Origin: an uncultured Myxococcales bacterium | GTDB lineage: Bacteria > Myxococcota_A > UBA9042 | Direction of reading: 5' to 3' | Assembly (NCBI GenBank): GCA_903883645.1 | Contig: CAISBR010000081.1 | Span: 128,833 to 192,832 of the forward strand | Length of the DNA: 64,000 nt | Shown here: piece after piece, positions 1-64,000 of the stretch | How positions within the stretch are numbered: position 1 is the first letter of the stretch | Layout of the letters: each line of letters starts with the position of its first letter | Made by a program: the position numbers and the translations under genes | The notes under the pieces: generated by a model | Databases searched by the model: none | What the model saw: only the letters and a program-made list of their open reading frames with translations | What the model was told of the DNA's origin: nothing

Positions 1-117
1 CGCAAAGGGTCCAAGGCAGCCAAATCACTTAAAATGGTTGAGGTGCCGGCATGGGCGGTGAGCGCAGAGCCAACCCTGAGCGGTCGCCACGAGCTGGTTC
101 TGACGCGCTCGCGGTAA
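1..117 (+). CDS. C-terminal end of an unidentified protein (partial)
   Basis: Frame 1 is open from the window edge to a TAA at 115-117 and encodes 38 residues rich in Lys, Arg and Ser. The other two + frames close within about 60 bases. The stop lies 4 bases from the end of the convergent kinase gene, the spacing expected for two genes meeting tail to tail. The fragment is too short and low in complexity to assign a function. It may be chance reading in a GC-rich sequence, so the call rests on the open frame and the tight packing. Confidence 0.5.
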   Translation, partial: RKGSKAAKSLKMVEVPAWAVSAEPTLSGRHELVLTRSR

Positions 118-121
118 TCCG

Positions 122-2221
122 CTATTCGTGCTCGCAGGTGGGGTCGCGCGGATTGCAGCGGCAAAAAGCCGGCGAGCCAATCTTGTGCTCTTCTTTAGGA
201 AACACGCACTTACAGTAGTAGGTGAGCCCCGTAGTCTGGCCTTGCGCCACTAGGCATGGGCAGAAGCTTCTGGAACTTGGCGTCAGGTTTTGGGCTTTGC
301 TGCAGCCGGTGCACCACTCCTTGCTGCCTTCTGGCGCGCCGCAGTACTTGCCGCTGCCGTGGCCCGACTCGGCGGCTTTTTCGGTTGGCTTGTCCGGCTT
401 GTCGACCTTGTCTGCCTTTTCGCGGTGTTTGGCTTTGTGTTCAGCGGGCGGCGCGGCCACGGCCACTGCAGCTGTAGGCGGCATGGTCGCGGCGGCGGTC
501 GCGGCAACAGCCTCGGCCACGACCGCGACCGGGGTGGGCGCCACCGCCGGCGCAACTGCGGCCACAACAGGCACCGCCACAACAGGCACCGCCACAACAG
601 GGACAGCCACTGCCGCGGGCGCGACCAGAGGAGGAACGGCCACTTCGGCGGCAACCTCTGCAGGGCGGGCGGGCGGCGGCGCACGCAGCACAAACCACCA
701 CACCGCCACGCCAAACCCTACAAGCATGACGAGCACAGCCAGACCGAGCAGCAACGGCCCGCGCGACTTCGCCGGGGCGACAGTCGGCGGTGCTTGGGTC
801 AGCGGCGGCGCCGGAGCGGGCGCCACGGGCAGCACCAAGTCCATGGCCTGGGTCGCCATTTCGCTGCGAGGTGTGGCGGGCCGCGACGACGGCGACGACA
901 CCCGCACCGATGGGGGCGCCCCTTGTGCACGCTTTGAATCGCTGGGCTGGGGATTGCGAGGCGGTTCGGCGCGCCCAGGACGGGGAGGAACACCGCGTCG
1001 CGCCAAGGGAATCGCCCCCTGAATGAGCGCTGTGTCCGAACTGACCGGCCCGGGCAGGGGGGCAACCGCCGTCTGACTGTGATCCGCCATCATCGTCTCG
1101 CCCGAGAGCGACAGGGCTGGCGCGACGACGGTTTCGGCGCTAGCCGGCAGCCGCGCCTCAAGACTCGCTCGCAGCTGGCTCGGCCCAATCACATCGAGCG
1201 AAATCTGAGTCTTATCTTCGGTTTGGCCCGGGGCGCTGGGCGTTGCCGCAACGTGGGCGAGCCACCCTTCAAGCGCCTGGCGAAAGGCGTCGGCAGTGGC
1301 ATAGCGCTGGTCCCGCTCGCGCGACAACGACTTGGCCACGATCGCTTCGAGGTCGCGACCGACCCCCACCGTGTTCACCGCCGGCAGAGGGTCTTGCAAG
1401 TGCGCGGCGAGAATCGCAAAGGTGGTGTCACCATCGAAGGGATGGCGACCCGTCAGGCAGCGGTACAGCAGCACCCCCACCGAATACAGATCCGCGCGCG
1501 CATCGAGCGACTCGCCACGGATTTGCTCGGGGCTCATGTAGTGCGGCGTGCCCAAGATCGCGCCGGCCTGGGTGACCACGGCGCTGGCGCCTTCGGCTAG
1601 AAACTTGGCGATACCAAAATCGATTACCCGCACAAAGTCGTCTTCGCCGGCCAAGTGACCCACAAAGATATTGTCGGGCTTTAGGTCGCGGTGAACGATG
1701 CGCTTGCCGTGGGCCTCGGTCAGAGACTTGAGGATCTGCACCGTGAGGCGCACGCAGCGAGCAGCCGGCAAGCGCCCTTCGGTCTGCAGAATTTCTTCGA
1801 GCGACTTGCCCTCGAGGAATTCCATCGCGAGGTACAGCAAACCATCTGGCGTCTGACCAAAATCGAACACCCGCACAGTGTTGGGATGCTTCAGGCTTGC
1901 CGACAGCCGCGCCTCGGAGGTAAAGCGCTCGGCGGCCTTGGCCTCGGCCACCAAATCGGGTCGCAGCACTTTCAGCGCCACCGGCTCGTGCGTACCGACA
2001 TGCACGGCGCGGTAGACGTCGCCAAACCCGCCGCGACCTAGCAGCAATTCGACCTTGTAGCGGTCGCCCACCACCGTACCCGCGCGAAATAAGGTCTCGC
2101 CAGCTACGCGCAAGATAGGGGCGTTGGGGTCCGCGCGAGCAATTTCGATGGGCGTGGCACCCGGTGGCGCGGTCCGCCCGGTCGGTGCTGGCGCAGATTC
2201 GGGCGGGGCAGAGGTCGACAT
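122..2221 (-). CDS. Eukaryotic-like Ser/Thr protein kinase with Cys-rich extracytoplasmic tail (kinase 1)
   Basis: Transmembrane Hanks-type protein kinase of 699 residues. The glycine-rich loop GRGGFG lies at 62-67, the ATP-anchoring Lys in VALK at about 84, the catalytic HRDLKPDN at 177-184, DFG at 201-203 and the GTPHYMSPEQ activation-segment end at 224-233. A Pro/Ala/Ser linker leads to one membrane segment at about 489-512. A Val/Ala/Pro-rich stretch follows, then a Lys-rich segment and a terminal block of about 75 residues with ten cysteines. I chose the ATG at 2221 because the frame upstream has no kinase-like content, though no strong ribosome binding site is visible. The kinase domain should face the cytoplasm and the Cys-rich tail the periplasm, so the tail is a plausible sensor. 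Its ligand and the kinase substrate are unknown. Confidence 0.93.
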   Translation of the reverse strand: MSTSAPPESAPAPTGRTAPPGATPIEIARADPNAPILRVAGETLFRAGTVVGDRYKVELLLGRGGFGDVYRAVHVGTHEPVALKVLRPDLVAEAKAAERFTSEARLSASLKHPNTVRVFDFGQTPDGLLYLAMEFLEGKSLEEILQTEGRLPAARCVRLTVQILKSLTEAHGKRIVHRDLKPDNIFVGHLAGEDDFVRVIDFGIAKFLAEGASAVVTQAGAILGTPHYMSPEQIRGESLDARADLYSVGVLLYRCLTGRHPFDGDTTFAILAAHLQDPLPAVNTVGVGRDLEAIVAKSLSRERDQRYATADAFRQALEGWLAHVAATPSAPGQTEDKTQISLDVIGPSQLRASLEARLPASAETVVAPALSLSGETMMADHSQTAVAPLPGPVSSDTALIQGAIPLARRGVPPRPGRAEPPRNPQPSDSKRAQGAPPSVRVSSPSSRPATPRSEMATQAMDLVLPVAPAPAPPLTQAPPTVAPAKSRGPLLLGLAVLVMLVGFGVAVWWFVLRAPPPARPAEVAAEVAVPPLVAPAAVAVPVVAVPVVAVPVVAAVAPAVAPTPVAVVAEAVAATAAATMPPTAAVAVAAPPAEHKAKHREKADKVDKPDKPTEKAAESGHGSGKYCGAPEGSKEWCTGCSKAQNLTPSSRSFCPCLVAQGQTTGLTYYCKCVFPKEEHKIGSPAFCRCNPRDPTCEHE
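561..605. repeat. 15-bp tandem repeat (3 units) inside kinase 1
   Basis: Three successive 15-base units beginning GCCACAACAGG encode the reiterated Val/Ala/Pro motif (PVVAV) just outside the membrane segment of kinase 1. It is a coding low-complexity repeat and could vary in copy number by slippage. Confidence 0.85.
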
Positions 2222-2357
2222 AGCCGCCGAGCCAGAGAAGGGCCTCTGGCGAAGTGGAGCGAGGATAGCCGCCCCGGGGCCTGCCCGACAAGCGGTCGCT
2301 CGGGCAATCGTACGCGGGCGCGGTAAAGTGGCCCCCGCGGCGGCCAAATCGGCTCGC

Positions 2358-3419
2358 CTACTGGCAGTTCTGCAGACCACACATGGCGAAGCTGAGCGCC
2401 TTGCTATTGCCAAGCACCGGGCCGCGGCACTGGCCGACGCACCCCGAGCCGGTGCCGCACTGTTTGACGCAGTTGGTGGCCTTGGTAAGCGCGTCTAAGC
2501 AGGCTGGATCCGCTTTGCATGCAGCAGCTTCGGCAGGGCACTTGGCGGCACCGCACGCCCAGGCTTTGGCAAAATCGGCGTCGCAGTCGAGGGGGCAGCT
2601 GGCCGCCGACTCGCCAGTGTCGCAGGCGCCGTTGCCACACGCGGCTGCGGCAGGAGCGGCCGGGCAATCGGGAGCACAATTCGACGTAGTTTCGCCGGCA
2701 TTGCAGGTGCCATCGCCGCAGATCGTGCCGGCCGCGGCGCTGGCACAGCCGTCGAAGCCGCAGTTGGCCACGATACCGGCACTGGGGTCCTGGCTGGCCA
2801 TGTCCTTGCAGAAGCCGATACAGTTGGCGTCGACGCAATTGGCCAAGCATTGTGCGCCATTGGCTAAGAACGACATGCACTCCGTGCTGGCGAGGCAGCT
2901 GGTGGTGGCGCTGGCACACGACTTCTTGAGGCAGGCGATCACCCCCACCGTGTCGGGATCGCAGTCGATCTGACAGGCTACGGCGTTCTCGCCGGGCGTA
3001 CACACCCCGTCGCCACAGACCGAGGGGGGTGGCGGGCAGTCGACCCAGCACGTAGACCAGGTCTCGCCCGCAGTGCAGGTGCCATCGCCGCAGACCGCCT
3101 CGACCGCAGCATCGGCATCCGCTTGCGAATCTTGAAGTTGTGCAGTGTCGGCAACATCGACCAGTGCCGCATCGCTGCCGGGCGCATCGGGCTTGATCAC
3201 ATCGGCGGCTGCATCGGGAACTTCGACGACATCTTCGCCAGAGTCCTTTGTAGTATCGCCCATATCAGAGGTGTCGCCCGCGCCAAAGCCGCTGAGATCG
3301 ACCGTGCTGGCATCGCCCGGGGACCAGCCGCTATCGGCCGAATTGCTGGAGCCGCACGCCGCAGCGAAGAGAGCGACACACCCAAGAACTGCCGCCAATT
3401 TCAATCGTCTCGGAGCCAT
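2358..3419 (-). CDS. Cysteine-repeat lipoprotein (CGDGxCxxGE type)
   Basis: Predicted lipoprotein of 353 residues. The N-terminus is a signal peptide ending in a lipobox (FAAACGSS, Cys at about 22). An Asp/Ala/Val-rich spacer of about 80 residues follows. The mature part carries four copies of a motif of the form CGDGxCxxGExxxxCxxDC: two adjacent copies, a Cys-rich helical stretch, two more copies and another Cys-rich stretch. Similar modules are common in secreted myxobacterial proteins, but no enzyme domain is visible. Its ATG lies two bases beyond the stop of the menC-menE fusion, so it is probably co-transcribed with the menaquinone genes. No functional link to them is apparent. Confidence 0.85.
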   Translation of the reverse strand: MAPRRLKLAAVLGCVALFAAACGSSNSADSGWSPGDASTVDLSGFGAGDTSDMGDTTKDSGEDVVEVPDAAADVIKPDAPGSDAALVDVADTAQLQDSQADADAAVEAVCGDGTCTAGETWSTCWVDCPPPPSVCGDGVCTPGENAVACQIDCDPDTVGVIACLKKSCASATTSCLASTECMSFLANGAQCLANCVDANCIGFCKDMASQDPSAGIVANCGFDGCASAAAGTICGDGTCNAGETTSNCAPDCPAAPAAAACGNGACDTGESAASCPLDCDADFAKAWACGAAKCPAEAAACKADPACLDALTKATNCVKQCGTGSGCVGQCRGPVLGNSKALSFAMCGLQNCQ

Positions 3420-3421
3420 GC

Positions 3422-5839
3422 CTACTTGGTAACAGGTTCGGCGGCACTTGGCCAGTGGGGCGCCGGCAGACCGTATTGCTTGAGGAGCGCGCGGATCGCC
3501 GGCCGCACCAGCTTGCCCATCGCGTTGCGCGGCAGGGGTTCGGTAGTCAGCAGCCAGCGCTGCGGGCGCTTGAAGGGGGCCAGCATCTGCAAGGCCGTGT
3601 GCGGACTTACGAGCTCATTGGGCCGTATCTGTAGCAGAGCTGCCACGACCTCGCCGCGCGCCCCCGCCGCAGTACCGACCACCGCCACATCCAAGACTCC
3701 GGGCAATTGCGCTAGAATTGCCTCTATTTCAAGCGGATCGACATTCTCGCCTGCGACGACAATGCGGTCGGCCCGCCGGCTCGCCACCCACAGCACCCCG
3801 GCGGCGTCGAGCGCGCCCAGGTCGCCGGTTGGCCAAAATTCTTGTGTAGATACAGGCGGCTGCCCAAGGTGCCCCACCATGCGCTGCAGCGCCGCTAGCT
3901 CGATCTCGCCCACCCCCTCGGGCCCGCTCGGCTCGGCGATGCGCAGCCAGACACCGGGCAAAGGCGGGCCAACCCGCCGAAGTCCCTCAACTTCTTGGCT
4001 TGGCTGCCCAAGGTCGCCGGTTGCAGCCTGGCCGACCGTCTCGCTCATGCCCCAGCTGGGCACTGCAGGCCAGCCCACTTGCCGAGCGCGCTCAAGCAGT
4101 TGCGGGTCGATCGACGCACCGCCTACCAAGACCCAACGCAATGAGCTGGGCGGCGCACCCAAGTCAGTCAGCTTGGCCAATTGCAGAGGCACAATCGACA
4201 GATGCGTGGGCTGTTGCGCGTGCAACTGGGCGAGCAGGGGCCCCGCCTCGGCGTGTGCCGCCAGGGTCAGCGTGCCCGCCACAGCCGCCGTACGCAGCAA
4301 AATCGATACGCCCGACACATGCGAAAATGGAAGACAAAGCAGCCAGTTACACTCCCGATCCGGCCAGAGCGCCCAATGCGCCGCCGCCGCCGCTTGCAAC
4401 GTCTGCGGGGTATGGGTCACCAGCCGCGCGACACCCGTGGTGCCCGACGTCGCCACCAGCAACGCCGCGGCTTGCGGGTCGAGCCAGCGGCGCGGCGGAT
4501 CGCGGCGGGGCAATGCGTTGGGCAAAGGCAGAACAAGAACGTCAACATTTTTAGGCATCAGCGCAGCGTGGGTTGGATCGACTAGCAGCAGCGCGGTCGG
4601 CACCCGGCCCAGCATGGCCGCGGTCTCGGTCGCGGTCCAGCGCGGGTGCAGCGGCAGCCAGCACGACCCAAGCCGCCACACCGCCAGGGCCAAGACCAGC
4701 AAAGCAGGCTGGTTTTCGGCCCACGTCGCCACCAGAGTGCCCGGCGCTACACCGCGGTCCGCGAGCCACGCCGCCATGGCATCCGTGTCGTGATCGAGCT
4801 GTTGCCAGGTTTGATCAAGGACTTGCGTATCCACGTACCGCAAAGCCAAGCCCGCGGGCCGCTGCGCCGCGGCCTGGGCACATGGGTCGGTACAGGGCAA
4901 CGGCAGGGGCTGCTCAAGATTCGCCAGCTGCCAATTACCATGCTGAACAGCTAGTTGTGGCGGATACCAACGGGGGTCGAGGTCGAGGTGCGTCGCTAGG
5001 CCGCTCGCCAAGACCTGCCCCGGCGCACAGGCGGCCAGCACGGCCAACTGGGCCAACCCGATCGGCGCGTCAAAAAGCGACGAAAACACCACAGGAATGC
5101 CTAGATCCGCAAGCTCGTGCAGCGTCTCGCCCAGCGCCGCGAGCGTGCCAAATAGACTGGGTTTTACGACGGCAATGTGGGCGCGACCCGAACGCAAAAG
5201 CTGTTGCCACGCAGGTAGATCGCTATCGACCAGGTCGGCGGCCAGCGGCAACGGCGCGTGCTCGGGCCAGCGCTCGGGCGTGGTCGGGTCTTCGACGCTC
5301 GCAATCCCCATCTGCTGGCACTGCTGCAACACGGCTTGCAACTCTTTGGAACTCAAGTGCTTCCAGCACTGATTGGCATCGAGACGCAGCTCTACCGTCG
5401 CCGCCCAGGGCGCCAGGACCTGCAGCAACTGCGGCAGCGCGGTGGCTGCGGTGACCTTGATCTTGACGGCCGTCGCACCCGTTTTTTCGAGCAAATCAGC
5501 TAACTTGCCACCTAGAGCCGCGTATTCATCCACCGTTAGCGCCAGGGGCACCTGCGTCCGCGGCGTGGTGCGCCAAAGCGCCGCAACTTCTGCAGACCAC
5601 AGCTGATCGTCGCAGAGGGCGCGGTACTGATCCTGCACCAGCGCGCGGGCGAACTGGTCGATCGCCGCGTACCACTGCGGGCGCGAGGGCAAGTCCGCAG
5701 CTGTCATCCACACTTGCCTGCCAGGCGTGCCGTAGCCGATCAGCCGACCACTCAGCGTGGCATGGCGATCGCGGCTGCCGTGCACAGCGTGCACAAGGGG
5801 CAGGTGGTAGCTTTGTTCAGGCAGCCACTGGGGTTGCAT
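3422..5839 (-). CDS. menC-menE: MenC-MenE fusion: o-succinylbenzoate synthase / o-succinylbenzoate-CoA ligase
   Basis: This 805-residue protein joins two successive menaquinone enzymes. The first ~310 residues are enolase-superfamily MenC, which dehydrates SHCHC to o-succinylbenzoate: KIK at 126-128 holds the acid/base Lys, LDAN at 153-156 and VED at 182-184 supply metal ligands, a third acidic ligand is at about 205-207, and VKPS at about 225-228 supplies the second Lys. From about residue 330 the protein is an acyl-adenylate-forming ligase (MenE). It has TSGTTG at 464-469, a WGMSE motif, a TGD motif, and the hinge and C-terminal catalytic Lys region PRNAMGKL. MenE makes the CoA thioester that MenB cyclises. 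The gene starts 6 bases after menA. The two enzymes are usually separate proteins. The frame is continuous, so this is a true fusion and not two abutting genes. menF, menD, menH and menB are not in the window. Confidence 0.93.
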   Translation of the reverse strand: MQPQWLPEQSYHLPLVHAVHGSRDRHATLSGRLIGYGTPGRQVWMTAADLPSRPQWYAAIDQFARALVQDQYRALCDDQLWSAEVAALWRTTPRTQVPLALTVDEYAALGGKLADLLEKTGATAVKIKVTAATALPQLLQVLAPWAATVELRLDANQCWKHLSSKELQAVLQQCQQMGIASVEDPTTPERWPEHAPLPLAADLVDSDLPAWQQLLRSGRAHIAVVKPSLFGTLAALGETLHELADLGIPVVFSSLFDAPIGLAQLAVLAACAPGQVLASGLATHLDLDPRWYPPQLAVQHGNWQLANLEQPLPLPCTDPCAQAAAQRPAGLALRYVDTQVLDQTWQQLDHDTDAMAAWLADRGVAPGTLVATWAENQPALLVLALAVWRLGSCWLPLHPRWTATETAAMLGRVPTALLLVDPTHAALMPKNVDVLVLPLPNALPRRDPPRRWLDPQAAALLVATSGTTGVARLVTHTPQTLQAAAAAHWALWPDRECNWLLCLPFSHVSGVSILLRTAAVAGTLTLAAHAEAGPLLAQLHAQQPTHLSIVPLQLAKLTDLGAPPSSLRWVLVGGASIDPQLLERARQVGWPAVPSWGMSETVGQAATGDLGQPSQEVEGLRRVGPPLPGVWLRIAEPSGPEGVGEIELAALQRMVGHLGQPPVSTQEFWPTGDLGALDAAGVLWVASRRADRIVVAGENVDPLEIEAILAQLPGVLDVAVVGTAAGARGEVVAALLQIRPNELVSPHTALQMLAPFKRPQRWLLTTEPLPRNAMGKLVRPAIRALLKQYGLPAPHWPSAAEPVTK

Positions 5840-5845
5840 GGTATG

Positions 5846-6766
5846 CTAGCTCGCCAACAGGCGCTGCAGGCCCAGACCAACCGCCACCAGCAGCCCAACG
5901 AGCAAGTGCCAGCGCGCCGTGCGACCCAAGGCCTGGTTCAAGGTCGGCCCGTCGCTGTGCTGCAACACCGTGCGGGTACTACTAAAAATTGCCGGAAGCG
6001 CCAGCAGCGGCAGCGCCAGCGGCCAAGCCCGGTCGCGCACCGCCAAGGCCACGGGCACGCCCACGGCGAGCACCGCGGTCAGCGCATACTCGGCACGCAC
6101 GAACCGAGCGCCAAATCGAACCGCCAGCGTGCGCTTACCCACGTGCACATCGGTCTCGGCGTCGCGCAAGTTATTGACCACTAAGATCGCCGTGCACGAA
6201 GCGCCCACCGGTACGGACCACCAGTACGCATCGGGCGAGGTGATCCCGGCCTGCACAAAGTAGGTACCGACTACGGCGACCACGCCAAAGAACGCGAAAA
6301 CAAACACATCGCCCAGGCCCAAGTAGCCAAGTGGCCACGGTCCGCCGGTATACAGCACGCCGGCCGCGACTGAGGCTAAGCCGATGTAGACGACCGGCAA
6401 CCCGCAACGCCACACCAAGAAGGAGCCGCACAGCACGGCCAAGCCAAATGCGAGAATCATTGCGCGCTTAACGGCCCCTGGCGACACGAGTCCAGCCTGA
6501 GTGACCCGCATGGGTCCCTTGCGCGCGGCCGTGTCGGCACCCTTTTCAAAGTCGAACACGTCGTTGGCAAAGTTGGTGCCCAGCTGGATGAACAACGCCC
6601 CCGCAAGTGCCGCCAGCCACGGCAGAAACGCGCCGACGTGGTCGCGGTAGGCCAAGGCGCCGCCCACTGCCAGAGGCGCAAGCGCGGCGGTCAGGGTGGC
6701 AGGGCGGGCAGCCAACCACCAAATTTTGATAGGGTTCATGGGCGTTGGGTCAGAAGCAGCGGACAT
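5846..6766 (-). CDS. menA: 1,4-dihydroxy-2-naphthoate polyprenyltransferase MenA
   Basis: UbiA-family integral membrane prenyltransferase of 306 residues. It attaches a polyprenyl chain to 1,4-dihydroxy-2-naphthoate to give demethylmenaquinone. The first aspartate motif is in [14 protein letters not shown] at about 65-78, the second in NNLRDAETD at about 198-206, and eight or nine hydrophobic helices are visible. It is the first gene of a minus-strand operon with the menC-menE fusion. The assigned ATG has no clear Shine-Dalgarno sequence; an ATG nine codons later (6739) is an alternative. Confidence 0.95.
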
Positions 6767-6941
6767 GCGAACTCAGACCGGGCGCGGCCGGCGGTCACGG
6801 ATGCTAGCAGCTTCGCCAGGCCAGCGGAACGCCGCGCACTGCCAGCCCACAACCCTAAGACGTTGCAGATGTTTGCGCAGCGCGTGAACCTGACCTACGC
6901 TTCGCCGCGGCAGCCCATCGACGGCCGCCCAAAGGAAGCTC
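6767..6941. promoter_or_regulatory. Divergent intergenic region between menA and the YHS-like lipoprotein gene
   Basis: 175 non-coding bases separate two divergent genes, so both promoters should lie here. No convincing sigma-70 boxes stand out. A good ribosome binding site (AAGGAAG) precedes the lipoprotein ATG at 6942. Confidence 0.4.
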
Positions 6942-7448
6942 ATGCACCGTAAGAATTTAACTCTCGTTTTTAAAATCCTGCTGACCAGCCTGCTCGCGGC
7001 CACTTGGCTGCTAACCGGGTGCGCCGGCGCGCAAAAGACGGAGACCGCGGCCCCTGCGGCGGCGCCCGCCAAGGTGACCTGCGCCGTCAGCGGCGAGTCG
7101 TTCACCCCGAAAGCCGACTCGCCCAAAAGCGAATACAAGGGCAAGACGTACACGTTCTGCTGCCCCGGCTGCAAAACCAAGTTCGACGCCAATCCCGACC
7201 AGTTTGCCGACAAGGCCGCGGCCGCAGCCCCCGCTAACCCCGCGACGGTCGAGTGCCCGGTCAGCGGCGAGAAGTTTGCGCCAACCGCCACTTCGCCCAA
7301 AAGCGAATACAAAGGAAAGACTTACACGTTCTGCTGCGCGGGCTGCAAGACCAAGTTCGACGCGGACCCCGAGAAGATCCTGGCCGCGCCCGGCAAGCAC
7401 CCCGACTGTGGCGGCGACTGCGACGACAAGAAGCCGACTGCCAAGTAA
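6942..7448 (+). CDS. Lipoprotein with two tandem YHS/TRASH-like metal-binding modules
   Basis: A 168-residue protein with a lipoprotein signal peptide (lipobox LLTGC, Cys at about 27). Two near-identical modules of about 45 residues follow, at roughly 45-90 and 105-150. Each has a first Cys in a CxVSGExF motif and, about 25 residues later, YTFCC(P/A)GCKTKFDA. The pattern is that of YHS/TRASH domains, which bind metal through cysteines and occur in copper and heavy-metal proteins. The C-terminus adds HPDCGGDCDD, another possible metal site. AAGGAAG precedes the ATG. The gene converges on the selenoprotein gene with 9 bases between stops. Metal identity is unknown. Confidence 0.85.
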   Translation: MHRKNLTLVFKILLTSLLAATWLLTGCAGAQKTETAAPAAAPAKVTCAVSGESFTPKADSPKSEYKGKTYTFCCPGCKTKFDANPDQFADKAAAAAPANPATVECPVSGEKFAPTATSPKSEYKGKTYTFCCAGCKTKFDADPEKILAAPGKHPDCGGDCDDKKPTAK

Positions 7449-7457
7449 GTAATTGAA

Positions 7458-8168
7458 TCAAGGGCTTGCCGGTATCTTGGCGGCCTGAACGATGATCTGC
7501 TTGATGGCCGCATAGCTGTCGGGGTTGCTGAGCACGGTATCTTGCTGGCCACCATACGGTAAGTAGCGGACAAGTTTGCCATTCGCGTCATACACAAAGA
7601 TGTCATCTTTGCCGCCAGCGAGTTGAGCGGTCCACGCCTGCACCGCGTCGCTATCTTGCAGCACCGGATAGCCACAGCGCGCCAACAGCGCTGCTTGGTT
7701 GGCGACGGCGTCGCTTTTGTTGATGGCGACAAAGTAGGCTTCTACGCCTTGGTACTTCAATTCACTGCGCATTCGGTCGAGCATCCCAGCCTGGGATACG
7801 CAAAAGCCTCACCACCCGGCAAGAAGCGCCACGACCGTGGGTCGCCCGGCAAAGGCTTTGAGGCCGTAAGTGGCCTTGTACCCACAGCTATAGGGCTGAA
7901 TATCGGGCAACTCGAAGTCGGGAGCCGCATCGCCGACGACCGGGGTGGGCGCCTTGGCCCCTTGGGCCGCGATTGGGCCGGCTTGCGCTTGCCATGCCAT
8001 CGCCGGCACAACCGGGCCAATGCACTCAAAGACCACGTCGCTGCTCGTGTCTTTGGTCGCCGCTGCGGCGATGGGATTCGCACTCTCGGCGCACGCCAGT
8101 AGGGTGATGGCGGCGGTCATCCACGCGGGGATCGCCTGCCATCGCAAGGTTGGTCGTTGGCGGTTCAT
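7458..8168 (-). CDS. Selenoprotein P-like selenocysteine-containing thioredoxin-fold lipoprotein (UGA read as Sec)
   Basis: I read this as one 236-codon gene in which the UGA at 7809-7811 encodes selenocysteine (residue 120). The N-terminal part (ATG at 8168, GAGGG four bases upstream) has a signal peptide with lipobox LLAC (Cys at about 26) and a redoxin-like GDAAPDFELPD. It continues through TVVALLAGW to UGA, then GFC, so the active site is U-G-F-C. The downstream frame is intact for 116 residues and contains SQAGMLDRMRSEL and GGKDDIFVYDANGKLVRYL. From memory, animal selenoprotein P has the same layout: TVVALLQAS-U-YLC, a Leu-rich helix, then KDDFLIYDRCGRLVYHL and a helical end. A hairpin fitting the bacterial SECIS rules lies directly after the UGA. 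Likely role: periplasmic or outer-membrane thiol/selenol redox protein. A nonsense mutation of a Cys homologue is the main alternative. Confidence 0.88.
7781..7799 (-). promoter_or_regulatory. Bacterial SECIS-like hairpin after the selenocysteine UGA
   Basis: In the minus-strand mRNA these 19 bases form an 8-base-pair stem (one G-U pair) closed by a GGC triloop. A C-U mismatch and three more pairs extend the stem below. Seventeen bases separate the UGA (7809-7811) from the loop, and the loop starts with G. Published bacterial SECIS rules ask for an apical loop about 16-37 bases from the UGA with a G in the first two loop positions, and this hairpin fits. SelB would bind it. Confidence 0.8.
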
Positions 8169-8262
8169 GCTGCCCTCGCGCGGCCTTGGAGCGCCGCTGC
8201 CACAGCATACGCGCCGGCAGGCCACCGGGAAACGCCACAGCGTCACGGGCAGGTAAGGCGCG

Positions 8263-9858
8263 CTACTCGAGGCGAAAATCCTGACTACCACCAGTAGGTT
8301 GCGCGGCGTGTGGATGTTTGACCGGGGCGCGGTCGCTCGCGGGCCGAAGTGTCGCGGGTTCTCCACCACCTAGCGCAGCCGTGGCCGCTTCCGCCAGCGC
8401 TACGGGCGCGTCTGGTGCGACCGGCGCCGGGGGAACGGCCGCTGCAGGTGCGACCGGAGCCAAAGCAACGGCCGTTGGCGCGGGCGGTGGTGGAGTAGGC
8501 CGTGCAGCAGCAGGCAATACCGCCGCTGCGGCCGCCGCTCCTGGGGCAAGCACTGCCGGCTCTGGCGCCGCCACTGCAGGGCTGGCACCGTGCAGCCGCC
8601 ACGCCACCCCAACCGTAACCACGAGCACGAGCAACGCCCCGCTCGCCAGCCAAGCCACGGCAGGCTTCTTGGACCGCGGCCGCAACACCTCTACGGGCAT
8701 AACTGCAGATTCAGCAACAGGTTCAACCCCACGCACCGCAGCCACAACTTCGGGGCGATAGGCCACAGTCGCAGCGGGTGCCACACCTTCGAGCAACTCA
8801 GCCGCGCCGCGCTGCATCGCCATCGTCGGCTTGATATCGCTCGCAAGCTGCCGGTCCGGGCGCTGCGGCACCGGGCGATTGGGGCGAACCGAGGCGGCCC
8901 CAGCCAAAATCCGCTGCAACTCCGCCTTGTAGCTCAAGGCATCTGGGCTGCGCTCTTCGGGGCGCTTGCTCAGATTGCGCGCCAAGAAGTCGTCGACCAC
9001 CGCCGCCACCGGCAGCGCCGGCGCAACCTCGCTGAGGCGCGGCGGCTCATCCTTCAAGTGCTTGATCAGCAGCGACATGGGCGAGGCGTCGCGAAATGGC
9101 GGCCGGCCGGCCAACATCTCAAACACCATCACCGTCAGGGAGTATAGGTCTGAACTTCCTGTAATTGCAGTGCTCGCGTCGATCTGCTCCGGACTCATGT
9201 ACTGCGGCGTCCCCACAATGGCGCCTACTTCGGTCAGGGTACTCAAGGCGCGCTCGTCGATACCGGCGACCTTAGCGATACCAAAATCCAGTATCTTTAC
9301 AAAGTCATCGGCACCAGCCTGCGTGGTAAGCAAGATATTATCGGGCTTCAAGTCGCGGTGAACGATGCCCTGAGCGTGCGCCTCGGCCAGCGCGTCGCAG
9401 ATCTGCCCAGCGATAGCCGCCACGCGCGGCGGTGGCAGCGGCCCCTTCGACAGGTCGTCCGAAAGCGCCCGCCCCTTGACCAGTTCCATCACCAGATACA
9501 GCAGCCCTTGGCTCGTCTGGCCAAAGTCGACTAGGTGCACCGTGTGCGAGTGCGTCAGCCGCGAGATGACTTGCGCCTCGCGATGAAAACGCTTGACAGT
9601 CTCAGCATCTGCGACCTGATCGGGGTGGATCACCTTGATCGCCACATCGCGGCCCACCGACATCTGCGTGCCCACATACACAGCGCCCATGCCGCCTTGG
9701 CCAAGCAACCTGTCGATGCTGAACCGCCCATCGAGGTCGGTACCCACCAGCTGCGCGGCGCGGTTGGGCTGCACCAGCAGCAGCCTGGCGCCGTCGTGCG
9801 GGCAAAGAGATTGCGAGGAATCAAAGTCGCGACTGCAATTGGGGCAAACGGAGCGCAT
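8263..9858 (-). CDS. Eukaryotic-like Ser/Thr protein kinase with N-terminal zinc ribbon (kinase 2)
   Basis: Hanks-type kinase of 531 residues. It opens with a short zinc-ribbon-like motif (CPNC...LCPHDG, residues 5-23). The kinase domain has GQGGMG at 53-58, AIK with Lys75, HRDLKPDN at 167-174, DFG at 191-193 and GTPQYMSPEQ at about 216-225. One membrane helix lies at about 400-420, followed by about 110 extracytoplasmic residues dominated by Ala, Pro and Val with no recognisable domain. I chose the ATG at 9858 because the zinc-ribbon start is typical of this kinase type; the frame upstream is open but lacks domain-like content. It is divergent from the lipobox NTPase gene across 183 bases, which suggests, but does not prove, a shared pathway. 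Confidence 0.92.
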   Translation of the reverse strand: MRSVCPNCSRDFDSSQSLCPHDGARLLLVQPNRAAQLVGTDLDGRFSIDRLLGQGGMGAVYVGTQMSVGRDVAIKVIHPDQVADAETVKRFHREAQVISRLTHSHTVHLVDFGQTSQGLLYLVMELVKGRALSDDLSKGPLPPPRVAAIAGQICDALAEAHAQGIVHRDLKPDNILLTTQAGADDFVKILDFGIAKVAGIDERALSTLTEVGAIVGTPQYMSPEQIDASTAITGSSDLYSLTVMVFEMLAGRPPFRDASPMSLLIKHLKDEPPRLSEVAPALPVAAVVDDFLARNLSKRPEERSPDALSYKAELQRILAGAASVRPNRPVPQRPDRQLASDIKPTMAMQRGAAELLEGVAPAATVAYRPEVVAAVRGVEPVAESAVMPVEVLRPRSKKPAVAWLASGALLVLVVTVGVAWRLHGASPAVAAPEPAVLAPGAAAAAAVLPAAARPTPPPPAPTAVALAPVAPAAAVPPAPVAPDAPVALAEAATAALGGGEPATLRPASDRAPVKHPHAAQPTGGSQDFRLE

Positions 9859-10041
9859 AACCGAGCGATGGTAGGGCCGCAAGCGCCGCGACGCAACGAA
9901 TTGCTGCACGGCCAGCCGACAGATTGCGCGACCTTGCTTTGCAGTCGATGCCTTCCGCGTTGGCAACCGTTGCTCGCGGCGGCCAATTCCGGTACAACCC
10001 CGGCACGACCTAGCTGGCACACGCCCAGCAGCGAGCGCCCG
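9859..10041. promoter_or_regulatory. Divergent intergenic region between kinase 2 and the NTPase unit
   Basis: 183 bases lie between the starts of two divergent genes and must hold promoters for both. No clear -10/-35 pair or operator could be defined by eye. Confidence 0.35.
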
Positions 10042-11622
10042 ATGACTCCAAAACTGCTGGCCCTTTCTCGAATTCCTCGCTTTGCAGCGGTGTTGGCGCT
10101 GGCGCTGCTGGCAAGTGGCTGCGGCGCCAAGCTGATCAACCTGCTGCGCGACGATCCGACGCTGAGCTATGGCAAGGCGTGTGCGGCGCAGACGAAGTCG
10201 CAGACCGAGCGCTTGATCGGCGGCGATTACGTGCCGGCTCGCCTGTTTGTCACCGCTTGGCCCAAGGCAACGGCCCCGAGCGAGCCTTTCATCCGCGAAG
10301 GGCGGTTGGTTGCGGCGATCGAGAGCGGCGAGGTGCACCGCGTGGCTGTGCTCGCCCGCGGAGGCATGGGCAAGACTGCGCTGGTCGATTCGATCACCGG
10401 GCAACTATGCGGTGTGATTCCAGTTTTTCCACTTGACCTGACAGTACTGTCGACCACCGAGCGCCCCGTGCCCGACACCATTGTGGGTCTGATCTCGCGG
10501 GCGGTGGGTGCGGCTGGCAAGCCAGACCAGCAAAAAGACCTCGTCGAGTCCTTGGCGAACGAGGCGTTTGTGCTGATTGTCGATCACGCCGATGAGGTCG
10601 AGTTGGCCCGCCGCCCAGCTGTCATGCAGGCGGTCGCTGACTTTGGCAAGCAGCACCCGCGCGCGGTGACTCTGATGCTGGCGCGCCCGCCCGTGCTCGA
10701 CGATGACTATAGCTTTGCCGCGGACACCAAGCTTGAGATTCCGCCGCTTGAGTGCCAGGCGACCGACGCCTTCTTGGCCAAGCAGTTCAAAGACGAAGAA
10801 GATCGCGCCGGTTTTTCGCAGTTGCTGAACCGCTACGGCCTCGACGAAAAGGCGCGCTTTGGTGCGCAGTGCATCTATCCGTCGCTGTTTACGTTTCGCG
10901 ACGTGCAGGTTGTCAGCGATTTCTTTCGGACTTCGCGCACTGGCGAGACGCTGGTCAGCCCGTCGGCCGTCTTCGAGGCGCTAATCGGCGCACGTTTGCA
11001 CAAAGAGTTCGAAGATTTGCGCTGGACCCAGGGCGACGCGCTCGATATGGGCGACCGACTGCTGCGCGCCAGTAACGCCGCCACGGGCCTATCGAACTTG
11101 TCTTTTGACTTGGCCGTCTGCGAAAAGGCCATGGACCCACGGTGGGGCGAGAATGCCGTCGACGCCGGCGTGGCGGGCTCCGCGGCCCAGCGCAAGCGCC
11201 ACATCTGCGAAAAAACCTATCAGAGTGCCATGTTCGCCCCTGCCGAGGGCGCCAAGAGCTACCGCTTCTCAGACCACTCGACCCAAGAGCTGTTCTTGGC
11301 GCGCTGGCTCAACGGCGAGGTCGCCCGCGGTGGCCAAAATTGCGCCGTGCTCGACGGACACAAGGACCTAATCGCCAACACCGGCGTGCTCCGCTTCTTG
11401 GCGGGCCAAGTGTTCGGCCGCCGCTGCTTGGCCAACGTGGTCGCCGCCGGCTGCAGCAAGATCGACGCCATCGAGCTGACAAAGACGCTCGACGTGGGCT
11501 TGCCCATTGGCAGGGCGCGCAACCAGATTCTGCAAGACGCGCACGCAGCCGGCACGTCGCTGCAGCCGCAGGCGTGCATCAAGCAGGTGCTCGACGATCT
11601 CGACCGCACGGTCACAGAGTAA
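10042..11622 (+). CDS. Putative lipoprotein with NACHT-like P-loop NTPase domain
   Basis: A 526-residue protein starting at the ATG at 10042. The N-terminus is a signal-peptide-like stretch ending in LLASGCG (Cys27), a standard lipobox. At 107-112 there is a Walker A motif (GGMGKT), and at about 177-187 a Walker B-like VLIVDHADEVE, followed by VTLMLARPP, which resembles a sensor-1 strand. This order recalls NACHT/STAND signalling NTPases. The rest is helical with scattered cysteines, and no repeat or effector domain is visible. A lipobox on an ATPase is odd because the periplasm has no ATP. Either the hydrophobic segment is an uncleaved anchor with the domain in the cytoplasm, or the P-loop binds something else. 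It heads a three-gene unit with two membrane-protein genes. Confidence 0.75.
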   Translation: MTPKLLALSRIPRFAAVLALALLASGCGAKLINLLRDDPTLSYGKACAAQTKSQTERLIGGDYVPARLFVTAWPKATAPSEPFIREGRLVAAIESGEVHRVAVLARGGMGKTALVDSITGQLCGVIPVFPLDLTVLSTTERPVPDTIVGLISRAVGAAGKPDQQKDLVESLANEAFVLIVDHADEVELARRPAVMQAVADFGKQHPRAVTLMLARPPVLDDDYSFAADTKLEIPPLECQATDAFLAKQFKDEEDRAGFSQLLNRYGLDEKARFGAQCIYPSLFTFRDVQVVSDFFRTSRTGETLVSPSAVFEALIGARLHKEFEDLRWTQGDALDMGDRLLRASNAATGLSNLSFDLAVCEKAMDPRWGENAVDAGVAGSAAQRKRHICEKTYQSAMFAPAEGAKSYRFSDHSTQELFLARWLNGEVARGGQNCAVLDGHKDLIANTGVLRFLAGQVFGRRCLANVVAAGCSKIDAIELTKTLDVGLPIGRARNQILQDAHAAGTSLQPQACIKQVLDDLDRTVTE

Positions 11623-11637
11623 CGGCGGAGCCACAGC

Positions 11638-12324
11638 GTGAGCGCAGAGCCCTTTGTTCACGGCGAGCCACTGGTAGTCGATGGCAGGTCCGCGCCGACG
11701 GTGGCGCTGTGGCTGCTGGCCGCCATCGTCTCCGCTGTAGTTGCCTTGTGGACCGGGCCGGGCGCGGTGCTGCCACCGCTGCAGTCCGATGCGACCTTTG
11801 ACCTCGAGCGCGACTTGGGCGAGGCCTCAGTGCACCTTGAGCGGACCACTGGCACGGTACCCTGCCCGCGCTCTGCGGCCGATGGTCGATTTCGCTGTGG
11901 CAATGATTACTGGCAGTTTGTAGGCCCGTATGGGGGCATGAGCAGCGGGCGGCCGCGGCGCTGCACATGGGTCCATCCAGTCGCCGCAGGCGTGCCGACC
12001 GTGCTGCAATGGAAAGATCAGCCCCTAGGGCAAGCGCTGCTGGCCGGCATAGGGCTCGTCGACGACGCGGGCGGCGGTGCGAGTGTATCGATGCGTGTGC
12101 TTGCGGGCGCAGAGGAGCTAGCCAGCTTGAACAGCAGCGACTCGCGCCGGTGGCACGCGGTCGACAAGCCGCTGCCACCGGGCAAGGCTAGGGCCGACTT
12201 GCGCATCGAGATCCTCACAGCCGACCCGAACTTGCGCATGGCGTGCATCGACTTGCACATGACGGGCCACCGCGGAGCGCTCGCACAGCCCGCGCAGACC
12301 GTGCCGGTGGGAGCCACGCCATGA
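11638..12324 (+). CDS. Single-pass membrane protein of unknown function
   Basis: A 228-residue protein starting at GTG (11638), preceded by GGCGGAG at good spacing. One membrane helix lies at about residues 20-40, with an extracytoplasmic domain after it that has four cysteines, aromatic residues and predicted beta-strand character. I do not recognise the family. It sits 15 bases after the NTPase gene and overlaps the next gene by four bases (ATGA), so the three are probably one operon. A carbohydrate-binding or sensing role is conceivable but only a guess. Confidence 0.75.
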   Translation: MSAEPFVHGEPLVVDGRSAPTVALWLLAAIVSAVVALWTGPGAVLPPLQSDATFDLERDLGEASVHLERTTGTVPCPRSAADGRFRCGNDYWQFVGPYGGMSSGRPRRCTWVHPVAAGVPTVLQWKDQPLGQALLAGIGLVDDAGGGASVSMRVLAGAEELASLNSSDSRRWHAVDKPLPPGKARADLRIEILTADPNLRMACIDLHMTGHRGALAQPAQTVPVGATP

Positions 12325-13811
12325 ACCTGCGCTCGCCCGAACCCGGTGTCGGTCTTGGCTATTGGCTCGGACAAGTCGCCACACTCGCCGCGTGTACGGC
12401 CGCCGCTTGGTGGTGCTGTGCGGGCGGTGCGCCGCTGGCCGCGTCGGCGTGGCATTGGTTTACCGCGCTGAGCGGGCCGGCTGGCGACGCGCGCGGCTGG
12501 GGTCAAGTGCTTGTGCGCGGCGTGCACGCCCTGCCAAAGGGCGCCCAGGCGGATCCGTTGTGGGCGGTACAGGGCCTACAAGTTGGCATCACGGCGCTTG
12601 ATTTGTACGCAGCCATCGCACTCGCGCTGCGGCTGGTTGGGCTTTGGGCCGCCGTTCCAACCGCGTTGCTGCTGCTGGTGTGGCCGGCGGCGCGCCAAGG
12701 GGTCGATGCGGTCTCAGCCGAGTCGCTACTGACGCTGGGCTCGCTGTTCGCGGCGCACGCCACTCTCTGCTGGAACACGCGGCCCCGGGCCGCTGCGGTG
12801 CTGCTCGGTCTGGGCACGGTCATCTTGGCGCTGGCCCATCCGCTAGGGCTGATGTGGGCGCCTGGCGTGGCGCTCGCGGCGCTGGTACTGCCTGTAGCCC
12901 AAGACCCCAGCGAAGTCGACAGCACCCAACCGCGCCCCGACATGCCGGTCGGCGACCGGTTCTTGCCGTGGCTGGCGGCGATGGGGCTGGCGGCCGGGCT
13001 ACTTTTGCTTGCACTGCGCCCAAATACGCTGGGTTCGTGGGGTACCAGCCAGTTTGCAGCCTTGCGCCATAGCGGCGAGCCGCCCGATCTTGGCGTGCTG
13101 GCCGGGCTGCCACTCGTGGGTCCGCTGTGGGTCGTGCTCGGCCAGTGGCCACTCGTGGTAGCGGTGTTGGCGACCACCACCCTGCTGCGGGGGCTGTTCG
13201 CACTGCGTAAGACGCGCTTGGGCGGCGTGGCCGGGGTGGCTGTGGTCGGCTGGCTTGCCATTGGCGTGGCCCGCTTCCCCCTGGCCGATCATCTGGATGC
13301 GACCGTTGCTTTGGCGCCGATGGCCGCGGTGCTGGCAGGTATCGGAGCGGGTCAACGGGCGCGCGACTTGGCGTGGCTGGGGCGGCAGCCGGCCGCCGCG
13401 GTGTGGCTGGCCGCCGCGTTGATCTGGCTTACTGCCGACCTGTGGGCGCAAGCCAAGCACGATCGGCGCTCGCTGCTGGCCCGCGCTGCCAGTTTGCCAG
13501 CCCACGTGGATGCAACCCAAGCAGTGCGCCTAACAGCTGAAGATTTAGCCCTTTTGCAGGCCCATGCCGAGCCCACGGCCGTGCTGCCCGCGCGCGCCGG
13601 TGGTGCCGATCTGGCGACATCGCTGCGCCACTTGCTGCCGCGGATGGGTGCTCAGACCTTTGGTGCGGCCCACGCCGCGCGGGTGGTGCTGCTGCCCGAG
13701 CCGCCACGCTCGACCATCGATCGGGTGCTGGCGGAGCACGGTAAGAAGCTCGCGTGCAGCCAGAGCGGCCGCCTTTGCGCCTATCGCATCGCCGCGCGCA
13801 GCCCCCAATAG
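12321..13811 (+). CDS. Polytopic membrane protein, possibly GT-C glycosyltransferase-like
   Basis: A 496-residue protein with about nine or ten hydrophobic helices and a soluble C-terminal part of about 110 residues. The first extracytoplasmic loop follows helix 1 and is about 60 residues long. The overall shape, many helices then a small C-terminal domain, resembles polyprenyl-phosphate-sugar glycosyltransferases, but I cannot see a defining catalytic motif. It starts by ATGA overlap with the upstream gene, implying translational coupling. It is the last gene of the NTPase-membrane protein unit and converges on kinase 3. Confidence 0.7.
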   Translation: MNLRSPEPGVGLGYWLGQVATLAACTAAAWWCCAGGAPLAASAWHWFTALSGPAGDARGWGQVLVRGVHALPKGAQADPLWAVQGLQVGITALDLYAAIALALRLVGLWAAVPTALLLLVWPAARQGVDAVSAESLLTLGSLFAAHATLCWNTRPRAAAVLLGLGTVILALAHPLGLMWAPGVALAALVLPVAQDPSEVDSTQPRPDMPVGDRFLPWLAAMGLAAGLLLLALRPNTLGSWGTSQFAALRHSGEPPDLGVLAGLPLVGPLWVVLGQWPLVVAVLATTTLLRGLFALRKTRLGGVAGVAVVGWLAIGVARFPLADHLDATVALAPMAAVLAGIGAGQRARDLAWLGRQPAAAVWLAAALIWLTADLWAQAKHDRRSLLARAASLPAHVDATQAVRLTAEDLALLQAHAEPTAVLPARAGGADLATSLRHLLPRMGAQTFGAAHAARVVLLPEPPRSTIDRVLAEHGKKLACSQSGRLCAYRIAARSPQ

Positions 13812-13853
13812 CAGCTACATCCTTGTTTAATTTACGGTGTTTGGCAGCAGCGA

Positions 13854-15608
13854 CTAGAGCCGTTCTTCAAGAGCGCTCTTGTTGTTCGCCTTGTCGCCGC
13901 TCGCCTTGCCGCCCGTCTTGGGCTTGACCGGCGCGACGCCAAGCTTCTTGACCTCGCCACTGCGGTCTTCTACCACATCAACCTTGCGCAGCTCGACTTG
14001 CAGGCTCGGCGCATCGTTGCGCGAAACATCCATCTCGCGGTCGGCATAGCCTTCGGCCTGCAACAGCACAGTCACTCGCTCAGCACCCTGAATCTTCAGC
14101 GTGTAAGGGGTCTTACCCAGCTCTTTCTCGCCAACCTTGACCGCGGCGTTCCCTGGCTTGCTGTTCAGTACCACCTCTACCGGTCCAGCCGGTGCTTTCT
14201 CGGCGACAGGCAGGCTTGGGGCTGGAGCGGCCACGGGTGCAGCGGCAGCAGCCTGGGCTGGAGCGGCGACCAGGGCAACTGGCGGTGCCACCGGCTTTTC
14301 GTCATTGCGTGTCGCAAAGTAGCCGCCAATTGCCGCGACAAGCGCAAGCACGGCGCCACCTGCAGCCAACATCGCGAGCGGTAACGACTTTTGCGACGAC
14401 GGTAGCGACAGGTCGTCAGCGGTAGCACGAATGCCCGCCGTAGCGCTGTCGAATGGGACCCCAGCAATCGGCGTCACTCCGCGCGGCCCGGTTGCTGGGC
14501 GCAGCGCCGGCGGGGTGCGCGGCTTACCGGCATCGGCATAGGCCGACGTCTTGGATCGGCCGAGCACTACATCGTAACTCTCGGTCTCTGCTTCGGTATC
14601 GTCCGATACTGCCTTACCGCTTGGCAGCATGGTCTGGCGAATGGGGTCAATGCGATCGGCGCCGCGGCAGGCATCCAGCGCTTGCCGCATCTCGATCGCG
14701 GTGTCGAAGCGCTCCGAAGGCTGCTTGGCCATGGCCTTTTCGATAACCCGGACAAAGTTTTCGCTGACGGGCGAGCGCGCCGCCCCCCGCAGATCCGGGG
14801 GGTTCTCGGTCACGTGCATCATCAGAATCGACAGAGGGTTGTCCGCGTCGAACGGCGTCTTGCCCGTCGCCAGCTGATACAGCACGCAACCCAGCGAATA
14901 AATGTCAGAACGCTGATCGACGTTCTTGTTCTGGGCCTGCTCTGGGCTCATGTAGGCGGGCGTACCAAAGGCCTTGCCGGTACCGGTCAGGTTGCTGCCC
15001 AGGCGCTTGGCGATGCCAAAATCCAGCACCTTGACCACCGGGTCATCCCCATGCACCTGGTGCAAGAAGATGTTGTGGGGCTTCAAGTCGCGGTGCACCA
15101 AGTTGGCCACATGTGCCTCGGATAGCGAGCGCAAGACCTGAGAACCAATGGTGATAATCTCTAGCTCGGTAAAGGGCTGGTCCTCGGCCATACGGTCGCG
15201 CAGCTCTTCGTTCAGCGGCCGCCCGCTCAGCAGCTCCATGGCAATGTAGAGCGCGCCGCCCTCGGTCTGGCCAAAGTCGAACACTTTGATTGTATTGGGA
15301 TGTTTGAGCGATGCCGTGACCTGGGCTTCGGCAAAAAAGCGTTGGATCACATCGGAGTCGTCTTGATCGAGGGCGACCGCGAGCAACTTAATCGCAATGT
15401 CTTGGTCGGTGGCCATGTTCTTGGCCTTGTAGACCGCACCAAATCCGCCCTGACCGATGATCTTGTCGATGCGGTAGCGCCCGTTGACTTCGGTGCCTTC
15501 GGGCAGCTTCGAGTCGGGGTTCTGCGACAGCACTAGCGTGGCGGTTCCGTCGTCTGGGCACCGCGCTTCTTGAGTCTTCTTGCCGCATTTGGGGCAGAGC
15601 CGCTTCAA
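13854..15608 (-). CDS. Eukaryotic-like Ser/Thr protein kinase with zinc ribbon and C-terminal PEGA domain (kinase 3)
   Basis: A 584-residue kinase. A zinc-ribbon-like start (CPKC...CPDDG) is followed by GQGGFG at 52-57, AIK with Lys74, HRDLKPHN at 172-179, DFG at 196-198 and GTPAYMSPEQ at about 215-224. One membrane helix lies at about 405-430. An Ala/Pro linker leads to a PEGA-type domain (VVLNSKPGNAAVKV... LGKTPYTLKI...), a beta-sandwich common in bacterial surface proteins and kinase tails. I favour the TTG at 15608 because GGAGGG ends seven bases upstream and the protein then begins MKRLCPKC; a GTG at 15614 is the alternative. It is divergent from ffh. Confidence 0.92.
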   Translation of the reverse strand: MKRLCPKCGKKTQEARCPDDGTATLVLSQNPDSKLPEGTEVNGRYRIDKIIGQGGFGAVYKAKNMATDQDIAIKLLAVALDQDDSDVIQRFFAEAQVTASLKHPNTIKVFDFGQTEGGALYIAMELLSGRPLNEELRDRMAEDQPFTELEIITIGSQVLRSLSEAHVANLVHRDLKPHNIFLHQVHGDDPVVKVLDFGIAKRLGSNLTGTGKAFGTPAYMSPEQAQNKNVDQRSDIYSLGCVLYQLATGKTPFDADNPLSILMMHVTENPPDLRGAARSPVSENFVRVIEKAMAKQPSERFDTAIEMRQALDACRGADRIDPIRQTMLPSGKAVSDDTEAETESYDVVLGRSKTSAYADAGKPRTPPALRPATGPRGVTPIAGVPFDSATAGIRATADDLSLPSSQKSLPLAMLAAGGAVLALVAAIGGYFATRNDEKPVAPPVALVAAPAQAAAAAPVAAPAPSLPVAEKAPAGPVEVVLNSKPGNAAVKVGEKELGKTPYTLKIQGAERVTVLLQAEGYADREMDVSRNDAPSLQVELRKVDVVEDRSGEVKKLGVAPVKPKTGGKASGDKANNKSALEERL

Positions 15609-15815
15609 ATTCACACCCTCCGGCCGGCCGCGCAGCCCGCAAGCTCCAGGCTTGGACGCGGGAGCGAGGCGGGCGATTCGCCATCTTAGCCCACATCGCA
15701 GCAGTTTGGCGAATTCAACGGGCGAATTCGGCCCAGGTGCGTTGCCAGAAGTCCGCCTGGGCGTTACCCTACGCGGCCCTTGCTGGCCCATTCACCGGGC
15801 CGAAACACTGCGAAC

Positions 15816-17435
15816 ATGCTCGAATCGATTACCAAAGGTTTCCGCTCTGCCCGCCATCGCCTGCAGGGTTATCGCGAACTCGACGAAGACACGCTCGACG
15901 AGGTTCTGCAAGACATCCGCACCTCGCTGCTCGAGGCCGACGTCGAATTCGGTGTGGCCAAGCGCTTTTTGGCTGAGGTCAAGGCCAAGGCCCTGGGCGA
16001 CGTGGTGCAAGTGCGCGCCGACGACGCCGCTGGCAAAACGCGCCGAGTAACTCCGCAAGATCACTTCATTAAGATCTGTCACGACGAGCTGATGGCGCTG
16101 ATGGACCCGGGCGAGCCGGGCATCACGTTTAAGGCCAAGGGCGTGACCAGCATTATGATGGTGGGTCTGCAGGGCTCGGGCAAGACCACCACGGCTGGCA
16201 AGCTAGCGAATCTGTTCAAGTCTGAGGGCAAAAAGGTGCTGCTCGTCGCTGCCGACGTGTACCGCCCGGCCGCTATCGATCAGCTGAAAGTCTTGGGCCA
16301 GCGGCTCGATGTGCCAGTGCACTCGGTGGCGGGCATGATGCCGCCCGAGCTGTGCAAGACCGGGTACGACAAGGCGAAAGACGGCAATTTCGATGTGGTG
16401 ATCTTCGATACCGCCGGCCGCTTGACCATCGATCAGCAGCTGATGGACGAGCTGGGCACTATCCGCAAGCAGACCCCGCCGGACCACGTGCTGCTGGTCA
16501 TCGACGCGATGATCGGCCAAGACGCCGTCACAACGGCCAAGCATTTCAACGAGAAAGTGGGCATCGACGGGGTGGTGCTGACCAAGCTCGATGGCGATGC
16601 CCGCGGTGGCGCGGCGCTGTCGGTCAAGATGGTCACGGGCGCACCGGTCAAGTACGTGGGTATGGGCGAAGGGCTTGATAAGCTCGAGCCTTTCCGCGCC
16701 GAGGGCATGGCCAGCCGCATTCTGGGCATGGGCGACGTTGTCAGCTTGATGAATGATTTCAGCAAGCTCATCGACGAGAAGAAGGCCGAGCAAGATGCCA
16801 AGCGCCTGTTGTCGGGCAAGTTCACCCTGTCGGACTTCTTGGAGCAGATCCGTTTGCTCAAGAAAATGGGCAGCTTGCGCGACGTGATGGAGCGGCTGCC
16901 GTTCTTCTCGGACGCGCTGGCCGACGGCATGAAATTCGACGATCGCGAGCTGATTCGTATCGAGGCGATCATCCAGTCGATGACCCCCGAAGAGCGCAAG
17001 AAGCCTGCGATTTTGAACGCGCGGCGGGTGCAGCGCATTGCCCGTGGTGCGGGTCGCAAGCCCCAAGAAGTGCTCGATCTAGTGCAGCGCTACGACGTGA
17101 TGCGGCAGATGATGGCGCGTATCGGCCAGGCGCCGGGGCTGCTGTCGCGGCTGCCCGGCTTTGGCCAGATGGCGCAACTGGGCAAGATGAAAGGCGCGGG
17201 CGTCGACGGTTTCTTTGACGAGGTCGAGAAAATGGCGCTGCCCGGCATGGGCGGAATGCCAGGTATGCCCGGCATGGGCGGAATGCCTGGAATGCCCGGC
17301 GGTTTCGGCGATATGGACCCGTTTGGCATGGCCGGTCAACCCAAGCTGCCGCCGCGCCGCGAGATCGATCGCGATGACCGCAAGAAGAAGAACAAGCAGG
17401 CAGCCACGGCGCGCAAGAAGAATCGCAAGAAGTAA
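15816..17435 (+). CDS. ffh: Signal recognition particle protein Ffh (SRP54)
   Basis: The SRP GTPase of 539 residues that, with 4.5S RNA, targets ribosomes making membrane proteins to FtsY. The N-domain helical bundle spans about 1-95. The G domain follows with GLQGSGKTT at 117-125, a DTAGR-type motif, and TKLDGDARGG near 260. The M domain covers about 325-440. It ends in an unusual tail: Met/Gly-rich repeats, then about 30 mostly Lys, Arg and Asp residues. I chose the ATG at 15816 because the N-domain begins there (MLESITKGF). The 4.5S RNA gene was not found nearby. Confidence 0.97.
   Translation: MLESITKGFRSARHRLQGYRELDEDTLDEVLQDIRTSLLEADVEFGVAKRFLAEVKAKALGDVVQVRADDAAGKTRRVTPQDHFIKICHDELMALMDPGEPGITFKAKGVTSIMMVGLQGSGKTTTAGKLANLFKSEGKKVLLVAADVYRPAAIDQLKVLGQRLDVPVHSVAGMMPPELCKTGYDKAKDGNFDVVIFDTAGRLTIDQQLMDELGTIRKQTPPDHVLLVIDAMIGQDAVTTAKHFNEKVGIDGVVLTKLDGDARGGAALSVKMVTGAPVKYVGMGEGLDKLEPFRAEGMASRILGMGDVVSLMNDFSKLIDEKKAEQDAKRLLSGKFTLSDFLEQIRLLKKMGSLRDVMERLPFFSDALADGMKFDDRELIRIEAIIQSMTPEERKKPAILNARRVQRIARGAGRKPQEVLDLVQRYDVMRQMMARIGQAPGLLSRLPGFGQMAQLGKMKGAGVDGFFDEVEKMALPGMGGMPGMPGMGGMPGMPGGFGDMDPFGMAGQPKLPPRREIDRDDRKKKNKQAATARKKNRKK
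17241..17294. repeat. 27-bp tandem duplication in the ffh tail
   Basis: Two adjacent 27-base units beginning CCCGGCATGGGCGGAATGCC encode PGMGGMPGM twice in the Met/Gly-rich end of Ffh. It is an in-frame coding duplication. Confidence 0.85.
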
Positions 17436-17474
17436 TTGCGCCTAACAATCCGTAGCAATTTTGGATAGTAGAAG

Positions 17475-17927
17475 ATGGCTGCCACTCCTACGCCCGCGAG
17501 TCCGCCCAAGAAGGTCTCGCTCGGCGGTATTTTGCGCCTGCGCTGCCCCGCCTGCTGGACGGGCGCGATGTTCGCCAATCCACTCAAGATGCACCCGCGC
17601 TGCCCCCACTGCGACTACGTATTCGACCGCGGCAACGGCTACTTCATCGGCGCCATGTACAGCAGCTACCTGCTCTCGCTCGGCGTCGCCACCGTGGTCG
17701 GAACCAGCCTATTCTTGCTAGGTTGGGAGGTATGGCCCATTGTCGGCGCCTGTGCCGTAGCCGTGAGCGTAGCCGGGCCTCTCGCCATCTTCCCGTATTC
17801 GCGCGTACTTTGGGTGTGGGCCGAGCGCGACGGCTGGCTGCACGACGGCCAAGAAGACGTGGCGACGCTGCGGCAGCGCCATCTTGAGCGAGCGCGCGGC
17901 AAGACCCAGCCCCCCGGGCCCGAGTAG
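17475..17927 (+). CDS. DUF983 family membrane protein
   Basis: A 150-residue protein with two CPxC motifs (CPACW at about 25 and CPHCDY at about 46), followed by GNGYFIGAMY and two membrane helices. The order of zinc ribbon, G-Y-F-hydrophobic segment and paired helices matches DUF983, a small family of unknown role sometimes found near cytochrome oxidase genes. It lies 40 bases after ffh and may be co-transcribed with it. Confidence 0.8.
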   Translation: MAATPTPASPPKKVSLGGILRLRCPACWTGAMFANPLKMHPRCPHCDYVFDRGNGYFIGAMYSSYLLSLGVATVVGTSLFLLGWEVWPIVGACAVAVSVAGPLAIFPYSRVLWVWAERDGWLHDGQEDVATLRQRHLERARGKTQPPGPE

Positions 17928-17954
17928 CACGACAAAGGCGAAAAACTTGTCGGT

Positions 17955-18359
17955 TTACGCCGTCTGCAGCCACTCGCCCAGCGGCTCGAAGTAGAAGTCG
18001 ACCCAGCCCTGCTTGTAGCGATCGCCCTCACCGTGGGGAATCTCGGTGTGCCGCAGCGTCAAGAGCGTGCCACCCTCGCGGGCCTGCAGCGTAATTTCGA
18101 CGCGCGAGTCGGGCGCCCCCTCGGGGAATTCGCCGGTGCGCCAGTGCTGCACAATCCGCTCGAAGGGCTGCAACTCAAGGTGAGTACCCAGGATATAGCC
18201 GTCCCAGGCGGTAAAGCCACCGCCCGCCACGGGGTCGGAGGTAGCCGCGGCTTGGGTAAAGTCGGCGTGCAGTTCGGCCGAAATCCAAGCGCGGTAGATA
18301 GCCTCGGGCGTTGTCGCAAAATGCACTGTAAGCTCAAACGCTTCGGTACGATCGACCAT
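17955..18359 (-). CDS. AHSA1/SRPBCC-fold protein
   Basis: A 134-residue single-domain protein. The start (FELTVHFATTPEAIYRAWI) and end (QGWVDFYFEPLGEWL) are typical of the AHSA1 (Aha1 C-terminal-like) branch of the START/SRPBCC hydrophobic-pocket fold. The ligand is unknown. GGGGAGAG precedes the ATG. It starts 20 bases after the stop of the ABC ATPase gene, so it is likely the third gene of that operon. Confidence 0.85.
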   Translation of the reverse strand: MVDRTEAFELTVHFATTPEAIYRAWISAELHADFTQAAATSDPVAGGGFTAWDGYILGTHLELQPFERIVQHWRTGEFPEGAPDSRVEITLQAREGGTLLTLRHTEIPHGEGDRYKQGWVDFYFEPLGEWLQTA

Positions 18360-18379
18360 GGTTCTCTCCCCGGCTGCGA

Positions 18380-19114
18380 TCAGCCCATTGCTTGCAAGAC
18401 CGCTTGCTCGAATTGCCGCGCATCCCCGCCAAATTGCGCGAGATCAGTCGGTTCGAAGACGCGCGCCAGCACACCGCCGGCCACCACCGCCGCCCGCGTC
18501 GCCACGGCCAAAGTCGCCTCGGCCATGTGGCTAGCGAGCACGAAGGCGGTGCCCTGGTCGCGCCGCGCCCGAATCAGGTCGCGCAGCGCGAGGGCCGAGC
18601 GCACATCGAGGCCCGTGTGCGGCTCGTCGAGCAGAATCAGCGGCGCACGGCTCAAAAAAGCCAAGCATAGCGCAGCCTTGTGAGCCATGCCGCCCGACAG
18701 CGAGCGAATGGGCAGGTCGAGCGAGCGCTCCAAGCGAAACGTTGCGGCCAGCGCCTGCAGCTCTGCGGGCCAAGAGGGCGCAAGTCCCCGAAATCCGGCC
18801 ATTGCTTCGGCATGCTCGCGCAGACTACACAGGGGCGCGAGCGGTGGGTGCTGCGCCACATAGACTAGGTGCGCCCGGGCCCGCTCGGCATGGAGGCGCA
18901 GATCCACATCCATTACGCGGACTTCGCCGGCATCCGCGGGCAGTTCGCCAGCCAGCAGACGCATCAGCGTGGTCTTGCCCGCGCCGTTTTCGCCAAGAAG
19001 CACAATAATCTCGCTGGCCTGCAAGCTCAGGTCGACGCGCGACAGCACCGTCTTGTCGCCGTAGTGCTTGGCCAGCCCGGTGGCGCGCAGCACGGCAGAT
19101 AAAGTTTGCGTCAT
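18380..19114 (-). CDS. ABC transporter ATP-binding protein
   Basis: A 244-residue ATPase subunit. It has Walker A GENGAGKTT at about 40-48, a Q-loop (VAQHPP), the signature LSGGM with the following AHKAALCLAF, Walker B LILLDEP and a switch His in ASHMAE. The short form and signature resemble CcmA/NatA-type exporter ATPases. Its ATG overlaps the stop of the membrane subunit gene (ATGA), so the two proteins should form one transporter. The substrate cannot be read from the sequence. Confidence 0.92.
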   Translation of the reverse strand: MTQTLSAVLRATGLAKHYGDKTVLSRVDLSLQASEIIVLLGENGAGKTTLMRLLAGELPADAGEVRVMDVDLRLHAERARAHLVYVAQHPPLAPLCSLREHAEAMAGFRGLAPSWPAELQALAATFRLERSLDLPIRSLSGGMAHKAALCLAFLSRAPLILLDEPHTGLDVRSALALRDLIRARRDQGTAFVLASHMAEATLAVATRAAVVAGGVLARVFEPTDLAQFGGDARQFEQAVLQAMG

Positions 19115-20412
19115 GATGCTCCAGAGTTACCCGTCCAAGCTAGGCTTACAATCGCCAGCGCCGGCCCTAGCCGCGGCCACCAGCGCGCCGCCGGCCCATG
19201 CCAGCGCCCGACCATAGCCCAACCCATTGAAATGCCTAGCATCGATCCAAATGCGGGCGCCCAGAACGGCGTCGCCACGGTCACCAGCCCCACGGTAAGC
19301 AGCGCTTGACCGCCCACTTGGGTCGCAAGCCGGCGCAATGCCTGCATATTTGTCGCGGGCGCACCTAGCCACATGGCGGTCGAGAACAGCTCGCTATCCG
19401 CGATTTCTGCAGTCCGCGCAGCCGCATACCAGCCGATCCCCAGCCCCACACCCAGCCAGTTGACCAGCCCCAGCTCGTCGCGCGCCGCCACCGCCCCCAG
19501 GCCCACCAGCAGCACCACCGCAATATGCGAAGCCGGGTGGGTGCGCGACCAGCCCAGCAGCAACCAACGCTCGAAAGATCGCTTAACTACAGGCCAATCT
19601 AGCCACGGCGGCAACGGCGGCAGCAGCTGCCCCTGGGCGAATGGCGTGGCGTGCGCCAACTCGACGGCGCGCAACCCCGCGTGAATACCAGCCAATGTCG
19701 CCTGCCAAGCCCGCAGCAAGCAGACAGCCCCAGCCGCCAGCGTCACCACCAGCGCCAACCAGGCCGCCAGCTGCGGGTCCGCCGCCGGACGCGCACCCAG
19801 CCAGGCCGACAGCACGGCCGCCGGCACCAGCCCCAGCAGCAGCCCCAAGGCCGGCGCATACAGCAGCGGCGCCGCCTCGGCCGGGCCAAAAACCCCACCG
19901 CCCGACAGCAGTTCAAAGGCCTGCCGCCGCTCGCCCCCCACCATGCCCAACGCCAGCAGCAGGGCCGCCGCACTGCCAAACCACGCGCCGAGCTGGCCCG
20001 TCGCCACCAGCAGCGCCAGATGCGTCTGGCCCCTGTCGCCGTGCGGCAGCATGAGCGCCAGCCCCAGCGGCCCACCGAGAGTAGCCAGCAAAATCTTTAC
20101 CGAATCGACTAGCGCCCGCCGCACTTGCGCCGTCGCCGCCTCGCCCAGCCAACGCCGAGTTGCACCGTGCCGAGGAGTGGTCAGCATTTGCAACAGCGCA
20201 ACGGGCAACGCGATCGCCGCCAAGGCCGCCAGGCGAAACGCCACATCGGCGGCGTGCACCGCAGTCAGTTCACCCAGCGAGGGCGCAAGCAAGACCCCCA
20301 AAACCGTACTGCTCAGAGCGATCACGGCCAGCACGAGCGGCGACGGCGCCCCCGACAGCTGGCGCGGCAGCGGCTTTGGGCTCGGCAGGGTGTGGATCAA
20401 GGCGTTCTGCAC
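19111..20412 (-). CDS. ABC transporter membrane subunit (putative)
   Basis: A 433-residue protein with about ten to twelve hydrophobic helices and no extracytoplasmic domain of note. It is assigned as the permease because it is translationally coupled to the ATP-binding protein; no family motif is obvious. The start is GTG at 20412. Its upstream gap of 63 bases to a divergent gene probably holds both promoters. Confidence 0.75.
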   Translation of the reverse strand: MQNALIHTLPSPKPLPRQLSGAPSPLVLAVIALSSTVLGVLLAPSLGELTAVHAADVAFRLAALAAIALPVALLQMLTTPRHGATRRWLGEAATAQVRRALVDSVKILLATLGGPLGLALMLPHGDRGQTHLALLVATGQLGAWFGSAAALLLALGMVGGERRQAFELLSGGGVFGPAEAAPLLYAPALGLLLGLVPAAVLSAWLGARPAADPQLAAWLALVVTLAAGAVCLLRAWQATLAGIHAGLRAVELAHATPFAQGQLLPPLPPWLDWPVVKRSFERWLLLGWSRTHPASHIAVVLLVGLGAVAARDELGLVNWLGVGLGIGWYAAARTAEIADSELFSTAMWLGAPATNMQALRRLATQVGGQALLTVGLVTVATPFWAPAFGSMLGISMGWAMVGRWHGPAARWWPRLGPALAIVSLAWTGNSGAS

Positions 20413-20475
20413 GCCGCCAACCTAGCACGCGCGGGTCGATTTGTCGTGCCGGCCCGACCGTGGCAGCATCGCCAC

Positions 20476-22065
20476 ATGGTCGACAACGCGCAACAGCCAC
20501 TGCCACCCCCAAACACCACACTTCCGCTTTCTCAGCGTGTAGTTAGCTCCTTTGCGGTGTTGGCCGCCATGCTGCTCGGGGCGGTACCGGTCAGCGACGG
20601 CGACGCGGTGATGCACGCCGCCATTGGCCGCTGGATGGTGCGCTACGGCCAGCTGCTGCCCACGCCCGACCCGCTGGTGTGGACCGACCGCGGCGGCGAT
20701 CACCAGCACGAGTGGCTGGCGCAGCTGCTGCTGGGCGCGATGGTGCAGCTGGGCGGTCTGGGCGCGCTGCGCGTGTTCGGCGGCCTGGTCGCAGCTGTGT
20801 GCGCATGGCTGCTGGTGCGTTTGGCGCGCCGACATGGAGTGCAAGTAGGCGTAGTTGTTGGGCTTTGGCTGCTGGCGGTGCAGCCGCACTTGGCGCCTCG
20901 GCCGCACCTGCTGGGCTGGGCGCTGGCGATCGCGGTGCTCGGCTTCGGCGTGCTGACCCCGCAGCCTTGGTCGCGGCGCGCGGCCCTGGGCTGGCTGGCG
21001 GTGATGGCACTGTGGGCCAACTTGCACTCGAGTGCCTTGATTGCACCTGTTTATGCTTTATTAGTGATGATCGATCGCGCGTGGCTGGCCCGCCAAGCCG
21101 GACAGCCGCTGCCGTGGCGCGATGGCCTGCTTCGGTTTACGGTGTGCGGAGTTGGGGCCCTTTTGCAGCCGCTGGGGCCGTTGCTGCCGTGGTATGTGTG
21201 GCAGTCGCAGCAGATTGGCGCCGGGCTATCGGACGAGTGGCTGCCGCTGCTGGCGCCCGATGTGCTGTTCAGTCAGCCGTTTGCCCTTTTTTCGTGGGCA
21301 CTTGCGCTGGCGCTGCTGGCAGTGGCGACGCGGCGAACTTGGCGCGGCACGCTGGCGGCTTGGCCCGGCGCGCTGGCAGGTCTGGTGGCCATCTTGCACG
21401 CAGCCGTGACGCGGCGCATGGCCATTTTCCTGTTTATTCCCCTACTATTTGGCGCACGCGCCTTGCCATCGAGCCCGTGGCTGGGTGCGGCGACCCTGGC
21501 GGGCAGTGTGGCGGTGCTGGCGCCGCGAGCCAGCGACGTACTCAGCACGCGGGCGGTGCGGCAAGGCAGCTTTCCTGAGGCGGCGACTGCGTTTTTGCAG
21601 CGTGCGCACCTACAGGGCCGCCTGTTCAACCCCGACCCGTGGGGCGGTTGGCTGGCGTGGAACCTGACCGAGCCGGCGCAGAGCCAAGTCTTCCTAGACG
21701 GGCGCTTGCTGCTGGGTGGCCGGCAGGTAGTGCTCGATCTGATCGCCATGCAAGTGCGCAATCCACTAGGACAAAAGCTGCTCGCCAACTACGACATCGA
21801 GGTGCTGGTGCAGCGAACGGGCGACTATCTGCAAGTGCCCCCGCCCGATCCGCAGCAGTGGTTCTTGGCGTGGCGCGACGGCCAGGCGGTGGTGCTGGTA
21901 CGCAAGGGGCCGCATTGGCAGCAGAATTGGGCCAACATCGCCGCTGCGCTGCCGGCGTTGGAGCGCGCCCGGCGTACCCACTGGCCGCGGCCGATGCGCG
22001 GACCGCCCGGGATGGCTACGCCGACCGACATTCGCTCCGTGTTCGACAGCCCGCTCCCTCTGTAG
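20476..22065 (+). CDS. Polytopic membrane protein, GT-C-like
   Basis: A 529-residue protein with about ten helices and a C-terminal soluble part of about 110 residues. The first extracytoplasmic loop carries DGDAVMHAAIGRWM and then HQHEWLAQLLLGA. A DxD-like or His/Glu-bearing first loop followed by many helices is typical of polyprenyl-dependent membrane glycosyltransferases, but assignment is tentative. The later part (DPWGGWLAWNL, VFLDGRL) is a pattern I associate with uncharacterised myxobacterial membrane proteins. The ATG at 20476 is the first sensible start; the frame upstream overlaps the divergent permease gene. Confidence 0.75.
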   Translation: MVDNAQQPLPPPNTTLPLSQRVVSSFAVLAAMLLGAVPVSDGDAVMHAAIGRWMVRYGQLLPTPDPLVWTDRGGDHQHEWLAQLLLGAMVQLGGLGALRVFGGLVAAVCAWLLVRLARRHGVQVGVVVGLWLLAVQPHLAPRPHLLGWALAIAVLGFGVLTPQPWSRRAALGWLAVMALWANLHSSALIAPVYALLVMIDRAWLARQAGQPLPWRDGLLRFTVCGVGALLQPLGPLLPWYVWQSQQIGAGLSDEWLPLLAPDVLFSQPFALFSWALALALLAVATRRTWRGTLAAWPGALAGLVAILHAAVTRRMAIFLFIPLLFGARALPSSPWLGAATLAGSVAVLAPRASDVLSTRAVRQGSFPEAATAFLQRAHLQGRLFNPDPWGGWLAWNLTEPAQSQVFLDGRLLLGGRQVVLDLIAMQVRNPLGQKLLANYDIEVLVQRTGDYLQVPPPDPQQWFLAWRDGQAVVLVRKGPHWQQNWANIAAALPALERARRTHWPRPMRGPPGMATPTDIRSVFDSPLPL

Positions 22066-22305
22066 TTGCGTGCGCGCGCGCCGCCGCGGCTGCCCCGCTC
22101 TAGGGTCAACCACACACCAGAGCCGCCTTATTGCTACGCGTGTCGATACTTCCTGATTAAATTCAAACAACTAAGACGTCTTAACAATTCCTTCACGTGA
22201 CAGCAGCGTGACCATGAAGGCCGGTAGCGGCCTGCCACCGCTGCATGGCGTGCGCTATTCTGCGCCGGAGGGTAAGGCGACAGCCCGCCCGCACAGGAGA
22301 CTCGA
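22066..22305. promoter_or_regulatory. AT-rich upstream region of the cytochrome operon
   Basis: 240 bases without a convincing gene. A locally AT-rich block at about 22145-22195 contrasts with the GC-rich surroundings and includes a perfect 12-base palindrome. Together these suggest a promoter and operator for the small membrane protein-cytochrome-lipoprotein operon. CAGGAGAC supplies the ribosome binding site for the gene at 22306. Confidence 0.45.
22172..22183. promoter_or_regulatory. Perfect 12-bp palindrome (possible operator)
   Basis: TAAGACGTCTTA is identical on both strands and sits in the AT-rich island about 120 bases upstream of the cytochrome operon. A dimeric regulator could bind it. 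No match to a named operator is claimed. Confidence 0.4.
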
Positions 22306-22554
22306 ATGGACCCCCAGTTCCAGAGCGAACTGACCGCAGCGATCCTCACTCTGACACCGGGCATAGTCCTGCTGGCATTGGTGGCGGTGCTCGGGCTGCT
22401 TATGCTCCTTGAAAAGGCAGGCATCTTGGCCTCGCTGAGCGGTACCCGGTCGCACCCTGCAACCACCACTGCAACGACGCAGGCCGCGACGCCCGAGGCG
22501 CCAACTGCCACCCCGGCTGAGCCGGCCGCAGATCCGACGACCAAGACGCCGTAG
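22306..22554 (+). CDS. Small single-pass membrane protein
   Basis: An 82-residue protein with one strong membrane helix (about residues 15-40, Leu/Ile/Val rich) and a Thr/Ala/Pro-rich tail. AGGAG lies five bases before the ATG. It precedes the multihaem cytochrome gene by about 110 bases on the same strand. It may be a small accessory subunit of that cytochrome, but nothing in the sequence shows this directly. Confidence 0.7.
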   Translation: MDPQFQSELTAAILTLTPGIVLLALVAVLGLLMLLEKAGILASLSGTRSHPATTTATTQAATPEAPTATPAEPAADPTTKTP

Positions 22555-22664
22555 CCCTTGACCGTTCACCTCGGACCCCCTCCGTTCACCCCCGCCCGCG
22601 CCATTTCGGCCCGTCTGCCCCACCAAACAAGGCAGCTCGCCCCCGGCGCTGTGGAGCCAAGGTC

Positions 22665-24050
22665 ATGAATAGAATTGACCGTATCATCGGTTACCTAGCG
22701 TCGCCTGCCGACCGTGCTCTGTTGGAACAGCCCAACATAGCCCGCCGACTGCGCGTCGTCGCCCGCACCGCGCTGCGCTACTTCTGGGTCTATGCGATCC
22801 TGCTAGTCGTCTCCGTCGCATGGGTCAGCGCGGCCGGCAACGTGGTCTACCACAAGACCGAGTCGCCCGAGATGTGCCGTGGCTGCCACGAAATGGGCGT
22901 AAATTTCAAGACTTGGGCGAACTCGCGCCACCACGCCATCAAGTGCGTCGACTGCCACGCCAACCCCGGCCTCGCCGGCTGGGTCGCCGCAAAAACCGGT
23001 GGCATGGTGCAGCTTTACACCCACTTGACCGTCGAGAGCGTCAGCCATGACGACATCGCGCTCGGCCAGGTGCACGAAGACATCGTCAGCCGCAACTGCG
23101 CACGCTGCCACTCGGGCGCCGCGCGGGTATCGGAGCGCGCCGGTCGCAAGCTGGCTCACAGCCGCCACATCGAGATCGGCGTCGCCTGCATCGCCTGCCA
23201 CTCGGGCCGCGTCGCGCACCCCACGCCCAAGGATTCACTCAATACTTACGTTGGCTTGGCTGACACCGATGCGTGCTTCAAGTGCCACGACGGCAAGCAC
23301 ACGGTCACCGGCGGCAAGGGCACCGTCACCGCCTTCGGCCTAACCGACGAGGGTTCGTGCACCAAGTGCCACTTAGACGCGCAACACGCCGTCGACCACT
23401 TTGGCAACAACGAACACGCGCGGGCCCGCAAGCCCTGCCTCGAGTGCCACGAGCACAAAGAGGGCGGGCGCCACTACCTCCTCGACCACAACAACCTGAC
23501 GCCGATGTGCAGCAAGTGCCACGATGCCAAGCTAAAAGAAGCCGCAACCTACGTGTCGAAGCACAAGCCCTTCGCCGACGGCACGTGCAACTCGTGCCAT
23601 CAGGTCATGGCGCCGGCGTATCTGTACAAAGACGGGCCGAAGCCCACCAAGGCATTCTGCCTGGGCTGCCACAAGGACATTGCGGGTGCGCTGGCCCTGC
23701 CCACGCCCACCACGGTGACCTCGTTTAACAACGACGGTGCGGACTTACATGCCTCGCATGCCCAAGATGCGTCGGATCAGGGCGAGAAGCTGTGCCTGGC
23801 CTGCCACGACGGCCACGGTAGCCAAGCGGTGCGCGCCATGATCTTCTTGCGCCCAGCCGAGAAAGACGGCCAGCCCGGCCGCTACATCGGCACACCCAGC
23901 GGCGGCACCTGCCAGGGCGCGTGCCACGACGAGACCGGCAACACCTACAACCGCGCGGGCTCGCCCAAACCGGCAGATCCGCCGGCCGCAGCAACCCCCA
24001 CGGCACCCGCCCCCGCTGCCCCGGCCCAGCCGGCGGACAACAAGGAGTAA
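22665..24050 (+). CDS. NapC/NirT-type multihaem cytochrome c (12 haem motifs)
   Basis: A 461-residue membrane-anchored c-type cytochrome. A single N-terminal helix lies at about residues 38-60. It is followed by ESPEMCRGCHEMGVNF and further motifs resembling the NapC/NirT/CymA quinol dehydrogenases. I count eleven CXXCH haem motifs and one variant CQGACH (CX3CH) near the end. NapC-type proteins usually carry four haems, so the second two-thirds adds a haem-rich domain. Expected role: oxidise menaquinol at the inner membrane and pass electrons to periplasmic carriers. The Ala/Pro-rich C-terminus is probably disordered. Confidence 0.9.
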   Translation: MNRIDRIIGYLASPADRALLEQPNIARRLRVVARTALRYFWVYAILLVVSVAWVSAAGNVVYHKTESPEMCRGCHEMGVNFKTWANSRHHAIKCVDCHANPGLAGWVAAKTGGMVQLYTHLTVESVSHDDIALGQVHEDIVSRNCARCHSGAARVSERAGRKLAHSRHIEIGVACIACHSGRVAHPTPKDSLNTYVGLADTDACFKCHDGKHTVTGGKGTVTAFGLTDEGSCTKCHLDAQHAVDHFGNNEHARARKPCLECHEHKEGGRHYLLDHNNLTPMCSKCHDAKLKEAATYVSKHKPFADGTCNSCHQVMAPAYLYKDGPKPTKAFCLGCHKDIAGALALPTPTTVTSFNNDGADLHASHAQDASDQGEKLCLACHDGHGSQAVRAMIFLRPAEKDGQPGRYIGTPSGGTCQGACHDETGNTYNRAGSPKPADPPAAATPTAPAPAAPAQPADNKE

Positions 24051-24054
24051 GCCA

Positions 24055-24855
24055 ATGCGCGATCACGATTTGCGCCTCGCCCGGCGCTTGGCTGGCCTGC
24101 TGCTGGCGATGACCGCGGCCGTCGCCCCCGGTTGTCACAACGAAGAAAACGCTGTCAGCGCGCCGAGCGGGCCAACCCTAGACGCTGCCACCAAGGCGAG
24201 CAAGGCCCTTTCTGACTACTTTGCTAGCAATATCAAAGTACTCGAAGGTGTGCTGAGCGACATGCAGCTCGCCGGTGCCCAAACGCCCGAGCTCGCGGCC
24301 AAGCTCGCCGCGGCGCGCGCCAAGCTGCCCGACCATGCGATGCTGATGGTGTTCGACGCCAAGCGACAGCTCGTTGCCGGCGACTTCGCCCCCGAGGGCC
24401 TGCCGCCGTACAAAGTGGTCATGCCACTGCTGCGCAAGACCGAGCAGGCGAATAAGCCCATGGTTACCGAAGTGTGGACCGGCAACGACAAGAAGTTTTG
24501 GGTGGCCCAGGGCCGTATGATGGGCGAGGGCGCTACCGCTCAGACCGCCGTAGTGGCCTTTCCGGTCGCGGGCAAGACGACTGCGGCGCTGCTCGGCGCG
24601 TTGCAGAAAGACCCCGCGCAGAACGTGCAAGTGTTTGACGACGTGGGCTTCGCCGTGTGGTCGACCAAGCCCGAAGATCGCTTCAAGTCGGCGGTGCACG
24701 GCACGTATCTGCTTGATCGCATTCAGACCGGCCAGCCCTTCCAGACCAAGTGCCACAACTGCCACGAAGACGCCCAGCACAAGGTCGTGCGTACCGACGT
24801 CATCATCACGGTGGTGCCGGTCGCGGGGACCAAGTGGGGCATCTCTGTACGGTAG
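24055..24855 (+). CDS. Monohaem lipoprotein with sensor-like domain
   Basis: A 266-residue lipoprotein (lipobox VAPGC, Cys at about 27). Residues about 60-210 have the alternating strand/helix look of a periplasmic sensory or PAS/Cache-like domain. Near the end is one haem-c motif (CHNCHEDAQH). AAGGAG overlaps the end of the upstream cytochrome gene and spaces well to this ATG, so it is translated with it. It may be an electron acceptor or redox sensor for the multihaem cytochrome. The domain name is uncertain. Confidence 0.8.
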   Translation: MRDHDLRLARRLAGLLLAMTAAVAPGCHNEENAVSAPSGPTLDAATKASKALSDYFASNIKVLEGVLSDMQLAGAQTPELAAKLAAARAKLPDHAMLMVFDAKRQLVAGDFAPEGLPPYKVVMPLLRKTEQANKPMVTEVWTGNDKKFWVAQGRMMGEGATAQTAVVAFPVAGKTTAALLGALQKDPAQNVQVFDDVGFAVWSTKPEDRFKSAVHGTYLLDRIQTGQPFQTKCHNCHEDAQHKVVRTDVIITVVPVAGTKWGISVR

Positions 24856-25039
24856 CGGCGCCGCGCCGGATGCGTCGTTTGCTCCGGCCCGCTGACCCCG
24901 CACGCTGCCAGCCCGCCGCTCAGCCGCCACCACTCCATAGCGATTCGGACTAGCTGAGCGCTACTTGGCAGTTGTTCGGCCGCGACAGTACCGGCCCGTC
25001 ATAGCCGCACCGATAGCCATCTTCGCTTCAGGCTAGCGA

Positions 25040-27802
25040 CTAGAGCGCGTAGAGCTGAATGTCGTCGATAAACGGGCCGCCGTGGTCATTGTACTGGCTG
25101 TCGCCGGCGTCGAAGCGGACGCGCAGGTACACCGACTTGCCTGCCAATGTACTGGCATCAAAGCTAAACTGCAGCCACTTCTTGAGCGTGTCGCGCGGCA
25201 GCTTGTACGAGACCGTAGCGTTTTGACCAAAGTCGGCGCTCGACGACAACTCGACAAAGGTATTGTCAAAGTTCGCGCCCTGCGACACGTTCGGGTCCTC
25301 TACGTCGAGGTACGCCCAGAACGACACCGTGATCTTCTTCTTATCCGGCACCGCGGTCGTTGTCGCCAGAGTCGCGCTTCCCTGCGGAATCGGCATATTA
25401 TTCGGACAGTTAGCCGCCGTGCAGTAGTTTGTGCCGTTGTTGAAGTTGATCGCGCACGCGCCTTTGGGCATCGGCCCGATGTTGGGGGTCGCATCGACGG
25501 CCCAGGCGACGCCGTTGCCGACCGAAGCGCTGAGGGTCCAGCCGAGCGCCGTGCACTGGTCAAAGGTCCAACTGGCAAACGGCTTGATGCAGGCGAAGTT
25601 GGCGCTGCAGTCGTTGTCGGCGCAGTCGGTCAGGCTGTCCATGTCGTTGTCGATGCCGTCGCTGCAGTTCTCGACGCAGGCGGGCTGGCTGCTGCATTGG
25701 CTGTCGGCGCAGTCGGTGGCCCCGTCGAAGTCGTCGTCTAGGCCGTTGCCGCACACTTCGGCGGTGCCAGGGGCGGCGGTGATGCTCAAGTTGTCGACAA
25801 ACCAGCCCGCGCCGGTGTTGCCCTGGTCGTAGGGCGTGTTGCCCGATATGTTCATGCTGAGCTCGAGCTTGACCTTCTTGCCGATCGCCTCGGGGAAGGT
25901 GACAGTGTAGCCCGTCTTAAGAGTCTTAAGATCATTGGCATTCTTGGCGAGCAAAACCGACTTGAGCTCCGTGCCCGTGGCGGCATCTAGGATGCGCAGC
26001 CGCGGGGTGTCGTTCTCAGGGCTACCGTTGTCGACATCGTAGTATGTATCAAAGGTTACCGTCGGAAGCAGACCACCTGTAGCCGAGAAATCGAGGATTG
26101 GCGAGGTGGCTGTGCCCGTGGGCAGCTGACACATCTGCGGGGCGCCGCCGGTGCCGCCACTGCCGGGCAATAGGTCACAAAAGTCTGTGCCATCGTTAAA
26201 GTTTAGGCTGCAGCCGGTGCTGCTGAGCGCGGCCACCACTGGGCTCTGGTCCACGGCCCAGATGACCTTGCGGGGCGCATTCGGCGGTGTCGGGTCGGGC
26301 ACGCTAACGGCGAACTTGGTCGCAACGTTGCACTCAAAGGTGTCGGCGAAAACTGCGCAGGCCTTGGTGGGTTTGCAGCCGCCACCGGCGCATTGCGAGG
26401 CCGCGGTGCAGGCGATGCCGTCATCGCAGGCTACGCCGTCGTTGGCGGCTTTGTGCAAGCACGCCCCGGTCGAGGCTTCGCAACTATCTGCAGTACACGG
26501 GTTCTTGTCGTCGCACGACTTGGGGGTACTGGCTGCCGTGCACTTGCCGTTGCCGCAAGCCGCTGCGACGCACTTGTCGGCGCTGGTGCACGGCAAGGTG
26601 TTGGCGAGCAAACTGCAATTGCCGGTAATGGGGTCACAGCCATCGGTCGTGCACACGTTGCCGTCGTCGCAGTTGGTGGCGGTGCCCGTGCACTTGCCCT
26701 GCACGCAAGCGTCGTTGGCCGTGCACTTGCTGCCGTCGTCGCACGGCGGCTTGGCCTGGTTCACAGCGTAGACGCAACCCGACTTAGGGTCGCAACTATC
26801 GATGCTACAAGGGTCTTTGTCGTCGCAGTTCTTGGCAGTGCCGCCGGCGCAGCTGCCGTTGCTGCAGGCCTCGCCGGCGGTGCAGGGGTTGCCGTCATCG
26901 CACGCGCCGCTGGCCGCCACCCAGCTGCAGTTGCCGCTGGTCTTGTCGCAGCTATCGGTCGTGCACGGCTTGCCGTCGTCGCAGGTGCTGGTGGGGCCCG
27001 CGCAGGTACCGTCTTTGCAGGCGTCGCCGCTCGTGCAGGGATTGCCGTCGTCGCACGTCGCAGTGATGCTGGTATGCACGCAGCCTGCCTTGCTGTCGCA
27101 AGCATCGGTGGTGCAAGCATTTTTGTCGTCGCAGTCGGGCTTGGTAGCGCCGCCAACGCACTTGAGCCCCTGGCAGGCGTCGCCCTGCGTGCAGGCGTTG
27201 CCGTCGTCGCAGAGCAAGCCAGCTTGGGTCGACCAGCTGCATTGGCCGCCCGTGCAGCCGTCTACCGTGCAGGGGTTGCCGTCATCGCACGACACACCGC
27301 CGCAGGTGACGCCCACGTCGGGCGCGGCCGTGTCGGGTGCTGCTGTATCGGGCGCGGCCGTGTCGGGCGCTGCTGTGTCGGGCGCTGCTGTGTCGGGCGC
27401 CGCGGTGTCGGCCGGTGTAGCGTCTGGCGCCACCGCATCGTCGACCGAAATGATATCAACAGGATCAGCCACATCCGGCTGTGCCACATCTGCCGATTCA
27501 ACGTCGGGTTGCGCCGTGTCGCTGACAGCGGTGTCGGGCTTGGCGGTATCCGCTTCAGCAGTGTCGGGGGCTGCGGTATCCGCCGCATCGGCGCCTGGGC
27601 TCGTGTCGCCGCCGACGGCATCTTCGCCAGCAGCAGTCGAGTCTTGGCTGCCAAGATCGTTGCCGGCAACGGTGGTGTCGTTGCCCCCGCCGGTTGTGCC
27701 GGCCGAGCCTACCGCGCTGGTGCTGCCACCGCTGCAACCCGCAAGCTGTATTGCCGCGCACAGGGCAATAACTATGCTGGCATTCAAGATCTTTGTGTTC
27801 AT
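25040..27802 (-). CDS. Large lipoprotein with CDDGNPCT repeats and two jelly-roll-like domains
   Basis: A 920-residue lipoprotein (lipobox LAGC, Cys at about 23; GAGGA before the ATG). The order is an Asp/Thr/Ala-rich low-complexity region (about 30-165), then about eleven copies of a Cys module of the form CDDGNxCTxDxC (about 165-480). Two similar domains of about 170 residues follow, one with WAVDQSP and CSLNFNDGTDFC, the other with WAVDATP and CAINFNNGTNYC. The two are joined by CGNGLDDDFDGATDC and CSDGIDNDMDSLTDC segments that resemble calcium-binding thrombospondin-type repeats. Likely a surface adhesion or matrix protein; no enzyme motif was seen. Confidence 0.85.
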   Translation of the reverse strand: MNTKILNASIVIALCAAIQLAGCSGGSTSAVGSAGTTGGGNDTTVAGNDLGSQDSTAAGEDAVGGDTSPGADAADTAAPDTAEADTAKPDTAVSDTAQPDVESADVAQPDVADPVDIISVDDAVAPDATPADTAAPDTAAPDTAAPDTAAPDTAAPDTAAPDVGVTCGGVSCDDGNPCTVDGCTGGQCSWSTQAGLLCDDGNACTQGDACQGLKCVGGATKPDCDDKNACTTDACDSKAGCVHTSITATCDDGNPCTSGDACKDGTCAGPTSTCDDGKPCTTDSCDKTSGNCSWVAASGACDDGNPCTAGEACSNGSCAGGTAKNCDDKDPCSIDSCDPKSGCVYAVNQAKPPCDDGSKCTANDACVQGKCTGTATNCDDGNVCTTDGCDPITGNCSLLANTLPCTSADKCVAAACGNGKCTAASTPKSCDDKNPCTADSCEASTGACLHKAANDGVACDDGIACTAASQCAGGGCKPTKACAVFADTFECNVATKFAVSVPDPTPPNAPRKVIWAVDQSPVVAALSSTGCSLNFNDGTDFCDLLPGSGGTGGAPQMCQLPTGTATSPILDFSATGGLLPTVTFDTYYDVDNGSPENDTPRLRILDAATGTELKSVLLAKNANDLKTLKTGYTVTFPEAIGKKVKLELSMNISGNTPYDQGNTGAGWFVDNLSITAAPGTAEVCGNGLDDDFDGATDCADSQCSSQPACVENCSDGIDNDMDSLTDCADNDCSANFACIKPFASWTFDQCTALGWTLSASVGNGVAWAVDATPNIGPMPKGACAINFNNGTNYCTAANCPNNMPIPQGSATLATTTAVPDKKKITVSFWAYLDVEDPNVSQGANFDNTFVELSSSADFGQNATVSYKLPRDTLKKWLQFSFDASTLAGKSVYLRVRFDAGDSQYNDHGGPFIDDIQLYAL
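27317..27406. repeat. 15-bp tandem repeat encoding PDTAA units
   Basis: Six adjacent 15-base units, mostly GTCGGGCGC plus a variable end, encode repeated PDTAA in the Asp/Thr/Ala-rich spacer of the lipoprotein gene. The units differ by silent changes, so this is not a recent perfect expansion. Confidence 0.9.
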
Positions 27803-27888
27803 CGTCTTCCTCGTCTTGGGTCGCCGGCGCTCCGCACCCTTGACACCTTAGCCATGCCGCAAACGCGAAGCAAGCCGTAGCCGCCGAG

Positions 27889-28932
27889 CTAGCGACACGC
27901 CGCCACCACGCCCGCCATCTGCGCCTGTTGCCGGCCGATTTGCCGCGCCAACTGCCACTGATTGCGCGCCCGCACCAAGTTGTGCTCGCCGCGGCTGGCA
28001 AAGCGCGCAGGGTCCCAGCCAAAATAGCTCTCGTTTAGCGCGTCGCCGGCAAAACGCGCCGCCAGCTCTAGAGCAATGCGCTGCACCGCCGGAGCCAACG
28101 CCGCCACCTCGGCCTCGGTGAGCCACGCGCCGGCCACCCCTAGATAACCTTGCATGGCCGCTGCAAAAAGCCCCAGATCAAACTGCGGCTGAGGGTCGTC
28201 TTCGCGGCCCGGATTGCACCACGAGCGCATCGCATCGCCCAGCTCGATATCTAGGCTCGACCAGCCCATGGTGTCGAGGTCGATAACCCCACACACAAGA
28301 TCGCCCGCGAACAGCAGATTCGAGACCTTTAGGTCGCCGTGAATGAGCCGTCGCGGCAGCTGCGCAGGCCGGCCCCACGACTGCCATATTTGGCAAAGAT
28401 CAGTGGCAATATCAGCAATCTCAGCGGCATAGCGATGATTCGCGTGGCTTTGCAGCGCCTCGGTCAGCCTCTGCAAGTGCAGGTCGGTGTCGTGCGCACC
28501 GGGCCGACGAAAGGCAAACACATGCAGGCTCTGCCGCACAGCGCTGTGGAAGCGCGCAATCATGGCGCCCGCGTTCTGTGCTTGGGCGGTATTCTCTAGG
28601 CGATGCAAGGTCTTGCCGGGCAAACGCGTCAGTATCCGCCACGCCGCGCCATCGACCACGACACCCGGCTGGCCGTCGCGACTTGGCACCAGCTCGGGCA
28701 CCGGCACGCCGCCAGCGCGCAGCTCGGGTAAAAGCGCTGCAATATCGCTATTGACTGCCGGAGCAAAAATCGGATGCAGCCGCTGCAGCACATGCCGCTG
28801 CCCAAGGGCAAAGGTGGCGTTGATCAGCCCGCCCGCCAGCGTCTCGACCGGCAAGTCGGCGGCCGGCACGGGCCCTGCGCCATCATCGAGCGGCCCGTAG
28901 AGCGCAAGAATGTTGTGGATATCGCTCGCCAT
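27889..28932 (-). CDS. Aminoglycoside phosphotransferase-fold kinase, possibly N-acetylhexosamine kinase-like
   Basis: A 347-residue small-molecule kinase of the APH/ChoK fold. LIHGDLKVSNLLF is the catalytic loop, with Asp and Asn, and GVIDLDTMGWSSLDIELGD is the metal-binding segment. The LDT plus DIELGDAMRSWCN pattern is reminiscent of NahK-type N-acetylhexosamine 1-kinases. Homoserine kinase or another small sugar kinase is also possible. I chose the ATG at 28932 (MASDIHNIL); the upstream ATG at 28968 adds 12 residues with no family-like features. The gene is divergent from cutA. Confidence 0.8.
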   Translation of the reverse strand: MASDIHNILALYGPLDDGAGPVPAADLPVETLAGGLINATFALGQRHVLQRLHPIFAPAVNSDIAALLPELRAGGVPVPELVPSRDGQPGVVVDGAAWRILTRLPGKTLHRLENTAQAQNAGAMIARFHSAVRQSLHVFAFRRPGAHDTDLHLQRLTEALQSHANHRYAAEIADIATDLCQIWQSWGRPAQLPRRLIHGDLKVSNLLFAGDLVCGVIDLDTMGWSSLDIELGDAMRSWCNPGREDDPQPQFDLGLFAAAMQGYLGVAGAWLTEAEVAALAPAVQRIALELAARFAGDALNESYFGWDPARFASRGEHNLVRARNQWQLARQIGRQQAQMAGVVAACR

Positions 28933-29046
28933 GCCGCGATCGTACACTGCCAGCGGCGGCGGCGCCAATTGCGTGCTGGTCGCAAGTTGTGGCTCTTGGT
29001 GGGGCCGCGACTGCGATAGACCGGCCCCCAGCCAGCGAGGAAGTCG

Positions 29047-29364
29047 ATGTTGTCTGTAATTTTAAGCAGTTGTCCGCCCAATCAGGCCGCTGGCTTGGCG
29101 CGCGCCTTGGTCGAACAGCGACTCGCCGCGTGCGTGTCGGTGCTGCCCGGCGTGCAGTCCACCTACCGCTGGCAGGGCGAAGTCCAGTGTGAACTCGAGG
29201 CTTTGTTGCTAATCAAGACGCCAAGTGAGCGCGTCGCAGCGTGTATGGCGGGGCTAAAGGCGCTGCACCCGTTTGCCGTGCCCGAGCTGGTCGAGCTGCC
29301 GGCGGGGCAGGTGTGGCCCGCGTATCTGCAGTGGGCGATCGAGCAGACCCAACCTATTAAATAG
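29047..29364 (+). CDS. cutA: Divalent-cation tolerance protein CutA
   Basis: A 105-residue protein of the usual CutA length. It has LARALVEQRLAACVSVLPGVQSTYRWQGEV and ELLLIKT-type strands, the trimeric ferredoxin-like fold associated with copper tolerance. GAGGA precedes the ATG by five bases. It converges on nadB with three bases between stops. Confidence 0.93.
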   Translation: MLSVILSSCPPNQAAGLARALVEQRLAACVSVLPGVQSTYRWQGEVQCELEALLLIKTPSERVAACMAGLKALHPFAVPELVELPAGQVWPAYLQWAIEQTQPIK

Positions 29365-29367
29365 GGT

Positions 29368-31023
29368 CTAACTAGCGGGACGCTGCAACACTGTGTCGTG
29401 CAAGCCCATTTCGTCGTCGAGGTCGGGGTAATCGGTCGAGTAATGCAGCCCGCGACTCTCGCGCCGCGCGAGCGCCGACTCTACGATCAGCAGCGCCACC
29501 GCCGTGATATTCCGCAGCTCGATCAGGTCGGGCGTAAGCAAAAAACGCCAGTAATCTTCGCGCACTTCTTGCTCAATGAGCTGCAGCCGCCGCTGGGCCC
29601 GCAACAGGCGCCGGTTGCTGCGCACAATGCCCACGTAGTTCCACATCAAGCGGCGAATCTCGTCCCAACTCTGCGTAACTACAACCTGTTCGTCGGGATC
29701 ACCCGCAGCCCCCGTGTCCCACTCGGGCACGCGCAGCAGGTCGGGACCACCGCCCTCGTCGCGGCGCCGCTCGCGGGTCAGTTCGACCGCCGCCGCCGCC
29801 GCCCGCTTGCCGAACACGACCGCCTCGAGCAGCGAGTTCGACGCCAGGCGATTGGCGCCGTGCAACCCCGTGCAACTCACCTCGCCCACAGCAAAAAGCC
29901 CGTTCAGGCTGGTCTGCCCCAGGTGATTCACCAGCACGCCGCCACACTGGTAATGGGCCGCGGGCACGACCGGAATCGGCTGGGTGCGCATGTCGATACC
30001 CAGCTCCAAGCAGCGCGCGTGGATGGTGGGGAAGTGCGCTTCCAAGAACTCGGCCGGTAGATGGGTCATGTCTAAGAAAACGCAGTCGTCGCCCGAGCTT
30101 TTGAGCTCTGCGTCGATGGCCCGCGCCACCACATCGCGCGGCGCCAGCTCTTTGCGAGGGTCGTAGCGAATCATGAAGGCTTCGCCGCGGCGGTTGCGCA
30201 AGATGCCGCCCTCGCCCCGCAATGCCTCTGAAATCAGAAAGTTTTTCTCGGTCGCGTGGTATAGGCAGGTGGGGTGAAACTGGAAGAACTCCATGTTGGC
30301 CACGCGCGCGCCGGCCCGCCACGCCATCGCCACGCCGTCTCCGGTCGCCACATCGGGATTGGTGGTGTACAGGTAGACCTTGCCCGCGCCGCCCGTGGCC
30401 AGCACCACCGCGTTGGCCGCCACCGCGAGCACACGATTATTAGCGATATCAAGGGCATACACCCCCAAGACCCGGTCATGGCGGCCACCCGGCGTGCCGC
30501 GCCCCGTGCCCCGCGCCAGCCGCGCCCGCGTAATCAGGTCGATCGCCTGGCAGTGCTCGAACACACGAATATTGGGATGCGCCCGCACCCGCGCCGCCAC
30601 CGCCTGTTCAATAGATTCGCCAGTATTATCAGCATGATGGGCTACGCGCCGCGTCGAGTGGCCACCCTCGCGGGTCAGGTGCATCAGGCCGTGGCCATCG
30701 CGATCAAAGTGCACACCCTGCGCCACCAGCCAGTCGATCGCCGCCGGCCCCTCGCGCACGACTAGCTCGACCGTATCGCGCCTGCAGAGCCCTGCGCCCG
30801 CCACCAGCGTGTCGTCTAAGTGCTGATCGAACGTGTCGTGGCGCGGGTCGAGAACCGCCGCGATGCCGCCCTGGGCCCAAACCGTGTTGCTCTCGGTCAA
30901 GCCGCGCTTGGTCAGCAGCGTTACCGTAGCATATTCAGCCGCTTGCAAGGCCACGCACAGGCCGCCAATGCCACTGCCAAGGACCACGATCTCGCTGGCC
31001 AACTGGTTCGAGTCGCTGATCAT
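29368..31023 (-). CDS. nadB: L-aspartate oxidase NadB
   Basis: FAD enzyme of 551 residues that oxidises L-aspartate to iminoaspartate, the first step of NAD synthesis. The dinucleotide-binding motif GSGIGG is at 16-21. TREGGHSTRRVAHHAD near 125 and the HPT/GGEVSCTGLHGANRLASNSLLEA regions match the succinate dehydrogenase/fumarate reductase flavoprotein family and NadB. The C-terminal helical domain ends in GLHYSTDYP, a strong NadB signature. It follows the FHA protein gene by 16 bases on the same strand. NadA and NadC are not in the window. Confidence 0.96.
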   Translation of the reverse strand: MISDSNQLASEIVVLGSGIGGLCVALQAAEYATVTLLTKRGLTESNTVWAQGGIAAVLDPRHDTFDQHLDDTLVAGAGLCRRDTVELVVREGPAAIDWLVAQGVHFDRDGHGLMHLTREGGHSTRRVAHHADNTGESIEQAVAARVRAHPNIRVFEHCQAIDLITRARLARGTGRGTPGGRHDRVLGVYALDIANNRVLAVAANAVVLATGGAGKVYLYTTNPDVATGDGVAMAWRAGARVANMEFFQFHPTCLYHATEKNFLISEALRGEGGILRNRRGEAFMIRYDPRKELAPRDVVARAIDAELKSSGDDCVFLDMTHLPAEFLEAHFPTIHARCLELGIDMRTQPIPVVPAAHYQCGGVLVNHLGQTSLNGLFAVGEVSCTGLHGANRLASNSLLEAVVFGKRAAAAAVELTRERRRDEGGGPDLLRVPEWDTGAAGDPDEQVVVTQSWDEIRRLMWNYVGIVRSNRRLLRAQRRLQLIEQEVREDYWRFLLTPDLIELRNITAVALLIVESALARRESRGLHYSTDYPDLDDEMGLHDTVLQRPAS

Positions 31024-31039
31024 AGAGTTATTCTCGTTT

Positions 31040-31879
31040 TCAAGGGGTAGGGCCGGGGTGACTTAGCTCGATCTCAACGCGAAAAAGCATGGAACCACAA
31101 AGGATTTCGTCGCCAGTCTGCAGCCGATGCGGCAAGCGCTGCACGCGCACAAAGGTACCGTTCAAGCTGCCGCTATCGATGACCTGCAGAAGTCCACCGT
31201 GGCCGATCTCGATGCGAGCGTGGCGACCGCTCATAAATCGGTCGTGCGGAAAGCTGAGATCGGCGCCTTCGCGACCAATGGAGACCACGTCGCGGTCCGT
31301 CGAAAACACCCGCCCCGGCAAGCCGCGGCCGAGCAACTGGGTGACATGCAAGCGCGGCGGCGGCAGGGGAGTCCCAAAGGTTTCAGCTGGTTCATCGCCC
31401 GCCGGCCATGGCTCCGAGCTGATATCCTCGGCTAAGCGCGCCAGCAAGTACTGCTCGCCGGCAAACACCACCTCGCCCGATCGAATCAATGTGGGCTCGC
31501 GGGCGCGGCGAAACACCCCCGAATCCCCTATAATCTCTGTAATATCTAAAGTCTCAGGGCTACGGTCCAGCACCAGATGCTGCGGCGCAAGCGACGGGTC
31601 GGCGGCAAAGCTGAGGTCAGCCTCGCGCCCCAAAACCGATGCCCCGATGGGCACGTCGCTCGTGGCCCCTTCTGCACCGGGACCGCGCAGCACCACCAAA
31701 CGAATTTTCGCAGGCTGCAAAGCACCTTGCGGGGCGGGACCGCTAGGTGGCGGCGGAATTAGCGGGGGACCTGCCACCGCCGACCCTGTGGCCGAGGGCA
31801 TTACGCCACCGCACTTGCCGCAGAATTGGAAGGCAGGTGGCCACGACGCGCCACAGGTGCCGCAGACGATGTTGACCAT
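31040..31879 (-). CDS. FHA-domain protein with N-terminal zinc ribbon (two FHA-like domains)
   Basis: A 279-residue protein. A zinc ribbon (CGTCG...FCGKCG) opens it, followed by a Pro-rich linker. The first domain (about 50-150) has an FHA-like layout with GREADLSF, but the canonical Ser-x-x-His is replaced by PQH. The second (about 185-270) has the full FHA pattern: SIGREGADLSF, MSGRHARIE, DSGSLNGTFV. FHA domains bind phosphothreonine, so this is a candidate reader for the Ser/Thr kinases in the window. The start at 31879 has GAGG five bases upstream. It is divergent from the penicillin-binding protein gene. Confidence 0.9.
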   Translation of the reverse strand: MVNIVCGTCGASWPPAFQFCGKCGGVMPSATGSAVAGPPLIPPPPSGPAPQGALQPAKIRLVVLRGPGAEGATSDVPIGASVLGREADLSFAADPSLAPQHLVLDRSPETLDITEIIGDSGVFRRAREPTLIRSGEVVFAGEQYLLARLAEDISSEPWPAGDEPAETFGTPLPPPRLHVTQLLGRGLPGRVFSTDRDVVSIGREGADLSFPHDRFMSGRHARIEIGHGGLLQVIDSGSLNGTFVRVQRLPHRLQTGDEILCGSMLFRVEIELSHPGPTP

Positions 31880-32017
31880 ACTGGCCTCGCGCGGGCAAGG
31901 ACCCCGCGGCGCCCCCGATGCTTCCACAGACGGCGGGTGGGCGCAACGCTGCGCGTCGAGCGGGCGAGTGAACATGGGCCATCGCGATTGCCCCAGTTTG
32001 GGGTACACTGTGGGGCC
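31880..32017. promoter_or_regulatory. Divergent intergenic region between the FHA protein and PBP1A genes
   Basis: 138 bases between divergent starts presumably contain both promoters. No clear box pair could be picked by eye. Confidence 0.35.
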
Positions 32018-34432
32018 ATGGCCGGCGACCCCACCAAATCCAATTCGAAGTCTGAGCCGCGCAACAGCCCGCCGCGAGTGCCGCAAAACACGCGTACTGC
32101 GCCACCAAAGAAGGGTTGCCTAACGCGGATCGTGGTGCTGTGTCTGGGTATGCTGCTGGCCGGGGCGGGCGTGGGCACTGCGGTCTGGCTGTGGGTCGAC
32201 GCCACCCTTCCCGATATTTTTTCGCTGGCCGCTTATCGCGATCTCGCCAAAGAAAGTACGCGCGTGTATGCCGCCGGCGGCGAGGTGGTGGCGCGGTTTG
32301 GCGACGAAATTCGCACGGTGATTGGCCCGGAGCGGATTCCGCCGACCGTGCGTTATGCCATGGTCTGTGCTGAGGATTCAGCGTTTTACTCGCACCCTGG
32401 GCTCGACGTGACGGGTATCGCCCGCGCGCTGTGGGTCGATGTGACCAAGGGCCGCTATGCCCAAGGCGCTTCGACGCTGACACAGCAGCTCGCCAAGACG
32501 CGCTTCTTAGGCCGCGAAAAGACCTTTACCCGCAAGCTGAAAGAGCTGGTGCTGGCGCGCAAGCTCGAGACGCACCTCAGCAAAGACGAGATTCTGACTA
32601 TCTATTTGAACGAGGTGTACTTCGGCCACGGCCGCTACGGCATCGAAGAGGCGGCGCGCTTTTTCTTTGGGCGGTCGGCCAGTGAGCTCGACTTGGCCCA
32701 AGCGGCGCTGCTTACAGGTTTGGTTAATAGTCCTGCGCGGTTATCGCCCCTGCAGCACCCCGATCGCGCCAAGGCTCGCCGCACCTATGTGCTGGGGCAG
32801 ATGCTGAATCACGGCTACATCGCCCAGGCCGATTACGACCGCGCCGACGCCGCGCCTTTGCCCAGCGCACCAGCAGAGGCAACGGGCATGGGCGGCGACT
32901 GGTATCTCGAGGCTGTGCGCCGCCAAGCGCTTGAAAAAGTAGATAAAAATCTGATCTACAACGGTGGTCTGCGCATCGAGATCGCCATGGATGTGGGGCT
33001 GCAGCAGGCCGCCGAGGATGCCGTGCGACACGGGTTGCAGGGTGTCGATGCCCGCTATAAGGTCGCAACCCCTTTGAAGCACTACGATGATCCGGCAACG
33101 CTGCAGGCCGGCGTCGCCAAATTGATCGCGCAGCAAGGCGACCGTCCGGCAGCTGGGCGCGTGCTGCTCGGCATCGTGCAAGATTTTGATACTACGGCTA
33201 AAGCCTACAAAGTCTCGCTGGGCAGCGTCGATGGCGCTCTGGCTGCCGGCGATCTTGAGCGCTACCGAGCGCCGGCGGATGCCAAGAAGGGCGAGACCCA
33301 AGGCGCGGCAGTCACATTGCGGTCGGGCGATCTAATCCGAGTGTCGCTGCGTGAGAACACGCCCAAAGGCTGGACGCTGTCGCCCGAATTCGGCCCGCAG
33401 GCGGCGCTGGTGGCGCTCGATCCCAAGACGCGGCTGGTGCGTGCGCTGGTGGGTGGCGACGATTTTGATCTGCATCCCTATGATCGCACGCGGGCTTTGC
33501 GGCAGCCGGGGTCTACTTTTAAGACGTTTACCTACGGCGCCGCGATCGAGGCCGGACTAGTGACCGCCGATTCCGAGCGTGTCGATGCCGCCGTGGCCTA
33601 TCCCGTGGGTGGCAAGACCTGGACACCACGCAACTTTTCGGGCGGATACGACGGCAAGTCGCACACCCTGCGCGACGCTTTGGCGCAGTCGATCAACTCG
33701 ATCGCCGTGGCGGTAGCGCAGCAAGTCGGACCGGCGCAGGTAGCCAAGTTCGCGGAACGCATGGGCATTCACAGCCCGCTCACCGTTGGTTTGCCCCTGG
33801 CCCTGGGCGCCAGCTCGGTCACGCTGCTCGAATTGACCAATGCGTATGCCACGATCGCTGCCGATGGCCGCCTCGCCGAGCCGATTTTGATCACCCGCAT
33901 CGTCGATCGCACGGGCAAGGACCTCTACCTGGCGCCGCAAGTGCCGGGCCAAGTGGTCGCTAGCGAGGGCGTTACCAGGCAACTAACTGATATGCTTGGC
34001 GAAGTTGTGCGACGCGGCTCCGGCAAAGAAGCACAGAATGCCGGCCGCCCCGTGGTGGGCAAAACCGGCACCAGCAACGCCAGCCGCGACACCTGGTTCG
34101 TCGGCTTTTCTGCCGACCTATGTGCCGGCGTGTGGGTCGGCTACGACGATCGCAAAGAGATGCCCAAGGCCACTGGCGGTATGCTAGCGGTGCCGATTTG
34201 GACGCAATTCTTCAAGCAGGGCCTAGCCGCCGTACCCGTGCGCCCGCTGCCGCGTTTGCCCCACGTGCTGGCTGGGGCGGTCGCCAACTTGCCCGGGCCC
34301 GCGATCGATGCCGAAGCCGGGGCCGCCGATCTCGACGACTCCGAGCTCGCGCCCGAAAATGTGACCGCACCGCCCGCCGAGCTGCCCAAGCGGCACATGG
34401 ACGCGCCGATCGACGACGATGCGGTGCAATAG
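32018..34432 (+). CDS. Class A penicillin-binding protein (PBP1A-type)
   Basis: An 804-residue bifunctional peptidoglycan synthase. One N-terminal membrane helix lies at about 36-60. The glycosyltransferase 51 domain has EDSAFYSHPG (catalytic Glu119), GASTLTQQLAK at 150-160, RKLKELVLA and NEVYFGHGRYGIEEAA. The transpeptidase domain has the nucleophile in PGSTFKTF (Ser499, Lys502), SQSINS (SxN), and KTGTS at about 682-686. The protein ends in an Asp/Glu-rich tail of about 60 residues. It polymerises and cross-links glycan strands outside the inner membrane. I chose the ATG at 32018 because the cytoplasmic Lys/Arg tail and helix follow directly. Confidence 0.95.
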   Translation: MAGDPTKSNSKSEPRNSPPRVPQNTRTAPPKKGCLTRIVVLCLGMLLAGAGVGTAVWLWVDATLPDIFSLAAYRDLAKESTRVYAAGGEVVARFGDEIRTVIGPERIPPTVRYAMVCAEDSAFYSHPGLDVTGIARALWVDVTKGRYAQGASTLTQQLAKTRFLGREKTFTRKLKELVLARKLETHLSKDEILTIYLNEVYFGHGRYGIEEAARFFFGRSASELDLAQAALLTGLVNSPARLSPLQHPDRAKARRTYVLGQMLNHGYIAQADYDRADAAPLPSAPAEATGMGGDWYLEAVRRQALEKVDKNLIYNGGLRIEIAMDVGLQQAAEDAVRHGLQGVDARYKVATPLKHYDDPATLQAGVAKLIAQQGDRPAAGRVLLGIVQDFDTTAKAYKVSLGSVDGALAAGDLERYRAPADAKKGETQGAAVTLRSGDLIRVSLRENTPKGWTLSPEFGPQAALVALDPKTRLVRALVGGDDFDLHPYDRTRALRQPGSTFKTFTYGAAIEAGLVTADSERVDAAVAYPVGGKTWTPRNFSGGYDGKSHTLRDALAQSINSIAVAVAQQVGPAQVAKFAERMGIHSPLTVGLPLALGASSVTLLELTNAYATIAADGRLAEPILITRIVDRTGKDLYLAPQVPGQVVASEGVTRQLTDMLGEVVRRGSGKEAQNAGRPVVGKTGTSNASRDTWFVGFSADLCAGVWVGYDDRKEMPKATGGMLAVPIWTQFFKQGLAAVPVRPLPRLPHVLAGAVANLPGPAIDAEAGAADLDDSELAPENVTAPPAELPKRHMDAPIDDDAVQ

Positions 34433-34454
34433 CCTGTAATTTGACGATTCGCGG

Positions 34455-35360
34455 CTAGTGCGTGTGCGGCTTCGGCGGCTCGTAGTCGGTCACGGCCTCG
34501 CTAAAGAAGCCCTTGCCAAACTCGGGCTGGGCCTCGGCCGCGGCGAACTTGGCCTCGAGCTGGGCCGCGACGGTGGCCGCGAGCTGCACATAGAGCTGGC
34601 TGAGCTGCGACTCGGGCTCGGCCACCACGATCGGTAAGCCCCTGTCGGCGTTGGGCGAAACACCAAGTTCGATCGGCAGCGCGCCCAAGAACGTCAGGCT
34701 GTGTTCCGCGCAGTGCCGGTCGCTGTTCGAGGGGCCAAAGATCGGGTAATCCTTGCCATTATCCGGGCAGTGGAAGTAGCTCATGTTCTCAACGAGCCCC
34801 AGCACTTCGACCTGCAGCATGGAGAACATCTTGACCGCGCGCAAAACGTCTGCAAACGCAACGTCTTGCGGAGTCGACACCACCACTGCGCCGTCGAGGG
34901 GCACCGTCTGGCACAGGCTCAGAATGATATCGCCCGTTCCCGGCGGCAGATCGACGATCAGGTAGTCGAGCTCGCCCCAGTCTACGTCGCGGACAAACTG
35001 CGTGACCGCCTGGCCGACCATTGGTCCGCGCCACGCCACCGCCATATCCTCTTGAATCATAAAGCCAATAGAGATCGCTTTGATGCCATGCGCTTCGGCC
35101 GGCACGATCTTGTTGTTGGCATTCACCTTGGGTTTCGCACCCTTGAGCCCCAACATAATCGGCACGCTGGGGCCGTAGAGGTCCGCATCGAGCAGGCCGA
35201 CACGCGAACCTGTCTTTGCCAGCGAAATCGCAATATTAGCAGCCACAGTCGACTTGCCAACGCCGCCTTTGCCAGCGCCGACGCCCAAGATGCAGCGAAT
35301 GTTCGCAATGCGGGCCGGCGAAGGACGAGGCGCCGAGCCATGCGCGTGGGAATGTGCCAT
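34455..35360 (-). CDS. mrp: Mrp/ApbC-family Fe-S cluster carrier ATPase
   Basis: A 301-residue P-loop ATPase (MinD/ParA superfamily). It has the deviant Walker A GKGGVGKST at about 30-38, the DLYGPSVP segment, and VDLPPGTGDI. The carrier motif is unusual: ENMSYFHCPDNGKDYPIFG has Cys then Asn, where E. coli Mrp has a CXXC pair. The N-terminal DUF59 domain found in some Mrp proteins is absent; a His-rich start (MAHSHAH) and the C-terminal HTH are also notable. GGAG lies five bases before the ATG at 35360. It converges on the PBP1A gene. Confidence 0.92.
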   Translation of the reverse strand: MAHSHAHGSAPRPSPARIANIRCILGVGAGKGGVGKSTVAANIAISLAKTGSRVGLLDADLYGPSVPIMLGLKGAKPKVNANNKIVPAEAHGIKAISIGFMIQEDMAVAWRGPMVGQAVTQFVRDVDWGELDYLIVDLPPGTGDIILSLCQTVPLDGAVVVSTPQDVAFADVLRAVKMFSMLQVEVLGLVENMSYFHCPDNGKDYPIFGPSNSDRHCAEHSLTFLGALPIELGVSPNADRGLPIVVAEPESQLSQLYVQLAATVAAQLEAKFAAAEAQPEFGKGFFSEAVTDYEPPKPHTH

Positions 35361-35423
35361 CAGGTCTCCAGTTCTGGCCGGTGGGCCAGCGGCGTGGCCT
35401 TGTAGGCAGGGCAACGGCGGCTG

Positions 35424-35684
35424 TCAACGTATGGGCGCGAATGCGCTAGAATGATTTCGAAATTCAAGGGAGGCAGGGTCGAGCGGCACCAGAACCTCGG
35501 CGGCAACGGGCGGCGAACTGCGGCGCCCCAGGGCGAGCACCGCCGCAACCAGCAGCACCACCAGCACAAGCAGCGTCGAAAACAGCCACGGCGTCTGTAC
35601 TTGCCGCGCCAGCTGCATGTGACAATGCCAGGCGTGTTCGTCTTCGGGACTCAGACCCAAGGGCACGGCGGGCTGGTGCGACAT
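35424..35684 (-). CDS. Small single-pass membrane protein
   Basis: An 86-residue protein with one membrane helix at about residues 32-52. The N-terminal half has charged and aromatic residues and CHMQ; the rest is a short periplasmic tail. GGAGG lies five bases upstream. No family recognised. It is 63 bases upstream of mrp on the same strand and may be in its operon. Confidence 0.6.
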   Translation of the reverse strand: MSHQPAVPLGLSPEDEHAWHCHMQLARQVQTPWLFSTLLVLVVLLVAAVLALGRRSSPPVAAEVLVPLDPASLEFRNHSSAFAPIR

Positions 35685-35828
35685 CGGCTCCTCCGCAGCG
35701 GCGTGCGACCGCGCATCCCCCTTCGACGCTGGGCAAAGCGCGCCGATCTATTCCGCTAAGCGATTCTTGAAACTCGCCCGCAGGCATGACACTCTGCCAA
35801 AGGGTTGCGAGGGGGGCGAGGCTCAGCG

Positions 35829-36962
35829 ATGGCGGTGCGGCGCAAGTGCACGGTACACGGCGATAGCCATGCGCAGCCCCGCGGGCCGCATTTCGGCAAC
35901 ACGCCGATCTGTCTGCTAATACTATTGAATCTGGCGCTAGTCGGGCTGATGCTGAACCTGACGGCGTGCGGCGATGGTGGTGACCGGGGGCTGCTCAGCA
36001 ATGGGCGCGCTTACCCCGACGATCCGCCCATGGGCAAAGAAACCCGGCTACTGGCGGTCGATCTGCCCGCTGGTGTGACACGGCTGCGCCTGGGCGTGAC
36101 CCCCTACACTACCCGCGAGCGGGCCGCGACCGACATGGCCGGTGTCATCGAGTACATGCAAGAGCGCCTCGGGATGCCAGTCGACCTGGTGGCAGCATCG
36201 AACTACCAAGAATTAATCGGTATTACCCAGCGGCGCGAGGTCGATGTGGCGCTGCTGGCGCCCACCTCGTACGTAGAGGCGAAGGGGCTGGACCCGGCGC
36301 TGCAGCTCGTGGCACGAACGCTGACCCACGGCGCGCCCGAGTACGCATCCTATCTAGTGGTGCGGGTTGATGACCCGTCGCGTGGTATCGAGGACCTGCG
36401 CGGCCGGCGCGTGGCCTGGGTGGATCCGCTGTCGGCATCGGGCTACTTATACCCGCGCTTGGCCTTGAGCGAGCTCGGCGTCAATCCCGACAGCTTCTTT
36501 GCCAGCCAGACCTTCTACGGTACGCACGAAGACGCCGTAACGGCCGTGATCGATCACCGTGCGGATGTGGCGGCCGTCGCCTCGGGTATTTTTGAGCGCA
36601 TCGGCCGGGTAGCCACCGGCGAGGTCGATCGCGGCAGCCTGCGCGTGCTGCACAAGGCGGGCCGCATTCCCTACGACGCACTCGTGGTGCGAGCCGACAT
36701 TCCGCGCAGCGGCGCCCAAAAAATCGGCTGGACATTCGTTGGGCTATCGACGCGCACCCCCCAGGGCCGGCGCATCTTGCGGCCGACGTGGTCGATCACG
36801 GGCTGGATTCCGGCCGAAGACTCGGTCTACGACAGCGCCCGCGCCACTTTGCGCCAAGTGCTGCCGCCACGGGCCGCCACCGCGACCGCTGCGCCGGCGG
36901 AGCCTGGCCCGGCTGCGGTCCCTGCCGCCTCGACCGCCACAGGGGGCTCGCATGGCCCGTGA
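35829..36962 (+). CDS. PhnD-like periplasmic substrate-binding lipoprotein
   Basis: A 377-residue lipoprotein (hydrophobic helix then LTACGD, Cys47 from the ATG at 35829). The mature part matches phosphonate/phosphite ABC-transporter binding proteins of the PhnD type (YMQERLGMPVDLV, DVALLAPTSYV, FYGTHEDAVTAVI). The usual ABC partners are absent. Instead, its end overlaps the start of a diguanylate cyclase gene by 11 bases, which suggests that it acts as an extracytoplasmic ligand sensor. The C-terminal Ala/Pro tail is low-complexity. Confidence 0.87.
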   Translation: MAVRRKCTVHGDSHAQPRGPHFGNTPICLLILLNLALVGLMLNLTACGDGGDRGLLSNGRAYPDDPPMGKETRLLAVDLPAGVTRLRLGVTPYTTRERAATDMAGVIEYMQERLGMPVDLVAASNYQELIGITQRREVDVALLAPTSYVEAKGLDPALQLVARTLTHGAPEYASYLVVRVDDPSRGIEDLRGRRVAWVDPLSASGYLYPRLALSELGVNPDSFFASQTFYGTHEDAVTAVIDHRADVAAVASGIFERIGRVATGEVDRGSLRVLHKAGRIPYDALVVRADIPRSGAQKIGWTFVGLSTRTPQGRRILRPTWSITGWIPAEDSVYDSARATLRQVLPPRAATATAAPAEPGPAAVPAASTATGGSHGP

Positions 36963-38442
36963 CCCCGCCGCGCCGCGTCACACCCGCGCCCAGCTGTCGA
37001 GCCGCATGGGTTTCACGATCACGCTGACGGTGCTGCTCACGCTGGGGCCCGCCGGTGGCCTGGGTGTGGCCGCCCTAAGTCAGGGGCTGCGCGACGAGGC
37101 CCGCGATCGTGCCGGTGCGGTGCTGCTGACCCTGTCGGCCCCTACGGCGCTGACCCTGGCCGATTACGCCATGGATCGCCTGGACTCGTATTTGGCCGAA
37201 GCCGCGCGCCCGACCGCGCAAGATGTGATGGTGCGGGCGCTAGTGGTGCTCGACGGCGAGGCGCATATTGTGGCAGCGTCGACAGCCGCCTTGCAAACGC
37301 CTGCAGTTGCTGGACTTTCGCCCGCGATGGCCAATGAATTCTTAACTCGCGCGGCGAGCTCGCGCTACGCCATTTGGCAGCGGCTGGCCCCAACCGACGA
37401 TCACGCGCTGCTGCTGGTGTCGATGCCCGCAGTGTCGGGTCTGCGCTGGGGCACGCTCGTCGGCGTGTTCGACCTGTTCCCCATCGAACAGCGGATTCGC
37501 CACTCACAACTCTATGTTATTTTCGGGCTTCTAACCCTTGCGCTGCTGGTGGGCGCCACCTCGTACGCGGCCTTTCGCCGCATGATGGTCACGCCGCTCG
37601 AGCGCCTGAGCGAAGCGGCGGCGGCACTGCAAGCCGGCAAGCGCCACGTGCGGCTTGAGTGGCAGCGCCACGACGAATTGGGCATGGTGGCCGACAGTTT
37701 TGACCACATGGCGGGCGAGATCGAGCGCTATACCGAGAGCTTGGAGCAAAAGGTCGCCGAGCGCTCGGCCGAAGTTGAGGCGAAGAACGCAGCGCTCCAA
37801 GCAGTGAATCAGCAACTGCAAAAGGCCAACGACGAGCTTGAGCGGCTGGCCCACGTCGATCCACTGACCCTGGTGCCCAATCGCCGCTCGTTCGATCAGG
37901 CGTTTGATCGCGGCGTAGGCCAAGAGGCGGGCGCGTGGACGATTTTAATGTGTGATATCGACCACTTTAAGCTGGTTAATGATCGCTACGGCCACCGCGT
38001 GGGCGATGTGGTGTTGCGCGAGGTGGCGGCCATCTTGCGCGACGGCGTGCGCGGCGGCGATGTCTTAGCCCGCTATGGTGGCGAAGAATTCGTTGCGATT
38101 TTAAGATCTACGGGCCTAACCCGCGCTATCGAGGTGGCCGAACGGCTCCGCCGCGACGTCGATCAGCACGACTTTTCGACGGCGGCCGGCGTGGCGCTGA
38201 GCCGCGTGACCATCAGCATCGGACTTTGCGAAGGCAGCGAGGCGCAGGTACCGCGCGAAATGGTGCTCGAACGCGCCGATCAAGCCTTGTATGTAGCAAA
38301 AAACGGTGGCCGCAATCGGGTGAGCACCTGGACGCCCGACGCCAGTTTGACCGTGCCCGCCCGCCGCCCCACCACCCTGCGCATGGGCAAGGCTGGCCCC
38401 AGCGCTGCCCCCACAACCCTAGACGACGACAAGACTTCTTGA
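36952..38442 (+). CDS. Membrane-bound diguanylate cyclase (GGDEF) with HAMP linker
   Basis: A 496-residue protein with membrane helices at about 20-42 and 185-207 flanking an extracytoplasmic sensor of about 140 residues. A HAMP-like linker (about 207-260) and a coiled coil (about 258-300) lead to a GGDEF domain. The active site reads GGEEF (376-380), which is catalytically competent. Five residues upstream RGGD (367-370) fits the inhibitory RxxD site for c-di-GMP feedback. It overlaps the PhnD-like lipoprotein gene by 11 bases, so the two are probably translated together and act in one signalling pathway. Confidence 0.93.
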   Translation: MARDPAAPRHTRAQLSSRMGFTITLTVLLTLGPAGGLGVAALSQGLRDEARDRAGAVLLTLSAPTALTLADYAMDRLDSYLAEAARPTAQDVMVRALVVLDGEAHIVAASTAALQTPAVAGLSPAMANEFLTRAASSRYAIWQRLAPTDDHALLLVSMPAVSGLRWGTLVGVFDLFPIEQRIRHSQLYVIFGLLTLALLVGATSYAAFRRMMVTPLERLSEAAAALQAGKRHVRLEWQRHDELGMVADSFDHMAGEIERYTESLEQKVAERSAEVEAKNAALQAVNQQLQKANDELERLAHVDPLTLVPNRRSFDQAFDRGVGQEAGAWTILMCDIDHFKLVNDRYGHRVGDVVLREVAAILRDGVRGGDVLARYGGEEFVAILRSTGLTRAIEVAERLRRDVDQHDFSTAAGVALSRVTISIGLCEGSEAQVPREMVLERADQALYVAKNGGRNRVSTWTPDASLTVPARRPTTLRMGKAGPSAAPTTLDDDKTS

Positions 38443-38552
38443 CCAAGTGGCTTGCGCACTGCGACCTGCCTGCTTACCTTGACGACCCGTTGCCAAGGAG
38501 TGACTTGGCCCGCGACGGTCGGCACTAGCGCCGCCACCCACCTGGAGACACC

Positions 38553-39137
38553 ATGGCCTTCGTTCAACCCGCCCTGCCCTACGCCAAGAACGCCCTCGCC
38601 CCCTATCTGAGCGAAGAGCAAATCGAATTTCACTACGGCAAGCACCACGCCGCATACTTTACCAACTTGAACAACCTGACCGCTGGCAAGCCCGAAGAGG
38701 GCAAGTCGCTTGAGGATTTGATCCTCACCGGCAGCGGCGGCGTCTTCAACAACGCGGCCCAGGCCTGGAACCATACCTTCTACTGGCACAGCATGGCCCC
38801 CGGCGCTGGCGGCGCACCCACAGGAGCTCTGGCCGCGGCGATCGACCGCGATTTCGGCAGCTTCGACGCCTTCAAAGACACCTTCAGCAAGTCCGCCGTG
38901 GGCGTATTCGGCTCCGGCTGGTGCTGGCTGGCCAAGAACGCCGAGGGCAAGCTGGTGATCCACCCGTCGCAGGGCCCCGCCGATCTGCCGCTGAAGCACG
39001 GTCTGACTGCGATCCTGACCGTCGATGTGTGGGAGCACGCCTACTACATCGACTACAAGAACCTGCGCGCCAAGTTTGTCGAAGGTTTCTGGGGCGTTGC
39101 CAACTGGGACTTCGCCAGCCGCAACTTTGGCGGCTAG
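38553..39137 (+). CDS. sodB: Iron superoxide dismutase
   Basis: A 194-residue Fe/Mn superoxide dismutase with metal ligands His27, His74, Asp158 and His162 (DVWEHAYYIDY). AAQAWNHTFYWHSM with Gln70 is the iron-type pattern. It converts superoxide to peroxide and oxygen. No signal peptide is seen, so it is likely cytoplasmic. GGAGACACC precedes the ATG. The SGNH-like gene begins three bases after its stop. Confidence 0.95.
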   Translation: MAFVQPALPYAKNALAPYLSEEQIEFHYGKHHAAYFTNLNNLTAGKPEEGKSLEDLILTGSGGVFNNAAQAWNHTFYWHSMAPGAGGAPTGALAAAIDRDFGSFDAFKDTFSKSAVGVFGSGWCWLAKNAEGKLVIHPSQGPADLPLKHGLTAILTVDVWEHAYYIDYKNLRAKFVEGFWGVANWDFASRNFGG

Positions 39138-39139
39138 GC

Positions 39140-40468
39140 GTGACCTGTGCCCGGCTGAGCGCGAATCGACTTACTCGCACTGAGCTGTGGCTCACGGTGC
39201 TGCCCCTGCTGCTGGCGCCCAGTGCGGCGCTGGCGGCGGGGCATCGTGCCGCGCATAAGGGCTCACAACACAGCGTCAAGTTAACGACATTTCCGCAGAG
39301 CGAGCCCGCACCGTCCCCTGCACAGACGGCGCCCAGCGGGGCGCAAGTGGGGGTGGCTGAACCCATCTACGACCCCTCGGGCAAGGCCCTAGCAGCGTGG
39401 AACTCAGCCGTGCTGCGGGCCAAGTCGCATAAAGGCCAGGCTCGCGCTGCGTTTTATGGCGCGTCGCACACCGCCGCCGACCTGTGGACGGGCGAGCTGC
39501 GGCGCATGTGGCAGACCGAGTTGGGCGAGGCGGGCCACGGTTTTATGTTGCCCTCGAAGTGGAACTTGGGCTACCGCCAGCAAGATCTGGTGGTCGATGC
39601 CTCGCCGGGCTGGCAGATCCTGCGGCACAAGCGCGAGATGGGCGCGGCGATCGGCGAATACGGTCTGCTGGGCGTAGCGATGCAGAGCGCCAACCCCAAC
39701 GACTTCGCAGAGATTCGCACGACGCACGACAACCCGATTGGCCGCAAATTCGATCAACTCGAGGTGTGGCTGCAGCCCCAAGTGGGCGGTGGCAGTCTGC
39801 GTGTGGTGATCGATGGCCACGAAACCGTGCTGCAGACTAGCGAAAAGGCCGAGCCGTACGCGACCTTCAAGCTGGCCGACACGCCGCACGTCGTGCGCTT
39901 GCAGCCCCTGGGCGATGGGCCGGTGCTCCTTTACGGTGTGGTGGCCGAGCGCAGCGCGCCGGGTATCATCCTAGATCAACTGGGCATTCCGGGGATGCGC
40001 GCCGAGATCTTGCTGCATTGGACCGAAGCGCGCTGGGCCGAGCAGTTGCGCCGCCGCAACCCCGACCTGGTGGTGCTGGCCTATGGCACCAACGACGTGA
40101 CCGAAGACGCTGAGACGATCGACCACTACCTGGCCGATTGGCGCAAGGTGATCGCGATGGTTAAGCGGGCGGCGCCGAACGCAGCGTGTCTGATCGTGGG
40201 CCCGACCGACCGCCTGGTCGGCAAGGGCAAGGACCGAAAGTCGGCGCCGCGAACGCCGCAGATCGTGGCCGCGCAAAGGCAGATTGCCAACGAAACTGGC
40301 TGTGCGCATTGGGATCCGCAGCGCGCCATGGGTGGCCCGAACGCGATGCTGCTGTGGCAAGATCTGGGTCTGGCGCAGCCCGACGGCGTGCACCTGAACC
40401 GTGCCGGTTACAAGCGCATGGCGGAACTCTTCGCCGCCGCCCTGGCAGACCCACGCGCGCCGCCCTAA
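39140..40468 (+). CDS. Exported SGNH/GDSL-hydrolase-like protein
   Basis: A 442-residue protein with a signal peptide (start GTG at 39140, cleavage after ALAAG). Late in the protein are VVLAYGTNDV and DGVHLNRAGY, the asparagine and Asp-x-x-His blocks of SGNH hydrolases. Block I reads YGASHTAAD where these enzymes normally have GDSH/GDSL: the Ser is kept but the preceding Asp is Ala. A jelly-roll-like middle region (about 140-300) follows that block. It is probably an exported esterase or peptidoglycan/polysaccharide deacetylase-type enzyme; the substrate is unknown. Close packing with sodB suggests co-transcription. Confidence 0.78.
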   Translation: MTCARLSANRLTRTELWLTVLPLLLAPSAALAAGHRAAHKGSQHSVKLTTFPQSEPAPSPAQTAPSGAQVGVAEPIYDPSGKALAAWNSAVLRAKSHKGQARAAFYGASHTAADLWTGELRRMWQTELGEAGHGFMLPSKWNLGYRQQDLVVDASPGWQILRHKREMGAAIGEYGLLGVAMQSANPNDFAEIRTTHDNPIGRKFDQLEVWLQPQVGGGSLRVVIDGHETVLQTSEKAEPYATFKLADTPHVVRLQPLGDGPVLLYGVVAERSAPGIILDQLGIPGMRAEILLHWTEARWAEQLRRRNPDLVVLAYGTNDVTEDAETIDHYLADWRKVIAMVKRAAPNAACLIVGPTDRLVGKGKDRKSAPRTPQIVAAQRQIANETGCAHWDPQRAMGGPNAMLLWQDLGLAQPDGVHLNRAGYKRMAELFAAALADPRAPP

Positions 40469-40598
40469 TCTTTTGTACAGAAGCACCTTGACGGAATACC
40501 GCCAACGTGTTGTGAGTTGCAGTGGATGGCGGCGCGACCGCTGCCTTCGCCGGCCGGGGGCCCGGACGTTTGACTCCCAACCTCACTGGAGGTCCATA

Positions 40599-40946
40599 AT
40601 GGATATCACCGTAGTCCTGAAGCTTTCGCCCGCGAACCGAGTCGAAGCGACCGAGGCGTATGTGCGCCGTCACCTCGAAGCCAAGCTCTCGAAGATCGAG
40701 ACGCGGTGGGGCAAGCCGATCACGGCGCGACTGGTCGCCGAGGAGCAACCCTCGGGGTTCACGACCACGCTGGCCCTGCTCGGCGAGACCGAAATGGTGG
40801 CCAAGGCCTTTGATGGCAAGCTGCCCAAAGCCGTGGACATGTCGGTGAATAAGATGGTGCGCCAGTTCGAGATCGCCGCCGAGATGCGCGAAGGTCGCGA
40901 GCGCCAGCGCCGCACCTCGCTGACCAAACAGGCGACTGAGTTCTAG
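40599..40946 (+). CDS. hpf: Ribosome hibernation-promoting factor, short form (HPF/S30AE family)
   Basis: A 115-residue protein with the S30AE beta-alpha-beta layout: VEATEAYVRRHLEAKLSKIE then strands with FTTTLALLGETEMVAKA. Short length and the absence of a C-terminal dimerisation domain point to the short HPF/RaiA type that binds the ribosome in stationary phase. GGAGG lies six bases before the ATG. Similarity is moderate, so the exact subfamily is unsure. Confidence 0.75.
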   Translation: MDITVVLKLSPANRVEATEAYVRRHLEAKLSKIETRWGKPITARLVAEEQPSGFTTTLALLGETEMVAKAFDGKLPKAVDMSVNKMVRQFEIAAEMREGRERQRRTSLTKQATEF

Positions 40947-41051
40947 CCAGCGCAAATAGGCTCGATTTTGCCTCCGCGCATGGCACCAGCCGGCTTTTTG
41001 CCGTAGCATGGTCCGTGCGCGGGGGCAACGTTCGCCCACCGGGAGTTCAGC

Positions 41052-42863
41052 GTGGCCGACGCTCCGAAGCAACCCGGATTTCTTAGCCAAATGATTCGCC
41101 TTTTTGGGGCGCTACTGTTGCTCTTGCTGGCGGCGGGCTGCACCGATTGGGATGCCAAGGGCGGCTCGACCACCTCTGTGCAGACCACCGGGCCGTCGGG
41201 CTATCTGGGCGACGCGAGCGGTCAGGGCGACGGGTCCTTACAGCATTGGGACACTTGGGAGCCGCCACTAGCCGACGCGGTAAGCACCCCCGACGCGGCG
41301 ACGGCCGACACGGGCCCGGTCTACGACTGGGATGCCCTACCCGCCGATGCGACGCCCGCACTGGCCGATGCCGGCCCGGCCGATGTGCCACAAGTCTATA
41401 GTTTTGATGGCAAAGGTGATTTTGTCGGTTGGCCGGATCTGCCACCGCCGCCGCCCGATGTTCAGCCGGATGTGCAGGCCGACGATGCCTTCGATGCCTT
41501 CGATGCCTTCGATGGGGCCGAGGATGCCACCGCCGCGGGCGACACGGGCGACACGGGCGACGACGCGAGCGATGGCACAGACCTCGATGCGGTAGAACCT
41601 GCCGACGCGGTCACTGCGGACGATGCCCAGATAGTGGACGCAGCACAGCCAGACGGGGTCGTGGACGCAACACAGCCAGACGACACCGCAATCAACGGCG
41701 ACGCCTACCAACCCGGTGGCGGTTGCCCCGGCGCGTTTGCCTGCCCCTGCAGCCTAGATAGCGACTGCGAAAGCGGAAGTTGCGCCAACTTGGGCGGCGG
41801 CACCCTGCAATGCACCGTAGCCTGTGCCAACAGCCAAAGCTGCCCTAGCGGTCTGACTTGCAGCGAAGTGCTCAATGCTTCAGGCGATCCTTGGATGGTG
41901 TGCCTGCTGATCACCGCCGACGCCGGCCCGGCCGATACGGTTGACGACGCGGCCGATGCCGTGGGCGACAGCACAACAGACCTGCCTGATGTTGTTGAAG
42001 ATTCCCTGCCAACGGATGTGGTGAGCGACACGCTGAGCGACGCCGTGGCCGACCTGAGCTCGGAAGACCAGAATGCCGCGGATGCTACGCTGCTTCCCGA
42101 TGGTGCTGCGGCACCCGATTGGCAAGGCTACGGCGACATCAGCTACCCCGACGGCGCGGACATCTACGGCGGCGCGGTCGGCTCGTGCCTGTCGATGTAC
42201 ATGCTGCAAATCGATACGTGCGGCGACACGCACCCCAGCGCGGCCTGCATCGACGGCGTGGTCGGCGACGGCAGCTTGTACGCCCAGGCCATGTTCCAGC
42301 CGCTGCAGCAGTGCGAAAAGGCCGCGTGCATCGACCTATGCGCCACCGCCACCGACAAGACGTGCATGGAGCAGTGCATCACCAAGTACTGCGCGCCGCA
42401 ATTCTTCGCCTGCACGTCGAACGCCGCCATCGGTGCCAGCTCGTGCAGCGACGCGTGGAAGTGCGCGCAAGACTACCCCGGCAAGTTCTTGACCATCAGC
42501 GCCAAATGCTACGCCGCCACCAGCGCGGTGGGCCAGCAGCAATTCTCCAGTGTGATCAGCTGTGTCTCGCAGCCGCAGAGCACCTCGTGCGTTCCCGAGA
42601 TCGCCACCTGCTTTGGCGCGAATGCGGCCGGCATCGAAAATTGCGGCGCCACCTCGAGCTGCATGGGCGCGTGCAATGGCGACCAGTACTGCTCGTGGTC
42701 GTGCCTGGGCAAGGCCTCGCCGCAAGCCGTCGCGCTCGTCGACGCGATGTGGACCTGCTCGCTGCAGAAATGCAAGCCCAAGTGCAACGGCGCCGAGCCC
42801 TGCCAGACCGACTGTCTAAAGTCGGACTGCCAACAGCAGCTGGTCAAGTGCCTAGTAAACTAG
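41052..42863 (+). CDS. Asp/Ala-rich lipoprotein with Cys-rich C-terminal region
   Basis: A 603-residue lipoprotein starting at GTG (41052; GGGAG upstream) with lipobox LLAAGC (Cys at about 30). About 300 residues of Asp/Ala/Val/Thr-rich low-complexity sequence follow, broken by one small Cys module (CPCSLDSDCESGSC). The last 230 residues hold about 28 cysteines in irregular pairs, such as CTKYC and CIDLCATATDKTC types. The overall architecture matches the lipoproteins at 2358-3419 and 25040-27802. Probably a surface-exposed, disulfide-stabilised protein. Confidence 0.82.
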   Translation: MADAPKQPGFLSQMIRLFGALLLLLLAAGCTDWDAKGGSTTSVQTTGPSGYLGDASGQGDGSLQHWDTWEPPLADAVSTPDAATADTGPVYDWDALPADATPALADAGPADVPQVYSFDGKGDFVGWPDLPPPPPDVQPDVQADDAFDAFDAFDGAEDATAAGDTGDTGDDASDGTDLDAVEPADAVTADDAQIVDAAQPDGVVDATQPDDTAINGDAYQPGGGCPGAFACPCSLDSDCESGSCANLGGGTLQCTVACANSQSCPSGLTCSEVLNASGDPWMVCLLITADAGPADTVDDAADAVGDSTTDLPDVVEDSLPTDVVSDTLSDAVADLSSEDQNAADATLLPDGAAAPDWQGYGDISYPDGADIYGGAVGSCLSMYMLQIDTCGDTHPSAACIDGVVGDGSLYAQAMFQPLQQCEKAACIDLCATATDKTCMEQCITKYCAPQFFACTSNAAIGASSCSDAWKCAQDYPGKFLTISAKCYAATSAVGQQQFSSVISCVSQPQSTSCVPEIATCFGANAAGIENCGATSSCMGACNGDQYCSWSCLGKASPQAVALVDAMWTCSLQKCKPKCNGAEPCQTDCLKSDCQQQLVKCLVN

Positions 42864-42878
42864 CAGAGTAACTTAAGA

Positions 42879-43841
42879 TTAGGGCTCAAGCGCGGCCGGC
42901 GGCGGACTAGGAATCGCCGAGGCCGGGGCACGCTCAATCTTGGCCGTCTGATTCAGCTTGGTCTCGATCTGACCGCGAACCAACTCGCGCTTGGCCGCTG
43001 CGAGCTCTTCTTCAAGCATTATACGCACATCGGCGAGCTGCAGCGCCGCATTGACCCGAACCTCGACCACTTGGATGACCCAGAAGCGATGGTTGGGACC
43101 GCGGATCAGCTCGGATGTCTGGCCCGCCTTGAGCCGGGGCAACACTTCGCGCCACTGCGCCGGCGTTTGACCGTACTTGAGGAAGCCCAAGTCCCACGGC
43201 CGCGCTTCGCCCAAGTCGGGCGCGCCGGTCAGCTTGACGTAGATGCCGCCGATCGGCTGACCGCGCTGCAGGGCCGCCTGAGCCTCGACCAAGCGCGCTT
43301 CATCGCGGCCAAACAGCTGCAACACATGATACTCGGTACGGATTTGCTGTTGCTCGCGGTCCCACAGCGCCTGTACTTCAGCATCGCTGGGGCGGGTCTG
43401 GTCGAGCACTTGCCGGCGGAAATACAGGTCGGCTAGCCGCTCGCGCCGTTGACCGCTCCGTTGCACTTCGATCTCGGCTAAGTCCTTCAGCACCGCCGCA
43501 TCTGCCTGCATACCTTGCCGCACAGCCTGTTGCGCCGCCAGCTCGCGCTGAATTAGTTGCTCAAGCGTCGCGGCCTCTTGCTCGGGCGTCGCCGGCACGT
43601 TGTTGCGGGTGCGGTTGCGCAGGGCGAAGCGCACGTCGGCGCGGGTCAAGGCCACGCCGTTGATGATCGCGAGCACATCACCACCTACGCTCGTTGCAGC
43701 TGCTGGCAAGTCGGCGGCGGCACAAGGCGGGCACACGGTACCGGCCTCGACCTTGGGGGCAGCAACTAGGGCGGGCGGAGCGGCGCGACTGCAGCCGGCA
43801 ACCGCCAATGCCAACACAAGAATGGGGAACGAAGTACGCAT
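42879..43841 (-). CDS. PpiC-type peptidyl-prolyl isomerase lipoprotein (SurA/PrsA-like)
   Basis: A 320-residue lipoprotein (lipobox VAGC, Cys at about 17). Helical SurA_N-like regions surround a parvulin-type PPIase domain (about 165-270; YHVLQLFGRDEA... LGEARPWDLGFLKYGQ). It should help fold outer-membrane or secreted proteins. I chose the ATG at 43841; the frame upstream is open but the signal peptide starts here. It lies about 85 bases beyond the decahaem cytochrome gene on the same strand, separated by a terminator. Confidence 0.85.
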   Translation of the reverse strand: MRTSFPILVLALAVAGCSRAAPPALVAAPKVEAGTVCPPCAAADLPAAATSVGGDVLAIINGVALTRADVRFALRNRTRNNVPATPEQEAATLEQLIQRELAAQQAVRQGMQADAAVLKDLAEIEVQRSGQRRERLADLYFRRQVLDQTRPSDAEVQALWDREQQQIRTEYHVLQLFGRDEARLVEAQAALQRGQPIGGIYVKLTGAPDLGEARPWDLGFLKYGQTPAQWREVLPRLKAGQTSELIRGPNHRFWVIQVVEVRVNAALQLADVRIMLEEELAAAKRELVRGQIETKLNQTAKIERAPASAIPSPPPAALEP

Positions 43842-43878
43842 AATCACCTGCGATTGAGAATGGTGCGCAAAAACGGCA

Positions 43879-43910
43879 AGGGGCCCGACCACTGCTGCGG
43901 CCGGGCCCCT
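43879..43910 (-). terminator. Rho-independent terminator downstream of the decahaem cytochrome gene
   Basis: A perfect 9-base inverted repeat (43879-43887 and 43902-43910, AGGGGCCCG arm) lies 18 bases beyond the cytochrome stop on the minus strand. The transcript then reads TTGCCGTTTTTG, a T-rich run typical of intrinsic terminators. Confidence 0.75.
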
Positions 43911-43927
43911 ACACCTAGACGAACACG

Positions 43928-46900
43928 CTAGTTATGGCAAGTGGCGCAGCTCTCCGACTCGTCGCCGCTGAAGGGGTCCAGCGGGGTCGGGTCGTAGGTC
44001 TGCGCGGCAAAGTGGGCCTGCGCCGGCGTCGAGTCGTGGCAGCCCCAGCAGGCCAGACGGCCGGGCTTGGTGGCCCAAGTGCCGCTGGTGGTCTTGTCGG
44101 TGTGGCACATTTGGCAGTTGCGAACGTCGACGGGCAGCGTGATGTCCCAGTTGCGGCCGGCCTCGGGGTCGCCGTTGCTGTACCACACGGTCTGCAGCGG
44201 GAAGTTCATGGCCGCGCCGTTGTGGATGGCGTGCACGCGACGCGAGATCGGGTGCGCACCCTGCCAGCCCTGATTGAACGGCGTATTGCTCAGATCCTTG
44301 GGATTCTGCGGCTGGTAATCGTGGCACGAGCCGCACTGGTCGAGCGCCAGGTCGCGCAGGTGCTTGTTGTGGCGCGACGGGTCGACGATCAGGCCATCGC
44401 CATCGGCATTCTGGTGACAAGTCTGGCAGTTGCGGGCCACGGGCAGCTCTTCGGTCGCCTGCTTGACGGTAAAGTTGAGGAACGCGACGCTGGGCGTGAC
44501 GAAGTTGTCGCCGTCGACGCGATAGCGATCGCCAAGCTCGACGCTGACGGTGTAGGTGCCGGCCGGCAAATCGTCGACCGCATCGAGTTGGTAGGTGATC
44601 TTGCCCGCGGCGCGGACGACCTTGGGATCGTCGATGGCGCCCACTGCGGTGCGCTTGGCCAAGGCGTTGCTCGCGGTGCTGCTGTTGGTGCCGGCAGCGA
44701 TCACATTGCCGCCGAACACGGTGGTATTGAGCGCGCTGGCCGCGAACTGGACCGAGAAGACCTTGCCCAAGTTGCGGCTGCGGACGGCGAACTTGCCGGT
44801 GGCCTCGTCGATGTAGGCGATGCCGCGGGCCTTGAAGGCGGCGTTGGCATTGAAGGCGGTGGCGAGCTCCGTGGCGGTTACGGCCGACTTGCTGACGTAG
44901 GCGGTGGCGCCGATGGCAACGGTGGCGCTGCCCGCGACCAGTTTGTCGCCGCCCGTGGCGTCGTAGGTGACCAGAGACTGGCCGCCGTCGAAGGTAACGG
45001 TCAGGCTGGGTGCGGCATCGGCCGACAAGTCCCAAGGGCCCAGGGTGGTCGACAGGATCTTGGCGCGCGCGGCCATGGTCAACGCCGGCGAGCGGAAAGC
45101 GCGCGGGCCGTGCACGAAGAACGCCGAGTCGCCGAACTTGCCGTTGCGGGTCTGGCAGGTGGCGGGCGGCAGCGTCGTGGGCGCAGTGCCCGTCCAGCAG
45201 CCTTCCGCGGCGCCTTCGATCATGGTGGTGTGGTCGATGGCGGTGCCGGTCTTGGCGTCCTTCAAGATCACCGTAACCAGTGGCGCGTCGCCGGCCTCGT
45301 AGTAGCTCTTGCCGCTCTTGGGCGCACTGATCGACAACTCGACGTTGAACTCAGGGGTTAGGCGCGGGTCCTTGGCCGTCCAGTTGTGCGCTTCGACCAC
45401 GCCCATGCCGTAGCCGCCTTCGTCGTGGCAGATTGTGCACTTGCTGTCGGTGGCCTGTGCGCCGCCCTTGTGATTGACGCCCGTGGTGAAGTCGACGTTG
45501 TCGTGGCACGAACCGCAGGCCGCGCGCGACGGGGTCTTCCACGCATCCACGTTTTGGCCGCTGCCGTTGTGGCACTTGGTGCAGTTGGGCAGCTCGGCGG
45601 GGAAGCCGGCTTTGTACCAGCTGGTCTTGGCGTTGCCGTAACCCCAGATCGCGTACACGTTGGCGAGCAGGCCGTTGTCTTTGGTCTCGTCGGCAGCGGT
45701 GGCGGTGTCGTTCCAGAACTGGCCGTCGGGGCCGGCGATGCTGGCCAGATTGCCGCCCGCGTGGATCTTGTGAATCATCACCTTGGCATCCAGGCTCTGC
45801 TTGCTCTGCGCGTCAAAGCTCGACGGGTTGTGGCAGGTCACGCAGTTCTCGACGGTGAGCCGATCGCCGCCGTGGCCCTTGAACTGGGTGCCGTGGCAGG
45901 CCTGGCAAGCCGAGGTTTGTACGATGTTGCGCGTGGCCGGCAGCGTGGTGATGCTGGTGTCGGGCACAAAGTCGAAGACGGCGTCGGCGGTGGCGCCGCT
46001 GTGGCCGCCAATCATCACACTGACGCGGTGGGTCAGCTTGCGGTCGTAGCCCACGAGTGCGCTGCCGGTCTTGCCGTCGACGGTGGCCTTGGCCAGGTTC
46101 GTTACGAATTCGTAGGTGTAGCTGCCATCGTTGTTGTTGGTCAGCAGGCCGGTGGTGGTGCTGCTGCCGCTGGCCTCGCGGTAGGCCTGGATGGCGATGT
46201 CGCCGTCTTTGGCCGGCCAGGGGTCCTTCGCCGCGGCCGAGCCCGACACGGTCTCGATGCGGTAGATGTAGTTGACCCACTTGGTAAACGACTCGCCGGC
46301 GGTGGCGTCGGGGCCGACCAGTTTGGCGATGTTGGCGCTGACGGCAGCGACGTTGGGCACCGGCTTGCCAACCGCGTCGGCGACCTTGAACTTGACGACC
46401 AGCTTACCGGCGTCGTCGGCGGTGGCGGCCGTGATGGTCATCTTGGCGTCGGTCTTGGCGCCGGCGAGGTATTCGCCCGAAGTCTTGAGGTAATCCAAGC
46501 CGTGGAAGCTGGTGACGCCGATGCCGCCGCCCGCGCCCCCCGTGGGGCCGACCGGGCCCGTGGGGCCAGTAGAGCCGTCTTTGATGGTCACCGAAGTGCC
46601 GTCGCTGCACGTGATGGTCTTGCTGCCGTTGCCGTTGTCTTTGACGGTGCAGCTCGTGCCGTCTTTGCCCGCCGCGCCGGTGTCGCCCGTGGTGCCTGTG
46701 GCACCCTGCGGTCCTTGCTCGCCGGTGGTGCCTGTGGCGCCTTGCGGCCCGGCCACACCCTGCTCCCCCTGCACGCCGGTGGCGCCGTCTTTGATGACAA
46801 TGTTGGTGCCATCGGTGCACGCCACGGTCTTGGTGCCGTCGCCGTTCTCTTTGACCGTGCAGCTATTGCCGTCTTTGCCATTGGTACCGTTGCTGCCATT

Positions 46901-47230
46901 GCTGCCGCTGCTGCCTGCCGAGCCGTTGCTGCCGTTTTGCACCGTGACTGCCGTGCCGTCGGGGCAGGTGATGGTCTTGGTGCCGTCGCCATTGTCTTTG
47001 GCGGTGCAGTCTTTGGCGTCGGTGCCGGTCTTGCCGTCCGAGACCTTGACCTCGGTGGTGCCGCAGGTGATGGTCTTGGTGCCGTCGCCGTTGTCTTTGA
47101 TGACACAGGCTGCACCGGCAGCGCCCGAAGAGCCTTTTTCGCCCTGAGCGCCTTCGCAGGCCAGGGTCATGCCGCCAAGAGCAAGTAGCAGAAGGGTACG
47201 CGAGTTCACCGCGCGCAGAATCCGATCCAT
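43928..47230 (-). CDS. OmcA/MtrC-family decahaem c-type cytochrome lipoprotein with collagen-like stalk
   Basis: An 1100-residue outer-membrane-type lipoprotein (lipobox TLAC, Cys25). I count exactly ten CXXCH haem motifs in two groups of five. Long beta-rich segments separate them, the layout of the OmcA/MtrC decahaem family that passes electrons to extracellular acceptors. The N-terminal 240 residues are unusual. Four copies of a CxxxxNGDGTKTITC-type unit alternate with collagen-like GXY triplet runs. These should form a projecting stalk. GAGG lies seven bases before the ATG. A porin/periplasmic decahaem partner (MtrB/MtrA) is not in the window. Confidence 0.92.
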   Translation of the reverse strand: MDRILRAVNSRTLLLLALGGMTLACEGAQGEKGSSGAAGAACVIKDNGDGTKTITCGTTEVKVSDGKTGTDAKDCTAKDNGDGTKTITCPDGTAVTVQNGSNGSAGSSGSNGSNGTNGKDGNSCTVKENGDGTKTVACTDGTNIVIKDGATGVQGEQGVAGPQGATGTTGEQGPQGATGTTGDTGAAGKDGTSCTVKDNGNGSKTITCSDGTSVTIKDGSTGPTGPVGPTGGAGGGIGVTSFHGLDYLKTSGEYLAGAKTDAKMTITAATADDAGKLVVKFKVADAVGKPVPNVAAVSANIAKLVGPDATAGESFTKWVNYIYRIETVSGSAAAKDPWPAKDGDIAIQAYREASGSSTTTGLLTNNNDGSYTYEFVTNLAKATVDGKTGSALVGYDRKLTHRVSVMIGGHSGATADAVFDFVPDTSITTLPATRNIVQTSACQACHGTQFKGHGGDRLTVENCVTCHNPSSFDAQSKQSLDAKVMIHKIHAGGNLASIAGPDGQFWNDTATAADETKDNGLLANVYAIWGYGNAKTSWYKAGFPAELPNCTKCHNGSGQNVDAWKTPSRAACGSCHDNVDFTTGVNHKGGAQATDSKCTICHDEGGYGMGVVEAHNWTAKDPRLTPEFNVELSISAPKSGKSYYEAGDAPLVTVILKDAKTGTAIDHTTMIEGAAEGCWTGTAPTTLPPATCQTRNGKFGDSAFFVHGPRAFRSPALTMAARAKILSTTLGPWDLSADAAPSLTVTFDGGQSLVTYDATGGDKLVAGSATVAIGATAYVSKSAVTATELATAFNANAAFKARGIAYIDEATGKFAVRSRNLGKVFSVQFAASALNTTVFGGNVIAAGTNSSTASNALAKRTAVGAIDDPKVVRAAGKITYQLDAVDDLPAGTYTVSVELGDRYRVDGDNFVTPSVAFLNFTVKQATEELPVARNCQTCHQNADGDGLIVDPSRHNKHLRDLALDQCGSCHDYQPQNPKDLSNTPFNQGWQGAHPISRRVHAIHNGAAMNFPLQTVWYSNGDPEAGRNWDITLPVDVRNCQMCHTDKTTSGTWATKPGRLACWGCHDSTPAQAHFAAQTYDPTPLDPFSGDESESCATCHN

Positions 47231-47506
47231 AGAACCACCTCGTAGTTGTCGCCCGCCTCGAAAGGTTGGGCAGTGCGGCGTTGGCAGTGCGGCATGGGCA
47301 GCACGACGTTGGGCGGGACTGCAAGGCTTGCGGGTACCCGACCACCCCTTGCGCGAAGGATACCTGTGCCCCCGTGCTCTGGACAGAACCGCACGCGCAG
47401 GCGATCTGGCAGCATTATGTTAATGTTTTAAACTGTTAGCTCAGAAAGTCACACTACAGGTTGCAATCGCGTGACTGGCATGGCATTTCGGTGACGAAAC
47501 GGGCAC
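47231..47506. promoter_or_regulatory. Upstream region of the decahaem cytochrome gene
   Basis: 276 bases with no convincing gene. On the minus strand an AT-rich block (about 47415-47445, with CATTATG and TTTAAAAC) is the best candidate for the cytochrome promoter. Two copies of GGCAGTGCGGC at about 47266-47296 form a short direct repeat of unknown meaning. Confidence 0.4.
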
Positions 47507-50500
47507 CTAGCGGCCGTGGCGCGCAGATTGAGGCAACGACGCCTGGGTGCTGCGGATCTGCGCCGGCTGGGCCCCCTGCGGCGCACTGCGCACGGTGATC
47601 TCGGGGATGGTTAGCGAGCACCACTCGGCCGGGTCGTGCACATGGCGGATCGCCACTACGCCGGGGGCATGGCCGCCCGTCAGCCCTTCGATCCACAGTG
47701 TCAGGGTGCGACTACCGCGGAAAGGCACGGCAATGATTTGCATCTTTGCGCTGCCGAGCGACTGCTGGCCATAGATGAGCTGGCCCTTGTAGTCCGACAG
47801 CGCGTCTTGGGTCTGACGAATCGCCACCGTGGCCGGCACCGCGATAAGTGCGTAATACTCGAGCGGATCTTTGTCGTTATCGAGCACGACGTGCAGCTCA
47901 GACTGTTCGCCCACCGCCAAGCTAGCGTGCTCGACGGTCACCTTGGCGAAGCGCTTTTCGCTGGCGGCGCGCAGGTCTACGACCCCGGGCCTGTCGATGC
48001 GCGCCATCGCCCCACGCGGCAGCGCCAGGTCGGCTAGCTGCGAAACCGCAAGCACTTCGCCCATCTTGACGGCCACGGTCTTGCCGCCCATGTTCAGCTT
48101 GACGGTGCCCTGCTCGGGCGGCCGCGCCCCCATCAGCAGCAGCAGGTCGATAAAGCGGGGCAGCGCCGCCGGCTGGCTATACACACCGCCCAGCATGGCC
48201 GGACCCTGAAGCATTCCAGGCTCTTGCGCTAAAATCATGCCGCGCGCAATCACGCCGAACAGCTTGTCGAAGGTCGGCTTGCCCTTCTCGCCCGCCGCCC
48301 ACGCCGCCTTGGCCTGGCCCATCAGCCACTGCAGCTTGCCCACCCGCTCAAAGGCGCGCAGAAAGCGGAAGGTATCGAGCGACTTACCTAGCGCTAGCAG
48401 GTCACTGCCATCGACCTCGGCCAGCGCCGGACCCAGCTTATCGATGGCAAATTGCTGCACGGCATCATCGGTTACCACCCGGAATAGCACCTTGCCGTCA
48501 ATCTCGACCTCGACCACCTCGAGTCCGCCCTGCGCCTCGTCGTACCCCGCGACTTCGCTGGCCTTTTCGTGGCGCGCGACAAAGCCCTCGTCAAGATGTT
48601 TGGCCAGCGCTTGCAGCCGATTACAGGCATCGGGGGCCTGATTGCATAGCCCGGGCGCGTGCTTAATGGCCCTACGCGCAATCTGCAGGTTGCTCGCCAC
48701 CCAGGCCGTCCAGCGCTTGCTCGGCGCCATGCCGGTCCATGGGCGCAGCTGCTGGCTGCCGGCGTCGTACAGCGCGTCGAGCTGCGTCATAGCATGGTCA
48801 AAACCGCTACTTAGCTGCGTACGGTAACCGTCGTCGCTCAGCAGGTTGCGGTCGATCGCCGCCAAAAGCGTGACCCGGGTCGCCACCTGCGCGGACAGTG
48901 CCTCCGCATGCGGGAACCACGACTCCATGGTGGTGACCACATTGGTCACAATCCCGCGCAGCAGCGGGCCTGGCCCAGGATAAACTACAATCTTTTCGCC
49001 AGGTTGCACACTAATGCGACCCGCGCCACCCACCTCGAGCCGCGACCACGTCACGGGCTGGCGCGCCACATCGGCCACACTAAGCTGCCGGCGATCGTGC
49101 GTCTGCCCCGCCTCGTCGACGAGCGCGAGGTCGATCGTGCCCGGAACCGCTGGCCACGCCACCAGTTGCGTCTGCACGCCCGAGGCCACCGGCCGCTGCA
49201 CAGGCGCTGCGAAACCCGCGCCCGACAGGTGCAAGAACAAGGGCTTGGCCTGCTGATTGTGCGTCACCACCCGCAGCTCGAGCTCGCCGCCGGCCACAAT
49301 CGCGCGCGGCGCCTGCACCTCGACCCACGCTTGCCGCGACAGATCGGTCTGCGCTTCGGCCGTGACCCAGGCCTGTTCGCGCACCGGCGTCCAGCGAAAG
49401 CCAAGGCGACCAGTCTGCGGCGGCGTCGGCACTTGCACGCGGACCTTGCCCGTCGCGTCGGTGCGCACCACGGCCACAAAGGTGACCTTGATCTCGCCCT
49501 GGCGCACCACTTCGCCCCCGTCGTCGTCGTCGCCCGCGCCAGCACCACGGCCAGGGACCGACGGCGGCGGCGCTCCGGCCATTCGCTGCGAGGGCGGTGC
49601 CGACATCTTCATTTCCATGGCCTTTTGCGGGGCTGCAGCACCACCGCTGGCATAGCCATAGCCGTGACCGCCGGCGCTGTCTTCTTTCTTACTCCGTATC
49701 TCGTCGCGCATCGCACGCTTCTCGGCCTCGCGTTGCGCCTTTTCTTCCTCTTTGCGCTGCCGCTCGAGCTCGACCGGATCGACCCAGCCATCCAAGTGCC
49801 GCCCCGCCGCACGCAGACTGTCGCCCACCGCCGAATTGAGCGGCCCCGCGGGATCCTTAGCCGCCACGCGGATATCGTAGGCCTCGAGAATACCCGCCAC
49901 CGCCAGCGGCTGACCGGCGCGGTCCTGCGCCTGCAGCTCGACCGTAACTTCGCTATTGGGCCGGCTCCTTTCGGGCACGATCACCTTGGCCTGCACATCC
50001 GGCGGCGCAAAGGCAAAGGCATACCCCTCGACAAACTTGCCCTTATTCGGCCCACTCTCGGCCGCGCCGCCCAGGCTGACCAGCGCCACCGCACCGCTAA
50101 CCGGCACCTGCAAGACCGTGCCAGCAGCAATTTTCTTGGCAATCTCAAACGGTTGAGGCATCAGCGTGCCGTCTTTATCGGCCTTCCACACGATCACCCC
50201 GGCGTGGTCAAGGTTGTGGCGCACGTGCACGGCCAGCTTGCCGTCTTGGGCTACCAAGCTCTCGACTTCAAACGAGTCTTGCTCAGCCGCCTGCGGCGCG
50301 CGCAGGGTCCACAGCGCTCGGCCCGGCAGCTGCTGGGTCCCTTCGTAGGGCGCCAGCGTCACTAGGTGCAGGTAGCGCACGCCCTTGGCCACCGGGATCA
50401 GCTCGCGCTCGACATGCCCAGAGCCCTCGAATTGATAGCGCAAACTACCCTGAGGGGTAATCACCTCGATCTGAAATGGACCCGAGTGGCCGCTGATCTG

Positions 50501-51277
50501 AATGGTGCCGGCCAGCTCGCCGGCGTGCACCTGCATCTTCTGCCGCGGCCCCGCCACCACGCCGTTGCAGCCACTTAGCATACACCTGGGAATCACTTCG
50601 ACTTCGCCATCGTAGGGCTGATTGTCGACCCGCAGCTGATTCTTAAACGACAGGCCGTTGCCCCAGCGCTGCCCCACACCCGCAGCGTTGCCCAAGAACC
50701 AGCCGCCTTTCACTTTTTCGAGCTGGTCGGCGGCGGTCAGGCGCTCAAAGCTATGGGCAAACGACAGCGCGCCCAGCTGGCCCTCGACCACCGAAAACGT
50801 AGTCGAAATCTTGATCTTTGTATCCGCCGAGGCCACATCGACGCGGTACTCGCCCAGGTCGAGCTTTTGCGTCTTGCCATCGGACAGCTGCACCACGGCC
50901 AAGCCCGTGTCGTCGAGAATCACCTCTTGGTCGCGCGGCGCGGCATCGCGCTTAGCCCAGCTGAGTTTTAGCTTGAGCCCGGCGCGACCGGGCAGAATCA
51001 GCCGCGCCCGCACCACTTCGTCGGGCCAGAACTGCGGCTGGTCCATGGTCAGCGAGGCCAGCTTGAGCGCCATGTGCGGCAACAGGTGGCTGGCAACGCC
51101 CAGAATGTGGTCACTTTTGTCGATGTGAAACAGCCTAGAATCGCGGGCATCGGGGGCAAGCGTGCCACCATCGCGACCGGGCAGGACCAGCAGCGCCGCC
51201 AGCAGCGCGAGCACGCCGGCAAAGGGTAGGCGACCGAGCGGCCGCGTCGAACGAAAGGGGATCAGGGGTGCACGCAT
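47507..51277 (-). CDS. Alpha-2-macroglobulin-like protein without a thioester
   Basis: A 1256-residue exported protein: signal anchor or signal peptide, then many beta-sandwich (MG-type) domains. A central low-complexity charged insert (Glu/Lys/Arg, then Gly/Ala/Met/Pro) lies at about 500-600. A large helical region (about 790-1050) occupies the place of the thioester domain. The bait-type and MG segments resemble bacterial alpha-2-macroglobulins, but I see no GCGEQ-like thioester. It may be a protease trap or an outer-membrane-associated scaffold. I chose the ATG at 51277 (MRAPLIPF) with GAGG six bases upstream; the ATG at 51292 is weaker. Confidence 0.7.
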   Translation of the reverse strand: MRAPLIPFRSTRPLGRLPFAGVLALLAALLVLPGRDGGTLAPDARDSRLFHIDKSDHILGVASHLLPHMALKLASLTMDQPQFWPDEVVRARLILPGRAGLKLKLSWAKRDAAPRDQEVILDDTGLAVVQLSDGKTQKLDLGEYRVDVASADTKIKISTTFSVVEGQLGALSFAHSFERLTAADQLEKVKGGWFLGNAAGVGQRWGNGLSFKNQLRVDNQPYDGEVEVIPRCMLSGCNGVVAGPRQKMQVHAGELAGTIQISGHSGPFQIEVITPQGSLRYQFEGSGHVERELIPVAKGVRYLHLVTLAPYEGTQQLPGRALWTLRAPQAAEQDSFEVESLVAQDGKLAVHVRHNLDHAGVIVWKADKDGTLMPQPFEIAKKIAAGTVLQVPVSGAVALVSLGGAAESGPNKGKFVEGYAFAFAPPDVQAKVIVPERSRPNSEVTVELQAQDRAGQPLAVAGILEAYDIRVAAKDPAGPLNSAVGDSLRAAGRHLDGWVDPVELERQRKEEEKAQREAEKRAMRDEIRSKKEDSAGGHGYGYASGGAAAPQKAMEMKMSAPPSQRMAGAPPPSVPGRGAGAGDDDDGGEVVRQGEIKVTFVAVVRTDATGKVRVQVPTPPQTGRLGFRWTPVREQAWVTAEAQTDLSRQAWVEVQAPRAIVAGGELELRVVTHNQQAKPLFLHLSGAGFAAPVQRPVASGVQTQLVAWPAVPGTIDLALVDEAGQTHDRRQLSVADVARQPVTWSRLEVGGAGRISVQPGEKIVVYPGPGPLLRGIVTNVVTTMESWFPHAEALSAQVATRVTLLAAIDRNLLSDDGYRTQLSSGFDHAMTQLDALYDAGSQQLRPWTGMAPSKRWTAWVASNLQIARRAIKHAPGLCNQAPDACNRLQALAKHLDEGFVARHEKASEVAGYDEAQGGLEVVEVEIDGKVLFRVVTDDAVQQFAIDKLGPALAEVDGSDLLALGKSLDTFRFLRAFERVGKLQWLMGQAKAAWAAGEKGKPTFDKLFGVIARGMILAQEPGMLQGPAMLGGVYSQPAALPRFIDLLLLMGARPPEQGTVKLNMGGKTVAVKMGEVLAVSQLADLALPRGAMARIDRPGVVDLRAASEKRFAKVTVEHASLAVGEQSELHVVLDNDKDPLEYYALIAVPATVAIRQTQDALSDYKGQLIYGQQSLGSAKMQIIAVPFRGSRTLTLWIEGLTGGHAPGVVAIRHVHDPAEWCSLTIPEITVRSAPQGAQPAQIRSTQASLPQSARHGR

Positions 51278-51340
51278 GATAACCTCACACAACCGGCAAG
51301 ACGGAACCTGCAGCTTCGACGAACGAGGCGGCGTGGCGGT

Positions 51341-51685
51341 CTATTCGCTGGGGCCGCGCGCCTTGTCGGCGGTAACGGCGATGACGCGCTCGACCATGTG
51401 GCCGACTTGGCGCTTGCCACCGGCCGCCGGGCGAATACCGTCGAGCTCGGGGCCAAGCGCTCCCTTGCCGGCCGACGCGCGACCAATAGCGCGCATGACC
51501 TCGTATGCCTCTGTTCTATCTGCACATTCTTGGCAGGTTAGCACTTGCTTGGCCGGGGCACTGTAGACGAGCTCGCCGTCTTTGTACAAGCGCAGCGAGG
51601 TCGGGTCGCGCTGCAGCTCGTCGGCATCGACGCCGCAGACCGTGGCGGCAAATCCTTGGCGAATCTGCAGAACCCACACCGGCAT
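51341..51685 (-). CDS. Small protein of unknown function
   Basis: A 114-residue protein with a beta-strand-rich start (MPVWVLQIRQGF) and one CQEC motif at about 51-54. GGAGGG lies four bases before the ATG. It follows the rhodanese gene by 15 bases, so the two are probably one operon. I do not recognise the family. Confidence 0.6.
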   Translation of the reverse strand: MPVWVLQIRQGFAATVCGVDADELQRDPTSLRLYKDGELVYSAPAKQVLTCQECADRTEAYEVMRAIGRASAGKGALGPELDGIRPAAGGKRQVGHMVERVIAVTADKARGPSE

Positions 51686-51700
51686 AGCACCCTCCGCCGG

Positions 51701-52105
51701 CTACGGCTCGAGCGACACGGGCAGACCCGCCGCCGTCCACGCCCGCCAACCGCCATCTAGCGACAAGACTGCGGTGTAGCCCATTTTCTGCAGCGACTCA
51801 GCAGCCAGCGCCGAACGAAAACCGCCGCCGCAATAGAGCACAAGGACCTCGTCTTTATTCGGCAAGCGGGCAATCGCATCGCGCTCGATGACCCCGCGGC
51901 CCAAATGCTCGGCACCGGGGATATGGCCGGCCTGCCATTCGCGATCTTCGCGCACATCGATCAGCCGCGGCTGCCCAGTTTGCTGCATCACCCGCAGCTG
52001 GTCGAGGTCAATCTCGCTAACATTTTGCTTACTTTGCTCGACTATGGCCAAGAACTCGGCGGAATGCTGCACGGTAACTCCAGGCGGCCGCTGCGGGCTG
52101 TTCAT
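51701..52105 (-). CDS. Rhodanese-like sulfurtransferase domain protein
   Basis: A single-domain rhodanese of 134 residues. It has the LIDVREDREWQAGHIPGAEHL motif, and the active-site loop is CGGGFRSA with catalytic Cys in VLYCGG. Such proteins move sulfane sulfur. I chose the ATG at 52105; the frame extends upstream without useful content. A role in sulfur or persulfide handling is likely; the specific partner is unknown. Confidence 0.88.
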   Translation of the reverse strand: MNSPQRPPGVTVQHSAEFLAIVEQSKQNVSEIDLDQLRVMQQTGQPRLIDVREDREWQAGHIPGAEHLGRGVIERDAIARLPNKDEVLVLYCGGGFRSALAAESLQKMGYTAVLSLDGGWRAWTAAGLPVSLEP

Positions 52106-52122
52106 GCGCGATACGGGCGGCA

Positions 52123-52317
52123 TCAGAAGCGCAGGCCCCACTTGGCGCGATACGAAAACCAGCGCCATGTCAGCCAGGTGGCGATGCCGGCGACGATGAG
52201 TGTCAGGATGAACGAGTGGGTCAAGTAGAGGCCGAGACCGCTGCCGGCCCAGCCAAGGACCGCTGTCCAACCCAGGCGCGCCGCCTCAGAACGTTGTTTG
52301 GGCAATAACTCTCCCAT
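52123..52317 (-). CDS. Small two-helix membrane protein
   Basis: A 64-residue protein with two hydrophobic helices (about 13-30 and 36-52) separated by a short loop, ending in Trp/Arg/Lys residues. Its ATG at 52317 is 4 bases from the stop of the 52322-53137 gene, so it is probably co-transcribed. No family recognised; its size and helix pair are like AtpI-type or holin-like small proteins, which is not evidence of function. Confidence 0.55.
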   Translation of the reverse strand: MGELLPKQRSEAARLGWTAVLGWAGSGLGLYLTHSFILTLIVAGIATWLTWRWFSYRAKWGLRF

Positions 52318-52321
52318 CTTT

Positions 52322-53137
52322 CTACCTCCGCGCGGGCTCGTGGTCCGCCGACAACTCGAGTCGATAGTGACCCGCCGGCGTCGTCGCTGGCAAGTGCAGG
52401 TGCTGCAAGGCGCTGGCCCAGCATTGGGTCCACAGGGTCGCGGTCGCCGGCTCAAGGAGCTCGGGGAGGGCTGCGATGCGACCTTCTTGGATTTCAAGAG
52501 CAAAAACCGCAGCGGTGCGCTCGGTCGTCTTGGCCTGATTCACACAACGCAGCAGCTTGGCATGGGCGCGGTGCACGGCGGCATCGACCTCGGCGGGTGG
52601 CGGCTGCAGCTCCGGCGGGTCGGGCGGCGGCGGCGGGTCGGGCACAACGGGCGCAATGGGCAATATCGGCTTAGGCTGCAATGGCTTAGACTGCAGAACT
52701 GCGGGCGTCGGCGCGCTGGGCAGCGGCAGGTCACTCTCGGGCGCAAGCTCGCGCAAGACGTTGCGGGCGGTCTCGCGCAGCGGCGGCGGCAGCTCGCCCA
52801 CCTCTTGCAGCGCCCGTTGCCACACCTCGGCCAGCACCCCGCTGCGGACAAGCACCAGGGTCGCGGTGCCCCAAAACAGCAAGCTCCACAGGCAGCCAAG
52901 CCCCTTGCGGGCCGACACCTGCGGCTTGCGCTGCGGCTTGCGCTGCGGCAACCGCTGCGGCTGGGCCCCCGGCGTGGCAGGCGCACGCAGTTCGGCAGCC
53001 GTGAGCGGCTTGGCCATCTCTGCGAAATCAATCGGATCGATACCCAGCAACACGGCGCCACAGCCGCTGCAGTTGGTGTGCGCGCGGGGATTGCGCGTTT
53101 GGCAGCGCGGACAGACGCGGTCTCCGTGGCGAGCCAT
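52322..53137 (-). CDS. Zinc-ribbon protein with membrane helix
   Basis: A 271-residue protein. Its start has a zinc-ribbon (CPRCQTR...CSGCG), then an Arg/Gln/Pro-rich linker and one membrane helix at about 80-97 (LWSLLFWGTATLVLV). A Pro-rich segment (PPPPPDPPE) leads to a C-terminal domain of about 80 residues. I chose the ATG at 53137 because AGGAG sits at good spacing; a GTG two codons upstream is an alternative start. No family recognised. It is 30 bases beyond the FGE-domain gene on the same strand. Confidence 0.65.
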   Translation of the reverse strand: MARHGDRVCPRCQTRNPRAHTNCSGCGAVLLGIDPIDFAEMAKPLTAAELRAPATPGAQPQRLPQRKPQRKPQVSARKGLGCLWSLLFWGTATLVLVRSGVLAEVWQRALQEVGELPPPLRETARNVLRELAPESDLPLPSAPTPAVLQSKPLQPKPILPIAPVVPDPPPPPDPPELQPPPAEVDAAVHRAHAKLLRCVNQAKTTERTAAVFALEIQEGRIAALPELLEPATATLWTQCWASALQHLHLPATTPAGHYRLELSADHEPARR

Positions 53138-53167
53138 CGACACACTCCTGACAGACCTGCGCCAACG

Positions 53168-56089
53168 CTAGGGCTGGGGCACAAAGTCGTGGGCGCAGCG
53201 GACACCAAAGCTGGGATCGCTGGCCCCCTGCGGCGAGTCGGCGCGAAAGAAGACCGCCATGACGCCGACGATGCTCCAAGCCGAGCCGCCGCGCAAGATG
53301 CCGGTGCCGTTCGGCTTGGGGCCCTTGGGGTTGACTGCGGCCACATCGTTGTAGGTCGGCAAGAAGTCGTCGCTTACCCACTCGGAGACATTGCCGGCCA
53401 TGCCGATGGGACCCCACGGGGCGTGCCAGCCAGCGCCCACCGACCACGTGCCGCCCGTGCCACAGCCGACGCCGCTGTCGTTGAAGATCGCGAGCGCGCA
53501 CGTTGCAGGCCCAATACCCCAAGGATACAGTTGGTTGCCGGCCAAGCACACCCCGCCGGTCGAGACGGTGCAGGTGGGGCCGCGCGCGGCACGCTCCCAC
53601 TCGTGCTCTGTAGGCAAGCGTTTGCCGATGAATTTGCAGTATTTCGTCGCGGCGTCGCGGTTCAGGCAGTTGACCGGATGGTCCGACTTGCCCGCCATGC
53701 TGCTGTTGCAGGCCGGGTCGGTGATAGCGGGGCAACTGCCCGCGGCCACGCACTTGGTGTAATCGCTGACGCGCGCTTCGGTCACGTCGATGAAAAACGG
53801 GTCGAGGGTGGCCACGTGGATCGGCCGCGCGCTGTCGGGGCACATCAGGCCCAGGCTGGCGGGGTCACAGCCAAACTCGGCCTTCGCACTGGCGATGTAT
53901 GTAGACTGCTTCGCTAAAAGCGCGTGTAGGCAGTAGCCGGTGGCGCTGCAGATCATGTTGGCATTGCTCGCATCGCAGCTCGTCCACTCAGGGGCCGGGC
54001 CGTGTTGGCAGCCCTTGAGCGGATCGCAACTCTCGAGCGTGCAGTTGTTGCCGTCGCTGCAGTTGAGCGGGGTCTTGCCGGGGCTGCAGCTGCCGGCGGC
54101 GCAGATATCGCCGGTAGTGCACGGGTTGCCGTCGTCGCACGCCAGTTGGTTGGGCTCGTAGGCGCAGCCGGTGATCTTAAAGCAGGTGTCGTGGGTGCAG
54201 GGGTTGTTGTCGTTGCAGGCGATGAGCTTGCCCTGGCAGCTGGTGGCGCTGACGCAGGCATCGCCGCTCGTGCACACGTTGCCGTCGCTGCACGCGGCGC
54301 CCACGCTGGGGCTGTGGGTGCAGCCGCTCAAGGGGTTGCAACTGTCTGTAGTACAAGGCAAGCCGTCGTCGCAACTCACGGCGGTGTGCAGGCACTTGCC
54401 GGCCTGAATGGGGTCGCAGGCGTCGCTCGTGCAGGCATTGCTGTCGTTGCAGGGGTCGCCGGTGCCCTTGCACACCCCCGTCTTGTCGCACGCATCGGCT
54501 GCCGAGCAGGGGTTGCCATCGTCGCACACTAGGCCCGTTAGTACCGCGTGGCTGCACATGCCGGTGGCGCTGCTGCAACTATCTGTGGTGCATGGATTGT
54601 TGTCGTTGCACAGGTTGCTGGGCTGCCCTTTGCAGGCCTTGGCGTCGCAGCCGTCGCCGCTGGTGCACGCATCGCCGTCGTCGCACGGCGCCGCGTTGGC
54701 GCTGTGGACGCACTTCACACCACTGTCGCACGCATCGTCGGTACACGGATTGCCGTCGCTGCAGTCAAAAGGCTTGCCGGGCGCGCACTTGCCGGCCTTG
54801 CACAAGTCCCATGTCGTGCAGGGGTCGTCGTCGTCGCAGAACCCGCCAGTGGGCGGAAACTGGCAGCCGAGCTTGGCGTCGCACGTATCTTGTGTGCATT
54901 CGTTGCCGTCAAAGCACGCGATGGTCTTGCCGCCCACGCACGCCGCAGTGTCGGCTTGGCAGGCGTCGCCCAAGGTGCAAGCGCTGCCGTCGTCGCAAGG
55001 CAGGCCGGCCAAGATCTGGTGCACACAGCCCGCCTCGGCCAAGCACATGTCGCTGGTGCACGGATTCCAGTCGTTGCAGTCGATGCCGCCGATGCCGCCG
55101 CACACACCCTCTTTGCAAACATCGCCAGTGGTGCACGCATTGCCGTCGCTACACGGGCCCGACTTTAGCGTAAATACGCAGCCTTTTACCGGGTCACAGC
55201 TGTCGGCCGTGCACGGGTTGCCGTCGCCGCAAAGGACCGGCGCGCCTTGGCAACTGCCGCTGCTGCAGTGCTTGTCTTGCGCGCAGGCGTTGCTGTCGAG
55301 GCACGGCCCGCCGCTCGGACCGGGGTCGTACTGGCAGCCGCTCACCGGGTTGCAGCCGTCGCTTGTGCACGGGTTGTCGTCGGCACAGTTCAGAGGCGAA
55401 CCTTTGCACCACCCTGAGTTACAGCCGTCGCTCTGGGTGCAGGCGTCGCCGTCGTCGCACTTGGCCTGGGGTGTCGCCAGGTGGGTGCAGGCCAAGTTCT
55501 TGTCGCAGTCGTCGCTGGTGCACGGGTTATTATCGTCACAATTCAAGACCTTGCCAAGGCATTGCCCGTCTTTGCACAGGTCGTTCAGGCTGCAGGCGTC
55601 GCCATCGCTGCACGGTACCGGGCCCGCGGGCTGGTGCACGCAGCCGCTGGCAAAGTCGCAGCCATCGATGGTGCAGGCGTTGCCGTCGTCGCAGGCCAGC
55701 GTGTCGAAGGCCTTGCAACTGCCCTTGTAGCAGGTGTCGTTGAGCGTGCAGGCGCTGCCGTCGTCGCAGGGGCCAGTGGTGGCAGTGTGCTGGCAGCCCA
55801 GGCCGACGGCGCAACTGTCTTGCGTGCACGGACTGTTGTCGTTGCAGTCTAGTGAGTTAGCACCCTTGCACGCGCCCGCCACGCAGCTATCGCCGGTGGT
55901 GCAGGGGTCGCCGTCTTGGCAGGTGCCGCTGGCGAGCGCAGTGTGCTGGCAGCCCTTGGCGGGTACGCACTTATCGTCGGTACAGGGGTTGGCGTCGTTG
56001 CAGCCGGCGGCGTCGCACAAGATCGGCGTCTCGCTCGAACAGCCCAAGGTCACGGCGATCAGCGCCAAAATCACAAGCCAAGCACGCAT
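53168..56089 (-). CDS. Cys-repeat protein with C-terminal FGE-sulfatase (SUMF1-like) domain
   Basis: A 973-residue lipoprotein (signal peptide with TLGC, Cys at about 17; GGAGG before the ATG). I count about 26 Cys modules of the form CxDxxPCTxDxC, arranged as alternating subtypes so that a roughly 43-residue pair repeats about thirteen times. The last ~250 residues are a formylglycine-generating-enzyme-like domain: DVTEARVSDYTKCV, RLPTEHEWERAARG, AGNVSEWV, LRGGSAW, FGVRCAH. In sulfatase maturation this fold oxidises a Cys; many relatives act in other ways. Ligand binding or redox activity at the cell surface is possible. Confidence 0.85.
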   Translation of the reverse strand: MRAWLVILALIAVTLGCSSETPILCDAAGCNDANPCTDDKCVPAKGCQHTALASGTCQDGDPCTTGDSCVAGACKGANSLDCNDNSPCTQDSCAVGLGCQHTATTGPCDDGSACTLNDTCYKGSCKAFDTLACDDGNACTIDGCDFASGCVHQPAGPVPCSDGDACSLNDLCKDGQCLGKVLNCDDNNPCTSDDCDKNLACTHLATPQAKCDDGDACTQSDGCNSGWCKGSPLNCADDNPCTSDGCNPVSGCQYDPGPSGGPCLDSNACAQDKHCSSGSCQGAPVLCGDGNPCTADSCDPVKGCVFTLKSGPCSDGNACTTGDVCKEGVCGGIGGIDCNDWNPCTSDMCLAEAGCVHQILAGLPCDDGSACTLGDACQADTAACVGGKTIACFDGNECTQDTCDAKLGCQFPPTGGFCDDDDPCTTWDLCKAGKCAPGKPFDCSDGNPCTDDACDSGVKCVHSANAAPCDDGDACTSGDGCDAKACKGQPSNLCNDNNPCTTDSCSSATGMCSHAVLTGLVCDDGNPCSAADACDKTGVCKGTGDPCNDSNACTSDACDPIQAGKCLHTAVSCDDGLPCTTDSCNPLSGCTHSPSVGAACSDGNVCTSGDACVSATSCQGKLIACNDNNPCTHDTCFKITGCAYEPNQLACDDGNPCTTGDICAAGSCSPGKTPLNCSDGNNCTLESCDPLKGCQHGPAPEWTSCDASNANMICSATGYCLHALLAKQSTYIASAKAEFGCDPASLGLMCPDSARPIHVATLDPFFIDVTEARVSDYTKCVAAGSCPAITDPACNSSMAGKSDHPVNCLNRDAATKYCKFIGKRLPTEHEWERAARGPTCTVSTGGVCLAGNQLYPWGIGPATCALAIFNDSGVGCGTGGTWSVGAGWHAPWGPIGMAGNVSEWVSDDFLPTYNDVAAVNPKGPKPNGTGILRGGSAWSIVGVMAVFFRADSPQGASDPSFGVRCAHDFVPQP

Positions 56090-56219
56090 GCAGCCTCCGC
56101 GGCGGACACGCAGGCCCGCTAAGGTTCGACGCAGGCGATCGCCGGGGTTCGATCGCGGTAGGCCGCGAGCTTGGCACAGGCGCTGACGCTTGGGCAAGAC
56201 CCAGGCGGCGACCCAAAGT

Positions 56220-57641
56220 TCATGGACGCAGCGGCACAAAGCTGGCATTGCCGTCGCGCCAGACCAAAAGCATTGCCAATTTGCCCGCTTGCATGGTCTG
56301 GGCCAAGTCGGTCGGCGTCGTGACTGGCTTGCGGTCGACTTCAAGGATCAAGTCGCCGCGTTGCAGTCCCGCACGGGCCGCGGCGCTGTCGGCCTCGACC
56401 TCAGTGATCACCAAGCCATTTAAGTTCGCAGGCAAATCACGCTCGCGCCGCAACGCCGGCGAGATGGGTTCGACCAGCAGCCCAGCCGCGGGCAGGCTAG
56501 CCGGAGTCGCCAGGAGCGGCGCACGCGACGGCTCGGGAGCTTCGGCCACCACAGCTTGCAGCTGCACAACCTGGCCGTCGCGCAGCACTTCGACCAGCAG
56601 CGTGCTGCCCACCGCGGCCAGAGCAATCGCGTTGCGCATTAGCAAAGGCGAGCCTGTCGCCGAGGGACCGAGCCGCAACAGCACATCGCCACGCCGCAAT
56701 CCCGCGCGGTCGGCCGGCGAAGCGCGCTGCACATCGGTAATGAGCACACCGGCGCGATCGCCCACCGCAAAGGCCTCGCGCAGCTCGGCGCTCAGGTCCT
56801 GCACGCCTACACCCAGCCAACCGCGCACCACACGGCCTTTTTCGAGCAAGTTTTGCATCAGCGGCCGCACCATGTTGGCGGGGATGGCAAAGCCGATACC
56901 CACGCTGCCCCCCGAGGCACTGGCGATGGCGGTGGCGATGCCGACCAGCTCTCCGCGCAAATTCACCAGCGCTCCCCCCGAGTTACCAGGGTTAATCGCA
57001 GCGTCGGTTTGCACAAAGTCTTCGTAATCGGCGATGTGTACGTTGGCGCGGCCCTTGGCGCTGACGATGCCGTGGCTGACGCTTTGGCCCAAACCGTACG
57101 GGCTGCCGATGGCTAACACCACTTCGCCCAAGCGTAATTTGTCGGAGTCGGCGAATTTTAGCGCGTGCAGGCCCTTTAGGTCGCCCTGCAGCCTAAGCAC
57201 CGCCAGGTCGGACCGGGCATCGCCTCCCACCAATTCCGCCGTCAGATCGCGGCCATCGGCTAGGCGCACGTGAATGAATTGCGCACCATCGATCACATGG
57301 TTGCTGGTGACCACAATGCCCTTGTCGTCGACAATGACCCCTGAACCCAGCGAATGGCTTTGTGTTTCGTCGTGATCGCCGCCGCGCAGGCCCCAAAAAC
57401 GCCGAAAGAGCCGCTCTTCTTGAGTGGGCACCCGCCGCTGAATCCGCGTGGTCGAGATGTTGACCACCGACTGCACCGCCAGCTCGGCCGCATCCGCCAT
57501 CTCGTTGCTGCCGTGTACATGGCCACTAACTACGCTTGCCGCCTGATGATCTGCCTCGCTGGGCCGGCACGCCGCGCACGCCAAAAGCCACGCCGCGATG
57601 GCCACCCAGCGCCAAGTCCAAGAGGTCGCAAGTCGGTGCAT
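56220..57641 (-). CDS. HtrA/DegP-type serine protease, lipoprotein, two PDZ domains
   Basis: A 473-residue trypsin-like periplasmic protease. The N-terminus has lipobox-like LLAC/CAAC (Cys22 or Cys25). The catalytic triad is His115 (SNHVIDGA), Asp145 (SDLAVLRL) and Ser221 (GNSGGAL). Two PDZ domains follow, at about 265-360 and 390-460. The protein should act in envelope quality control. Its ATG is two bases from the stop of the E1 beta gene, suggesting translational coupling, though no shared role is obvious. Confidence 0.93.
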   Translation of the reverse strand: MHRLATSWTWRWVAIAAWLLACAACRPSEADHQAASVVSGHVHGSNEMADAAELAVQSVVNISTTRIQRRVPTQEERLFRRFWGLRGGDHDETQSHSLGSGVIVDDKGIVVTSNHVIDGAQFIHVRLADGRDLTAELVGGDARSDLAVLRLQGDLKGLHALKFADSDKLRLGEVVLAIGSPYGLGQSVSHGIVSAKGRANVHIADYEDFVQTDAAINPGNSGGALVNLRGELVGIATAIASASGGSVGIGFAIPANMVRPLMQNLLEKGRVVRGWLGVGVQDLSAELREAFAVGDRAGVLITDVQRASPADRAGLRRGDVLLRLGPSATGSPLLMRNAIALAAVGSTLLVEVLRDGQVVQLQAVVAEAPEPSRAPLLATPASLPAAGLLVEPISPALRRERDLPANLNGLVITEVEADSAAARAGLQRGDLILEVDRKPVTTPTDLAQTMQAGKLAMLLVWRDGNASFVPLRP

Positions 57642-57643
57642 GG

Positions 57644-58699
57644 TTAGGGCTGTTGCGCCGCGAGCTCGCGGATCGCCGCGGCAATGCCGTCGGGTTGCGG
57701 AATGCTGTGCTTCTCGTAGCCCCAGGCCAGGCCCACACCCGGCACATCCAGGCCAGCCAGCAGCCGCGGCGGCGCCAAAAGGTCGTAAAAACAGTGATCA
57801 ACCACCTTGCGCATCACATGCTCGCCAAAGTTCGTCACTTCGGTGTCTTCGTTGACCACCAGCAGTCGCCCTGTCTTCTTCACCGAGGCAAAAACTGCTT
57901 GCTCGTCAAATGGATACAGCGTGCGCAGATCGATGACCTCGACGCTCAGCCCCTGCTTGGTCAGGTCGTCGGCCACGTGGGTGCACATGGTCAGCGCCCG
58001 GCCGTAACTCACCACCGTCACAGCACTTCCTTGCCGCGCCAGCCGCGCCTTGCCAAACGGCACGCGGTAATCCTCGACCGGCGGCCAGTGCGGCGCCCAC
58101 CCCGTGCGATCGCCCACCGGCGCGTCGATGGCGTGGTGCAGCGCGCGCTCGTCGGCCGGCTCGCCGGGGATCAGTTCTTCGCCCTTGGCGCGCATCAGCC
58201 CCTTGGGCGCCATAAACAGCACCGGATTGGGGTCGGCGATCGCCGAAAGCATCAGGCCGTACGCGTCCTTAGCGTTGCTCGGCATCACCACCGTCCAGCC
58301 TTGGATGTGGGTGGCCATGCTCTCAAAACTGTGCGAGTGGTACATCGAGCCGTGGATACCGGCGCCCACCGGCGTCATCACCACCAGCGGCACGTGGTAT
58401 TCACCGGCGCTCGACCAGTGCGCGTTGCCGCACAGCTTAAGCAAGTCAATGCAATTAAAGATATAATCGCAGAACTGAATCTCGGCCACCGGCTTGCCGC
58501 CACCATACGCGATACCCAACGCCATGCCAATCAGGCCGCGCTCGTCGAGCGGAGTATTCCAAGCAGTTTTCAGGCCTTGCGTGCAGGTAAACACACCGCC
58601 GAGCGGCGCACCCACGTCTTCGCCAAAAATGTCGGTCACGCCCAGGTGCTCTTCACCGTAGTGGAGCGCCAGCCGGATGGCTTGAGCCATGTTGGCCAT
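57644..58699 (-). CDS. 2-oxoacid dehydrogenase E1 component, beta subunit
   Basis: A 351-residue transketolase-like protein (MANMAQAIRLAL, FGEDVGAPLGGVF, PVAEIQFCDYIF, VSYGRALTMC, EVIDLRTLYPFDE). These are the beta-subunit motifs of pyruvate or branched-chain 2-oxoacid dehydrogenase E1. It pairs with the alpha subunit gene 21 bases upstream. Branched-chain type is somewhat more likely than pyruvate type, but the substrate is undetermined. No E2 or E3 gene lies in the window. Confidence 0.92.
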   Translation of the reverse strand: MANMAQAIRLALHYGEEHLGVTDIFGEDVGAPLGGVFTCTQGLKTAWNTPLDERGLIGMALGIAYGGGKPVAEIQFCDYIFNCIDLLKLCGNAHWSSAGEYHVPLVVMTPVGAGIHGSMYHSHSFESMATHIQGWTVVMPSNAKDAYGLMLSAIADPNPVLFMAPKGLMRAKGEELIPGEPADERALHHAIDAPVGDRTGWAPHWPPVEDYRVPFGKARLARQGSAVTVVSYGRALTMCTHVADDLTKQGLSVEVIDLRTLYPFDEQAVFASVKKTGRLLVVNEDTEVTNFGEHVMRKVVDHCFYDLLAPPRLLAGLDVPGVGLAWGYEKHSIPQPDGIAAAIRELAAQQP

Positions 58700-58720
58700 G
58701 AAAAACCTCGAATCGCTAAG

Positions 58721-59719
58721 CTAGTTGCCTGCTTGGCCGCGGTAGTACACGTGTTGCAGCACATGGCTCTGGTCGGGCATGGGCTCTTTTTCGACCTGCT
58801 GTAGCGCGTCGTGCAGCACATCGTGCCAACGGTCCCATACTGCCTTCAACTCCGCGGCGGTGCTCAGATTTTCTTGGATAAGCCGCGCCTCGTAACGGGG
58901 CAGGCAGTCTTCTTCGTCGTGCATGTGGGCGCCCGAACTCGACGAGTGCCCGTAGAGCCGCGAGACATTTGCCTGCAGAATAAAGGGCTTGCGCTCGTGG
59001 CGCACGTAGTCCATGGCCTCGGCGATGGCGTGCCAGGCAACGATCGGGTCATTGCCATCGATGCAGACGTTCTTGATGCCAAAACCGTCGCCGCGCTTGT
59101 TCAATTCCCTAAAGTTCTGCACAGTTGCCGACGGCGTCGAGATACCCCAGGTATTGTGCGCAATGCAGAACAGCACCGGCAGCTCTTGCCCCGGCCGCGT
59201 CGACCAGTTCATGCCACTGTAAAAATCGCCTTCGGCCGTGCCGGCATCGCCGCCCGTCACGATCGAAATCCCCACGCCGCCATGGCGCCGCTGCATCAGC
59301 GCCGTGCCGGGCGCCACCGCGTACTGCGTCTCGATCGTGGGCGTGACCGGCACGATGTTCCACGGCTTAATCGCGAAGTGATTCACAAAGTTGCGGCCCT
59401 TGCTGTAGGGGTCGGTCAGAGTACCGCGCATCTGCCGCAGGGCATCGATCGGCTCACTGCCCATCGCCAGCACGGTGGGCGAGCTGCGGTAGTGCAAGTG
59501 CAGATAATCATAGGCAGGCCCGTGGCCCTTGTGCACCAGCAGGCCCAGCGGTACGCCAAAGGCCTCTTCGCCCGGCGCGCCAATCCAAAAATAGCCGTGT
59601 CCAGTCCGCATCATACGGATCTGCATCTCTTCAGTCGTGCGCGCCTTGACCATCAGGTCGTGGATGCGCAGCTTGGTCGCCTCGTCCAGGGTGGGCGGGG
59701 TCCAGCGCGTGGCGGTCAT
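58721..59719 (-). CDS. 2-oxoacid dehydrogenase E1 component, alpha subunit
   Basis: A 332-residue thiamine-diphosphate enzyme subunit. It has GGDAGTAEGDFYSGMNW, the TPP-Mg binding motif (the usual GDG appears as GGD), and VLFCIAHNTWGIST. RLYGHSSSSGAH and a C-terminal DEEDCLPRYE also fit branched-chain/pyruvate E1 alpha. GGAG precedes the ATG by five bases. With the beta subunit it forms the alpha2-beta2 E1 that decarboxylates a 2-oxoacid. Confidence 0.92.
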   Translation of the reverse strand: MTATRWTPPTLDEATKLRIHDLMVKARTTEEMQIRMMRTGHGYFWIGAPGEEAFGVPLGLLVHKGHGPAYDYLHLHYRSSPTVLAMGSEPIDALRQMRGTLTDPYSKGRNFVNHFAIKPWNIVPVTPTIETQYAVAPGTALMQRRHGGVGISIVTGGDAGTAEGDFYSGMNWSTRPGQELPVLFCIAHNTWGISTPSATVQNFRELNKRGDGFGIKNVCIDGNDPIVAWHAIAEAMDYVRHERKPFILQANVSRLYGHSSSSGAHMHDEEDCLPRYEARLIQENLSTAAELKAVWDRWHDVLHDALQQVEKEPMPDQSHVLQHVYYRGQAGN

Positions 59720-59764
59720 GTGGGCTCCGTGGTGCGGCGGCGACTCCGCACGGGGGCGACAACT

Positions 59765-60658
59765 TTAGCACACCGGCGGCGGCGGCGCACCATCCACGAG
59801 CAGCCGCGCACCGAGCAGCGAGCGGGCCAAGTCGACCGTGCGGGCGATGTCCGCGGCGTTGTTCCAATCTTGCAACTCTTTGTGTTTACGAACATTCATC
59901 GTCTGTTGCGGCGGCACATACCCCGTCATCAGGTTTACCTGCGCCGGTGCCGGCAGCCGTGCGGCCAGGCCTTGCAACACCGGCGCCGTGCAGCACATTT
60001 CGTGCCCCGGCATCAGCAGGTGCCGCACCACCAGCACGGGCAGGTCGCCCACGGGCCGCGTCTGCTGGGCAAGCTGGAACGAACGTTCGATTTGCTGCGC
60101 GTAATCCAAGCTGCGCACCCCAGCGAGCCGCTCCGCGCACTGCGGATTGCCAAATTTCAGGTCGATGATCCAGGTCGCCACCAAGCCGTTCAGCAGCGCT
60201 GCGGCCGGATCACCTATCAACCCATTGCAATTCCAAACGATTGGCAGGTGCTCGCGGCACTGCGTTAGAGCATGGAGCACCGCCGGCAAGCTCGGCGTCG
60301 GATCGCCGCCCACAAACGACACGGTCTTGGCCCCCTGGGCCTTGCGCTTGGCCATACGCGCCGCCAGCCACGCCCCATCTAGCTCAACTGCGCCATATTG
60401 CTGGGGATGCGCCACGTTCTGCCACTCGCTGCAAAACAGACACCGCAGCGAACAGCCGCCCAGGTCGACGAGCATGGTCGGGCCGATCGCCGCCTCTTCG
60501 CCCAACGACAAAAGCTCTTTGTACACCCAAGCCCGCGCATCTAGGCGACAAAAAGCCCCTTGACGGCCGTGGCTACGATCGACGCCACAGTCGCGCGGAC
60601 ACAGCCGGCACTGCTGCAGCGCCTCTCTGCCCAGCTGCGCGCGCGCGGCGAGGTCCAC
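59765..60658 (-). CDS. PflX-like radical SAM protein (COG1313 type)
   Basis: A 297-residue radical SAM protein. CxxCPRDCGVDR at the start and CSLRCLFC (CxxxCxxC) at about 75-82 match the PflX-type proteins of COG1313, relatives of pyruvate formate-lyase activase with no known substrate. It would use the [4Fe-4S] cluster to make a 5'-deoxyadenosyl radical. I favour the GTG at 60658 because it follows the hscA stop directly; an ATG at 60700 would overlap hscA by 41 bases. Its place at the end of the isc operon fits a cluster-requiring enzyme. Confidence 0.87.
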   Translation of the reverse strand: MDLAARAQLGREALQQCRLCPRDCGVDRSHGRQGAFCRLDARAWVYKELLSLGEEAAIGPTMLVDLGGCSLRCLFCSEWQNVAHPQQYGAVELDGAWLAARMAKRKAQGAKTVSFVGGDPTPSLPAVLHALTQCREHLPIVWNCNGLIGDPAAALLNGLVATWIIDLKFGNPQCAERLAGVRSLDYAQQIERSFQLAQQTRPVGDLPVLVVRHLLMPGHEMCCTAPVLQGLAARLPAPAQVNLMTGYVPPQQTMNVRKHKELQDWNNAADIARTVDLARSLLGARLLVDGAPPPPVC

Positions 60659-60659
60659 G

Positions 60660-62597
60660 TTAGGTCCTATGATGTTTCGGTTTTTCGGCTGCGGGATCAT
60701 GCTCGTGATCGAGCGCATACTGGGCCTTGTCCGACTTGGCCGCCGCCTCGATCGCTGTCGCAAAGCCCATCTCAGCCAGGTGCAGGGTGCAAGAACTCAG
60801 CTCGTTCAAGGCATTGCGCAAGGGCTCGACTTGCCCGGTCGCCACCGCCGCATTCACACTCGCGATCGCCGCTTCGATGTCCACCGCCTCATCCGAGTCT
60901 AAGCGCTGACCGGCAGGCCCATGCAACTGGCGCCGCGTGGCCGCAATTACCTGCTCCGCCTCCACCTTTTGGTCGACAAAGCTCCGCTCTTCAACGTCGC
61001 GCTCCGCATTGTCAAAGGCCGCCTCGAGCATCGCCTCGACCTCGCTGTCGGTCAGTCCATAACTAGGCTTGACTTCAACCGTTTTCTCGCGGCCCGTGCG
61101 CATATCGCGCGCCGTGACGTGCAAGATACCGTTGGCATCGACCAAGAACTGCACGTCGAGCCGAGGCAACCCCGCAGGCATGGGGTCAATAGGGATAATG
61201 AAGCGCGCCAAGCTACGGCAATCGCGCACCAATTCACGCTCACCTTGCACAACGTGCACCACCACACCGGTCTGATTGTCGGTCGAGGTGGTGAACTCGT
61301 CGCTGGCCGTCGCCGGGATCGACGAGTTGCGCACGATGATCTTGGCCACCGCACCGCCCATAGTCTCGATGCCTAAAGACAGCGGAATCACGTCTAAAAG
61401 CAGCTGATCGCGCCGCCCTGTGGTCATGATGTCGGCTTGCACCGCTGCGCCCAGCGCCACCACCTGATCGGGGTCGATCTCCGTGTGTGGCGCGCGGCCA
61501 AATAGCTCAGCAACCCGTTGCCGCACCAGGGGAATTCGCGTCGATCCGCCCACCAACACCACTTGATCCAGGTCGCTCGGCTGCAGCCCAGCATCGGCCA
61601 GCGCGCGCCGGCACGGCCCGATGGTCCGCTCGACAATTGGGGCGACCAGGGCTTCGAAGTCCGCACGCGTCCAGGTCAATTCGAGCGGTTGAGCCCGCAG
61701 CGGCTGCAGATCGACGCTGACGGTCGCAACCTCTTGGCTCGACAGGGCAATCTTCAGCATAATCGCGGCTTTACGCAGACGTTGCAGCAGCTCGGCCTGC
61801 CCGGCGGGTTCAAGCCCTGCGCCGCGCAGCGCCGCCACCACCGCACCCACCATCGCTAGGTCGATGTCGTCGCCGCCCAGGTGCGTATCGCCACCCGTCG
61901 ACAGAACCTCGGTAAGTCCCTCGTGCAGCTGCAGAATCGAGATATCGAATGTGCCGCCGCCCAGATCAAAAACCGCCACCGTGCTGCCCCGACCGTGACT
62001 GGGCGGCTGCTTGTCGAGCCCATAAGCCAGCGCCGCCGCGGTCGGCTCGTTGACGATGCGCAGCACCTCTAACCCCGCCAAACGACCGGCATCCTTGGTC
62101 GCCTGCCGCTGGGCATCGCCAAAATAGGCGGGCACGGTAATCACGGCCTTGCCGACCGGGCGACCCAGGGCCAACTCGGCACGGCGCTTCAGTTCTTTGA
62201 GAATGAACGCGCTCAGCTCCGGCGGCGTATAGCGGCGCTCGCCCACTTGGATGCGCACCGCCCCCGAGCCGGGAGTGGCATGGACCTGATAGGGCAAAAG
62301 CACAAGCTCATCAGCCACTTCGGCGGCATCGCGGCCCATCAGGCGCTTGACCGAGTAGATGGTGTGGCGCGGGTCTAACTGCACGCGCAGGTCGGCCGGC
62401 ACGCCCGTCGCCAGCAATTCGCCTTGCGTATCAAAGGCAATCACCGACGGCACGAGGGGGCCATCCGCGCCACTCAGCACCTGGGGCTGGCCATTGGCGT
62501 CGACCCACGCGACGAGGCTGTTGGTGGTGCCCAGGTCGATACCGACCGCCACCTCGCTGTTGACCCGTGCGGCCGGGCCGCCGATGAAGATCGCCAT
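60660..62597 (-). CDS. hscA: Fe-S assembly Hsp70 chaperone HscA
   Basis: A 645-residue Hsp70. The ATPase domain starts GIDLGTTNS at about 19-27 and contains [15 protein letters not shown] and the [15 protein letters not shown] region; the substrate-binding domain follows, with a shortened C-terminus. HscA, not general DnaK, is favoured because it lies directly between hscB and the rest of an isc cluster. With HscB it helps release Fe-S clusters from IscU. AGGA lies ten bases before the ATG. Confidence 0.93.
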
Positions 62598-62625
62598 GAG
62601 TCTAAAGTCCTTTGAATACTAGGAT

Positions 62626-63297
62626 CTAGGCGCGCTCGGGCACCGTTTTTTCGAGCAATTCTTTGCACCGCGACCGCAGCTTGTCGAGGTAGGTCAGCCG
62701 CCCCAGCGACACCCGCAGCTGCCGCCGCGCCGTGGCCTCGCCCGCGGGATCGCCGCCCGCCGCATCCCACAACTCGGCATCTTCGCGCAGGATCTCGCGA
62801 ATGTCGACGCGATCGCCCTCGAGCTCACCCAGCAGCGACTGCAGCGCGCGGCGGTTCTGTTGCGGCGCCGCCGCCAGTTCGTCAAGGGTCTCGTTGCGCT
62901 CGAAACTCAAGGCCAATTCTGCGACCGTGGGCTTGTAGGCCTCGTCCGCCCGCTCGCCCGCCAGCTGGGTGATGTAGTGGCACCGCTTCTCGAAATCCCG
63001 CAGCACGCGCCACGAGTCGTTGATCAAAGCCGTGTGTTTCTGCGCCTTTTCGACCATTGCCGCGCCATCGCGCAGGTAGCGGTCGGGGTGAAGTTGGCGA
63101 ATCAGTGCCTTTACCTTGGCGTCGGTCGCCGTCTCGTCGATGCAGATCTGCGGCTTCAGACCCAACACCTCGAAATGGTTGGGCATCGCCTCGCCAGCAC
63201 CAGGCCAGCGACCCAAGACCGCACCACCGTGATCACCAAGAACGTAGGGGCGGAGCGTACTTGTCGTCGGAGTCACACTCATCACAATCTCACTCAT
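62626..63297 (-). CDS. hscB: Fe-S assembly J-protein HscB
   Basis: A 223-residue co-chaperone. The J-domain (about 40-110) has the essential HPD in QLHPDRYL and ends YITQLAGE; the C-terminal three-helix part (about 120-220) binds IscU. It stimulates HscA. The assigned ATG has GGAG nine bases upstream. The family usually begins near MPNHFEVLGL (63186), so the first 37 residues may be extra or the real start may lie there. Confidence 0.88.
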   Translation of the reverse strand: MSEIVMSVTPTTSTLRPYVLGDHGGAVLGRWPGAGEAMPNHFEVLGLKPQICIDETATDAKVKALIRQLHPDRYLRDGAAMVEKAQKHTALINDSWRVLRDFEKRCHYITQLAGERADEAYKPTVAELALSFERNETLDELAAAPQQNRRALQSLLGELEGDRVDIREILREDAELWDAAGGDPAGEATARRQLRVSLGRLTYLDKLRSRCKELLEKTVPERA

Positions 63298-63434
63298 GGC
63301 ACGTTCTCCAGCAGAGGGGAGCGCTGGCTCAGTCGGTGCGGCCTAGGGCGGCCAGCAGAGCGTCGACGGGGCGGCAGCGTTGTGGAGGGTGACGGGCGGA
63401 AGGCCTCGTCAAGACAGGGGATCGAGACCGGGTT
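63298..63434. other. Intergenic region between iscA and hscB
   Basis: 137 non-coding bases within the isc cluster. No hairpin or clear promoter was identified; an internal promoter or a transcript-processing site is possible. Confidence 0.3.
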
Positions 63435-63833
63435 CTACACACTGAACGACGAACCGCAGCCGCAGGCATCCTTGGCGTTCGGATTCTTGAACACGAAACC
63501 CTTGCCGTTCAATCCACCTTCGAAGTCCAAAGTGGTGCCGCGCAAGAATACGAGCGACTTGCGGTCGACGAAGATCTTGGGCGAGTCGCCAAACACCGAG
63601 TCGCCTAGGCGGGGTTCCTTTTCAAAGTCGAGCACATACGACAGGCCCGAACAGCCGCCGCCGGTGACACCCACGCGCACGCCCGTCAGCTCGACACCCT
63701 GTTCGCCCGACACCACCCGCAGGCGCTCGATCGCCTCTCGGGTGATCTGCACTTGCGCGCCGAGCGGAGCGGCCGGGGGCGGAGTGGGCGCGCTGGGCGC
63801 TGGCGAGGTCGCGGCCAAAGTTTGACTTTCCAT
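63435..63833 (-). CDS. iscA: A-type Fe-S carrier IscA
   Basis: A 132-residue protein with the three conserved cysteines of A-type carriers, Cys61 in GGGCSGLSY and Cys124/Cys126 in ACGCGSSF. The core is about 105 residues, with an added Pro/Ala-rich start of about 26 residues. It accepts Fe-S clusters and passes them to target enzymes. Confidence 0.95.
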
Positions 63834-63881
63834 GATTGTACCTACAGTTGCGAGCCCTAGGGCCGCGCCGGGCGCCCGGTA

Positions 63882-64000
63882 TCAGGCGGTTAGTTTGTCT
63901 TGCTTGGCCTTGTAATCGGCGAGCGCGGCGCGGATGGCATCTTCGGCCAGCACCGAGCAGTGGATCTTGATCGGCGGCAAATTCAGCTCTTGCACAATGT
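63882..64000 (-). CDS. iscU: Fe-S scaffold IscU, C-terminal end (partial)
   Basis: The last 39 codons of a minus-strand gene that begins beyond the window. The translation ends LPPIKIHCSVLAEDAIRAAL...YKAK, matching the IscU C-terminus including its third active-site Cys (IHCS). Position directly upstream of iscA fits the order iscU-iscA-hscB-hscA. The cysteine desulfurase iscS is presumably further upstream. Confidence 0.9.
   Translation of the reverse strand, partial: IVQELNLPPIKIHCSVLAEDAIRAALADYKAKQDKLTA

Follow-up and report, generated by a model that had tools for sequence, protein, structure and literature searches.

The window, i.e. the 64,000-nucleotide stretch of DNA that was analysed, encodes on its minus strand a decahaem cytochrome of the OmcA/MtrC family that carries a collagen-like tether in front of its haem-binding head. 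We consider it most likely, and on balance probable, that this protein is a tethered, OmcA-like terminal reductase of the cell surface, which would be fed by a conduit other than Mtr. The gene, its parts and the further features of the window are located as follows.

47235..47241, minus strand: ribosome-binding sequence GAGGTGG, 4 nt 5' of the decahaem ATG
43928..47230, minus strand: gene of the decahaem cytochrome of the OmcA/MtrC family with its stalk, ATG start, 1100 aa
47156..47230, minus strand: signal peptide with lipobox-like MTLA/C25, as read from the sequence alone
46523..47155, minus strand: tether, residues 26-236 (211 aa), matching TIGR04203 (67.5 bits, cut-off 60), PF01391 and PF19079
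47063..47107, minus strand: Cys repeat 1, C42-X13-C56, exact CxxxxNGDGTKTITC
46964..47008, minus strand: Cys repeat 2, C75-X13-C89, exact CxxxxNGDGTKTITC
46817..46861, minus strand: Cys repeat 3, C124-X13-C138, variant KTVAC, Cys kept in 11 of 11 orthologues
46607..46651, minus strand: Cys repeat 4, C194-X13-C208, variant NGNGSKTITC, Cys kept in 11 of 11 orthologues
45932..46522, minus strand: domain I, OmcA-like_N, PF22112 at residues 264-427
45371..45931, minus strand: domain II, haems 1-5, PF22113 at residues 434-615
44441..45370, minus strand: domain III, enlarged, without a Pfam match of its own
45155..45199, minus strand: CX8-15C motif of domain III, C678-X13-C692, invariant in 11 orthologues
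43931..44440, minus strand: domain IV, haems 6-10, PF22113
43934..43948, minus strand: haem 10 motif CATCH, one residue before the C-terminus (tail-less feature)
43879..43910, minus strand: strong intrinsic terminator between the decahaem cytochrome and peptidyl-prolyl isomerase (PPIase) genes
42879..43841, minus strand: lipoprotein PPIase (PrsA/SurA/HP_0175-like), 3' neighbour of the decahaem gene
22665..24050, plus strand: 11-CXXCH cytochrome with NapC/NirT-like N-terminus, second multihaem cytochrome within the window

The ten CXXCH motifs of the protein are found at residues 442, 463, 550, 572 and 598 and at residues 935, 966, 1039, 1061 and 1095, thus in the two groups of five described by the first-pass annotation; 2000 shuffles of the protein yielded at most one such motif. 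Its assignment to the OmcA/MtrC type also held: the protein scored 291.2 bits with TIGR03507 (NCBIfam, OmcA/MtrC family decahaem; curated cut-off 209.3), Pfam recognised PF22112 once (domain I) and PF22113 twice (MtrC/MtrF domain II/IV) in addition to PF01391 and PF19079 (collagen-flanked surface repeat), the last barely above its cut-off, and the nearest structures in a sequence search of the PDB were OmcA (4lmh, 9e-18), UndA and MtrC. A structure prediction from an alignment with two relatives reached a pLDDT of 30, with weak strands over the Cys repeats only. From its sequence profiles, the head may be expected to adopt the staggered-cross haem fold flanked by Greek-key barrels that marks this family. 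The cysteine pair of domain III, which had escaped the first-pass annotation, is of the CX8-15C kind that, according to Edwards et al. (2015, PMC4486940), every outer-membrane multihaem cytochrome of the OmcA/MtrC type possesses and that acts in Shewanella as a redox disulphide, a switch for flavin binding. Orthologues display LTAC, ATGC or ASGC at the lipobox-like site, and the genome encodes a GspD (type II secretion) that exceeds its profile cut-off. The lipobox-like sequence together with the presence of GspD suggests that the lipoprotein may be exposed on the surface.

The head itself belongs to a distinct group. In a tree of 36 heads, sampled from one phylum, the window protein and its orthologues grouped with two homologues that come from other families of this phylum; the group has full support (100/100) and a long stem of 1.25 changes per column. 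Its 13 members all end 0-5 residues past the tenth CXXCH and have no His in that stretch, while the remaining 23 of 23 heads continue for 12-57 residues, His included. By sequence and tree, the tail-less group is thus a new structural subclade of OmcA/MtrC-type heads. Orthologues conserve five non-CXXCH His in domain II (453, 487, 490, 587, 615) and four in domain IV (954, 1000, 1003, 1073). Since domain II thus offers five candidate distal ligands and domain IV four, and since the protein lacks the C-terminal tail with its His, haem 10 of the window protein is predicted to be a vacant or unusually ligated site; a stand-in ligand could be H707 of domain III, which at least 10 of 11 orthologues conserve.

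Between the lipid cysteine and domain I, the tether comprises 34 Gly-X-Y triplets, counted in runs of at least three, with four Cys-X13-Cys repeats between them. The longest run has 15 triplets, as compared to a mean of 2.9 and a maximum of 6 in shuffles. Four units of the form CxxxxNGDGTKTITC had been described; four Cys repeats are indeed present, but the exact motif is restricted to the first two and the last two vary. As a sequence the stalk is collagen-like, as proposed (PF01391, 34 triplets), while its role as a rigid spacer is a reading of that sequence. Orthologues within the family have tethers of similar size, with varying triplet numbers and run lengths. The first-pass annotation had also suggested looking for the stalk in homologues, and it was found in most sampled decahaem homologues of the phylum: nearly all OmcA/MtrC-family proteins of a phylum-wide sample, in which all loci but L118 and L120 were scored for a tether, display Gly-X-Y runs right behind the lipid cysteine. 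A run was looked for and not seen in one of them (L113). Cys repeats accompany the runs in some of these homologues and are missing in others. Because it is phylum-wide, the stalk is less special than first suggested; a collagen-like cytochrome stalk appears as a design of the phylum and no longer as the curiosity of one gene. With the terms used, no papers on collagen-like multihaem cytochromes were found in the open-access literature.

How such a tether might work depends on its form. A collagen triple helix measures about 0.29 nm per residue, so that the Gly-X-Y triplets, if folded in this way, would span about 29 nm. In a rigid stand-off of this kind the tether may trimerise, as its sequence suggests, and three heads would be held as a 30-haem trimer about 30 nm or more off the membrane, with electrons supplied via other surface cytochromes. 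We regard this arrangement as unlikely, even though PF01391 exceeds its cut-off over 34 triplets with a longest run of 15, and even though a lipoprotein PPIase gene (PrsA/SurA/HP_0175 type) directly follows the cytochrome gene in most orthologues; collagen folding is known to be limited by proline isomerisation. Against it, the runs are short and interrupted by Cys repeats, prolines are few, and triplet number and run lengths differ between orthologues. Moreover, a head about 30 nm off the membrane would be beyond tunnelling range from a membrane conduit, which makes it more plausible that the tether is flexible or that a relay exists. In the window, the cytochrome and PPIase genes are separated by the strong terminator (14 pairs, then TGCCGTTTTT; 64-nt fold of -37.2 kcal/mol, z -5.0), and it is for this reason doubtful that they form one transcript.

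We then considered the source of electrons for the tethered reductase. The searched genome (6.0 Mb, 95% complete) is, to judge by its fragmentation into 244 contigs, metagenome-assembled. It belongs to a groundwater bacterium whose gene content suggests Myxococcota, and the closest named record for the decahaem protein is 'Deltaproteobacteria bacterium isolate NC_groundwater_1654' (81% identity). That no MtrA/MtrB gene lies nearby was confirmed, and for MtrB this extends to the whole genome: a profile search for the MtrB/PioB porin (TIGR03509) gave no genomic match at E <= 10, and the best genomic score with the profile for MtrA/DmsE-type decahaem proteins (TIGR03508) was 62.8 bits, below the cut-off of 192.2. 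Across the phylum sample, an OmcA/MtrC-type cytochrome was present in 34 of 141 genomes and an MtrB match in 6, none of which belongs to the 34. As all genomes with the OmcA/MtrC type are devoid of an MtrB match, annotating the Mtr pathway from OmcA/MtrC matches is unsafe in this phylum. Other exported cytochromes, on which the first-pass reading depended, do occur in the genome: a CXXCH-coding DNA pattern gave 874 matches versus 270 for the reversed control pattern, and three further cytochromes bear the same stalk. Within the window, the 11-CXXCH cytochrome is a possible quinol-side or periplasmic partner of the decahaem protein.

A candidate for the missing conduit is encoded on contig C193, where a 24-haem lipoprotein, a barrel-like exported protein, a 13-haem lipoprotein and a stalked 9-haem cytochrome follow on one strand. 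The barrel-like protein gave no family or PDB match, including a PDB profile search with its family. Tests of hydrophobicity alternation, the last of them with OmpF as control, failed to distinguish it from soluble proteins; its content of Gly plus aromatic residues (19-25%) lies between that of soluble controls (11-15%) and OmpF (29%), and it is this composition that favours a putative barrel. The cluster and the decahaem gene are on separate contigs in the window's own genome. However, the 22 family genomes examined split in two: 14 contain both a decahaem match and a C193-type barrel-like protein, and 8 contain neither; a genome of the same genus (G014) has no decahaem match and no barrel-like protein. 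The naive probability of this co-occurrence is 3e-6 if genomes are taken as independent, a value that is too small and only indicative because the genomes counted are related. For the tail-less subclade alone the overlap with the barrel-like protein is 12 of 14, because the OmcA/MtrC-type decahaem proteins of two genomes (G008, G021) fall outside the subclade.

The decahaem and barrel-like genes share a contig in three genomes. In G016, genes for ResB, CcsA, the decahaem protein, an unassigned stretch, a tetrahaem protein, a 4Fe-4S protein, NrfD and the 9-haem, 24-haem, barrel-like and 13-haem proteins follow on one strand; ResB and CcsA are cytochrome c maturation genes. A seeming fusion of the barrel and 13-haem proteins in this genome was only apparent and derived from a wrong-frame ORF. 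The same arrangement on one strand was found in G013, where decahaem, FeS, NrfD, 9-haem, 24-haem, barrel-like and 13-haem genes were read out, while in G021 the decahaem and barrel-like genes lie on one contig together with a multihaem gene of at least seven CXXCH. Judged by gene content, the run in G016 and G013 reads as a putative electron route that leads from quinol to the surface of the cell. Passage across the outer membrane, which the first-pass annotation had left open, is thus narrowed by a C193-type cluster that co-occurs with the decahaem protein and adjoins it in two relatives, and this cluster can be named as a candidate for an alternative conduit that is testable.

The same chain might also run inward and take up electrons from Fe(II) or from partner cells. 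Cytochrome chains of this kind can operate in both directions, and the genome contains a gene order resembling alternative complex III; yet the NrfD, FeS and tetrahaem genes beside the decahaem gene in G016, and the NrfD and FeS genes in G013, suit quinol oxidation, and we think electron uptake improbable. Cluster C24, a second candidate conduit, is another conceivable electron partner, though an unlikely one. It encodes a 23-haem protein, a 13-haem protein of 346 aa and a barrel-like protein ending in YRF, and its 13-haem protein, which adjoins the barrel-like protein, comes near in size to the periplasmic cytochromes of the Anaeromyxobacter and Kuenenia Pcc (338-344 aa, 12-14 haems; PMC4245776), so that the cluster resembles the two-gene Pcc of Anaeromyxobacter. 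Its barrel-like protein, however, is missing from several decahaem-bearing genomes and present in three without a decahaem match, which renders this partnership a poor prospect.

Of the 16 places in the whole genome that matched a model of the Cys repeat, none lies outside four multihaem cytochromes, which are the window protein, two more decahaem OmcA/MtrC proteins (C89, C171) and the 9-haem cytochrome of C193. As a lipoprotein of a relative (L083:7513-9909) bears the same repeats without haem motifs, the module is not specific to cytochromes. It is very unlikely that the tether serves mainly in adhesion or as part of the biofilm matrix and that the haems store charge instead of forming a respiratory terminus, since the kinship of the repeat with surface-protein repeats (TIGR04203, CFSR) and its occurrence on that haem-free lipoprotein are opposed by the confinement of all 16 genomic matches to multihaem cytochromes and by a head that retains its haem motifs, conserved His and domain III Cys pair.

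For the tethered reductase with a non-Mtr conduit, we infer the following location, barrel, electron route and direction, acceptor and tether function. The decahaem protein would be exported, anchored by its lipid in the outer membrane and brought to the cell surface, probably via type II secretion, the export route stated for MtrC, OmcA and MtrF (PMC4486940). Electrons would reach its head via the C193-type conduit (24-haem, barrel-like, 13-haem and stalked 9-haem proteins) and not via MtrAB, and the head may hand them on outside the cell, for instance to Fe/Mn oxides, humics, flavins or partner cells. On its tether the head would be able to extend to the acceptor and to swing back to the conduit; alternatively, other surface cytochromes, e.g. 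the stalked 9-haem protein, might act as a relay. Complexes of OmcA and UndA are more transient than those of MtrC (Edwards et al., PMC4486940), which fits a tethered head. As a more tentative proposal, to which we give a minority chance, the phylum may possess a separate system composed of tail-less heads with a perhaps vacant haem 10, Gly-X-Y/Cys-repeat stalks that trimerise or tether, an undescribed 24-haem/barrel/13-haem/stalked 9-haem conduit and a link to an NrfD-type quinol dehydrogenase.

Compared with known systems, the window protein resembles OmcA, UndA and MtrC in its ten CXXCH in two pentahaem domains, its domain I match, the CX8-15C of domain III and its lipoprotein-like start. 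It differs from them in the 211-aa tether, in having the haem 10 motif as its C-terminus and in the enlarged domain III, and its genome, unlike those of the Shewanella systems, has no MtrB match and no MtrA match above the cut-off. At the same N-terminal place, an alignment reveals in Shewanella OmcA GGSDGKDGEDGKPG followed by VVGVN, i.e. about six Gly-X-Y triplets. Collagen-flanked surface repeat proteins (PF19079/TIGR04203) share the alternation of short surface repeats with collagen-like segments, but the repeats of the window protein contain paired Cys and are part of a cytochrome. PgcA of Geobacter sulfurreducens is likewise extracellular and combines several haems with long simple repeats; its three haems, however, are spaced by PTx repeats and its head is unrelated (PMC5732950). 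The Pcc clusters of Geobacter and Anaeromyxobacter (OmbB-OmaB-OmcB; PMC4245776) similarly combine a porin-like protein other than MtrB with large multihaem cytochromes, and the 13-haem protein of C193 resembles the Anaeromyxobacter Pcc partners (12-14 haems; PMC4245776). The C193 cluster, which is likened to Pcc by gene content and not by porin homology, adds to this plan a 24-haem lipoprotein and a stalked 9-haem cytochrome.

Candidate porin-cytochrome clusters were located on two other contigs of the genome, with coordinates given within each locus:

L031 (contig C193), 4055-14914, minus strand: cluster of 24-haem, barrel-like, 13-haem and stalked 9-haem proteins
L035 (contig C24), 7496-12319, minus strand: 23-haem and 13-haem (346 aa) proteins, a barrel-like protein, then a large oxidoreductase-like protein

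In the C193 9-haem protein, CarboxypepD_reg and PKD domains lie between stalk and haems. The C24 barrel-like protein ends C-terminally in YRF, and its locus is a candidate second porin-cytochrome cluster. On a further contig, C19 (L037, 907-9141, minus strand), the gene order resembles that of alternative complex III, with a pentahaem protein first.

Within the window, two adjacent genes encode CXXCH proteins:

22665-24050, plus strand: 11-CXXCH cytochrome with NapC/NirT-like N-terminus
24055-24855, plus strand: one-CXXCH protein, next after it

The 11-CXXCH cytochrome is a possible quinol-side partner; 20 kb separate its gene from the decahaem gene. Closer to the latter are:

47507-51292, minus strand: 1261-aa secreted protein, upstream of the decahaem cytochrome
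53168-56344, minus strand: one protein with 14 Dicty_CTDC-type Cys-rich repeats, then an FGE-sulfatase domain

The only matches of the 1261-aa protein were weak and alpha-2-macroglobulin-like; its gene is likewise upstream of the cytochrome in the relative G015 (L046).

Relatives carry the tether elements on other proteins. In G015, a seven-CXXCH head, a third kind of head, is borne on the same kind of stalk (L080, 1764-5495, plus strand), and in G005 a lipoprotein without haem motifs bears the Cys repeats (L083, 7513-9909, plus strand).

Across the phylum sample, no genome combined an OmcA/MtrC-family match (34 of 141 genomes) with a match to MtrB, the porin of Shewanella MtrCAB (6 of 141).
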